Translations under genes and position numbers: made by a program | Source of the DNA: a virus | DNA: 35,856 nt | Virus record (IMG/VR): IMGVR_UViG_3300046557_000657 | Span: 1-35,856 of that record | Direction: 5' to 3' (one strand) | In this document: piece after piece, positions 1-35,856 of the stretch | Layout of the letters: each line of letters opens with the position of its first letter | Numbering within the stretch: position 1 is the stretch's first letter | The notes under the pieces: model-generated | What the model was told of the DNA's origin: nothing | The model's database searches: none | What the model saw: only the letters and a program-made list of their open reading frames with translations

Positions 1-558
1 GAGGCGGCCGAGAAGGCGCAGATCGTCTTCGACCTCAAGCTCGCCGGCCACAGCTTCCGCGCCATCGAAGCGATCACCGCAGCACCCGACGGGCCCACCG
101 GTGGGGAGCGCATTCCGTGGACCACGGCCCGCGACCTGCTGAAGGACGAGCTGGCCAGGCGAGTTGACCCGAGGGTCGACGCCTACCGTGCCATCCACCT
201 CGAACGCCTCGAAGGTGAACTCCTCCGCCTCGACGAGTTCGAGCAGCGGGCCCGCCAGGTGCTGGACCGGCATCACATCACCGTGAACAACGGCCGCGTC
301 ATCAGCGTCGACGGCGAGCCCCTCCAGGACGACGGGCCGGTCCTCGCCGCGATCGACCGCCTCATCAAGATCGAAGACGCGCGGCGCAGGAACAACGAGT
401 CCCAGCGCAAACTCCTCGGCCTCGACGCCCCCACCAAGGTCGACGCGCAGGTCACCGAAGTGACGCAGCAGGACATCGAGTTGCAGGACATGCTGGCCAG
501 CGCCCGCGCCAAGATGCAGGCCGAGGAGCAGGGCATCCGCGACGGCGGCACGGGCTGA
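1..558 (+). CDS. Terminase small subunit-like protein (5' end outside window)
   Basis: The frame is open from base 1, so the gene begins upstream of the window; 185 residues are visible. An internal GTG at 259 is not a credible start because the coding sequence continues uninterrupted before it. The visible part is helical and charged, with a region (about residues 10-60) that could be a helix-turn-helix DNA-binding part and a C-terminal acidic/glutamine-rich helix. It has no strong diagnostic motif. The call rests mainly on position: it ends one base before the large terminase start, the usual small-large terminase arrangement, where the small subunit recognises phage DNA for packaging. It could be another packaging-associated protein. 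Confidence 0.6.
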   Translation, partial: EAAEKAQIVFDLKLAGHSFRAIEAITAAPDGPTGGERIPWTTARDLLKDELARRVDPRVDAYRAIHLERLEGELLRLDEFEQRARQVLDRHHITVNNGRVISVDGEPLQDDGPVLAAIDRLIKIEDARRRNNESQRKLLGLDAPTKVDAQVTEVTQQDIELQDMLASARAKMQAEEQGIRDGGTG

Positions 559-559
559 G

Positions 560-2110
560 ATGGCGACCGCGGTCCGCACGCGCGGTTACCTCGAAGGCCA
601 GGACGCCGAGACGTTCGACCTCGCCGCCTATCTGGCCAGCTTCGACCCTCGGCTCCTCGCCGACCCCGAAGGCCGCCGCACGCTGACCCGCTTGGATCCG
701 CTGCTGTTCGGTCTCGTCTACCTGCGGCATCACTTGCGCGACAGCGAAGGGCGGATCACGTTCGGGGACGCCCACCTCGACTGGTGCCGTGCCGCCCGCG
801 CCTGGATCCGTCCGCCCGGCGGGCCGGCCGAGAACCGGGACGCCTACATCGCCCCCCGCAACATGGGGAAGTCGACCTGGTGGTTCCTCATCCTCCCCAC
901 CTGGGCGGCGGCGCACGGGCACGTGAAGTTCGCTGCCGCGTTCGCCATGGCTGCAGGCCCGGCGCAGACGCATCTCGCCACGTTCAAGCGGGAGATCGAC
1001 ACGAATGAGCTGCTCCGTCAGGATTTCCCCAGGCTGTGCACGGCAGCGAAGCGGCCGTCGGGCGCGAACGTCGCGGACACGCAGGCCATGTATATGGCGG
1101 AGTCAGGGTTCGTGTTCGCGGCCCGCGGCATCGACTCCTCGAACCTCGGCATGAAGGTGGGCGAGCAGCGGCCTGACCTCATCCTCTGTGACGACATCGA
1201 GCCCGATGAGTCGTCGTACTCGCCCGAACTCGCCCGCAAGCGGCGCACCACTCTCGTCGACTCGATCCTCCCGCTCAACGTGTACGCCCGCGTCGTGATC
1301 TCCGGCACGGTCACCATGCCCGGCAGCATCGTCCACCAGCTGGTCAAGCACGGCCGCGGCGTCGAGACCGCCGAGTGGGTGCGCGAGGAAGGGTTCCGCG
1401 CCCACTACACCCCGCCGATCATCAAGCGGGATAACGGCAGTGAGCGCAGCGTCTGGCCGGCGAAGTGGCCGCTCACCTATCTGAAGGAGATCGAGCACAC
1501 CCGGTCGTTCGCGAAGAACTACGCCAACGACCCGATGGGCGCGGACGGGGAGCTCTGGACGCCGGACGACTTCCGCTACCCGGGCGACGAGGGCCTCGAC
1601 CCGGTCACGCACATGATGCTGTCCATCGACCCCGCGGTCACGGCGAAGAGGAGCTCGGACTTCACCGGCCTGGGCGTGGTGTCGTGGTCGGCCCAGCGGC
1701 AGCGCTGCACCGTGCACGCCGCTACCGCTGTGAAGATCCAGCCGGGCCCGCTGCTCCGCGACAAAGTCCTCGCCCTGCTCGACGAGTTCCCGCAGATCGG
1801 GTTGATCCTGATCGAGGTGAACCAGGGCCAGGACACGTGGCAGGCGATCTTCCACGACATGCCGGTGAAGGTGAAGACCGTCAACCAGGTCGAGCCGAAG
1901 TTCACGCGCGCCGAGGGTGTACTGAACCATTACCAGCGCGGCCGGGTCATCCATGCGCGCAGGCTGCGGGAGTTGGAGGAGCAGCAGTGCGCGTTCCCGA
2001 AAGCCCCGCACGACGACCTCGTGGACTGTGTGGGGTCGGCGGTCCGACGCTTCATTCCGGTGGCGTCGAAGAAGGCGCCGCCTTCGGCTGGCCGGGCCAG
2101 CTACCTCTAG
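560..2110 (+). CDS. Terminase large subunit (packaging ATPase/nuclease)
   Basis: This 516-residue protein is the motor that translocates phage DNA into the prohead and cuts it. A Walker A-type P-loop (APRNMGKST, residues 98-106) and a Walker B stretch (DLILCDDIE, 206-214) form the ATPase. SGT at about 248-250 fits the coupling motif III. The RNase H-like nuclease follows, with acidic residues D357 (SIDPA), E419 (LIEVN) and the D485/D486/D489 cluster (HDDLVD). The length is normal for siphovirus TerL. The ATG lies one base after the small-subunit stop, which indicates translational coupling. No TTA codon is present, unlike the terminase of the Streptomyces phage phiHau3, where a TTA codon has been reported. 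Confidence 0.96.
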   Translation: MATAVRTRGYLEGQDAETFDLAAYLASFDPRLLADPEGRRTLTRLDPLLFGLVYLRHHLRDSEGRITFGDAHLDWCRAARAWIRPPGGPAENRDAYIAPRNMGKSTWWFLILPTWAAAHGHVKFAAAFAMAAGPAQTHLATFKREIDTNELLRQDFPRLCTAAKRPSGANVADTQAMYMAESGFVFAARGIDSSNLGMKVGEQRPDLILCDDIEPDESSYSPELARKRRTTLVDSILPLNVYARVVISGTVTMPGSIVHQLVKHGRGVETAEWVREEGFRAHYTPPIIKRDNGSERSVWPAKWPLTYLKEIEHTRSFAKNYANDPMGADGELWTPDDFRYPGDEGLDPVTHMMLSIDPAVTAKRSSDFTGLGVVSWSAQRQRCTVHAATAVKIQPGPLLRDKVLALLDEFPQIGLILIEVNQGQDTWQAIFHDMPVKVKTVNQVEPKFTRAEGVLNHYQRGRVIHARRLRELEEQQCAFPKAPHDDLVDCVGSAVRRFIPVASKKAPPSAGRASYL

Positions 2111-2112
2111 CA

Positions 2113-2190
2113 CCTGCGATTCCCAGGTTGAAGTGAGGTATCAGGAAACTATGTACCAGCCATAGGCTCAGCTATCCTTCGAATCATCGG
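2113..2190 (+). promoter_or_regulatory. Regulatory gap with two copies of a palindromic operator
   Basis: The 100-base gap before the portal gene holds two 15-mers related to the perfect palindrome at 26782-26796: CCTGCGATTCCCAGG (2113-2127, 12/15 identical) and, on the other strand, the site at 2176-2190 (CCTTCGAATCATCGG, also 12/15). The sequence after the first site (AGGTT-A-G---GGTA---AGG--CTA) also resembles that after the 26782 site, so a longer promoter-operator unit may be shared. A weak TTGAAG (2128) / TATGTA (2150) pair with 16-base spacing could be the promoter. The operator reading is inference from repetition and symmetry. Confidence 0.5.
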
Positions 2191-2200
2191 CCGATGGTGT

Positions 2201-2206
2201 GGAGGT
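2201..2206 (+). promoter_or_regulatory. Ribosome binding site deciding the portal start
   Basis: GGAGGT lies 4 bases before the GTG at 2211. An earlier in-frame GTG at 2199 would place this site inside the coding region and has no comparable site upstream, so 2211 is the better start. Confidence 0.7.
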
Positions 2207-2210
2207 CTGC

Positions 2211-3731
2211 GTGGACGAAGAGCGTGCCGACCTCATGCTCGGGATCGAAGAGCTGACCGAAGCCCGGCCCGGCTACGACCAAGCCGCCCTCTACTACGAC
2301 GGCAAGGCCCCCGAAGTCTTCACCAGCATCCGAATCCGCCGCGCCCTCGCCGCCCGCCACGTCGACTTCGACCTCAACTTCGCCAAGACCCCCGTCGACG
2401 CCGTCACCGACCGCCTGGAGATCGCAGGCATCACCGGCGCCAACGACGAACAGACCGCCCTCATCTCCCAGATCTGGCAGGACAACCAGCTCGACCTGGA
2501 GATGCCCGACACCTTCCGCCGGGCCGGCGAGTTCGGCGACGCCTACCTCATGGTCATCCCCGTCGAGACCGACGACAGGGTCGCCCGCGTCGAGATGTTC
2601 TACAACTCGCCGCAGACCGTCCGCGTGATCTACGACGAGGAGAACCCGCGCCGCAAGCGGTTCACGATCAAGCGGTGGTGCGACGGCCCCTACCAGCGGG
2701 CCGAGTTGCAGTACGACGACCGCATCGAACGATGGACCACCAGCACGAACTCCCGCGGGGACCGGCCCGGCGACTGGCAGCACTGGCCCGCCGACCCGGA
2801 AGACCCCGAGTCCTGGACCATCGACCACGACTGGGGCGAGCAGCCCACCTTCCACTTCCGCACCGACCGGCCCTACGGCACGCCCGAGCACTACGGGGCC
2901 TACGGCCCGCAGAACGCGATCACCAAGCTGCAGTCGACGCACATGGGCACGGTCGACTACCAGGGCTTTCCCCAGCGGTACGCGCTCACCGAGACCGCCA
3001 CCACGGACACCTCCGATCTGGAGCCGGGCGACTTCGCCGACGACGACTGGCCGCCCAACGAGAATGGCGCCGGTCCCTCCGACTCCGGTGCGGACAGCAG
3101 CCTGAAGGCCGGGCCCGGCGAGATGATGCTGCTCCGCGGATTCAAGGCCGTCGGGCAGTTCGACGCGGCGCAGCCGAGCGTATTCCTCGACCCGATTACC
3201 TTCAACGTGCGGGCAATGGCCGTCATCTGCACCACCCCGCTGCACCTGTTCGACCCCTCCGGGGAGCAGCCGTCCGGACAGTCGGTGCGCGCCCAGGACG
3301 CCCCCTTCACGAAGAAGGTAGGCAACCGGCAGCTCTCCTACGGCGCCACCCTGCGGGAGGCTTTCGTCTTCGCACTGCGCCGCCTCGGCATCGCCGACCC
3401 TGTCGTCACCGTGCACTGGAAGCCCGCCGAAACAGTCGACGACGTTGAAGGCTGGCAGACCGTTGCGGCGAAGATCTCGGCTGGTGTGCCGCGCCGCCAG
3501 GCATTGATCGAGGCCGGATACCGGGCGGAGCAGGTCGACGCCTGGCTCTCGGGTACGGACGACGCTGAGCTGCAGCGCCGCGTCGACATCCTCGCCACAC
3601 TCGCAGACTCCGCCCAGAAACTCGGCAGTGCCGCGACTCTCGGGGTGCTCACCGACGATCAGGCCCGCGCACTGCTGTCCGGAGCGGTAGAGGATCTCGA
3701 ACTCCTCGCGCAGACGCAGGAGGCAAGCTGA
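2211..3731 (+). CDS. Portal protein
   Basis: This 506-residue protein is interpreted as the dodecameric portal at the capsid vertex through which DNA passes. It matches the SPP1 gp6-like portal pattern: an acidic N-terminus, a mixed alpha/beta body with tryptophan-rich loops, a long helix region in the last third (with a sequence of the type PLHLFDPSGEQPSGQS before it), and a glutamate-rich C-terminal tail. The position between terminase and MuF protein is the standard one. The stop overlaps the next ATG (TGATG). The start at 2211 was chosen because of the GGAGGT at 2201-2206. Confidence 0.9.
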   Translation: MDEERADLMLGIEELTEARPGYDQAALYYDGKAPEVFTSIRIRRALAARHVDFDLNFAKTPVDAVTDRLEIAGITGANDEQTALISQIWQDNQLDLEMPDTFRRAGEFGDAYLMVIPVETDDRVARVEMFYNSPQTVRVIYDEENPRRKRFTIKRWCDGPYQRAELQYDDRIERWTTSTNSRGDRPGDWQHWPADPEDPESWTIDHDWGEQPTFHFRTDRPYGTPEHYGAYGPQNAITKLQSTHMGTVDYQGFPQRYALTETATTDTSDLEPGDFADDDWPPNENGAGPSDSGADSSLKAGPGEMMLLRGFKAVGQFDAAQPSVFLDPITFNVRAMAVICTTPLHLFDPSGEQPSGQSVRAQDAPFTKKVGNRQLSYGATLREAFVFALRRLGIADPVVTVHWKPAETVDDVEGWQTVAAKISAGVPRRQALIEAGYRAEQVDAWLSGTDDAELQRRVDILATLADSAQKLGSAATLGVLTDDQARALLSGAVEDLELLAQTQEAS

Positions 3732-4750
3732 TGCCGTACCGCAGCGAGCATCTGGCCCGCCTCGTCCAGGACGACCACACCGGTGAGGTCATCGACCTCG
3801 AAGACGAGATCGCCGCCGGCATCCTCCGCGGCGTAGACCGGGCGTTCGATGAGCTGGTCCGCCGCATGCTGGACGTGTGGACCAAGGCTTTCGGCGGCCC
3901 GCACCGGACGGCTGTGCCGGGCGACGTGCTGCAACGGATCATCACGTCCGCGCGCGTCACAGCCCGTCGGCTCCTCGACGACCTGGCCGGGCGCGCCCCG
4001 TCCCTGCTGGAGGCCGGTATCGGTCCGGCGCTCGCGATGGGTGTCCGGCAGGGCGAAGAGTTCGTGAAGGCCGCGGCTGGCCGCCGCCCGCGCGCGTCGT
4101 CCGTGCCGCGGGTCGGCCGTCTGCTGCGGGATGAAGCGCGCCGGATCCGGGACATGGTGGTCGAGCGTCGTGACAGGGCGTTGCATCTGCTGCGCTCGGA
4201 CCGGGTGTCGCGGTGGTCGCATCTGCTGGCCGGGCTCGGCGCCGCCAGGTCTGCGCTGCCTGCGATCCGCGCACACATTGCTCAGGTGATCAACACGGCG
4301 ATCCATGAGGGCTTGGACGCGGTGGTCCGGGCGACGGCTCCGTTGCGGGTGTGGGTGTCGGAGGCCGATGCATGCGTCCGGTGCATGGCCTACACGGGCC
4401 GCGTCGTCCCTGCCGACGAGCCGTTTCCGGGTGGCCTGTCCTGGGATCCGCACCAGCGTGGCGCCCGCAAGCCGGGTGTGGAGGGGCCGCCGCTGCACCC
4501 GAACTGCCGGTGCAGGGTGCTGCCCTGGAGCGAGGCGTGGACCACGGAGGGCGTGCCTTTCCCGCTGGCCCTGCAGCGTGAGGCGCACCGGTCGATCGGG
4601 CTCGGCCGTTCCCGGCCGTCGGAGTCCCGTGCGTCGCGCCTGCGGGCGGCCGGTGAGCTCCTGCGTACCGAGTCCGATCTGCTGCCTGCTGTCGACGCGT
4701 GGGCCCGCAGGGCGATCCGGACAGGCAGTTTCGCGCCCGCAGCCGCATAG
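3731..4750 (+). CDS. MuF/SPP1 gp7-like minor head protein
   Basis: This 339-residue protein has the C-terminal signature of the phage Mu F / SPP1 gp7 family: paired cysteines (CVRC, C215 and C218) followed about 40 residues later by HPNCRC (H256 to C261), a probable metal-binding arrangement. The first 200 residues are helical. Family members sit inside the capsid near the portal and help head assembly or DNA delivery. The start overlaps the portal stop by one base, so the two are probably made together. Confidence 0.88.
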   Translation: MPYRSEHLARLVQDDHTGEVIDLEDEIAAGILRGVDRAFDELVRRMLDVWTKAFGGPHRTAVPGDVLQRIITSARVTARRLLDDLAGRAPSLLEAGIGPALAMGVRQGEEFVKAAAGRRPRASSVPRVGRLLRDEARRIRDMVVERRDRALHLLRSDRVSRWSHLLAGLGAARSALPAIRAHIAQVINTAIHEGLDAVVRATAPLRVWVSEADACVRCMAYTGRVVPADEPFPGGLSWDPHQRGARKPGVEGPPLHPNCRCRVLPWSEAWTTEGVPFPLALQREAHRSIGLGRSRPSESRASRLRAAGELLRTESDLLPAVDAWARRAIRTGSFAPAAA

Positions 4751-4758
4751 ACCACGGC

Positions 4759-4773
4759 GCCCCGCGACGGGGC
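4759..4773 (+). other. Small hairpin between MuF gene and scaffold gene
   Basis: GCCCCG-CGA-CGGGGC forms a 6-bp stem with a 3-base loop in the 53-base gap. No T-run follows. It may be only a weak pause site. Confidence 0.3.
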
Positions 4774-4803
4774 TGCCGCCAACCCCGTGATGGGAGAACA
4801 CAG

Positions 4804-5529
4804 ATGGGCATCCACACCACCACCCGCCACCGCTCGCCGATCAGCCTGCCGCCCGGCACCGTCGTCGGCTACCGCGCCGACGGCCGGCCGATCCGCATCA
4901 TCGCCGGAGGCTCCGAGGACGGCGACGGGCCGGACATCGAGGTCGAAGTCGATGACGCCCCCGACGTCGAGCCGGTCGACGAGGCGGAGCCCGAGACCGA
5001 GCCGGAGGTCGAGGACGCACCGAAGCCGAAGCCGCCGGTGAAGAAGACCGACGCCGAGTACAAGGCACCGTCGAAGGACGAGTGGGCGCGCACCCAGGCC
5101 GCGTTGAAGAAGGCCAACGACGACGCCAAGCGGCACCGGCTCCGCAACAAGGAGCTGGAGGACAAGGCCCGCGGTGACGAGACCGAGCACGAGAAGGCGC
5201 TGCGCGAGGCACGCGAAGAGGGCGAGCGCCGGTTCCGGGAGCCGATGAAGAAGTCCGGCGTCAGAGCAGCCTTGGCGGAAGCCGGCTTCACCGCGCCGGA
5301 GCGGCTGATGAAGCTCATCGACTGGGACGCCATCACCGTCGACGACGAAGGCGACCTCATCGGCGCCGAGGCCGAGGTGGACCGGGTCAAGGCCGACTAT
5401 CCGGAGCTCCTGCCGCAGGAGAAGCCGAAGCCGAAGGTGCGCCCGACCGGGGCACCGAAGACGGCTGCGGTGGAGAAGCCGAAGTCAACGGCTGAACAGC
5501 ACGCGGCCCGGATCTTGAGTAGGGGTTGA
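4804..5529 (+). CDS. Head scaffolding protein
   Basis: This 241-residue, highly charged protein has a short basic N-terminus, then an acidic proline-rich stretch (about residues 35-80, many E/D/P), then a lysine/glutamate-rich coiled-coil region (about 90-150), then a folded part and a K/P-rich tail. This composition and the position directly before the major capsid protein fit a scaffold, which guides capsid assembly from inside and is then lost. The ATG at 4804 follows GGGAG at a suitable distance; the same frame is open further upstream but overlaps the MuF gene. Confidence 0.8.
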   Translation: MGIHTTTRHRSPISLPPGTVVGYRADGRPIRIIAGGSEDGDGPDIEVEVDDAPDVEPVDEAEPETEPEVEDAPKPKPPVKKTDAEYKAPSKDEWARTQAALKKANDDAKRHRLRNKELEDKARGDETEHEKALREAREEGERRFREPMKKSGVRAALAEAGFTAPERLMKLIDWDAITVDDEGDLIGAEAEVDRVKADYPELLPQEKPKPKVRPTGAPKTAAVEKPKSTAEQHAARILSRG

Positions 5530-5607
5530 CGCCGCGAGGTATATTCAGCATCAGGTGAATTAGCTTCGGTGATCGGAGCGAGACCACCGCCCTTGCTTGC
5601 AGGCGCC

Positions 5608-5646
5608 CGTGATGGGGCCCGAGCCGACAGACGCTTCCCCATCACG
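5608..5646 (+). other. Hairpin in the major capsid leader
   Basis: Perfect 10-bp arms CGTGATGGGG (5608-5617) and CCCCATCACG (5637-5646) enclose a 19-base loop in the 136-base gap before the capsid gene. The 3' arm ends 7 bases before the AGGAGGG ribosome site (5654-5660). An AT-richer stretch with its own small inverted repeat (ATTCA at 5542-5546, TGAAT at 5556-5560) precedes it. The structure could influence capsid mRNA processing, stability or translation; that role is inference. Confidence 0.55.
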
Positions 5647-5665
5647 CGCCCGCAGGAGGGCCCCC

Positions 5666-6580
5666 GTGACACGCAATACCGCCGAAGCCTGGCTCCCCGA
5701 AGAGTGGGAGACGTCCAAGGTCATCGCCTCCATCCAGCAGATCTCCGCCGTCGAGTCCCTCGCTGCCCGCATTCCCATGGGCTCCGACACCAAGCACGTC
5801 CCCCGCACCGCGGGCATGGACGTCGCGGTCGTCGCGAAGGGCGGAACCTACGGCGAGGACACCAGCCTCAACGACGAAGTCCTCCTGTCCGCGGTGAAGT
5901 TCGGCAAGGCCGTCCGCATCGCCGAGGAAGACATCGACGACTCGGTCGCGAACATCATCGACGCGAAGATGGTCGGCTGGGGCAAGTCCTACGCCAAGAT
6001 GATCGACAACGCGTCGCTCGCCGTCAGCGCGGCCAGCAACGGCACGACCATTCCGTTCACCAGCCTCTACCAGCTGCTGAACACCACCGACGCCACGCTC
6101 AGCTACACCGGCGGCGCGAACATCACCACCGCCTCCAGCTCTGGCGCCCCCACCTACTCGGAGTTCTCCACCGCCATCGGCCTCGTCGAGGCTGGCGACT
6201 ACTTCGACCCGGGCGCCATGGTCGCCATCGCACACCCCGCGTTCCGCAAGAGCCTGCGCGGCGTGGTCGACGACCAGCACCGGCCGATCTTCATCGAGGG
6301 CCTGGGCGGCACCCCCGACACCGTCTTCGGCGTCCCGATCCGCTGGTCGCTGGGTGCGAAGCTCGCCGCGACCGCCACGTCGGCTCCGACCGGCCGGGCG
6401 CTCATGTGCTTCGTCAACCCCGAGCTCATGCTCCTCGGCATCCGGTCCGGCCCCGAGTCCGTGTTCATCGACGGACGCGACGGCCTGTCCGCACTGACGG
6501 ACGAGTCGATCCTCAAGATGCGCGCCCGCCGCGGCTTCGCCTACGGCCACCCCAACGGCGCATCCATCCTCGTCGGCTGA
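5666..6580 (+). CDS. Major capsid protein (HK97 fold family)
   Basis: This 304-residue protein forms the capsid shell. The sequence fits actinophage HK97-fold capsid proteins: an N-terminal helical segment (EWETSKVIASIQQISAVES), a region with KGGTYGED, a P-domain-like middle and the C-terminal part with AHPAFRKSLRG and a FGVPIRWS-type strand. It is short and has no obvious protease domain. The GTG at 5666 follows a strong AGGAGGG by 5 bases and was preferred over the upstream in-frame start at 5597, which lies inside the hairpin leader. It lies between the scaffold and connector genes and is bracketed by hairpins. Confidence 0.92.
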   Translation: MTRNTAEAWLPEEWETSKVIASIQQISAVESLAARIPMGSDTKHVPRTAGMDVAVVAKGGTYGEDTSLNDEVLLSAVKFGKAVRIAEEDIDDSVANIIDAKMVGWGKSYAKMIDNASLAVSAASNGTTIPFTSLYQLLNTTDATLSYTGGANITTASSSGAPTYSEFSTAIGLVEAGDYFDPGAMVAIAHPAFRKSLRGVVDDQHRPIFIEGLGGTPDTVFGVPIRWSLGAKLAATATSAPTGRALMCFVNPELMLLGIRSGPESVFIDGRDGLSALTDESILKMRARRGFAYGHPNGASILVG

Positions 6581-6592
6581 CCCACGCCGTTC

Positions 6593-6624
6593 GCCGTACC
6601 GCCCTTGGCTCAGGGCGGTACGGC
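6593..6624 (+). terminator. Strong hairpin after the capsid gene
   Basis: A perfect 12-bp stem (6593-6604 with 6613-6624, containing CCGTACCGCCC) has an 8-base loop and starts 12 bases after the capsid stop. It has no T-run, as is common for actinobacterial terminators. It lies inside the head operon, so it probably attenuates read-through or protects the capsid mRNA 3' end instead of stopping transcription fully. Confidence 0.6.
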
Positions 6625-6641
6625 CAGCAGGGAGGTGAGCC

Positions 6642-7010
6642 ATGGCAGCAGCGAAGAAGACCAACGTGCGGGCGCAGCAGCACCCGGCGAAGGCCGGCGA
6701 ACCTGCGGTCGAGGTCGACGAGCGGTCCGCGGACGGCTCGGACGGCATGCGGTTCGTCAAGGAGTTCGTCGTCCTGGCCCGCCAGTGGGGCGACTCCGAG
6801 GCCGAGCACACCGCGAACAAGGCGGGCGTGGCCTCCGAGGCGATCCAGCGTGGGCTGCACCCGCGCGGCGACGTGCGGTTCGACGGCGCCGAGGACCACC
6901 CCGACGGCCTGTCGCTGACGCTCACCTACTCGGTGGACACCGTCCCCGCATCCGTCGACCACAACCCGGCGGACACCACCACGCCCCGCGACATCGTCGA
7001 GGGCCGCTGA
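6642..7010 (+). CDS. Hypothetical head protein downstream of the capsid
   Basis: This 122-residue protein is not recognised. It has a basic, alanine-rich N-terminus (MAAAKKTNVRAQQ), a middle helix with KEFVVLARQWGDSEAEH, and a beta-rich part (LSLTLTYSVDTVPA). It has a good GGGAGG ribosome site, and it ends one base before the next gene. The position between capsid and neck genes suggests a capsid decoration or a small accessory head protein. No specific function can be assigned. Confidence 0.6.
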   Translation: MAAAKKTNVRAQQHPAKAGEPAVEVDERSADGSDGMRFVKEFVVLARQWGDSEAEHTANKAGVASEAIQRGLHPRGDVRFDGAEDHPDGLSLTLTYSVDTVPASVDHNPADTTTPRDIVEGR

Positions 7011-7011
7011 C

Positions 7012-7458
7012 ATGACCTCAGCCTGGGCGAGCGCGCAGGACGTCATCGACGCCACGGGCGTCACGGTGACCGAGCAGCAGCTTGCCCAGGCGCAGGCCGA
7101 TATCGAGATCTTCACCAACCGGATCTACGCCGACTCGGCAAGGATCCGGACGCGGGATCTCCACTGGCTGGGCCAGGCCGTCGCCCGGCAGGCAGCGTGG
7201 ATCGCGGGCCAGTTCGGGCTGGAGACGCGGCTGGATGCCACGCAGATCCAGCAAGACCAGGTCTCCACCACACTGCAAGGCGACGGCCTGGTCCTCGCGC
7301 CCATGGCCCGACGGGCGCTGAACCGGGTGTCGTGGATGCGGTCCCGCACCGTGCACGTCCGCTCCGCCATCGAAGGCGCCGGGCCGATCGTCGGGAACGC
7401 CCTGACGGACGGGTCCGACGATCACATGGTGTGGGCGCCGTACACCGGGGGTGCGTGA
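7012..7458 (+). CDS. Head-tail adaptor (connector) protein
   Basis: This 148-residue protein starts with a helical half (DVIDATG, then a long helix through QAQADIEIFTNRIY and RDLHWLGQAVARQAAWIAGQ), typical of the gp15/gp6-like adaptor that binds the portal, followed by a loop and an extended C-terminus. It is the first of four small neck-type genes after the capsid, the expected place. Its stop overlaps the next ATG (TGATG). Confidence 0.75.
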   Translation: MTSAWASAQDVIDATGVTVTEQQLAQAQADIEIFTNRIYADSARIRTRDLHWLGQAVARQAAWIAGQFGLETRLDATQIQQDQVSTTLQGDGLVLAPMARRALNRVSWMRSRTVHVRSAIEGAGPIVGNALTDGSDDHMVWAPYTGGA

Positions 7459-7787
7459 TGCAGGCCATCGCCACCACCCGCATCAGCATCCTCCGTGGCA
7501 CCACCACCGACGCCTACGGCGACGAGCAGGACACCGACACCGCTGTCGCCACCGGCATCCCCGCGAGCCTGACCGAGCAGTCCCGGCGCGTGACCACCCG
7601 CGACGACCCGACCCCCCGCATCGTCCGCTACGCCGTTGCCCGCGTGACGGCTGGCACGGACATCCAGGACCAGGACCGGGTGCGTGACGAGCGCACCGGC
7701 TCGGTCTACATCGTCGACGCCGTGTCCTCGATGGCGAACCCTGCAGCGGCAGCCGATCTCCGGCTGGACCTGCGGCGCACCACCTGA
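7458..7787 (+). CDS. Head closure (stopper) protein
   Basis: This 109-residue, beta-rich protein has the layout of SPP1 gp16-like head closure proteins: ATTRISILRGTTTDAYGDE at the N-terminus, a central P-x-x-LTEQ loop, and a C-terminal barrel strand (YIVDAVSS to DLRLDLRRT). Such proteins plug the filled head and receive the tail. The ATG overlaps the adaptor stop by one base. The assignment uses order and fold pattern; sequence similarity is low in this family. Confidence 0.7.
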   Translation: MQAIATTRISILRGTTTDAYGDEQDTDTAVATGIPASLTEQSRRVTTRDDPTPRIVRYAVARVTAGTDIQDQDRVRDERTGSVYIVDAVSSMANPAAAADLRLDLRRTT

Positions 7788-7858
7788 CAACAGCATCGGC
7801 CACATGCCCGGGGAAACCGGGCGGCCAGCACGACACCACCTTCGGAGAGGAGGCGGCC

Positions 7859-8230
7859 ATGGCGCGATCCGGTGTGCGGATCGACCCCAGCGCACGCGCG
7901 CACGTCGACCAGGCGATCAACGACTGGATGGAAGGCGTCCTCGGCGACGCCATCCTCAACGACGCGCAGAACTACGTACACAAGCGCTCCGGCCGCCTGC
8001 ACGACTCCCTCCGCGCGGAGTGCCACGACAAGGTGCTGCGCGTCGGTTCACTGGACTGCAACTACGCGACCGACGTGGAGATGGGCACCGCCCCCCACGT
8101 GATCCTCCCGCGGAACAAGAAAGCCCTGTACTGGCCGGGCGCGGATCATCCGGTCGCGCGAGTCAACCACCCCGGCACCCCGCCGATGCCTTACCTCCGG
8201 CCCGCGCTCTTCACGCGGAGGACGGCATGA
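7859..8230 (+). CDS. HK97 gp10-like neck/tail completion protein
   Basis: This 123-residue protein resembles the HK97 gp10 family: an N-terminal helix (ARAHVDQAINDWMEGVLGDAI), the RSGRLHDSL motif, and a C-terminal segment ending in PPMPYLRPALF, which is characteristic of the group. The ATG follows GGAGAGGAGG. A 71-base gap before it contains a small repeat-rich leader and no gene. Its stop overlaps the next start (ATGA). Confidence 0.8.
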   Translation: MARSGVRIDPSARAHVDQAINDWMEGVLGDAILNDAQNYVHKRSGRLHDSLRAECHDKVLRVGSLDCNYATDVEMGTAPHVILPRNKKALYWPGADHPVARVNHPGTPPMPYLRPALFTRRTA

Positions 8231-8691
8231 CGACGCCCGTACAGCGCGCGACCCCGGAACTGGTGGCCACCGCCTGGCTGAAGACGATCGTCGGCGACCG
8301 AGTCGCGACGACCCTGCCCAAGCCGAGCCAGGACAGCACGCTGTCCTGGGCAGACGGCGGGTTCGTCACCCTCACCGTCGTCGGCGGTACCCCGAACCTG
8401 TACGTACCGCTGCGCACTCCGGCGATCGGTGTGGACTGCTGGGCCGCCAACCCCGGCTCGCAGAAGCCCCCGTGGGACAAGGCCGCAGCCTTGGCGGAGG
8501 CGATCCAGGCCGCCTGCTACGACCACCCCGCCATCCCGCAGACCGTCACCCTCCCGACCGGCTACCCGCAGGCGCGGGTGCTGTCCGCGTACACGGCAGG
8601 CGAGCACCGGCGGATCTGGGACGACCCGTCGTCGTATGCCCGCTACTCAATCCCCGGCCTCGTCATCGCGTGGACGGAGGTCCCGTCATGA
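8227..8691 (+). CDS. Tail terminator protein
   Basis: This 154-residue protein sits fourth after the capsid and directly after the gp10-like protein, the usual place for the tail terminator that caps the tail tube and joins it to the head. It has the expected N-terminal helix (TPELVATAWLKTIVGD) and alternating strands (WADGGFVTLTVVGG; LYVPLRTPAIGVDCWA), then a helix with WDKAAALAEAIQAACYD. The start overlaps the previous stop (ATGA) and its own stop overlaps the next start. Confidence 0.7.
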   Translation: MTTPVQRATPELVATAWLKTIVGDRVATTLPKPSQDSTLSWADGGFVTLTVVGGTPNLYVPLRTPAIGVDCWAANPGSQKPPWDKAAALAEAIQAACYDHPAIPQTVTLPTGYPQARVLSAYTAGEHRRIWDDPSSYARYSIPGLVIAWTEVPS

Positions 8692-8915
8692 GCCGCTACG
8701 CCATCAAGGAAGCCAGCCTCGGCGGGGACCTCCTCACCTGGAACGGGCGCGTCATCGTCCACAACTCGCGGGGCGAGCTGGAGTTCCTCTTGACCGGAGA
8801 CATCCGCATCGTCGACTGCCCGCGCACGATCCCGCCCGAGCAGACCATCGCGCTGCCACTCCTGCCGCAGTTCAGCCACCACCGCTTTCCACTCCGTCGG
8901 GAGGACTACCCCTGA
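8688..8915 (+). CDS. Small hypothetical protein in the neck-tail region
   Basis: This 75-residue protein of unknown function starts within ATGA of the previous stop and ends in TGATG of the next. It is beta-rich (LLTWNGRVIVHNS, LEFLLTGDIRIV) and ends in HHRFPLRREDYP. The tight coupling to its neighbours supports a real gene, probably a minor virion or assembly protein. Confidence 0.55.
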   Translation: MSRYAIKEASLGGDLLTWNGRVIVHNSRGELEFLLTGDIRIVDCPRTIPPEQTIALPLLPQFSHHRFPLRREDYP

Positions 8916-9109
8916 TGCGCACCGTCCGGACCACCATGCAGCCCGACAAGGAGATCGAGGTCGGCGAGGCCGACTACCTCGACCTCCAACGGCAGGGCCT
9001 CCTCGTCGAAGACGCCGCCTCGACTGTGCCACCCGCGACCGCGGCGTCGGCCAACCCCGCGAAGAAGACCAGCACCGGCGCGGCCGGAAGCAAGGAGACT
9101 GACCAGTGA
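8915..9109 (+). CDS. Small hypothetical protein before the major tail protein
   Basis: This 64-residue protein has a compact N-terminal part (VRTTMQPDKEIEVGEADYLDLQRQG) like the short beta-helix unit found in phage tail-region proteins that begin with a DxxxxVxxADYxxLxxQG pattern, then a low-complexity Ala/Thr/Pro/Lys tail. It overlaps both neighbours by one to four bases. The function is unknown. Confidence 0.55.
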   Translation: MRTVRTTMQPDKEIEVGEADYLDLQRQGLLVEDAASTVPPATAASANPAKKTSTGAAGSKETDQ

Positions 9110-9666
9110 GCGTGACCACTACCAACCTGATCCAGGGTCCGGCGACCCTTTACAAGGGGGCGTTCGGGGCGACCGAGCCGGCCGACACTGCGGTGAACAC
9201 CGCCCCGCCCGCGTCCGCGTGGACCGACCTCGGCGGTACTCAGGACGGCGTCAAGCTCAGCGTCGACCAGAACTACGGGGAGCTGGAGGTCGACCAGATC
9301 ACCCTCCGCGTCGGCAGCCGGCTGACCAAGCAGGACTTCACCATCGAGACGAGCCTGGCCGAGGCGACGCTGGAGAACCTGTCGATCTCCCTCAACGGTG
9401 GCACGTCCGCGTCGGGCGCCGGCTTCAAGTCCTTCGACCCGAACGTCAGCTCCAGCGCAACGCAGCCGACCTACTTCGCGGTGATCATGGACGGCTACGC
9501 CCCGAGCCAGTTCACGCGAAGGGTCATCGGCCGCCGCATGCTCAACACCGACTCGGTAGAGCTCGCCTACACCAAGGACAAGCAGACTCTGATCCCGGTG
9601 AAGTTCGCCGGCCACTACGTGTCGAGCGTGATCACCCCCTTCCACATCGTCGACCAGACCAGCTAG
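9106..9666 (+). CDS. Major tail (tube) protein
   Basis: This 186-residue, beta-rich protein has the features of siphovirus tube proteins: LIQGPATLYKGAFGATEPAD near the N-terminus, DLGGTQDGVKLSVDQNYGE, and a strand-rich body (ITLRVGSRLTKQDFTIETSLAEATLENL). The position between tail terminator and tail assembly chaperones is standard. The GTG start overlaps the previous stop (GTGA). It is expected to be one of the most abundant virion proteins. Confidence 0.88.
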   Translation: MSVTTTNLIQGPATLYKGAFGATEPADTAVNTAPPASAWTDLGGTQDGVKLSVDQNYGELEVDQITLRVGSRLTKQDFTIETSLAEATLENLSISLNGGTSASGAGFKSFDPNVSSSATQPTYFAVIMDGYAPSQFTRRVIGRRMLNTDSVELAYTKDKQTLIPVKFAGHYVSSVITPFHIVDQTS

Positions 9667-9702
9667 CCGACTCCCACCCGGCCGCTTCGAGGAGCACCAC
9701 CC

Positions 9703-10101
9703 ATGGCATCCACCACCCGTCAGACCACAGCAGCCGCACGCAAGCGCGCCGCCGCCAAGCCCGCCATCGGCGACGGTCTGGACTTCGAGCCGATCCGGAT
9801 CGCCGCCGATGACGACGTCGAGGAAGAGCGCGTGCCGCTCTTCTACATCGGCGACACCGAGTACACGATCCCCAAGCACATCCCCAAGGGCGTCGCGCTC
9901 CAGTACCTGCGGCACGCCTCCGAGGGCGGCCACGAACTGGCCACCGCGCCGCTCCTGATCCGTGTCCTGGGTGAGGACGCGTACATGGCGCTGGAGCAGT
10001 CCAGGGCGCTGAAGGATGACGAGCTGGAACGGATCATCGACATCATCGTCAAGCAGGCTCTCGGTACCCAGGAGAAGGAGGGAAAAGCCCGGCGTGGGTG
10101 A
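9703..10101 (+). CDS. Tail assembly chaperone, short form (gpG-like)
   Basis: This 132-residue protein is interpreted as the chaperone that coats the tape measure during tail assembly. It has a basic, alanine-rich N-terminus and then a folded part (VPLFYIGDTEYTIPKHIPKG; ALQYLRHASEGGHE), the usual start of actinophage chaperones. It ends 8 bases before TAG-terminated gpT-frame coding continues. Near its 3' end is a canonical slippery heptamer, so only some ribosomes finish this form. Confidence 0.88.
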   Translation: MASTTRQTTAAARKRAAAKPAIGDGLDFEPIRIAADDDVEEERVPLFYIGDTEYTIPKHIPKGVALQYLRHASEGGHELATAPLLIRVLGEDAYMALEQSRALKDDELERIIDIIVKQALGTQEKEGKARRG

Positions 10102-10472
10102 GCCGGATCCGCGACTGGGCTTACGACCATGGCTGGCCGACGGTTCTCGCGGACCGGATCAGCCAGGTGATGTGGGTCCTCGAACACGAGCGAGACATCG
10201 ACGCTGACTTCCTGGCCATCTACGGCATCGACCTCCGTGAGCAAGAGGTCGACGGGCCTCGCTACTTCGCCCTCGCCTACCGACTGACCGCCTACCAGGG
10301 CGTCATGGCAGCCCTCGCAGAAGAGGAACGCGAGGACCAGCCAACCAGCACCACCCCAACCCGCACGCAGGCCGCCCCCACCGGGCGCGCCCCCAGCGAG
10401 ACCGCTGAGGTCTCACTGACCCAGTTCCGGGCCAAGTTCCCGGGGCTCGTGAGCGTGGCACAGGGAGGGTAG
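9703..10472 (+). CDS. Tail assembly chaperone, frameshifted long form (gpGT-like)
   Basis: A -1 shift at G GGA AAA (10080-10086) moves ribosomes from the gpG frame to the frame that stays open to 10472. The predicted product has 256 residues: 128 from the first frame, then SPAWVSRIRDWAYDHGW and onward. The second part contains helices (ISQVMWVLEHERDID, ALAYRLTAYQGVMAALAEEE) and a proline/threonine-rich linker. The second frame has only a poor GTG at 10098 overlapping the first stop, which argues against independent initiation. This is the conserved layout of siphovirus chaperones. Confidence 0.85.
10080..10086 (+). other. Programmed -1 ribosomal frameshift site
   Basis: The heptamer GGGAAAA is in the correct phase (G GGA AAA, with GGA and AAA as zero-frame codons), and the -1 frame downstream is open. 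It fits the X XXY YYZ rule and lies 15 bases before the zero-frame stop codon. Confidence 0.85.
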
Positions 10473-10475
10473 GTC

Positions 10476-13400
10476 GTGGCCGGTTCATTCCGCATCGCTG
10501 AGGGATACGTTGAAGTCACGGCTGACGAGTCCGGCTACGACCGGGCAATGGACCGCCTGAGGGCGAAGAAGAACCAGTCGACAGTCCGCGTCAACCTGGA
10601 CGACAAGGACGCCAAGGCCAGGCTCAGCGCGCTGGTCAAGCCCCGCCAAATCAAGATCACAACGAGCCTGGACGGCGCAGCCACCACCACCTCGCTGCGG
10701 AACCTGACCAAGGACCGGAAGGTCAAGCTCACCGTCCGCCTCGACGACAAGGCCGCCGTCAGCGGGCTCGCCAAACTGACCCGCGACCGCACCGTCAAGA
10801 TCACCGCGCGGCTCGATGACTCGGCGGCCACAAGCAAGCTCACCTCGCTGTCCGGGCAGCACACGGTCGGCATCGCCCCCAAGATCACGGACGCCGCCTA
10901 CAACGCGGTCAAGGCCAAGCTCGACAAGCTGACCAAGGAACGCACGGTCACCATCCGTGCGACCACTGACACCCGCGTCGCAGCCGACGAGATCCGGAAC
11001 CTGACTGCGCGGCGCAAGGTCCGCATCGGCGTCGATGTCGACACCCGCGTCGCCGCCGACGACCTCGCCAACCTCACCCGCCGCCGCCAGATGACCATCC
11101 AGGCCCGCGCGGACACAGCGGCAGCGAACACCGCACTCAACCATGCAGCCCGGGACCGCACTGCCAACATCCGGGTGAGGACGTTCGGGCTCGGCGCGCT
11201 CACCAACCTGGGCCGCGGAGGTGGCAGCGGCGGCGGACTCGGGGGCCTCACCTCCGGCCTGACCAGCCTGACCGCCCTCGCGATCCAGGCTTTGCCGACT
11301 GTGGCCTCGCTGGGGCAGGCCATGATGCAGATGGGTCCGGCCGCCGCGATCGCTGCGCCGGCAGTCCTCTCGCTGGGTGCCGCGTTCGCCGCCATCAAGG
11401 TCGGCATGTCAGGGATCGGGGATGCGTTCAAGCAGGCGTTCGCGCCGGCCACCAAGAGCGCGGGCGCGGCGGAGGCTTCGACGCGGCGGGTCGAGGCCGC
11501 ACAGCGCAGCCTGGCCAAAGCCCAGCAGGCCGTGAAGGACGCCGAGGTTGCCGCAGCCGAGGCTCGGGTGAAGGCCGCTCGGGACATCGAGGACGCACAG
11601 CAGTCGCTGAAGAACACGGTGCAGGACGTCGCCGACGCCAACCGGCGTGCCCTGGATTCGGTGGAGTCGGCGGAGCGGGATCTCGCGGATGCACAGCGTG
11701 CGGCACAGCAGGCGCAGGAAGACCTGAACGGCGCGCGGCGGGAAGCTGCGGAGGAGCTGGAGGATCTCAACGCCCGCCTGACCGACGCACAGCTGGACCA
11801 GCGGCAGAAGGTCCTCGACCTCCAGGACGCCGAGCAGGAGCTCGCCGCGGTCAAAGCGAAGGGGACGAAGGCCACGCAGGAGGAGATCGACAAAGCCCAA
11901 CTGCAGTACGACAAGGCCGTGCAGGCGCTGTCCGAGCAGCAGACCGAGACCGCCCGCCTCCAGGAGCAGACCGACGCCGCGAACGCCGCCGGGGTCGAGG
12001 GCAGCAAGACGGTCACGGACGCCAAGGAGAAGATCTCCGACGCGAACGTTGACGTCACCGACAAGACGAAGGCGCTGGCGGACGCGGAGAAGGAGGCGGC
12101 CCGCACCCAGGAGGACGGGGCGCAGCGGATCGCGAAAGCCCAGCGCGACGTGGCGGACGCGCAGGCAGCAGCGGCGAAGGCGGCAGTCGACGGGGCGCGG
12201 CAGATCAAGGACGCGCAGGACGCGGCACGCGAAGCGGCTGAGGCGCTCGCGGACGCACAGACGAAGACGGCCGCCGCCACGACGGCGACCGCGAATGCGA
12301 TGGCCAAGCTCGCCCCCAACGCGCAGGCGTTCGTCCGGGCGGTCCTCGCGCAGGCCAGCGCCTGGCGAGGCTTGAAGCTGGACGTGCAGAACGCCTTGTT
12401 CGACGGGTTGGGCCAGAAGTTCACGACGATGTCCGGGGCGATCCTGCCGTCTCTGAAGGCCGGGCTGACCGGGACAGCCAGCGTGCTGAACACCATGGCG
12501 AAGAACGCCTTCGACGCGGTCACCGAGCTGGGCAAGACTGGGCAGCTCCGGGAGATGTTCGACGGCCTCAACCAGGGCCTCAAGCCCCTCAGTAGGTTTC
12601 CCGGGCAGTTCATTACTGGGCTCACGCAGATTTCCATTGCGGCCTCCCCGGCGTTCGAGCGCCTCACCACTGCGGCTGGCGCTGCGTCGGATCGGATCTC
12701 CAAGAGGATCAGCGACTCGCTCGCTTCGGGGACGCTTGAGGAGTCCATCAGCAGGGCTGTTGATGTCGCCAAGCAATTCGGACAGTTGCTCGGCGACATC
12801 TTCGGCACCCTCGGCAACGTCATGAAAGCCGCGGCGGCCGGCGGAGGCGACGCCCTCGGATCGCTCGGCGCCTTGTTCGCGGAGCTGCGTCGGATCACGG
12901 CCATGCCCGAGGTGCAGCAGGCGCTCACGTCGATCTTCACTGCGGTCAACGCCATCGCCAAGCTGCTGGCGGGGACGCTCGGCGCGGTGATCCAGGCGGC
13001 GTTGCCGCTGCTCGCCGCGCTCGCCCCGGTGGTCACTCAGCTCGCAACCCAGTTCGCGCCGGTCCTCGCCGAGTTGGCCACGACACTCGGCGCGGCACTG
13101 ATGCCGATCATCACGGCGCTGCTGCCCGTGGTGTCACAGATCGGCGGCGTGATTGCTGGCCTGGTCTCGTCGCTCCTGCCCCTGTTGAAGCCGATCGGCG
13201 ATGTGCTCGCTGCGATCATCACGGCGATCGCTCCGGTCATCTCGTCCATCGGGGCCGCACTGGTCCCGCTGATCGCGTCGCTTGCGCAGGGCCTGGCGCC
13301 GGTGATTCAGGCGCTGGTGCCGGCCATCCAACTGGTGGGTCAGTTCCTCGCTGCGCTCGCGCCGATGTTCCCGATGCTGGTGCAGGCGCTGCTGCCGCTG

Positions 13401-15284
13401 ATCCCGCCGATCAGTCAGTTGGCGGTGGCATTGCTGGGGTTGGCGGTGCAGGTGCTGACGCCGCTGATGCCTCTGATCACCGGGCTCGCGCAACTCCTGG
13501 CCGGCGTGCTGGCGGGGGCGATCAACCTTCTCGTGCCGGTGATCACGACGGTGGTCGGCGCGATCACCTCGTTCGTCGACGCCATGGCCGTGGGCGTGAA
13601 GACGATCGTTGGCTGGTTCCAGTGGCTGTATGACGTGCTGGTCGGGCACTCGATCATCCCGGACCTGGTGCACGCGATCGTCGGATGGTTCACGCAGTTG
13701 TGGACCGACACCAAGAAGATCTTTACGACCCTGAAGAACTGGGTCGTCGGCCTGTGGAACGACCTGTGGAAGACCCTCAGCAACAGGTGGACCAGCTTCT
13801 ACAACGGTCTCAGGTCGGCGATGACCGGGGCGTGGAAGTCGGTCCGTGACAGCTTCACCGTCCTGAAGAACAGCATCACGAACACGTGGAACGCGTTGTG
13901 GAACGGAGTCAACTCCAAGATCACCGGGATCTTCTCCACCATCAACAGCAAGATCACGTCGTTCAGGAACGGCATGAAGTCCGCGTTCTCCAGCCTGCGG
14001 GACAGCCTCGGCACGATCTGGTCCGGCGTGAAGTCGAAGATCGGCGCGCCGATCAAGTGGGTCATCGACCACGTCTACAACAACGGCCTCCGCAAGATGT
14101 GGAACAGCATCGCGGGCAAGATCTCCAGCAGCATCACGCTCCCGGCGATCAGCCTCGGCTTCAACAAGGGCGGCGTCGTCCCCGGTAGCGGCAACTCCGA
14201 CACTGTCCCCGCGATGCTCACCCCCGGCGAACGCATCCTCTCCAACGAGCAGGTCAACCAACTCGGCGGGCACCGCGGCATCGACGCCATGCTCGGCAAG
14301 GACCACCCCACCAAGACCGGCGGCAACCCCAGCAGGCAGGAGGAGCGCACCCGCTACCAGGGCGGCACCCAGCACTACGCGTCCGGCGGCATCATCGGCA
14401 AGGTCACCTCCGGCATCGGCAACGCCGTCGGCGGCGCCTACGACTGGGCCAAGGACGTCGTCGTCGGCGGCTTGCGCAAGGCGGCACAGGCGGCCATCAA
14501 CAACCTGGTCCGCCCGCTCATCAACCAGATCCCCGGGAACGGCGTCGGCACCCTGCTCAAGGGCCTGGCGAACAAGGCCGTCGACGGCATGCTCGGCTGG
14601 TTCGGCAAGGAGGACAAGAAGGCCACTGGCGGGCCGGCCGTGCAGCGTGCCTTGTCGTGGGTGAAGACGCAGGACGGCAAGCCGTACCAGTGGGCCGGCA
14701 ACGGCAACCCGTCGTGGGACTGCAGTGGTCTGATGTCGGCGATCGAGTCCGTCATCCGGGGCCAGAAGCCGCACCGCCGGTGGGCGACCGGCGCGTTCGG
14801 GGCGTCGGCTCCGTCCGGATGGGTGCGGAACCTCAACAGCCCGTTCATGGTCGGGATCACCAACAGCGGCGTCGGCCACACCGCTGGCACGCTCGCCGGG
14901 ATGAACGTCGAGTCCAGTGGCGGGCGCGGTGTCCACATGGGCAAGAGTGCGCGCGGTTACAACGACTCGATGTTCACCTCCCGGTGGGGCTTCGCGCCGG
15001 CCGCGAAGTACGACTCGGGCGGGCTGCTCCAGCCCGGCGCCACGATGGCGGTGAACGCGACCCGCAGGCCCGAGCGCGTCCTGGACGCGCAGCAGACCGC
15101 CCTGTTCGAGCGGCTGGTTTCCGGTGGGGCGGCAGCCGGTGCGAGCAGCGTGACGATCGAGAACATCACGGTCAGCGGCACGTTCGACTTCTCCAGCCCG
15201 GCCGAGCGTAAGCGCGTCGCTGTTGCGCTGGCGGACGACGTCAAGGAAGCGCTGCGCAGGCTCGACAACTCTCGGAGGCGCTGA
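10476..15284 (+). CDS. Tape measure protein with NlpC/P60-like domain
   Basis: This 1602-residue protein sets tail length and takes part in DNA entry. About residues 25-235 hold seven or more degenerate repeats of about 27 residues (pattern RKVKLTVRLDD..A...L..LT). A Gly-rich hinge follows, then a long alanine-rich coiled coil (about 327-605), a strongly hydrophobic stretch (about 825-1035) that could cross membranes, and a GGVVPG segment near 1230. The C-terminus holds an NlpC/P60-like peptidoglycan peptidase region with the catalytic-type motif DCSGL (C1416) and H1468 (GVGHT). Such a domain would locally open the cell wall during infection. It starts with GTG, 3 bases after the chaperone stop. 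Confidence 0.95.
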   Translation: MAGSFRIAEGYVEVTADESGYDRAMDRLRAKKNQSTVRVNLDDKDAKARLSALVKPRQIKITTSLDGAATTTSLRNLTKDRKVKLTVRLDDKAAVSGLAKLTRDRTVKITARLDDSAATSKLTSLSGQHTVGIAPKITDAAYNAVKAKLDKLTKERTVTIRATTDTRVAADEIRNLTARRKVRIGVDVDTRVAADDLANLTRRRQMTIQARADTAAANTALNHAARDRTANIRVRTFGLGALTNLGRGGGSGGGLGGLTSGLTSLTALAIQALPTVASLGQAMMQMGPAAAIAAPAVLSLGAAFAAIKVGMSGIGDAFKQAFAPATKSAGAAEASTRRVEAAQRSLAKAQQAVKDAEVAAAEARVKAARDIEDAQQSLKNTVQDVADANRRALDSVESAERDLADAQRAAQQAQEDLNGARREAAEELEDLNARLTDAQLDQRQKVLDLQDAEQELAAVKAKGTKATQEEIDKAQLQYDKAVQALSEQQTETARLQEQTDAANAAGVEGSKTVTDAKEKISDANVDVTDKTKALADAEKEAARTQEDGAQRIAKAQRDVADAQAAAAKAAVDGARQIKDAQDAAREAAEALADAQTKTAAATTATANAMAKLAPNAQAFVRAVLAQASAWRGLKLDVQNALFDGLGQKFTTMSGAILPSLKAGLTGTASVLNTMAKNAFDAVTELGKTGQLREMFDGLNQGLKPLSRFPGQFITGLTQISIAASPAFERLTTAAGAASDRISKRISDSLASGTLEESISRAVDVAKQFGQLLGDIFGTLGNVMKAAAAGGGDALGSLGALFAELRRITAMPEVQQALTSIFTAVNAIAKLLAGTLGAVIQAALPLLAALAPVVTQLATQFAPVLAELATTLGAALMPIITALLPVVSQIGGVIAGLVSSLLPLLKPIGDVLAAIITAIAPVISSIGAALVPLIASLAQGLAPVIQALVPAIQLVGQFLAALAPMFPMLVQALLPLIPPISQLAVALLGLAVQVLTPLMPLITGLAQLLAGVLAGAINLLVPVITTVVGAITSFVDAMAVGVKTIVGWFQWLYDVLVGHSIIPDLVHAIVGWFTQLWTDTKKIFTTLKNWVVGLWNDLWKTLSNRWTSFYNGLRSAMTGAWKSVRDSFTVLKNSITNTWNALWNGVNSKITGIFSTINSKITSFRNGMKSAFSSLRDSLGTIWSGVKSKIGAPIKWVIDHVYNNGLRKMWNSIAGKISSSITLPAISLGFNKGGVVPGSGNSDTVPAMLTPGERILSNEQVNQLGGHRGIDAMLGKDHPTKTGGNPSRQEERTRYQGGTQHYASGGIIGKVTSGIGNAVGGAYDWAKDVVVGGLRKAAQAAINNLVRPLINQIPGNGVGTLLKGLANKAVDGMLGWFGKEDKKATGGPAVQRALSWVKTQDGKPYQWAGNGNPSWDCSGLMSAIESVIRGQKPHRRWATGAFGASAPSGWVRNLNSPFMVGITNSGVGHTAGTLAGMNVESSGGRGVHMGKSARGYNDSMFTSRWGFAPAAKYDSGGLLQPGATMAVNATRRPERVLDAQQTALFERLVSGGAAAGASSVTIENITVSGTFDFSSPAERKRVAVALADDVKEALRRLDNSRRR

Positions 15285-15286
15285 CC

Positions 15287-16501
15287 GTGGCCTACAACTG
15301 GGGCACCATCCAACTCGGCCGCACCACCCTGCGGGAGACGTTCACCGCCACGGAGCAGGGCGGCAACCGCGGGCTGAACCTGGCCGGGCAGGAGTCCATG
15401 CCCCCGCTCACCCGCCTCCAACTGGTCGGGGTGCACGACAACATCTGCGGCCTGGAAGGTCAGTCGCCGGTGGCGGTGACGTTCACAGACAAGCCGGAGC
15501 GCAACGGCTACTACCAGGTGTCCAGCAACGCCTCCACTCTCAACGAGTGGCGGACCGAGATGCTCACCGCGGACTGGACGATCGCCCTGGACCGGCTCGG
15601 CAGCGTCGGCGAGGTCGACCTCAACTCCCGGCTCACCGGGGTGGTCCGCATCAACGACTTCTCCCTGACCGGCGAGCGGTGGCACGCGCCGCCGATCGGG
15701 CACTTCGGCTACTACACCGGCAGCACGAACCCCACCACCATGACCCGCACCGGCGCGGACGGGGCGATGACCGTCTACCGCAGCGTGCCGTCCGGGGTCA
15801 TCCCGCGCTGGGGCTGTGACCCCGCGAACTATCTGACCGGCAGGGTGCGGGTCACGGACACGACGACGCCTGCCGCACCGATCGAGTTGGAGGGGACGGC
15901 GCGCTCGGTCCCGGCGGCGGCGTGGGCGCTGTCGAACGGGCTGGTGAACGTCACCCCGTCCGCGTCGGCGTCGTTCGATGTGCAGGCGTACACGGGCGGG
16001 GCGTGGCACTCGAAGCTGTGGAACGTCTCGGTGGCGGGCAGTGCCTCGTCGATCACCTCGTGGGACTCGGCGTCCCTGCTGCGCAACGACCCGGAGCAGG
16101 TCATCGTCCGCCTCAGCAAGGGCCAGTCGCCAGGGCGCGCCACTCTGGACCTGTCCCTGCGCCGCGGCTCCCGCTTCGTCGAGGGATACCTCCAGATCGG
16201 CACCTCCGCCACCCTCGCCGCCTACCGCTCCACGCTGGAGACCAACACCTCGTTCGCCGCGTCGGGGTACGTCACCGCCACCGGCAACGATGCGGACAGC
16301 AACCGCTTCGCCTGCGGCAGCGCAAGGACGTTCACCGCCCATACGAACGGCGGCGTCACCAAAGCCTCGGCGACGTCCTTGGACTTCTGGATCGGGGTGG
16401 TGGCCGGCGGCGGCTCCGCTGTCTCCGGAGACGCGGCCACTGACCTGCGGAACATGTATATCGCCTGCTTGCCGGAAGCCACCTATGCGGTAAGGCGGTG
16501 A
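15287..16501 (+). CDS. Distal tail protein (Dit-like)
   Basis: This 404-residue protein directly follows the tape measure, where the distal tail protein that forms the ring at the tail tip is normally encoded. It is rich in beta strands; the N-terminal part (WGTIQLG, through GHFGYYTGSTNPT) resembles the ring domain, and the C-terminal half has a galectin/carbohydrate-binding-like composition with aromatic and Thr/Ser-rich strands. It has a GTG start two bases after the previous stop. The assignment relies on order and composition. Confidence 0.72.
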   Translation: MAYNWGTIQLGRTTLRETFTATEQGGNRGLNLAGQESMPPLTRLQLVGVHDNICGLEGQSPVAVTFTDKPERNGYYQVSSNASTLNEWRTEMLTADWTIALDRLGSVGEVDLNSRLTGVVRINDFSLTGERWHAPPIGHFGYYTGSTNPTTMTRTGADGAMTVYRSVPSGVIPRWGCDPANYLTGRVRVTDTTTPAAPIELEGTARSVPAAAWALSNGLVNVTPSASASFDVQAYTGGAWHSKLWNVSVAGSASSITSWDSASLLRNDPEQVIVRLSKGQSPGRATLDLSLRRGSRFVEGYLQIGTSATLAAYRSTLETNTSFAASGYVTATGNDADSNRFACGSARTFTAHTNGGVTKASATSLDFWIGVVAGGGSAVSGDAATDLRNMYIACLPEATYAVRR

Positions 16502-16505
16502 CCGG

Positions 16506-19370
16506 GTGACTGTTCAGGAATCCCTCAACGCGCTCGGCCAGTGGGAGATTGACCTCCTCCCGACGATCCCCCGCGAGAAGCTCGACGCCCTCGCCTACTA
16601 CGGGCACATCGCGATCGTCCGCGGTCGCGTCGACCCGCTGCTGTACGGGGACAACCTGCTGCGCGCGGCCCGCTACGTCGGCGTCCTCACCGGCAACTCG
16701 CTCACGGACGACGCCCGCACGAAGATCCCCAACGACAACATCAAGGTCAGCGGCGTCGGCATGGCCATGTGGCTCGGCGACCAGGACAACAAGGGCGACG
16801 TCTACGAGAACGCCGTCACCGCCGCGTCCGCGACGTTCGCCGACACGATCCGCATGCTGCTCCCCACGTCCGGCGCCGTCACCGAAGGCACCCTCTACGC
16901 GGTCGCAGGGCAGTACACGGGCACGCACCAGTGGCAGTCGCCGCGCGAGGCGATCCAGTACGTCTGCCAGACCATGTCCACCACCAGCATCCCCGTCAGC
17001 TGGCGGGTCAACGGCGACGGCACCCTCGACGCCGGCCCCGAGTCCAGCCTGTTCGTCACCACCCCGACGTGCACCATCGTCGCGGCTGGCGCCGGCGACG
17101 ACATGAGCATGCGGGGCGTACCGGGCAGTCTCGACCTCACAGGGGATGTAGAGGACTACACCACCCGCGTCGTCCTCCTCGCCGAGGGCGAAGGCACGAG
17201 CATCGCCACCGGCTCGGCAGACCTGTCCCCGGCCACCGGCTACAAGGACATCCACGGCAACGCCGTCAAGTTCACCCGGCTGGTGTCCGAGTCCGACACC
17301 ACCGCGACGAACGCGACCACGCGCGCTGCTCTCGCCCTCTCGCAGTACACGGCGCCGAAGCAAGACCTCAGGCTGAACATCCAGGACTACGACGTCGAGG
17401 GCAGCTTCCAGCTCGGCGACTACGTGTACGCCTACGACCCCGACAAGGCCCTCTACAACCCGAACATCGAGATCAACTTCCGAGGTCAGCGCCTCAACCC
17501 GATCAAGCTCCAGGTGACGGAGGTCAGTTGGGGTGTGACCGCCGACTACACCGTCGCCTACCGCAGTGCTAACGGCACTTGGTACGACCTCACCGACCAC
17601 ATCGAGACCTCCGACGCCGGCACCTATGTGACGGTCGGCGGGTTCGACCGAGCGCTCAACTCGGCGGGGGAGTCGGTCGGGTCACGGCCTAACGCGGACA
17701 CGTCGACGCCCGGCGTGCCCACGTTGATCGAGCCGTTCACCGGGAGCGCCTACCTCGACAGCCGCGGCTACACGCGCGCCCGGGTCGTCCTCTCGTGGAA
17801 CGCCCCGAACAACGTCGACGGCACCAGCATCCTGGACGGGGATCACTACGAGATCCGCTACGCCATCGACACCGACATGCTCTACCCGGCCACATGGTCC
17901 CAGGTCTCCCAGGTGCGGTGGCAGGACTTGCAGACGTGGGCGCAGCCGTTCGCCGCCCCGGACGGCGAGTGGCAGACGATGGTCGTCAACTGGGACACCA
18001 CGTCGGCCCAGTTGCAGGACCTGTCGCCCGGGGTCGGCTACGACGTGCAGATCCGCGCGGTGGACAAGACCGGCAATGTTGGATCGTGGTCGAGTACGAC
18101 GACTTTTGTTGCATCGGCCGACAATCTGCCGCCGTCCACGCCAGCCGCACCGTCGGTGGCCGGGTCGCGGATCGCGGTGCAGATCACGCACACGCTCGGC
18201 AAGTCCAGCGGCGGTACGTACAACCTCGAGAGCGACCTCGACCACCTCGAAGTCCACGTCTCCTATGAGCCGACGTTCACACCCGACACGACCACGCTGG
18301 CGGGGAAGGCTGTCGCCAACGCGGGCATGATCCAGGCGCAAATCCCCGTCGTCTATACCGTGCAGGTCGAGGAGACCTCCGCCCGCTACGTCCGCATCGT
18401 CGCCGTCGACAAGACCGGCAACAAGTCCGGCCCGTCCGACGCTGCGAGCAGCACAGCACTCCTCATCGACGACGCCCACATCTCCGACCTCACCGTCTCC
18501 AAGGTCACTGCGGGCACAATCGGGGCGGACTTCATCGTCGGCGCCCGCATCAAGACGGCTGACACCGGGTCCCGCGTCGAGCTCAACTCCGGCGGCATCG
18601 GGGCATGGAACGCGGCGGGCACACAGACCGTGGCCATCGCGGCGTCCGACGGCTCCGTCACCATCGTCGGCCAGCTCAAGTCGGGCACCTCCGGCAAGCG
18701 CATCGAGATCAACCCAACCAGCACCTACCTCCCGGAGATCCGCTGGTACGCCAACACCGGCACCGACTACGGCTACATCAACGCCGTTTCAACAGGCACC
18801 GACGTCGCCCTGGGCATGAACTCCAGCGACTTCGACGACTCCGGCGTCGACGTCATCGCCCGCACCTACCTGAGTTCGACGTTCGCCGAATTGGCCATCG
18901 TCCGCTCCGACGACCAGACACGGCGTGGCGGCTATGTCAGGGCGGTGCCCTCCAGCGTTCTGATCGGCTACAACCGCGGCGGCGTCGACGGCGGGTTCTT
19001 CTACGCGACGGACGCACTCACCCAAGTCGGAACTCAAGTCGGCGACGACGAGGACGCGCGAATCGACTTCGCCCACAGCAACGGCAGCGTCCGAATCGTC
19101 GGCGAAATGGACTACTACAACAGCTCACAGAACGCGCTGCTGATGGCCTCTGACAACGCGTCCGGATCGTCGGGCGTCATCGTCTCCTACGGGGCCACGA
19201 GCACGGGCTCCCCCAAGGTTCTCGTGACGCTGTACGACACGTCGAAGTCGGCCACGAACGCCTTGGCCGTGAACGTCACCGCGAGATCAACAACCGGGTT
19301 CACCGCATCTTTTAACGGCAGCACAGGCGGCACAGCAGAGCTGTCCTGGTGGGCGTACAGGATCAACTAA
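16506..19370 (+). CDS. Tail hub / tail-associated protein with FN3-like domains
   Basis: This 954-residue protein resembles the central tail hub (Tal-like) of actinophages. Residues 1-390 form the hub-type beta-rich part. About 398-535 and 540-650 look like fibronectin type III domains (STPGVPTLIEP, VVLSWNAP, YDVQIRAVDKTGNVGSWS; the second ends YVRIVAVDKTGNKSG). A segment with TAGTIGADFIVGARIKTADTGS follows, and then a long beta-rich C-terminal part probably pointing outward for receptor contact. The stop overlaps the next start (TAATG). Confidence 0.8.
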   Translation: MTVQESLNALGQWEIDLLPTIPREKLDALAYYGHIAIVRGRVDPLLYGDNLLRAARYVGVLTGNSLTDDARTKIPNDNIKVSGVGMAMWLGDQDNKGDVYENAVTAASATFADTIRMLLPTSGAVTEGTLYAVAGQYTGTHQWQSPREAIQYVCQTMSTTSIPVSWRVNGDGTLDAGPESSLFVTTPTCTIVAAGAGDDMSMRGVPGSLDLTGDVEDYTTRVVLLAEGEGTSIATGSADLSPATGYKDIHGNAVKFTRLVSESDTTATNATTRAALALSQYTAPKQDLRLNIQDYDVEGSFQLGDYVYAYDPDKALYNPNIEINFRGQRLNPIKLQVTEVSWGVTADYTVAYRSANGTWYDLTDHIETSDAGTYVTVGGFDRALNSAGESVGSRPNADTSTPGVPTLIEPFTGSAYLDSRGYTRARVVLSWNAPNNVDGTSILDGDHYEIRYAIDTDMLYPATWSQVSQVRWQDLQTWAQPFAAPDGEWQTMVVNWDTTSAQLQDLSPGVGYDVQIRAVDKTGNVGSWSSTTTFVASADNLPPSTPAAPSVAGSRIAVQITHTLGKSSGGTYNLESDLDHLEVHVSYEPTFTPDTTTLAGKAVANAGMIQAQIPVVYTVQVEETSARYVRIVAVDKTGNKSGPSDAASSTALLIDDAHISDLTVSKVTAGTIGADFIVGARIKTADTGSRVELNSGGIGAWNAAGTQTVAIAASDGSVTIVGQLKSGTSGKRIEINPTSTYLPEIRWYANTGTDYGYINAVSTGTDVALGMNSSDFDDSGVDVIARTYLSSTFAELAIVRSDDQTRRGGYVRAVPSSVLIGYNRGGVDGGFFYATDALTQVGTQVGDDEDARIDFAHSNGSVRIVGEMDYYNSSQNALLMASDNASGSSGVIVSYGATSTGSPKVLVTLYDTSKSATNALAVNVTARSTTGFTASFNGSTGGTAELSWWAYRIN

Positions 19371-19903
19371 TGACTCAGCGAACGATCATTTCCTCACGTG
19401 TCGACGACACCCCACGGGGCCTCATCGCGACCGTCGTTATCGACGTTGGCGAGGCAGGCGTCAAACCCGTGCTGCACATTTTCCCGCTCGATGCTTTGGA
19501 ATGGCGGGCTGCCGAATACGGCATTCCCCACACGGAAGTCGACCTGCTCTTGGACTTCGTGCTACACGAGCCGTACCTCACCGACGAACCCGTCGTCCAC
19601 ACCGCGGCGTCCCCAGCTGCGGCCCGCGTGATCCACCGGGAGCGGATCGCAGCGGCGAAGGCCGCTGGCCACGGCTTCCGCCCGGCTGCGGCGGCTGGCC
19701 GGAAGGAGGACCCGTTGCAGCCGATCCGGGATGCCTACGCCGGGTTCGTCGACCCAGCCGAGGTGGCGGCGAAAGCCCAGCACGTGGAGCAGCAGCGGCG
19801 GGCGATGCGGGCCCGGTCGCTGAGAAGGGCTCCGGCCGGGGTGCCACAGCGTCGCCCCCTTGCCCCTGTTCGTCCCCAGCTGGAGGAGGCTCCTCGTGCC
19901 TGA
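19370..19903 (+). CDS. Minor tail protein, unrecognised
   Basis: This 177-residue protein has a beta-rich first half (TIISSRVDDTPRGLIATVVI; VKPVLHIFPLDALEW) and a helical, Arg/Ala-rich second half. It starts in the TAATG overlap with the hub gene and overlaps the next gene by 8 bases, so it belongs to the tail-tip operon. Proteins of this size between hub and fibre genes are often baseplate or fibre-adaptor proteins. The exact role is unknown. Confidence 0.6.
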   Translation: MTQRTIISSRVDDTPRGLIATVVIDVGEAGVKPVLHIFPLDALEWRAAEYGIPHTEVDLLLDFVLHEPYLTDEPVVHTAASPAAARVIHRERIAAAKAAGHGFRPAAAAGRKEDPLQPIRDAYAGFVDPAEVAAKAQHVEQQRRAMRARSLRRAPAGVPQRRPLAPVRPQLEEAPRA

Positions 19904-20906
19904 TCCGTCTACCACTCGGCTCGCGCTCTACAAGTCCAAGTCGGACGGGTCCGAGCTCGTCAGTTACACCCAGGACCTTGGCCAGAACTGGGACAAGGTC
20001 GACGCTGCCGCAGGGTACGCGTCGTGCACGTCCTCGACACGGCCGTCGTCTCCGTACTCCGGCAAGCCGATCATGGAGACGGATACGACGTACCGGACGT
20101 ACTTCTCCAACGGCACGGCGCCGGCGTCCGCGTCGTGGGTGCAGATCCCCAACAGCAGCTCGACGTTCAACGCTGACCTCGACCTGACCAGCGGCAAGCA
20201 GTTCAACATCGGGGCCAGCAGCAGCACGGCCAGTATCGCCGTCGTCAACGCCGCGACCACCACCGACCTCATCAGTAGCCGCGTCACCGGCGATACCCAG
20301 TCCCGGTGGCTCGTCGACACTGACGGCACCCTCAACTGGGGCCTCGGCGCCAGCACCGTCCCCGACACCAACCTCTACCGCTCCGCCGCCAACGTCCTCT
20401 CGACAGACGACAGTCTCGCCGTCGGTATCAACCTCAGCGTGGCTGGCAGCGGCGCCATCACCGGCAACCTGGCCGTCACGGGCGGCATCACTGCGGGCGC
20501 CACCACGTGGACGACATACACGCCCACGGTGACCAACGGCGGCAGTGTCACGTGGACGACGAGGACGGGCTTCTACTACAAGATCGGCAAGCTGGTCTTC
20601 GTCTGCGTCTACCTCAACGTCAACGCGGTCGGCACGGGAACCAGCATCGTCGCGGTCGACATGCCGTCCAGCGTCGACCGCACCTTCCGCCAGGTCCTCA
20701 CCGTGCACGCGGAGACGATCGGCGCCAATGGCAACGCCACGTCCAGCATTCGCGGTGGTGAGTGCGTGTTCTTCACCGGCGGTAGCGGCGCCACCTCGGA
20801 CCGCCTCCGCGTCGACAACGGCACCTCGAACGAATCCAACATCCAGGGCCTCGACCTTCTGGCCAATGGCCTGATCACCATCCAGGGCTGGTACCGCGAA
20901 GCATAG
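19896..20906 (+). CDS. Tail fibre / receptor-binding-type protein
   Basis: This 336-residue protein starts with the pattern DPSTTRLALYKSKSDGSE and LGQNWDKVD, common in actinophage tail fibre proteins. A repetitive Ser/Thr/Asn-rich beta segment follows, including NWGLGASTVPDTNLYRSA, which is typical of trimeric fibre shafts. The C-terminal domain (TTWTTYTPTVTNGG to the end) is a beta sandwich found at fibre tips. GGAGGAGG at 19882 supports the GTG at 19896, which overlaps the previous gene. It is a candidate host-recognition protein. Confidence 0.75.
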   Translation: MPDPSTTRLALYKSKSDGSELVSYTQDLGQNWDKVDAAAGYASCTSSTRPSSPYSGKPIMETDTTYRTYFSNGTAPASASWVQIPNSSSTFNADLDLTSGKQFNIGASSSTASIAVVNAATTTDLISSRVTGDTQSRWLVDTDGTLNWGLGASTVPDTNLYRSAANVLSTDDSLAVGINLSVAGSGAITGNLAVTGGITAGATTWTTYTPTVTNGGSVTWTTRTGFYYKIGKLVFVCVYLNVNAVGTGTSIVAVDMPSSVDRTFRQVLTVHAETIGANGNATSSIRGGECVFFTGGSGATSDRLRVDNGTSNESNIQGLDLLANGLITIQGWYREA

Positions 20907-20917
20907 GGAGATACCTC

Positions 20918-21124
20918 ATGGCCGATTACCCGTACATACAGCTGTTCGCCCGGACCGCCAACGACAGCACGGCCACGATCACGTTGAAGGTCGAGGAGGA
21001 GGCGTTCGGTGTCGACCAGCAGGCACTCGTCGACGCCGTGAAGGACGTCCTCTCCCAGCAGGGCGACGTGACTACGCTGACCGCGACCCGCTACGAGATG
21101 AACGTGACCACTACTCCGATGTGA
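20918..21124 (+). CDS. Small tail-region protein
   Basis: This 68-residue acidic protein (starts MADYPYIQLFARTANDST, contains FGVDQQALVDAVKDVLSQQ) is the last rightward gene before the leftward cassette. It has a GGGAGA ribosome site 11 bases after the fibre stop. The function is unknown; the position suggests a fibre assembly or small virion protein. Its last 14 bases overlap the end of the convergent gene on the other strand. Confidence 0.6.
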   Translation: MADYPYIQLFARTANDSTATITLKVEEEAFGVDQQALVDAVKDVLSQQGDVTTLTATRYEMNVTTTPM

Positions 21125-21314
21125 CCGGCTCGGCCGGCTGCACTCCGAAGACCTCAAGCTCCTTCATCAGCCGGGACTTCTCCGCTTCCAGTTGGGAGAT
21201 CTGTCGCTCCAGCCCGACTGCCCGGGCCTCCAGGAGAATGTTGGCGTCTGCGACCTCGCCGTATTTCCTTCGGAAGACGGCGAGCGCGTCCTCGATCGGG
21301 ATGTGCTGGTTCAT
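21111..21314 (-). CDS. Small coiled-coil protein, last gene of the leftward cassette
   Basis: This 67-residue protein begins MNQHIPIEDALAVFRRKYGE and continues as one predicted coiled coil (ILLEARAVGLERQISQLEAEKSRLMKELEV is the heptad-bearing region, residues about 26-55). The start overlaps the glycosyltransferase stop (TGATG). It could be a partner or oligomerisation factor for the enzymes upstream or a minor virion protein. It is the 3' end of the twelve-gene cassette; no hairpin terminator follows before the convergent gene. Confidence 0.65.
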   Translation of the reverse strand: MNQHIPIEDALAVFRRKYGEVADANILLEARAVGLERQISQLEAEKSRLMKELEVFGVQPAEPVTSE

Positions 21315-22177
21315 CAGGCCACCGCCTTGTCTGCGAGCTCCCGGTACCGGTCCAGGAGATCGGTCGAGTTGAGGAACGGGTGCTGCGGGAAGAACGACCA
21401 GTGGCTGACGATGGCGTTGCCGCGGAGGATGTTCGGCACCTGCTTGGCGAGCGGCTGGTGGATCGTGTGCCAGCTCTCCTCCTCGTCGGGGACGAGGATG
21501 CCCGGCTGCGGGAGGGCGGCGTAGTCCTCGCCGCGGGAGGCGAAGCAGGAGACGGAGAACTGGGTGCCGGGCTGGAGCGGGAAGTCTTGGTAGAGGTAGA
21601 GGTCTTCGACGGTGCCGGCCTCGATGTGGTCGAGCAGCAGCTCGTGGAGCTTCACGGCGAACGGCCCGTTGGCCCAGCCGGTCGGGTCCATGCAGTACGG
21701 GGCGACCGCGCCCCACTCCAGAGGGACCTTGCCGCAGGCCTGGAGGAAGTGGCTGACGATCGCGTTGTTGAAGATCACCGGGAAGATGGCGACCGGCGCG
21801 GGCATCTCGATGCGGGCGCGGCCCAGGTTCTCGATGGCGTGCTCGTGCAGGTAGACCACGTCGTCGTCGAGCCTGACGTACACGGTGTCGGGGTCGACCA
21901 TCTCCCGGTAGGCGAGCCCGGTGTACCGCTGCTTGGGGAGGTTGCCGAGGTCAACGCCTTCGGGCCGGTGCTTGAGGTGGAACCAGGGGTGCTGCTCGGC
22001 GAGCCGGTGCGCGTAGGCAACGTCGGCTTCCTGGCCGACGGGGTCGGTGTTCATGAACGCCCACACCTCGTCGATCAGCCCCCTGCGCACGTCGCGCTCC
22101 AGGTACTTGATCAGAATGCTGTACGTCCGGACCCGCCCGTAAGGCGTCCAGGCGATCACTCGCTTGCCGTCGATCAT
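21314..22177 (-). CDS. Glycosyltransferase-like protein with DxD motif
   Basis: This 287-residue protein has a nucleotide-sugar-binding type motif VRLDDDVVYL (D104-D106) about 100 residues in, the usual place for the DxD of GT-A glycosyltransferases, preceded by YRE-V-P-D-TVY as in this fold. No signal peptide or membrane segment is seen, so it would act in the cytoplasm. An AAGGAGGA ribosome site supports the ATG at 22177, which overlaps the previous stop (ATGA). The donor and acceptor cannot be read from sequence. Confidence 0.75.
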   Translation of the reverse strand: MIDGKRVIAWTPYGRVRTYSILIKYLERDVRRGLIDEVWAFMNTDPVGQEADVAYAHRLAEQHPWFHLKHRPEGVDLGNLPKQRYTGLAYREMVDPDTVYVRLDDDVVYLHEHAIENLGRARIEMPAPVAIFPVIFNNAIVSHFLQACGKVPLEWGAVAPYCMDPTGWANGPFAVKLHELLLDHIEAGTVEDLYLYQDFPLQPGTQFSVSCFASRGEDYAALPQPGILVPDEEESWHTIHQPLAKQVPNILRGNAIVSHWSFFPQHPFLNSTDLLDRYRELADKAVA

Positions 22178-22932
22178 GGGGTCCTCCTTGTGGTGCGGTG
22201 CTGTGGCGGCCACTGCCCGGAGGCCTCGGTCCACGGCAGGTCAGGGTGCAGCTTGCGGAGCAGGTCCACGGTCGCCGCGTGATGCTCAGCCCGGCCGCCG
22301 GACAGTTGCCCGGCGTGGACGCGCACGAAGTACAGCGGCTGCTCCACCACTGCGTACCGGGTGAACCCTGCCTTCCAGACGCGGATCCAGAAGTCCCAGT
22401 CCTCCGCCGTCCCGAACGTGCCGGGCGGGGTGGCCTTCGGGCTGTAGCCGCCGGTCGTCTCCCACACCTCGCGGCGGAACAGGGCCTTGTCGATCAGCGG
22501 TGGCCAGTGGGCGAAGTCGTCGAGGGTCGCATCCGGAAGGGATACCTGGACGGTGTCGGCCTCGCCGAACTGCTGCGCCCAGGGGACGACGAAGTCCCTG
22601 CCGCCGTCCCCGTTAAGCGCGGCCACGCAGCGGGCGATGCACTCCGGGTGCAGCCGGTCGTCAGCGGACGCGGTGAGGATGGCGTCGCAGCCGTCGCCGA
22701 GGGCGAGTGTGGCGGCGGCGTTGAGGCTGCCGGCCCAGCCGAGGCGCTTCCGGTTCCGGCGCAGGCCAGTCCAGCAGTCGGGGTTCTGCTTGAGCCAGTC
22801 GTAGGTGCCGTCGTCACCACGGTCCTCAGCGATGTACGTGTGGACCGGGTGGGTCTGGCGCCCGATGCTGCCGAGCATCGTCCCGAGGTAGGGCAGGGCG
22901 TTGCGGGCGGGGATGACGACGCCGACCTTCAC
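22174..22932 (-). CDS. Family 2 glycosyltransferase
   Basis: This 252-residue protein has the GT2 (GT-A) layout: N-terminal strand KVGVVIPARNALPYLGTML, acidic motif EDRGDDGT (about residues 35-42), a DxD-type SADDRLHPE near 88-96, and the ED motif in TAEDWDFW, where the general base usually lies. It would transfer a sugar from a nucleotide donor in the cytoplasm. Two adjacent GTG codons (22935, 22932) can start it; the second is better spaced from GGAG. It overlaps both neighbours. Confidence 0.88.
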   Translation of the reverse strand: MKVGVVIPARNALPYLGTMLGSIGRQTHPVHTYIAEDRGDDGTYDWLKQNPDCWTGLRRNRKRLGWAGSLNAAATLALGDGCDAILTASADDRLHPECIARCVAALNGDGGRDFVVPWAQQFGEADTVQVSLPDATLDDFAHWPPLIDKALFRREVWETTGGYSPKATPPGTFGTAEDWDFWIRVWKAGFTRYAVVEQPLYFVRVHAGQLSGGRAEHHAATVDLLRKLHPDLPWTEASGQWPPQHRTTRRTP

Positions 22933-23792
22933 CACTGGTCTCCGATCCAGTCGAGGGTGGACCGGACGCCGTCGACCCAGGACACGGCCGGCTTCCAGCC
23001 GCGCACGGCGGTCACCGCGGTGTTGTCAGTGACGACGCGCTGGAGATCACCGGGGAGGCGTTCATCGTGAACGACGTCGGGGCGGGTACCGCTGTCGATC
23101 TCCCAGGCGTGGACGAGATCGAGGAGGCCGACCTCGTTGTCCGGCCCGCCGCCGACCTCGTAGGTGCGCCCCTGGTAGGCGTCGAAGTTCTCGACGATGT
23201 CGACGAGCAGCGCGGTGAAGTCGTCGATGTGGAGGATGTCCCGGGACTGGGTGCCGTCGCCGTGGATCGTGATCTGCTTGCGCTCGAAGAAGGCGCGCAG
23301 GAACCACGTCACCCAACCCGCTTCGGGGCTGCCGTCCTGGCCGGGGCCGTACACGGTGGACGGGCGGAGGATGACGTGGGGGAGGCCGTACAGGTCGCCA
23401 TAGAGGCGGAGGTACTGCTCGCCCACCAGCTTCGACTGACCGAGCGGAGCGATCAGCCCGTCCGGGCCCGGGTAGACCTTCACGCTGGACGTGAACAGCA
23501 CGGGGATCCCACCCGCCCGCCGAGCTGCTTCGCAGACATTGAAGGCGCCGACCGCGTTGTCGAGGAAGTCGGCTGCCGGGTCGGCGAGGCTGGCGCTGGT
23601 GGAGCAGGACGCGCCGAGGTGCACGATGACTTCGGGGCTGGCAGCCTCGACCGCGGACTGGAGGGCGGACAGGTCGGCGGCTGGCCATCCGGTCCGCTTG
23701 TCGACGCCGGTGACGTTGTGGCCGCATGCGGCGAGCTGCTGGACGAGGTGGCCGCCGATGAAGCCAGCCGCACCCGTGACGAGGATGTTCAC
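22929..23792 (-). CDS. Extended SDR sugar epimerase/dehydratase homologue lacking the catalytic Tyr
   Basis: This 287-residue Rossmann protein of the UDP-glucose 4-epimerase family has an NAD-binding TGAAGFIGG (residues 6-14), the HLGAS strand, TSSVKVY (with the Ser position kept) and RPSTVYGPGQ. The YxxxK catalytic pair is broken: the lysine is present (K121) but the tyrosine position is leucine (L117, in APLGQSK). It may bind sugar nucleotide without normal catalysis, or use a different residue. GTG start overlapping the previous stop (GTGA). Confidence 0.85.
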   Translation of the reverse strand: MNILVTGAAGFIGGHLVQQLAACGHNVTGVDKRTGWPAADLSALQSAVEAASPEVIVHLGASCSTSASLADPAADFLDNAVGAFNVCEAARRAGGIPVLFTSSVKVYPGPDGLIAPLGQSKLVGEQYLRLYGDLYGLPHVILRPSTVYGPGQDGSPEAGWVTWFLRAFFERKQITIHGDGTQSRDILHIDDFTALLVDIVENFDAYQGRTYEVGGGPDNEVGLLDLVHAWEIDSGTRPDVVHDERLPGDLQRVVTDNTAVTAVRGWKPAVSWVDGVRSTLDWIGDQW

Positions 23793-23980
23793 CAGCCCAC
23801 CGCCTTCTGCCAGGAGTCGTACTCGGGGAGGCGCGCCTGTGCCACGGCGGCGGTGAGAGCGGCGAGGAAGTGGGCGCTGGCTTCGGTCGCGAGACGCCCG
23901 CGCGCTTCGCCGCCTTCGATCATCCCGGCGCAGCGGTCGAGGAGCCGTTCGCCCTCGCGGTAGTGCTCGGGTCCGGTCAC
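23789..23980 (-). CDS. Small helical protein within the sugar cassette
   Basis: This 63-residue protein (MTGPEHYREGERLLDRCAG...) is all-helical. The middle region ATEASAHFLAALTAAVAQARL is of the kind seen in small Streptomyces phage proteins with an EHY-x-EAE-RLL start. The GTG at 23980 overlaps the upstream glycosyltransferase stop by 4 bases and its stop overlaps the epimerase start, so it is translated as part of the chain. The function is unknown. Confidence 0.65.
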   Translation of the reverse strand: MTGPEHYREGERLLDRCAGMIEGGEARGRLATEASAHFLAALTAAVAQARLPEYDSWQKAVGW

Positions 23981-24987
23981 ACCGCCACCTCCGCCGGTAC
24001 GCGGACGGCTGCTTCCCACTGGTGGTGCAGCGCCTGCATGATCGAGCCCGAGGCTTCCCCGCGCGCTGTCATCCCGATCCGCTGCCGCAGGCCCGGATCA
24101 TCCGCGAGCTGCTTCAGGTACCGGCCCCACTCGTGCTCATAGCGGACCAGGAACCCGTTCTCCCCATGCCGGATCACCCGCCGGTACGCCTCCGTGTCCG
24201 ACGCCACCAGCGGGATCCCCAACACGCTGGACTCCAGCCACTTCGTCGGGAACTTCGCCCCATTGAACGCCGTGTCCCGGTACGGCGCACACCACACGTC
24301 GAACTCGCCGACCGCGTGCAGGTAGTGCTCGATCCGCTCCACCCAGCCGAGCGCCCCCAACTGCCGACCCCGCAGCCCCAGCTGCATCGCCTGCTGCTGA
24401 TCGATCCCAACCAGCCGCACCATCACCCCGCCGTCGCGCGGGTATCGGGAGATCCGGTTCAAGGCACGAACCGCCTCCGGCAGCTCCGCGACCGTCGACG
24501 ACGTCCCGGCCCAGCCGACGTACAACGGCCGGCCCGCTGCCGTGTAGTCCCGGGGATGCCCGAGGTACTGCGCCGGCAGCCCGTTCGGAATGACCCGCAC
24601 GTCGGCCGCGTAGTCCCGGAGCACGGCGGCGAGAGGTTCGGAGCAGCAGGTGACGAGGTCGGCGAGCGCGAGGTTGTGGGCGAGCCGGCCGAGCATGTCC
24701 GTGTCCCAGACGCTGGCCGCGTGGACGTTGCTCGGGTCGATGTGGAAGTAGTCGTCGTCGAGGTCGAGGACCAGCCGCTTGCCCTCGTCCTTGAGCTTGA
24801 CCCACATCTTGGACGGATTGGTCTGGGCGACGCGGCAGCCGACGATCGTGTCGTAGGACTGCCAGTTCGGCGGCAGCCGCATTCCGTGGGAGGTCTGGTG
24901 GTTCAGCCACGACAGCCCCATCGCGGGCAGCACCGCACGGTAGAAGGCGCTGCCCGCCGTGTCGGCGGACCAGAAGTGGATGCGCAC
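23977..24987 (-). CDS. GT-B glycosyltransferase (family 1/4 type)
   Basis: This 336-residue protein has the two-domain GT-B layout. The N-terminal half has LVLDLDDDYFHIDPSN and a strand pattern for the acceptor domain, followed by VRVIPNGLP (the linker typical of GT4). The C-terminal half has PLYVGWAGT and the donor-binding segment FPTKWLESSVLGIPLVASD with HGENGFLV. It would transfer a sugar from a nucleotide donor with retained configuration, in the cytoplasm. It starts at GTG one base after the upstream stop. Confidence 0.88.
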   Translation of the reverse strand: MRIHFWSADTAGSAFYRAVLPAMGLSWLNHQTSHGMRLPPNWQSYDTIVGCRVAQTNPSKMWVKLKDEGKRLVLDLDDDYFHIDPSNVHAASVWDTDMLGRLAHNLALADLVTCCSEPLAAVLRDYAADVRVIPNGLPAQYLGHPRDYTAAGRPLYVGWAGTSSTVAELPEAVRALNRISRYPRDGGVMVRLVGIDQQQAMQLGLRGRQLGALGWVERIEHYLHAVGEFDVWCAPYRDTAFNGAKFPTKWLESSVLGIPLVASDTEAYRRVIRHGENGFLVRYEHEWGRYLKQLADDPGLRQRIGMTARGEASGSIMQALHHQWEAAVRVPAEVAV

Positions 24988-24988
24988 G

Positions 24989-25942
24989 TCAGGCCGCCAG
25001 ATATCCAGGAAGCCAGGTCTCGGCGTAGTAGCGGACGGTGTGGTGGATGCCCTCGTCGAGGGGCACGAAGTCGGCGGCGGTCATGCCGATCTGCTGGAGC
25101 GTGGACGTGTCGGAGGTGACGACGGCGTTGGGGATCTCTCCGGGGCGCATCGGCAGGTGCTTGATCGCGACGGGCTCGCGGCCGGTGTAGTGGGTGGCTT
25201 CCTCGGCGACGAGGCGGGCGATGTCGTTGACGGTGAGGGACGTGAGCGGACCGACCTCGACGGGGCGTTCGGTGGGCCCATTGACGGCGGTGTGCTCCAG
25301 CGCGGTGACGAACGCGCGGGCGACGTCGGCGACGTACACGCAGTCGGAGATCTGGGTGCCGTCGCCGTACACCTCGATGGGCGCGCCGGTGAGGGCGCGG
25401 CACGCAAACGATGGCGCGATCTTGCGAACCTTCGAGGTGCCGTAGGGCTTCGCGATGGACTGGCCAGGCCCGTAGGCGTTGACCGGCCGGACGATCGTGA
25501 TCTGGCCGCCGTCCCGGTAGAGGTTGTACATGCGGGCCAGGTCTTCGGCCGCCGACTTGGTGATCGTGTAGCAGCCGGTGCCGATCAGCCTGAAGGCGTG
25601 GTTGCCGACGCCGGCGTAGACGACGGGCAGGTTGTACTGGGTGGCGGCCTCGAAGACGTTCAGCGAGCCGAGGATGTTCGTCTCCGCGCTCGGGCGCGGG
25701 TTGCTGATGGTCTCCTGCGTGCCGAGGACGGCGGCGAGGTGGATGATTCCCTCGCAGTGCGCGGCGGCTTCGGTGACGGCGGTGGCGTCGCGGACGTCGC
25801 CGAGGAAGAACTCCTCGCCGGGGGCGAGGTTGTGGCGGCGGTCCTGGTGGTCCATGACGAGGACCGTGTGGCCGCGCGCGATCAGTTCCTTGCGGATCCA
25901 CGAGGCGATGAAGCCACTGCCGCCGGTTACGAGTACCTTCAT
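24989..25942 (-). CDS. NAD-dependent sugar epimerase/dehydratase (extended SDR)
   Basis: This 317-residue protein has an N-terminal NAD-binding TGGSGFIAS (residues 6-14), GDVRD, IIHLAA, the YxxxK pair at Y125 and K129 (GCYTITK), and RPVNAYGPGQ. The position normally held by a catalytic Ser/Thr is in VYAGVG, which has no Ser there. It probably converts a nucleotide sugar used by the three glycosyltransferases. The ATG at 25942 follows AAGGAG and overlaps the upstream stop (ATGA); the upstream in-frame codons to 25969 are less likely. Confidence 0.9.
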   Translation of the reverse strand: MKVLVTGGSGFIASWIRKELIARGHTVLVMDHQDRRHNLAPGEEFFLGDVRDATAVTEAAAHCEGIIHLAAVLGTQETISNPRPSAETNILGSLNVFEAATQYNLPVVYAGVGNHAFRLIGTGCYTITKSAAEDLARMYNLYRDGGQITIVRPVNAYGPGQSIAKPYGTSKVRKIAPSFACRALTGAPIEVYGDGTQISDCVYVADVARAFVTALEHTAVNGPTERPVEVGPLTSLTVNDIARLVAEEATHYTGREPVAIKHLPMRPGEIPNAVVTSDTSTLQQIGMTAADFVPLDEGIHHTVRYYAETWLPGYLAA

Positions 25943-26088
25943 GCCTCTTGCTCCTTGCGGTCGGTGCACGTGCAGCCGTTGCAGTGCCGGGTCTGATGCT
26001 TGGCCTTGGCGACATCACGGGCGGCGATGATCGCGGAGTTGATGAGCAGCGTGGCGGCGATGATCGCGGTGATGACGATGGCGGTCAC
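25939..26088 (-). CDS. Small membrane protein with Cys-rich tail
   Basis: This 49-residue protein has one hydrophobic segment (residues 3-23, AIVITAIIAATLLINSAIIA), then a basic stretch and a C-terminal HCNGCTC cluster (C36, C39, C41). The GTG at 26088 overlaps the upstream stop (GTGA) and has AAGGAG before it. It could be a small membrane anchor or a regulator with a metal-binding tail. No family is recognised. Confidence 0.65.
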   Translation of the reverse strand: MTAIVITAIIAATLLINSAIIAARDVAKAKHQTRHCNGCTCTDRKEQEA

Positions 26089-26207
26089 TTCTTCTCCTTG
26101 CCGACCGGCCGCGCGTGGGGGCAGACCTTGCAGTGCTCGCACTGCGGGAGGCGGTCGGCGCAGTCGCAGCGGGGGCAGCGGCGGCCAGTGTCCTTCTTGT
26201 CGCTCAC
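26085..26207 (-). CDS. Cys-rich miniprotein (possible zinc ribbon)
   Basis: A 40-residue reading frame runs between neighbours with 4-base overlaps at both ends (GTGA). It has six cysteines: CPRCDC (C11, C14, C16) and CEHCKVC (C23, C26, C29), then H31, which is enough for one or two zinc sites, and a basic end (GKEKK). The regular overlaps and the Cys spacing support a real gene. Its function is unknown; binding of nucleic acid or protein is plausible. Confidence 0.65.
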   Translation of the reverse strand: MSDKKDTGRRCPRCDCADRLPQCEHCKVCPHARPVGKEKK

Positions 26208-26437
26208 GGCGTCCCCTTCCAGTTGGGGCCGCGCAGAGCGGGTGGGACGTCAGCCATCGGAGTGCGGAGAGCGGAGGTGTAGGCCCGAGCCCGGGACGCC
26301 TTCCAGAACGCCTCTTCGTGGGCGATCTGCTCGTCGGCCTGTTCGCAGGTGATGCCTTGGTGCTCGACGTGGCGACGGTTCTCGCATGCGGGCACCAGCG
26401 CGCCGAGCTTCCTTGCGGTCAGCTTCTCCCTGCTCAT
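26204..26437 (-). CDS. Small hypothetical protein of the sugar cassette
   Basis: This 77-residue protein (MSREKLTARKLGALVPACENRR...) has two separated cysteines (C18, C31) and a helical middle (EQADEQIAHEEAFWKASRARAY). The ATG follows GGAG. It overlaps the upstream stop (ATGA) and the downstream start (GTGA). No family is recognised. Confidence 0.6.
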   Translation of the reverse strand: MSREKLTARKLGALVPACENRRHVEHQGITCEQADEQIAHEEAFWKASRARAYTSALRTPMADVPPALRGPNWKGTP

Positions 26438-26544
26438 CGCAAACTCCAGGCTGCGGTCGGGTAGTCGTAGGCGTGGACCGGCGCATGCGGGGCGAGCATG
26501 ACGAACGCGAACAGGCAGCCCAGCGCCTGACAGATGACGGTCAC
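26434..26544 (-). CDS. Very small hydrophobic peptide gene
   Basis: A 36-residue frame (MTVICQALGCLFAFVMLAPH...) starts at a GTG inside the upstream stop (GTGA) and ends in the next ATG (ATGA). The first 20 residues are hydrophobic with two Cys, like a signal peptide or single membrane segment ending APVHA. It is supported mainly by the exact overlaps at both ends. Confidence 0.5.
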   Translation of the reverse strand: MTVICQALGCLFAFVMLAPHAPVHAYDYPTAAWSLR

Positions 26545-26660
26545 AACTCGCCCCCGGCTTCCGTCTCGACGTCGTCGAGCCCGTAGTTGCCGAACGGGAC
26601 GTCGCGGATCGCGGCCTCAACCTGCTGAAGCGGGGAGGCGGCGGCAATGCCTTCAGCCAT
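26541..26660 (-). CDS. First gene of the leftward cassette, 39-residue acidic peptide
   Basis: This 39-residue acidic peptide (MAEGIAAASPLQQVEAAIRD...) ends GLDDVETEAGGEL. AGGAG lies 7 bases before the ATG. It directly follows the structured leader and could serve as a leader peptide coupling ribosome entry to the rest of the operon. No homologous family is recognised. Confidence 0.6.
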   Translation of the reverse strand: MAEGIAAASPLQQVEAAIRDVPFGNYGLDDVETEAGGEL

Positions 26661-26673
26661 GGCGTGCTCCTGC

Positions 26674-26749
26674 GTGCGGGTTTGTGCGGGTGGGGTGCGG
26701 GTCTGAGCCGCGGCGGACGCGCGACCCGCACGGTGCACGCGTCCGCCGC
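26674..26749 (-). other. Structured leader of the leftward sugar cassette
   Basis: On the plus strand, arms GCGGCGGACGCG (26710-26721) and CGCGTCCGCCGC (26738-26749) make a perfect 12-bp stem with a 16-base loop. The loop contains ACCCGCAC (26724-26731). GTGCGGGT, its exact complement, is repeated three times in one direction at 26674, 26684 and 26695 (periods 10 and 11). In the leftward RNA the loop therefore reads GTGCGGGT and the ACCCGCAC repeats lie just before the AGGAG of the first gene. Either an RNA pseudoknot controlling translation or a DNA site for a protein is possible. Confidence 0.55.
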
Positions 26750-26781
26750 TTTCCCCTGAGCAAGGGATGAACGAACTGTAG

Positions 26782-26828
26782 CCTACGATTCGTAGGTTCA
26801 TGCGGTACTACAGGCTACGATTCCAAGG
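26782..26828. promoter_or_regulatory. Divergent regulatory region with palindromic operators
   Basis: A perfect 15-bp palindrome CCTACGATTCGTAGG (7-base arms around one T) at 26782-26796 is followed by a second copy GCTACGATTCCAAGG (26814-26828, 12/15). It lies between the leftward sugar cassette and the rightward peptidase/lysis genes, so one bound protein could control both. Promoter elements are not clear; TACGAT at 26817-26822 could be a rightward -10 box and TAGGCT (opposite strand, 26779-26784) a leftward one. The same operator occurs before the portal gene. Confidence 0.6.
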
Positions 26829-26852
26829 GAAGCTAGCTGTGGGAGGACCCGC

Positions 26853-27653
26853 ATGACCACGCCACATCCACTCGGCCGCAGAGTCGAACACGACCCCCGC
26901 AGCCTCGCCTTCGCCCACGGCGTCCTGCCCAAGACGGCGATCAAGTCCGTTGACTGGGCACGCCGCGCCCCGATCTTCGACCAGCAGTCACTCGGCTCAT
27001 GCACCGGCAACGCCGCGGCCGGCCTCGTCGCCACCGACTTCCGCGACCGCACCGGCCTCACCTCGGTCGCGATCGACGGTGAAGTGCTGCCGGTCGACGA
27101 GGACTTCGCCGTCAAGGTCTACTCACTGGCCACGCAGCTCGACGAGTTCGACGGCGCCTACCCGCCCGACGACACCGGCAGCTCCGGACTCGGCGCAGCG
27201 AAGGCGCTGAAGAAGCTCGGGCTGGCCACCAGCTACACGCACGCCTTCTCCTTGACCGCGCTCAAGTCGGCACTCCAGGACGGCCCGGTCATGGTCGGCA
27301 CCGTGTGGCTGAACAGCATGTTCACCCCCACCACGGTCGGCACCCTCACCGTCGACCGGGACTCCGACGTGGCAGGCGGCCACGAGTACGTCATCTCCGC
27401 CTACGACGCCGCCGCAGGCCAGTTCCGCATCGACAACTCGTGGGGCGAGAGCTGGGGCGTGCGCGGCTCCGCATGGATCGAAGCCGCTGACCTGCAGTGG
27501 CTGCTGGCCCAGCAGGGCGACGTCACCGTTCCGGTCTGGGCCGCGGTGCCCACCCCTCCTCCGGCGCCCACTCCTGCTCCGGATCCTCGACTGGTTCAGG
27601 TCGTGGGTCTGATGACGGCGTGGGCGCACGACAACCACGTGACGGGAGCCTGA
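26853..27653 (+). CDS. Papain-like (C1 family) cysteine peptidase
   Basis: This 266-residue protein carries the full papain catalytic set: Q44 and C50 in [15 protein letters not shown]177 in [11 protein letters not shown], and N195 in NSWGESWG. The C-terminus has a proline-rich linker ([13 protein letters not shown]) and a short helix. No signal peptide is seen. It is the first gene of the lysis region, with GGGAGGA before the ATG. It might cleave peptide bridges in the wall, process phage proteins or act on host proteins; sequence alone does not decide. Confidence 0.85.
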
Positions 27654-27655
27654 CC

Positions 27656-28501
27656 ATGGCGGAGCTGTGGATGCCGGGCGCAACCCGGCTGGACATAGGC
27701 GATCACGCCGCAACCGACGGCGGCCCGGCCAAGGCGATCGCCCACATCACCTGGGACAAGAACGCGACTGCGGCCAAGCCGGTCGACCTGGTGCCCTACG
27801 AAGACCTCCGCTCCTACTTCTCCGGCAGCGGCAAGAGTGTCGCCCCCCACATCCTGTGGGACCCCTTCACCGGGCGCGTCACCCAGTTCGTCCCCGCGAC
27901 GTCCCGCTCGAAGTCCCTCGCGGACGGCGCCGGTGGGACCCGTACCAACCGGGCCGGTTCCGTGGTGATCCAGGTGGAAGCGCTCTTCTTCCCCTACTGC
28001 CGGGTCGGCACCGCGGTCTACCCGACACTGAAGTCCACGCCCTGCAAGGGCTGGGCCGACCTCCAGAACTGGGTGCACTCCTGGGGCGTACCGAACGCCT
28101 GGCCCATGGGCAAGCCGATCGACTTCACATCCCACCGCAGCGAGACCGTGTGGGAGAAGGAGGCGGGCTGGTACGCGCACGCCCAGGTCCCCGAGAACAC
28201 CCACCAGGACCCCGGCTCCTGGCCGGACTTCGTGAGCCCACCCGCACCGGCCAAGCCGAAGTACGAGCCGTTCCCTGGTGCGGCCTGGTTCGTGACGGGC
28301 CGTCGCTCGCCGATCGTCGCCGCGATGCACGACCGGCTCGTCGCCGTCGGCTGCAACCACTATCAGTCCTCGAAGAACAAGGACGTCATCGGCTCCGGCG
28401 ACAAGGCGTCCTACGAGGCCTGGCAAAGGAAGTGCGGCTACCAGGGTGACTGGCCTCCGGGCAAGACCACCTGGGATCTGCTCAAGGTCCCCAACGTCTG
28501 A
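27656..28501 (+). CDS. Endolysin, N-acetylmuramoyl-L-alanine amidase type
   Basis: This 281-residue protein has an N-terminal amidase of the Amidase_2/PGRP type: AHITWD (H30), APHILWDP with GRVTQFVP, and the closing motif HAQVPENTHQDPG (H175, H183, D185), all usual for a zinc amidase. A Pro-rich linker leads to a C-terminal cell-wall-binding-like domain (about 210-281, WFVTGRRSPIVAAMHDRLVA), typical of Streptomyces phage endolysins. It cuts peptidoglycan at the end of infection. It starts 2 bases after the peptidase stop. Confidence 0.9.
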   Translation: MAELWMPGATRLDIGDHAATDGGPAKAIAHITWDKNATAAKPVDLVPYEDLRSYFSGSGKSVAPHILWDPFTGRVTQFVPATSRSKSLADGAGGTRTNRAGSVVIQVEALFFPYCRVGTAVYPTLKSTPCKGWADLQNWVHSWGVPNAWPMGKPIDFTSHRSETVWEKEAGWYAHAQVPENTHQDPGSWPDFVSPPAPAKPKYEPFPGAAWFVTGRRSPIVAAMHDRLVAVGCNHYQSSKNKDVIGSGDKASYEAWQRKCGYQGDWPPGKTTWDLLKVPNV

Positions 28502-28518
28502 CCTCCAAGGAGATCTCC

Positions 28519-28827
28519 ATGTCCGTCGACCTCGACCGCGCCTACTGGCTCGGTCTCCTCGTCTCCGTCGTCCTGCCCGTCCTCGTCGGGCTGGTCACGA
28601 CCAGAGTCACGCACGCCGGCCTCAAGGCCGTACTGCTCCTGGCGCTGTCCGCGGTGACCGGGTTCGTCACCGAGTACGCCGGCCCGCACGACGCCGGGTA
28701 CAGCGTCGGCACCGCCGCGGTCCTGTCCCTCGTCGCCTTCGCCGCCGGTGTCCTCGCCCACTTCGGATTCTGGAAGCCCGTCGGCGTCAGCGGTAAGGCG
28801 CAGGACAGCTTCGTCAAGGCGGCCTGA
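28519..28827 (+). CDS. Holin-like membrane protein
   Basis: This 102-residue protein has three predicted membrane segments (about residues 9-27, 35-52, 62-84) and a short basic tail. Its size and its place directly after the endolysin fit a holin that opens the membrane for lysis. AAGGAG precedes the ATG. The stop is followed at once by the next gene's GTG. Confidence 0.78.
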   Translation: MSVDLDRAYWLGLLVSVVLPVLVGLVTTRVTHAGLKAVLLLALSAVTGFVTEYAGPHDAGYSVGTAAVLSLVAFAAGVLAHFGFWKPVGVSGKAQDSFVKAA

Positions 28828-29250
28828 GTGCGGGCGGCGGTCCGCAGGCTGGGCAGGCTGCTCGGCCGCCGCGGCGCGATCCTTGCCAGCTACGGCACCA
28901 TGTGGGCGCTGTACGGATACGGGCAACTCATCTCCCCGCAGCCCGACCAGCGCGGCCTCACCCTCGCCACCCAGATGCTGCCGCTGCACGTGTGGGGCTG
29001 GCTGTGGATCGCCACCGGCCTCATCGCCATCGCCTCCTCCTGGATGCCGCAGGGCGTGGACTGGCCCGGGTTCCTGGCCCTGCCTCTGATCGTCCTGCCT
29101 TGGATGCTGTCGTACCTGACGTCATGGCTGCAGGGGGACTTCCCGCGGGGCTGGGTCGCTGCCGCGGTGTGGGCTGTGGTCGCTGTACCGGTGATCGTCG
29201 TTGCCGGATGGCGCGAGCCCCTCCGGCCCAAGAGAGTTGAGAGCAACTGA
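28828..29250 (+). CDS. Four-segment membrane protein of the lysis region
   Basis: This 140-residue protein has a basic N-terminus (RRLGRLLGRRG), about four membrane segments (17-35, 53-70, 80-97, 108-127) and a basic end. It is immediately adjacent to the holin-like gene (GTG right after its stop) and overlaps the next gene (TGATG). It could be a second holin, an antiholin or a superinfection factor. Confidence 0.65.
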   Translation: MRAAVRRLGRLLGRRGAILASYGTMWALYGYGQLISPQPDQRGLTLATQMLPLHVWGWLWIATGLIAIASSWMPQGVDWPGFLALPLIVLPWMLSYLTSWLQGDFPRGWVAAAVWAVVAVPVIVVAGWREPLRPKRVESN

Positions 29251-29603
29251 TGGGCGTGGACACCTGGGTACAGGCGGGCATGGCGGTCGTCGCAGCGGCA
29301 GGCGGGGTCGTCTCCGCCAGGTCGGCCCGGCGGACGAAGCGTCAGGAACGCCGCGACGACTTCACCGAGATCAAGACCGCGCTCAACGAACGGATCGACG
29401 ACCTCAAGGAAGACATCGTCGGCCAGCAGGCCCAGATCACAGGCCAGCAGGATCAGATCACCGGCCAGGGTGCCGCGATCTCCTGGCTGGTCGTCGACCG
29501 CCGCAGCCTCGTCAGCACGATCCGCAACGGTGGTCTGAAGCCGCCGTCGCCGCGGCCCATTCCCGACCGGGCCCGCCCCTACCTCGATCACATTGAGCTC
29601 TGA
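29250..29603 (+). CDS. DUF2746-like membrane/coiled-coil protein (putative holin partner)
   Basis: This 117-residue protein has one N-terminal membrane segment (about residues 8-24), a basic stretch (ARRTKRQERR), then a coiled coil with repeated GQQ.QITGQ units and a proline-rich end. The layout matches DUF2746-type actinophage proteins often found next to holins. It overlaps the previous gene. A spanin-like or holin-partner role is inference. Confidence 0.7.
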   Translation: MGVDTWVQAGMAVVAAAGGVVSARSARRTKRQERRDDFTEIKTALNERIDDLKEDIVGQQAQITGQQDQITGQGAAISWLVVDRRSLVSTIRNGGLKPPSPRPIPDRARPYLDHIEL

Positions 29604-29617
29604 GAACTGGAGATCGC

Positions 29618-30064
29618 ATGGCCGACATCGTCTTCAACATCGCACTCGGCAAGGTCAAGTATTTTGCCGAGCTGCCCGCCACCAACGACGCCCTGATCCT
29701 GGTGCCGTTGGAAAGCAGCGGGCTCGTCGCCGACTCCACCATGCGTGACTACGACGACCTGTCGTCACTGCTGGCCGGCGCCTCCAACGAACAGACCACC
29801 GTCGGCCGCAAGACTCTCGCGTCGGTATCCGTGACGGTCAACGACACCAACGACCGCGTCGACATCGACGCCGCCGACGTGACGTGGACGGCACCCACCG
29901 GGAACGCGATCGGCGCGGTCCTGATCTGCTACGACCCCGACACCACCGGCGGAACCGACGCCGACCTGATCCCGCTCACCAAGCACGGGATCACCTGGAC
30001 CCCCGACGGCAACAACTTCACCCTCAGCATCGCCGACTTCTTCCGGGCCAGCTCCGCCGCCTAG
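29618..30064 (+). CDS. Small beta-rich virion-type protein
   Basis: This 148-residue protein begins ADIVFNIALGKVKYFAELP and continues with LILVPLESSGL and TWTAPTGNAIGAVLICYDPDT, a pattern common in actinophage genes beside tail or capsid accessory proteins. It has GGAGA before the ATG and no membrane segment. It probably belongs to the virion together with the next two genes. The exact role is unknown. Confidence 0.6.
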   Translation: MADIVFNIALGKVKYFAELPATNDALILVPLESSGLVADSTMRDYDDLSSLLAGASNEQTTVGRKTLASVSVTVNDTNDRVDIDAADVTWTAPTGNAIGAVLICYDPDTTGGTDADLIPLTKHGITWTPDGNNFTLSIADFFRASSAA

Positions 30065-30092
30065 CAGCGAGCAGCCCAGCCGGGAGGATGTC

Positions 30093-31280
30093 ATGACCAG
30101 CTTCAGCGACGACTTCAACCGAGCCGACTCCACGTCGTTGGGGGCCGGTTGGGTCGAGGTGTCCGGAGACTGGTCGATCATCTCCAGCCGGCTCAGCTCC
30201 GGCAACGCGGGCGGCACGGTCATCCTGCGCGCGGCTGGTGCGATGGCTTCGAACGATCACAGCGTTCAGGTCACGATCACTGCCACCGCAGCCGTCAGCC
30301 ACGGCATCTGGGCTCGCGGCAACTCGAACATTTCGCAAGGCTATTTGTGGCGCAACGACGGCGCGAGCTGGAACTTGTTCAGCGTCGTCGGCGGTAGCTT
30401 CACCTCCATCGGCAGCTTCGCAGGCGCAGCAGTCGCGGGCGACGTGGCGAAACTCGAAGCCGTCGGCTCGGCAATCAAGGGCTACGTCAACGGCACCGTC
30501 CGCGTCTCGGTCACAGACACCGCCGTCACCACCGGCACGTCCGTCGGCCTCCGCGCCGAGTCGACCAACTCGCTCCGCTTTGACGACTTCGTCGCGGCGG
30601 ACGTTACCGCGGGCGCTACCCTCGGCATCTCCAGCAGCACCGAGACCGCGCAGCCGCTCACGGGGACGAAGGCGGCCACGCTCACCCCCGCCACGGAAAC
30701 CAGCACCGCGCAGACCCTCGCAGGCGCCAAGACCGCAGCACTCTCCCTGGCTACCGAGCAGGGCACAGCACAGGCGCTCACCAGCGCCAAGACGGCGACA
30801 CTCACCCCGGCCAATGGAGCCGACGCAGCGCAGGTCCTGTCCGGGGCGAAGGCTGCCGACGTCGGGACCGCGGGCGCGACCGAATCGGCTCAGCCGCTCA
30901 CCGGGGCCAAGGCTGCCACCCTCACACCGGCCGTCGCGCAGGACACAGCCCAAGCCCTCAGCGGAGTAAAGGCTGGCACGCTCGGTACTGCCGGGGCCGT
31001 CGAAGAAGCCCAGCCGCTCACGGCGGCCACCCCCTCCACGACGCTCACCCCCGCCAGCAGCGTTGAGACTGCGCAGCCGCTGGCAGGCTTCAAGACCGCC
31101 ACGCTACGGCCGGCGCTGGAGGTTGGCACGGCGCGCCCGCTCGGCGCGCAGTCCACCACCGCGCCCAGCCCGGAGCGCACCTGCACGATCCCCGCTGAGC
31201 GTCGGCGACTTGAGGTGACCGCCGGCAATCGGCGGCTGGCCGTGGCCGCCGAGCATCGCACCCTGACAGTCCGGAGGTAG
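30093..31280 (+). CDS. Virion-type protein: beta-sandwich domain plus 20-residue tandem repeats
   Basis: This 395-residue protein has an N-terminal domain (residues 1-175; DDFNRADSTSLGAGW, LRFDDFVAADV) of the LamG/concanavalin A-like type, often carbohydrate-binding. It is followed by about nine repeats of 20 residues (181-361; core TAQPLTGAKAATLTPA) and a basic tail with alternating R/E/L strands (ERRRLEVTAGNRRLAV). It may be a surface or fibre protein that binds cell-wall sugar. GGGAGG precedes the ATG. Confidence 0.7.
   Translation: MTSFSDDFNRADSTSLGAGWVEVSGDWSIISSRLSSGNAGGTVILRAAGAMASNDHSVQVTITATAAVSHGIWARGNSNISQGYLWRNDGASWNLFSVVGGSFTSIGSFAGAAVAGDVAKLEAVGSAIKGYVNGTVRVSVTDTAVTTGTSVGLRAESTNSLRFDDFVAADVTAGATLGISSSTETAQPLTGTKAATLTPATETSTAQTLAGAKTAALSLATEQGTAQALTSAKTATLTPANGADAAQVLSGAKAADVGTAGATESAQPLTGAKAATLTPAVAQDTAQALSGVKAGTLGTAGAVEEAQPLTAATPSTTLTPASSVETAQPLAGFKTATLRPALEVGTARPLGAQSTTAPSPERTCTIPAERRRLEVTAGNRRLAVAAEHRTLTVRR
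30633..31175 (+). repeat. 60-bp tandem repeats within the coding sequence
   Basis: About nine in-frame units encode the TAQPLTGAKAATLTPA-type repeat. The period is exactly 20 residues from residue 181 to 300, then one unit of 21, then 20 again. The units are diverged in DNA, so the array is old or diversifying rather than a recent duplication. Confidence 0.8.
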
Positions 31281-31285
31281 GCCCC

Positions 31286-31564
31286 GTGCCCAGCAACTAC
31301 GTCAAGGACCCATCGGCGCTGCTGGATTACAGCTGGGACTGGTCGGAATGGCTAGCCGAGGTCGGCGCCACCATCAGCTCGGCGACGGTCATCGTCCCTG
31401 ACGGGCTGACGGCCGACGGCGCGCCCACGGTTGGCGACACCGTCGTCACCCAGCGAGTCTCCGGCGGGACCGCCGACGCCGTCTACGTGATGGTCTGCCA
31501 GATCACCACCGACGGGGGACTGATCGACGAACGGTCGATCTACCTCACCATCCGCAACCAGTGA
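31286..31564 (+). CDS. Fibre-tail adaptor-like protein
   Basis: This 92-residue protein has the short pattern VKDPSALLDYSWDWSEWLAE followed by ATISSATVIVP and a final strand (DERSIYLTIRNQ), an immunoglobulin-like layout found in small phage proteins that link fibre to tail. The GTG start is 5 bases after the previous stop. It may attach the repeat protein upstream to the virion. Confidence 0.65.
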   Translation: MPSNYVKDPSALLDYSWDWSEWLAEVGATISSATVIVPDGLTADGAPTVGDTVVTQRVSGGTADAVYVMVCQITTDGGLIDERSIYLTIRNQ

Positions 31565-31575
31565 GGAGAAGCCCG

Positions 31576-31659
31576 ATGGACCAACCCCCGCCGCCGTTCT
31601 GGTTGTCGCCGCGCCCGTTCCTCGAACCCGACTGGCCACCCGACGACGAGACCGAGTAG
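31576..31659 (+). CDS. 27-residue proline-rich peptide
   Basis: The frame MDQPPPPFWLSPRPFLEP... ends acidic (DDETE). GAGGAG precedes the ATG at a good distance, and it is the last frame before the strong terminator. It is probably a real small gene of unknown role; composition alone would not prove it. Confidence 0.45.
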   Translation: MDQPPPPFWLSPRPFLEPDWPPDDETE

Positions 31660-31662
31660 CAG

Positions 31663-31690
31663 CGCCCCCGCAGCTTCGGCTGCGGGGGCG
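31663..31690 (+). terminator. Strong terminator with UUCG tetraloop
   Basis: A perfect 12-bp GC-rich stem (31663-31674 with 31679-31690) closed by C(TTCG)G, an exceptionally stable tetraloop, sits 3 bases after the last late gene. A T-rich but short tail follows (TTCTGCTGT). It should stop late transcription before the recombinase and is symmetric enough to act from the other side. Confidence 0.85.
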
Positions 31691-31717
31691 TTCTGCTGTG
31701 TCCGGCCCCGGGAGGGC

Positions 31718-31851
31718 TGTTCATCAATCGCTCGAAACGTGAACCTGAACGGGAGATCCGTCCAACTCCCCAAGTTCGAGAACCGATTGTTCATCAACCC
31801 GTTCATCTATCTGCTAGTGTTCAGATAGGGAACCGTTACGTTTGATGAACA
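31718..31851. promoter_or_regulatory. Repeat array upstream of the serine recombinase
   Basis: TGTTCATCAA occurs at 31718 and 31788, exactly 70 bases apart, and inverted as TTGATGAACA at 31842-31851. A nested dyad lies between the last two: CTATCTG (31807-31813) and CAGATAG (31822-31828), 8-base spacer. TAGTGT at 31815 may be a -10 box. The array ends just before the ribosome site of the recombinase. It could be the crossover/accessory sites of the enzyme, an attachment site, or an operator. Confidence 0.55.
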
Positions 31852-31863
31852 AGGAGGGGTTGA

Positions 31864-32481
31864 ATGGCCCTAGTTGGCCTCGTCCGAGTAAGCACCGACA
31901 AGCAGAACACCGAGCGGCAGCACGACGCGCTCGACCCGGTCTGCCTCAAGGTCTTCGAAGAGAAGATGAGCGGCAAGCTCCGCGCCGAGGAGCGCCCCGC
32001 GCTCTCCGCAGCGATCGAGTTCATGCGCGAGGGTGACATGCTCTGCGTCCAGGAAGTCGACCGCCTCGGCCGTAACCTCCTCGAAGGGCTGATCGTCCTC
32101 AACGACCTCTTCGAGCGCGGCATCTCGGTGAAGGTACTGGAGGGCATCGCCGCCGGCGAGCACAAGGAACGCTCCCTGATCCTCGACCTGGCTCTCGCCC
32201 TTGCCGAGGACCGGCGCCGCGACATCGTGAAGAAGACGAAGGACGGCCTGGAGGCCGCACGCAAGCGTGGCCGGGTCGGGGGCCGCAAGCCCGTCATGAC
32301 GGAAGCACTGACCGTCCAGGCCGTGGCCCTGCGGGACAGCGGTTTCACCATCCGGCAGATCCAGCCCCACCTACGGATCGCCGAAGGTGCGAGCAAGGGC
32401 AAGAACCCGAGCGTCGGCGCCATCTCTCAGGCGCTCCAGGCGCACGACGCCGAGCAGCTGGCGGCATCCTGCACCGAATAG
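31864..32481 (+). CDS. Small serine recombinase (resolvase/invertase family)
   Basis: This 205-residue protein has the family signature: R8 and the catalytic serine S10 (VRVSTDKQNTERQ), DRLGRN (D66 to N71) and the following dimer helix, then a C-terminal helix-turn-helix (about 145-195). The length fits resolvases and invertases, not the large phage integrases. It may resolve dimers, flip a segment or integrate the element. AAGGAGG precedes the ATG. It is followed by a cluster of hairpins. Confidence 0.9.
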   Translation: MALVGLVRVSTDKQNTERQHDALDPVCLKVFEEKMSGKLRAEERPALSAAIEFMREGDMLCVQEVDRLGRNLLEGLIVLNDLFERGISVKVLEGIAAGEHKERSLILDLALALAEDRRRDIVKKTKDGLEAARKRGRVGGRKPVMTEALTVQAVALRDSGFTIRQIQPHLRIAEGASKGKNPSVGAISQALQAHDAEQLAASCTE

Positions 32482-32530
32482 TTCCAGCCGCCATCTATTC
32501 CCGTGGCTGGTTCTGGGTGCATGGTGTGCG

Positions 32531-32633
32531 TAGGTGATCCACCCCCTCCACGGCAGGGATCACCTATGGGCCCCGCCGCGTGCTGCGCGTCTGGCGGGGC
32601 CCGCCGCGCCTCCCGGTCCTCCCCACGGGAGGC
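32531..32633. terminator. Cluster of three hairpins between convergent genes
   Basis: Three perfect inverted repeats follow one another: TAGGTGATCC/GGATCACCTA (32531-32566, 16-base loop), GGGCCCCGCC/GGCGGGGCCC (32568-32602, 15-base loop) and GCCTCCCG/CGGGAGGC (32608-32633, 10-base loop). They fill the 165-base gap between the rightward recombinase and the leftward DUF6233-like gene, as expected for a two-way terminator. Confidence 0.65.
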
Positions 32634-32646
32634 CATGCGGCTGCCC

Positions 32647-32988
32647 TCAGTCGAGCAGTCCGAGCTCGGTATCGGGTCTGCAGTGGGTGCATGCGGGCAC
32701 CTGGTCGCCGAGGGCGTGGCGCGCCTGCTCCTCGGTGATGCCGCGGCTGCGCTTGCCCGCCATGTGGCAGTCGCCGCGGTGGACGTAGACGGGTGGGGTG
32801 TGTCCGTCGAGGCCGCGTTCGAGGAGCCAGTCGGGGGCGGGGGGCCGGGCTTGCTCGCCGCGCCGCTGCTCCTGCTGCCGCTGTTCTTCGGCCGCGATCC
32901 ATCGCCGGGTCCGCTCCAGGTCTTGCTCCTGAACGCGTTTGAGGAAGAGCAGCTGGTCGAGGCGGGAGAGCGCGGGCGAGTCGTTCAC
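32647..32988 (-). CDS. DUF6233-like protein
   Basis: This 113-residue protein has a helical N-terminal half (SRLDQLLFLKRVQEQDLERT) rich in Arg/Gln and a C-terminal part with VYVHRGDCHMAGKRSR and the end ACTHCRPDTELGLLD. This is the pattern of DUF6233, a small family of streptomycetes and their phages whose function is unknown. The GTG at 32988 was chosen because a -10-like TAATAT lies 7 bases before it, which would give a leaderless transcript; a longer frame to 33024 is possible. Confidence 0.75.
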   Translation of the reverse strand: MNDSPALSRLDQLLFLKRVQEQDLERTRRWIAAEEQRQQEQRRGEQARPPAPDWLLERGLDGHTPPVYVHRGDCHMAGKRSRGITEEQARHALGDQVPACTHCRPDTELGLLD

Positions 32989-32995
32989 GTGTTCG

Positions 32996-33001
32996 ATATT
33001 A
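32996..33001 (-). promoter_or_regulatory. Candidate -10 box for a leaderless transcript
   Basis: TAATAT on the leftward strand ends 7 bases before the GTG at 32988, so transcription would begin at or next to the start codon. The corresponding -35 region (near 33020) is weak. Confidence 0.35.
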
Positions 33002-33051
33002 CGGCGGTACGCTTCCTCTCGCACACCAGGGCCCCGACGGGAGGAGTAGCC

Positions 33052-33360
33052 GTGACCGACGCTGACCTGCTGCTCCGCCTCGGCGTCGACCCTGCCGCCC
33101 TCGATCCGGCGGCCGACCGGCGACGCGGCCCGGACCGCATCGGCCTGGCCCCGGTGCCGTGTTCCACCTGTGGCCAGCCGGCCCGCTTCACCCGCGTCGT
33201 CGACGTGCCCGGCCGCGGCCCGTGCTGGCTGGACCGCTGCCGGCCGTGCTTCCTCGCCACCGTCGCCCTGCAGCCGAGCCGGGTCCCGTCGACCACGGCC
33301 GGGATCCTCGCCGACCTGCGCGCCGCAATGGCCGAGCTCACCGACCGCGGGGCAGGCTGA
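33052..33360 (+). CDS. Small zinc-ribbon-like protein
   Basis: This 102-residue protein contains CSTC (C37, C40) and CRPC (C63, C66) separated by about 25 residues, with C58 also near, a probable zinc ribbon, followed by a helical C-terminal part. GGAGGAG lies about 6 bases before the GTG. The same frame is open back to 32503 but that part overlaps the leftward gene and is not coding. The function is unknown. Confidence 0.65.
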   Translation: MTDADLLLRLGVDPAALDPAADRRRGPDRIGLAPVPCSTCGQPARFTRVVDVPGRGPCWLDRCRPCFLATVALQPSRVPSTTAGILADLRAAMAELTDRGAG

Positions 33361-33364
33361 CCCC

Positions 33365-33568
33365 GTGGACCGGTATCACCTCACCCTGACCCTCGACGGC
33401 CGCCCGGCGATGCACGGCTGGTGGGCTGATGAGGCGACGGCCCAGGGTCAGTTCCCTGGCTGGGTCGGCTCGTGGGGCATACCCGGCGCCCGCATCGTCC
33501 TCGTCGACGAGCTGGAGCAGCGGGAGCTCGCATCCTGGCCCGACGATCCGCCCCAGCTGCGAGACTGA
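33365..33568 (+). CDS. Small hypothetical protein
   Basis: This 67-residue protein (MDRYHLTLTLDGRPAMHGWW...) has a compact beta/alpha composition with four Trp before a final WPDDPPQLRD. Its GTG lies 4 bases after the previous stop, so it is probably cotranslated with the zinc-ribbon-like gene. No family is recognised with confidence. A hairpin follows. Confidence 0.6.
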   Translation: MDRYHLTLTLDGRPAMHGWWADEATAQGQFPGWVGSWGIPGARIVLVDELEQRELASWPDDPPQLRD

Positions 33569-33572
33569 TCCG

Positions 33573-33604
33573 GCCTCTCGCTTTCATCCCCGTCGGCGAG
33601 AGGC
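33573..33604 (+). terminator. Hairpin after the small accessory genes
   Basis: GCCTCTCG (33573-33580) and CGAGAGGC (33597-33604) give a perfect 8-bp stem with a 16-base loop, 4 bases after the stop codon. It probably ends the two-gene unit. Confidence 0.5.
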
Positions 33605-33669
33605 ACCCCGTTGTCAGTGGTGGCTCGTAGAATCAGATCATCTATTCGCGCTGCATGGCTGCAAGCGCT

Positions 33670-33707
33670 CGCCTCGCCCTGATGGACAGCGCCACCCGGG
33701 CGAGGCG
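33670..33707 (+). other. Hairpin in the leader of the DUF6221-like gene
   Basis: CGCCTCGCCC (33670-33679) and GGGCGAGGCG (33698-33707) form a perfect 10-bp stem, 18-base loop, ending a few bases before the GGAGGGG ribosome site. A TTGTCA at 33611 and TAGAAT at 33628 look like promoter boxes but their spacing (11) is wrong for one promoter. Confidence 0.4.
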
Positions 33708-33725
33708 CTCGACTTTGGAGGGGCC

Positions 33726-34118
33726 GTGGACGACCTGGTGCAGTGGCTTGGCGAGCAGTTCGACGAGGATGAGCGGATCGCGCAGGCGGCGAGCCCGGGG
33801 CCGTGGGGCGTTAACGCCGAACACGACGAGGTTGTGGCCGCCGACGACATCACGGTTGCCGAGGGGTTTGCGCTCTCGGGGCGGCAACTGCGCGCCACGG
33901 TCGACCACATCGCTGCGCACGATCCGGCCCGGGTGCTCCGGGAGGTCGAAGCGCAGCGGCTGCTGCTGGCGCGAGCCGTCGAAACCAGGGTGTGGGCGAT
34001 CGGGGAGTCCGGCGCCGTCGCAGGCCCTGCGGTGAAGTTGGCCAATGACACGCTGCGGCTGCTCGCCCTGCCCTACGCGGACCGGCCCGGCTACCGCAAG
34101 GATTGGCGCCCGAGCTAG
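33726..34118 (+). CDS. DUF6221-like protein
   Basis: This 130-residue protein has the hallmarks of DUF6221, a family of unknown function in streptomycetes: start MDDLVQWLGEQFDEDERIA, the phrase HIAAHDPARVLREVEAQR in the middle and LLALPYADRPGYRKDW at the end. The GTG was chosen over the longer frame because of GGAGGGG at 33717. Its last 4 bases overlap the end of the convergent gene. Confidence 0.8.
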   Translation: MDDLVQWLGEQFDEDERIAQAASPGPWGVNAEHDEVVAADDITVAEGFALSGRQLRATVDHIAAHDPARVLREVEAQRLLLARAVETRVWAIGESGAVAGPAVKLANDTLRLLALPYADRPGYRKDWRPS

Positions 34119-34321
34119 GCCGCCTCGGCCGCCGGGTGCCGCACGATCCGCTTGAGTCCCATCTCGACGTCGTACCGTCCGATCCCGGCCTGCTCGGCGA
34201 ACGCGTTAATGCCGTCCTGTACGGCCTGCGCCGTGTCCAGGGTCAGCGCTCCGGCCTGAATCTCAGCCCAGGCGGAACGTTCCAGCTCGATCAGGTCGTC
34301 GGGGAAGTCGATGGTTGCCAC
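34115..34321 (-). CDS. Small hypothetical protein, third gene of the regulator cassette
   Basis: This 68-residue helical acidic protein (MATIDFPDDLIELERSAW...) contains LDTAQAVQDGINAFAEQAGIGRYDVEMGLK, an all-helical arrangement. It lies 9 bases after the GIY-YIG/Phd-like gene on the same strand, so it is likely co-expressed and may be a partner of it. No family function is recognised. Confidence 0.65.
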   Translation of the reverse strand: MATIDFPDDLIELERSAWAEIQAGALTLDTAQAVQDGINAFAEQAGIGRYDVEMGLKRIVRHPAAEAA

Positions 34322-34330
34322 CGCAGGATC

Positions 34331-34831
34331 CTACGACGTGGCGCCCTGCTGGCTTGCCTTGAGGATGGCGACGGCCGAGTCGACTCCGCCAACTTCCTGG
34401 ATCAGCTCGCCGAGGTCAACGGGTACGACGGCGGCTTCGCGGGTGCGAGCGCGGTTCCGTCCCACCGTCCAAATAATCTCGCCTTCTGTGCTTCGGCGGA
34501 TCACTTCGGGCAGATTCGCCTTGAGCTGCGCCATCGTTACCTCGTCGTCCCCGAGGAGCCGCGGTCGCGGGGCGATGGGTGAGTCGTCAACGTTGTGGAC
34601 TGGGAGCTCAGCGCGGATCGCGGCGACCTCGGCGGTTTCCGCAAGAAGTCGATCGGCATGCCACTCGACCTCCTTGCGGATCACCTCGGGCCACCACGAC
34701 TTCGTCCCGGCGTGCGCCCTCCAGCGCGACTCGGGGTCGTGAGTTATTCCGATGTAGAGCAGCACTCCGGCACCGTCGTGCAGGCGATATAGGGCGGTGC
34801 GCTCGGCGGCGAGATGGGGATGCGACACCAT
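34331..34831 (-). CDS. GIY-YIG nuclease domain fused to a Phd-like antitoxin domain
   Basis: In this 166-residue protein, residues 10-85 form a GIY-YIG nuclease: ALYRLHDGAGVLLYIGIT (Y15, Y26 to G28), then R36/R38 and H40, the acidic helix with E65/E68, and ELPVHNV with N80. Residues 97-145 match the Phd/YefM antitoxin pattern (VTMAQLKANLPEVIRRSTEG, then VPVDLGEL). The nuclease residues look intact. The start overlaps the regulator's stop (TGATG). A self-restrained nuclease or a DNA-bound regulator is possible. Confidence 0.75.
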   Translation of the reverse strand: MVSHPHLAAERTALYRLHDGAGVLLYIGITHDPESRWRAHAGTKSWWPEVIRKEVEWHADRLLAETAEVAAIRAELPVHNVDDSPIAPRPRLLGDDEVTMAQLKANLPEVIRRSTEGEIIWTVGRNRARTREAAVVPVDLGELIQEVGGVDSAVAILKASQQGATS

Positions 34832-35079
34832 CAGTTCGCCTCTGTCTCGCCCTGTGCCGCTTTCCAGTAGCTGGCCTCCGGTCGTTCTGGGAGTTCGGCG
34901 CCGGGTCGCTGGATGTACCAGTCAATGAAGGCCCTGATGACGGCAGCACGTTCGGTGTCCTGCGCTTTTGCCGCTAGCTCGAAGTCGTACCACTCGTCAC
35001 CGATGCGCATCTGGCGGGCGGGCGTCTTCGGCTGGTTCGGCATGCGTGAACGGTAGCCGGGTGTAGCTACGAGATCCAT
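34831..35079 (-). CDS. Ribbon-helix-helix-type regulator
   Basis: This 82-residue protein has a core (QMRIGDEWYDFELAAKAQD, then a second helix RAAVIRAFIDWYI) that fits the ribbon-helix-helix fold of small DNA-binding regulators. The ATG at 35079 has AAGGA six bases before it; an internal ATG at 35043 has none. It is the first gene after the GTGTAGCTACAC operators and probably represses its own promoter and the divergent one. Confidence 0.7.
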   Translation of the reverse strand: MDLVATPGYRSRMPNQPKTPARQMRIGDEWYDFELAAKAQDTERAAVIRAFIDWYIQRPGAELPERPEASYWKAAQGETEAN

Positions 35080-35151
35080 TCTTGATCCTTCCTCGGAGCG
35101 GGTTGCGGTGTAGCTACACCCCACTTTAGGGTGTAGCTACACCCGGATCAA
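35061..35151. promoter_or_regulatory. Overlapping divergent promoters with GTGTAGCTACAC operators
   Basis: Rightward promoter: TTGCGG (35103) and TAGGGT (35127), spacing 18. Leftward promoter: TTGATC (opposite strand, 35146-35151) and TAAAGT (35123-35128), spacing 17. The palindrome GTGTAGCTACAC lies in both spacers, at 35108-35119 and 35131-35142 (the second extends to a 16-bp palindrome), centres 23 bases apart. A partial third copy is at 35061-35070, 47 bases from the first. Binding would block both promoters. Confidence 0.8.
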
Positions 35152-35176
35152 GTGCTCAGAGATGCAAGGAGCTTTC

Positions 35177-35692
35177 ATGAACCACCCGCACTTCTTGACC
35201 GTCACCGAGTCTGAGGGTGAGCGCAGCATCGACTGGGCACACCCGGACGACTGCCCCGATGGCGAGCACTGCGAAATCGCCCGCCGCACGCATCGCATGC
35301 GGGTCGAGGAACTGTGCGAACTCGCAGACGGGCGCCCTGTCGGCCGCTACCGCCTCGGTCGTTTCGGCTTCCACGGACTGGTGCTAGTGGACAAGGAAGG
35401 AGTCGTGCTCCCAGACGTCACCCAAGCTCTCAGCCCCGCCGCAAAGGCAGTCCGCGAGATCGCCTTCAACATGATTCGGGACCTTGCCGAAGCCATCTGT
35501 GAGGACACGGAACGTCTCCAGGAACTCGGAGAGATCATCCGCCGGGCGGAAGTCCTCGAACACTGGGAGGGGCACGCGAACGACGCCATCAACACGATCA
35601 TCGACGAGAACCTCGGCAGCATGCGCGGGTACACCGCCCCCATCGACCGGCTCCTCGGAAGCCCCGCATACAGGCCTGGCGGAGAGGGCTGA
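35177..35692 (+). CDS. Hypothetical protein under the divergent promoter
   Basis: This 171-residue protein has an N-terminal part with CPDGEHCEIARRTH (C31, C37; possible metal site) and a long helical C-terminal part. AGGAG lies 7 bases before the ATG at 35177, and it is the first gene of the rightward promoter with two operators. No family is recognised. It is likely a regulated accessory protein. Confidence 0.65.
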   Translation: MNHPHFLTVTESEGERSIDWAHPDDCPDGEHCEIARRTHRMRVEELCELADGRPVGRYRLGRFGFHGLVLVDKEGVVLPDVTQALSPAAKAVREIAFNMIRDLAEAICEDTERLQELGEIIRRAEVLEHWEGHANDAINTIIDENLGSMRGYTAPIDRLLGSPAYRPGGEG

Positions 35693-35694
35693 CT

Positions 35695-35856
35695 ATGGCC
35701 CTGGTTTGGAAGTCGCCGTGCGCCAACCGCCGGTACACGGCACGCTTCGGGGCCCTCGTCGACCCCCGGCTGCTCGCCGAGTGCATCGAGTGTGAGTTCT
35801 GCGGGAGCTGCGTCACTCACATGTGCTACCGAGACGACGCGTCCACGCTCCTCCAC
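35695..35856 (+). CDS. Cys-rich protein, 3' end outside window
   Basis: The first 54 codons run to the window edge without a stop. C31, C34, C37 and C40 (CIECEFCGSC) form a regular CxxC-type series, with C9 and C45 nearby, suggesting a zinc-binding module. The ATG lies 2 bases after the previous stop, so it is coupled to that gene. The function is unknown. Confidence 0.5.
   Translation, partial: MALVWKSPCANRRYTARFGALVDPRLLAECIECEFCGSCVTHMCYRDDASTLLH

Follow-up and report, generated by a model that had tools for sequence, protein, structure and literature searches.

The stretch of DNA analysed here, hereafter the window, is a 35.9 kb IMG/VR record that opens within a terS-like gene and runs through terL into the portal gene; further along, a second gap separates divergent sugar genes from the lysis genes (Table 1). 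An overlapping record, IMGVR_UViG_3300046475_000242 (G001), is 99.995% identical to the window over 21,765 bp and adds 4.1 kb on the left. Comparison with relatives places the likely portal start at GTG 2211; the start of the longest open reading frame, GTG 2199, falls within the ribosome-binding site. Elsewhere, the gene at 30093-31280 contains four diverged copies of a 71-nt unit (30622-31115), spaced at 120-183 bp.

Table 1. Genes and putative operators in the window, with one example of the cl27 gene from a related genome
Feature	Position	Strand	Remarks
terS-like gene, 3' part	1..558	+	Putative operator CCTACGATTCAAAGG about 95 bases left of window base 1, at G001:4015-4029
terL, terminase large subunit	560..2110	+	PHROG match; transcribed towards the portal gap
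Putative distal operator, terL-portal gap	2113..2127	+	CCTGCGATTCCCAGG; 63 bp upstream of the proximal copy
Putative proximal operator, portal	2176..2190	-	Best matrix match on the minus strand; plus strand reads CCTTCGAATCATCGG
Portal gene	2211..3731	+	PHROG portal match; putatively controlled by the 2113/2176 pair
Putative distal operator, lysis	26782..26796	+	CCTACGATTCGTAGG; 7-bp arms; gap between divergent sugar genes (-) and lysis genes (+)
Putative proximal operator, lysis	26814..26828	+	GCTACGATTCCAAGG; 32 bp downstream of the distal copy
Cysteine-peptidase-like gene, lysis operon	26853-27653	+	PHROG match; among the first genes of the operon
Endolysin gene, lysis operon	27656-28501	+	PHROG match; among the first genes of the operon
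cl27 gene (example)	G003 31859-32056	-	Portal orientation; just left of terS

An earlier note on this sequence had described a palindrome in the lysis gap together with three imperfect copies, and all four sites exist as claimed: CCTACGATTCGTAGG is matched with three mismatches at 26814 and 2113 on the plus strand and at 2176 on the minus strand. The copy nearest the portal gene lies directly 5' of its ribosome-binding site, TGGAGG, and the corresponding lysis copy is just upstream of GGGAGG (around 26839). One more match at three mismatches was found, at 19088 on the minus strand, within the coding sequence 16506-19370. Counted by strand, matches in the window number six against 0.62 expected in shuffles, and no shuffle reached six. 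A weight matrix built from 20 portal sites of other phages, with the window's own group excluded, places the same four sites at ranks one to four (2113, 14.3; 2176, 13.4; 26814, 13.3; 26782, 12.8), the next score being 9.8; each of the four scores is expected only 0.03-0.15 times per shuffled window.

Two further statements of the note hold in part. Sites do occur in the two intergenic regions that it named, but the list was incomplete, as the overlapping record shows that the window's own phage also has a site near terS (G001:4015), about 95 bases past the left end. Likewise, the similarity that continues beyond the first portal site (AGGTT-A-G---GGTA---AGG) is present in the window but not evident in the relatives compared, and is therefore probably due to chance. 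The note had also placed the regulator outside the window, and we recognised none within it.

Sites at three late-gene starts in related phages

Of the portal gene's 37 relatives in the viral collection, the majority have CCTTCGATTCAAAGG, or a sequence very like it, shortly before the portal ribosome-binding site, and a second copy often follows terL directly. We scanned 13 records for the palindrome and read 10 of these closely. In nine near-complete relatives and an integrated Streptomyces stelliscabiei prophage, the pattern T-nn-CCTWYGAWTCRWAGG-T is found at three late-gene starts, namely in front of terS, in the terL-portal gap and at the lysis promoter; the terS-front locus lies approximately 2.2-3.2 kb upstream of portal in the nine near-complete genomes. 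The suggestion that head and lysis genes share a putative operator is thus upheld, its position being conserved across dozens of related phages. The possibility, raised with that suggestion, that the motif occurs at background frequency is not borne out in the nine near-complete relatives (66-82 kb each), where it is essentially confined to the three late loci and essentially absent elsewhere. At three mismatches a few scattered extras appear, for example within a late gene (G004:46863) and near an XRE gene (G009:55902), and a reversed control pattern gave no matches in all records but one. A matrix derived from portal sites alone recovers both terS and lysis sites: across the complete genomes it scores portal and terS sites highest, and in nearly all of them the lysis sites follow closely.

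Presence of the element follows the relatedness of TerL. At TerL identities of 73% or more, nearly every relative combines a portal site with a terS site lying 590-900 bp upstream of terL; the version in one relative at 72% is partial, both sites are lacking in four at 71%, and those at 57% or below yield chance-level matches only. Such a cut-off indicates that the element is a lineage trait. Four phages without the palindrome (L227, L229, L230 and L231, TerL approximately 71%) share TA(C/T)(C/G)GTGATCGCGA at the same place before portal, an element that may be a counterpart with another specificity. Searching the phage collection for short DNA matches gave nothing relevant, and the known phages Kromp and Shaeky have no comparable site set.

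With near-duplicates removed, 26 terS, 22 portal and 14 lysis sites give the consensus TnnCCTWYGATTCRAAGGT, the core of which, CCTWYGAWTCRWAGG, is near-palindromic. When a second copy was sought 20-77 bp upstream with at most four mismatches, the offset was 31, 32, 63 or 64 bp in 35 of the 38 matches: 31-32 bp at terS and lysis, and 63-64 bp at portal, equivalent to three and six helical turns of 10.5 bp. The proximal copy ends some 5-35 bp before the ribosome-binding site, nearest at portal and lysis; it is the most conserved copy, and mostly has the same orientation. Some groups have a weak distal copy or none, as in the portal gaps of G003 and G010. The sites, their positions, their phasing and their conservation are all directly visible in the genomes. 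One caveat concerns TACGAT, which occurs inside terS and lysis copies and in many proximal copies may be a -10 box, in which case apparent operator conservation would be inflated. No -35 box is conserved among the aligned terS, portal and lysis sites.

Candidate regulators and similar elements in Streptomyces chromosomes

Searches with tblastn and phmmer detected no non-late protein in all carriers, though they might overlook one that has diverged strongly. Among non-late proteins, only cl27 turned up in each of the nine IMG/VR relatives (G002-G010); this 65-aa basic DUF7218 protein (MVSDRGGR..) is encoded divergently from the terS promoter. We rejected it as an obligate regulator: the complete S. 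stelliscabiei prophage has sites without the gene, which is missing also from the 4.1 kb that G001 adds on the left, and many mycobacteriophages have similar proteins. The small XRE proteins (cl32) fare no better, since the operator stays the same across differing recognition helices, and cl32 is absent from two or three genomes; constancy of the operator among phages with varying XRE repressor genes also means that it is probably not an immunity operator. Divergent HTH/RHH genes 1.5-3.5 kb upstream of terS were set aside because their folds differ among carriers of one and the same site. In this region of the relatives, the minus-strand block opens with a gene for an HTH protein or, in other phages, for a ribbon-helix-helix-like protein; the plus-strand gene that faces it likewise exists in versions unrelated to one another, several of them with ALAA-like tails. 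Finally, a sigma-factor-like HTH family was not detected in G005 and only weakly in P16.

Since the carriers share no detectable phage-encoded non-late protein, the regulator may be a host protein, and we therefore searched whole Streptomyces genomes. In five prophage-bearing genomes (8.4-10.5 Mb) the exact pattern occurs two to four times each, mostly in the prophage, and the control pattern not at all. A perfect CCTTCGATTCGAAGG is also present in another prophage of S. stelliscabiei 6509883 (L155, around 2883), flanked on one side by a terminator-like hairpin and on the other by genes related to this phage family. Across 199 Streptomyces genomes, with two control matches, exact matches outside prophages concentrate at two chromosomal spots, one directly after pup and before an EndoVII/HNH-like gene, the other adjoining tRNA-Leu(CAA) and before a LAGLIDADG/HTH-like gene. 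At these spots CCTTCGA(A/T)TCGAAGG and variants are conserved (loci L274-L363, for example L302, L309 and L332; L304 and L330). A few further exact matches fall near tRNA-Leu(TAG) and rdgB, the interval between which carries the 15-mer pattern in L323, L329, L339 and L343; in the last three it forms the tip of a longer hairpin, which is probably a terminator, and the matches at rdgB and tRNA-Leu(TAG) were set aside on that account. Similarly, TCGCCTTCAACCCGAAGGT, which occurs in many Streptomyces genomes, was discounted because it can be read as FAFNPKV and so looks like coding sequence.

Among 30 pup loci, the element is present in 15 (0-2 mismatches) and clearly absent from 15 (at least five mismatches), and it accompanies the endonuclease-like gene (11/12 versus 4/18; Fisher p 0.0005, with the gene called by a rough motif rule). 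The chromosomal palindromes resemble the phage site in having the same 15-mer pattern and, in the pup set, enriched flanking T (at -3 in 10 of 15 and at +16 in 11 of 15, as in phages), but differ in being mostly perfect palindromes in single copies. As orthologous loci are not independent, these matches amount to perhaps two or three independent coincidences, and the relation between the chromosomal and phage elements, judged from sequence likeness, is an unproven lead. More speculatively, and in our estimation rather improbably, the regulator could be a Streptomyces host or genus-wide protein with a small regulon comprising the pup-linked EndoVII-like genes, the tRNA-Leu-linked LAGLIDADG-like genes and the prophage late genes; either the phages would then be under a host switch, or the host nucleases would fire at the phage late phase.

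Proposed control of the late genes

What might the palindrome do? Because the same palindrome stands before packaging, portal and lysis genes and almost nowhere else, one protein probably switches all late genes together. We favour the interpretation, to which we assign a probability of about 0.6, that it is the operator of a dimeric DNA-binding protein that jointly controls three late starts (terS/terL, portal/head/tail and lysis). That a protein binds here, as a dimer and cooperatively, and with what sign it regulates, are predictions from site sequence and arrangement. The proximal copy would lie on the transcription and translation start region, directly 5' of the ribosome-binding site, and copies three or six turns apart would present the same face of the DNA, such that two dimers could act cooperatively or via a short loop. 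The bound protein may keep the late genes off until the late phase, either by preventing initiation or by acting as a road-block. A pair of phased dimers on one face, one of them over the start region, would have the geometry of a repressor pair or road-block. This sign of regulation is a tentative choice, held at somewhat under even odds, and activation is a credible though weaker candidate. In front of lysis and portal, the proximal copy is too near the start codon to be the usual activator site, upstream of -35, but an activator acting through the distal copy is possible.

The most serious competitor to the operator of a repressor is a set of late activator sites, at which an activator encoded by the phage would, like Mu C or P2 Ogr, bind the distal copy and recruit RNA polymerase. 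Under this scenario transcription would start where the proximal copy ends, putting the centre of the distal copy at approximately -39 or -71, offsets that fit class II and class I activator positions, and the -10 box (TACGAT or TATCCT) would be inside the proximal copy. The site set is coextensive with the late genes, no -35 box is conserved, and no sigma-70-like promoter was found in either the portal or the lysis gap; this last absence is what activator-dependent promoters show, and it counts against operator repression. However, the proximal copy, which overlaps the presumed start, is the most conserved, the distal copy is missing in some groups, and no conserved phage activator was found, so that we regard such an activator as possible but on the unlikely side.

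Stoperator-like road-blocks of a prophage immunity repressor, as in L5 or R4, the latter a parallel that the earlier note had raised, would account for sites just before start codons and in read-through positions such as the terL-portal gap, and for proximal copies mostly sharing an orientation. Such road-blocks do not sit well with a symmetric site found at only three loci in 66-82 kb, against the many sites reported for the L5 and R4 types, nor with its constancy among phages whose XRE repressors differ in recognition helices or that lack this family, and we consider this reading improbable. Still less credible is an RNA hairpin adjoining the ribosome-binding site: the distal lysis copy, CCTACGATTCGTAGG, has the potential for a 6-bp stem, but the commonest terS proximal copy, CCTACGATTCAAAGG, is strongly conserved despite A-A and C-A stem mismatches, and helical phasing is meaningless in RNA. 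We attach just as little weight to packaging or partition (centromere-like) sites with no part in transcription control; one site adjoins terS and some relatives are whole contigs, but the sites mark three separate late starts, each directly 5' of a ribosome-binding site, and are unchanged despite TerS N-termini of two unrelated kinds.

Comparison with characterised systems shows both likenesses and differences. The stoperators of L5-type (cluster A) mycobacteriophages are asymmetric 13-mers, more than 20 of which are spread over the genome and bound by a repressor monomer (PMC9283540); like the sites described here they occupy short gaps just before genes, but ours are near-palindromic and at three loci. 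At least eight intergenic sites per genome have been reported as stoperators in R4-like Streptomyces phages (PMC10276819), which share the host genus and the presence of intergenic control sites; compared on site number, they differ from the three loci seen here. In phage Mu, one regulator, the activator C, serves several late promoters (lys, I, P and mom) with non-consensus -35 and -10 boxes (PMC4461284). The regulator proposed here would likewise govern several late promoters, including those of lysis and head genes. The C site, however, is upstream of or overlaps the -35 box, a position that the distal copy of the Streptomyces phages could fit. Their conserved copy, by contrast, lies in the start region and is paired at three or six turns, and these phages have no known activator gene. 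P2 Ogr and P4 Delta offer another parallel in that a symmetric site is known at each late operon and only there, but the Ogr site is single and near -55, whereas our proximal copy borders directly on the ribosome-binding site, and we identified no Ogr-like gene. We found no late-gene control element described for these Streptomyces phages in the open-access papers searched, although a description in a subscription journal could have escaped this search; of these papers, the only one to print any of the core sequences searched is an unrelated chloroplast genome paper.

A three-locus operator with strict helical phasing would provide bait for the regulator, and a ready reporter for entry into the late phase or for prophage induction. 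Should the chromosomal copies respond to that regulator too, the lytic timing of these prophages would be linked to host nuclease genes.
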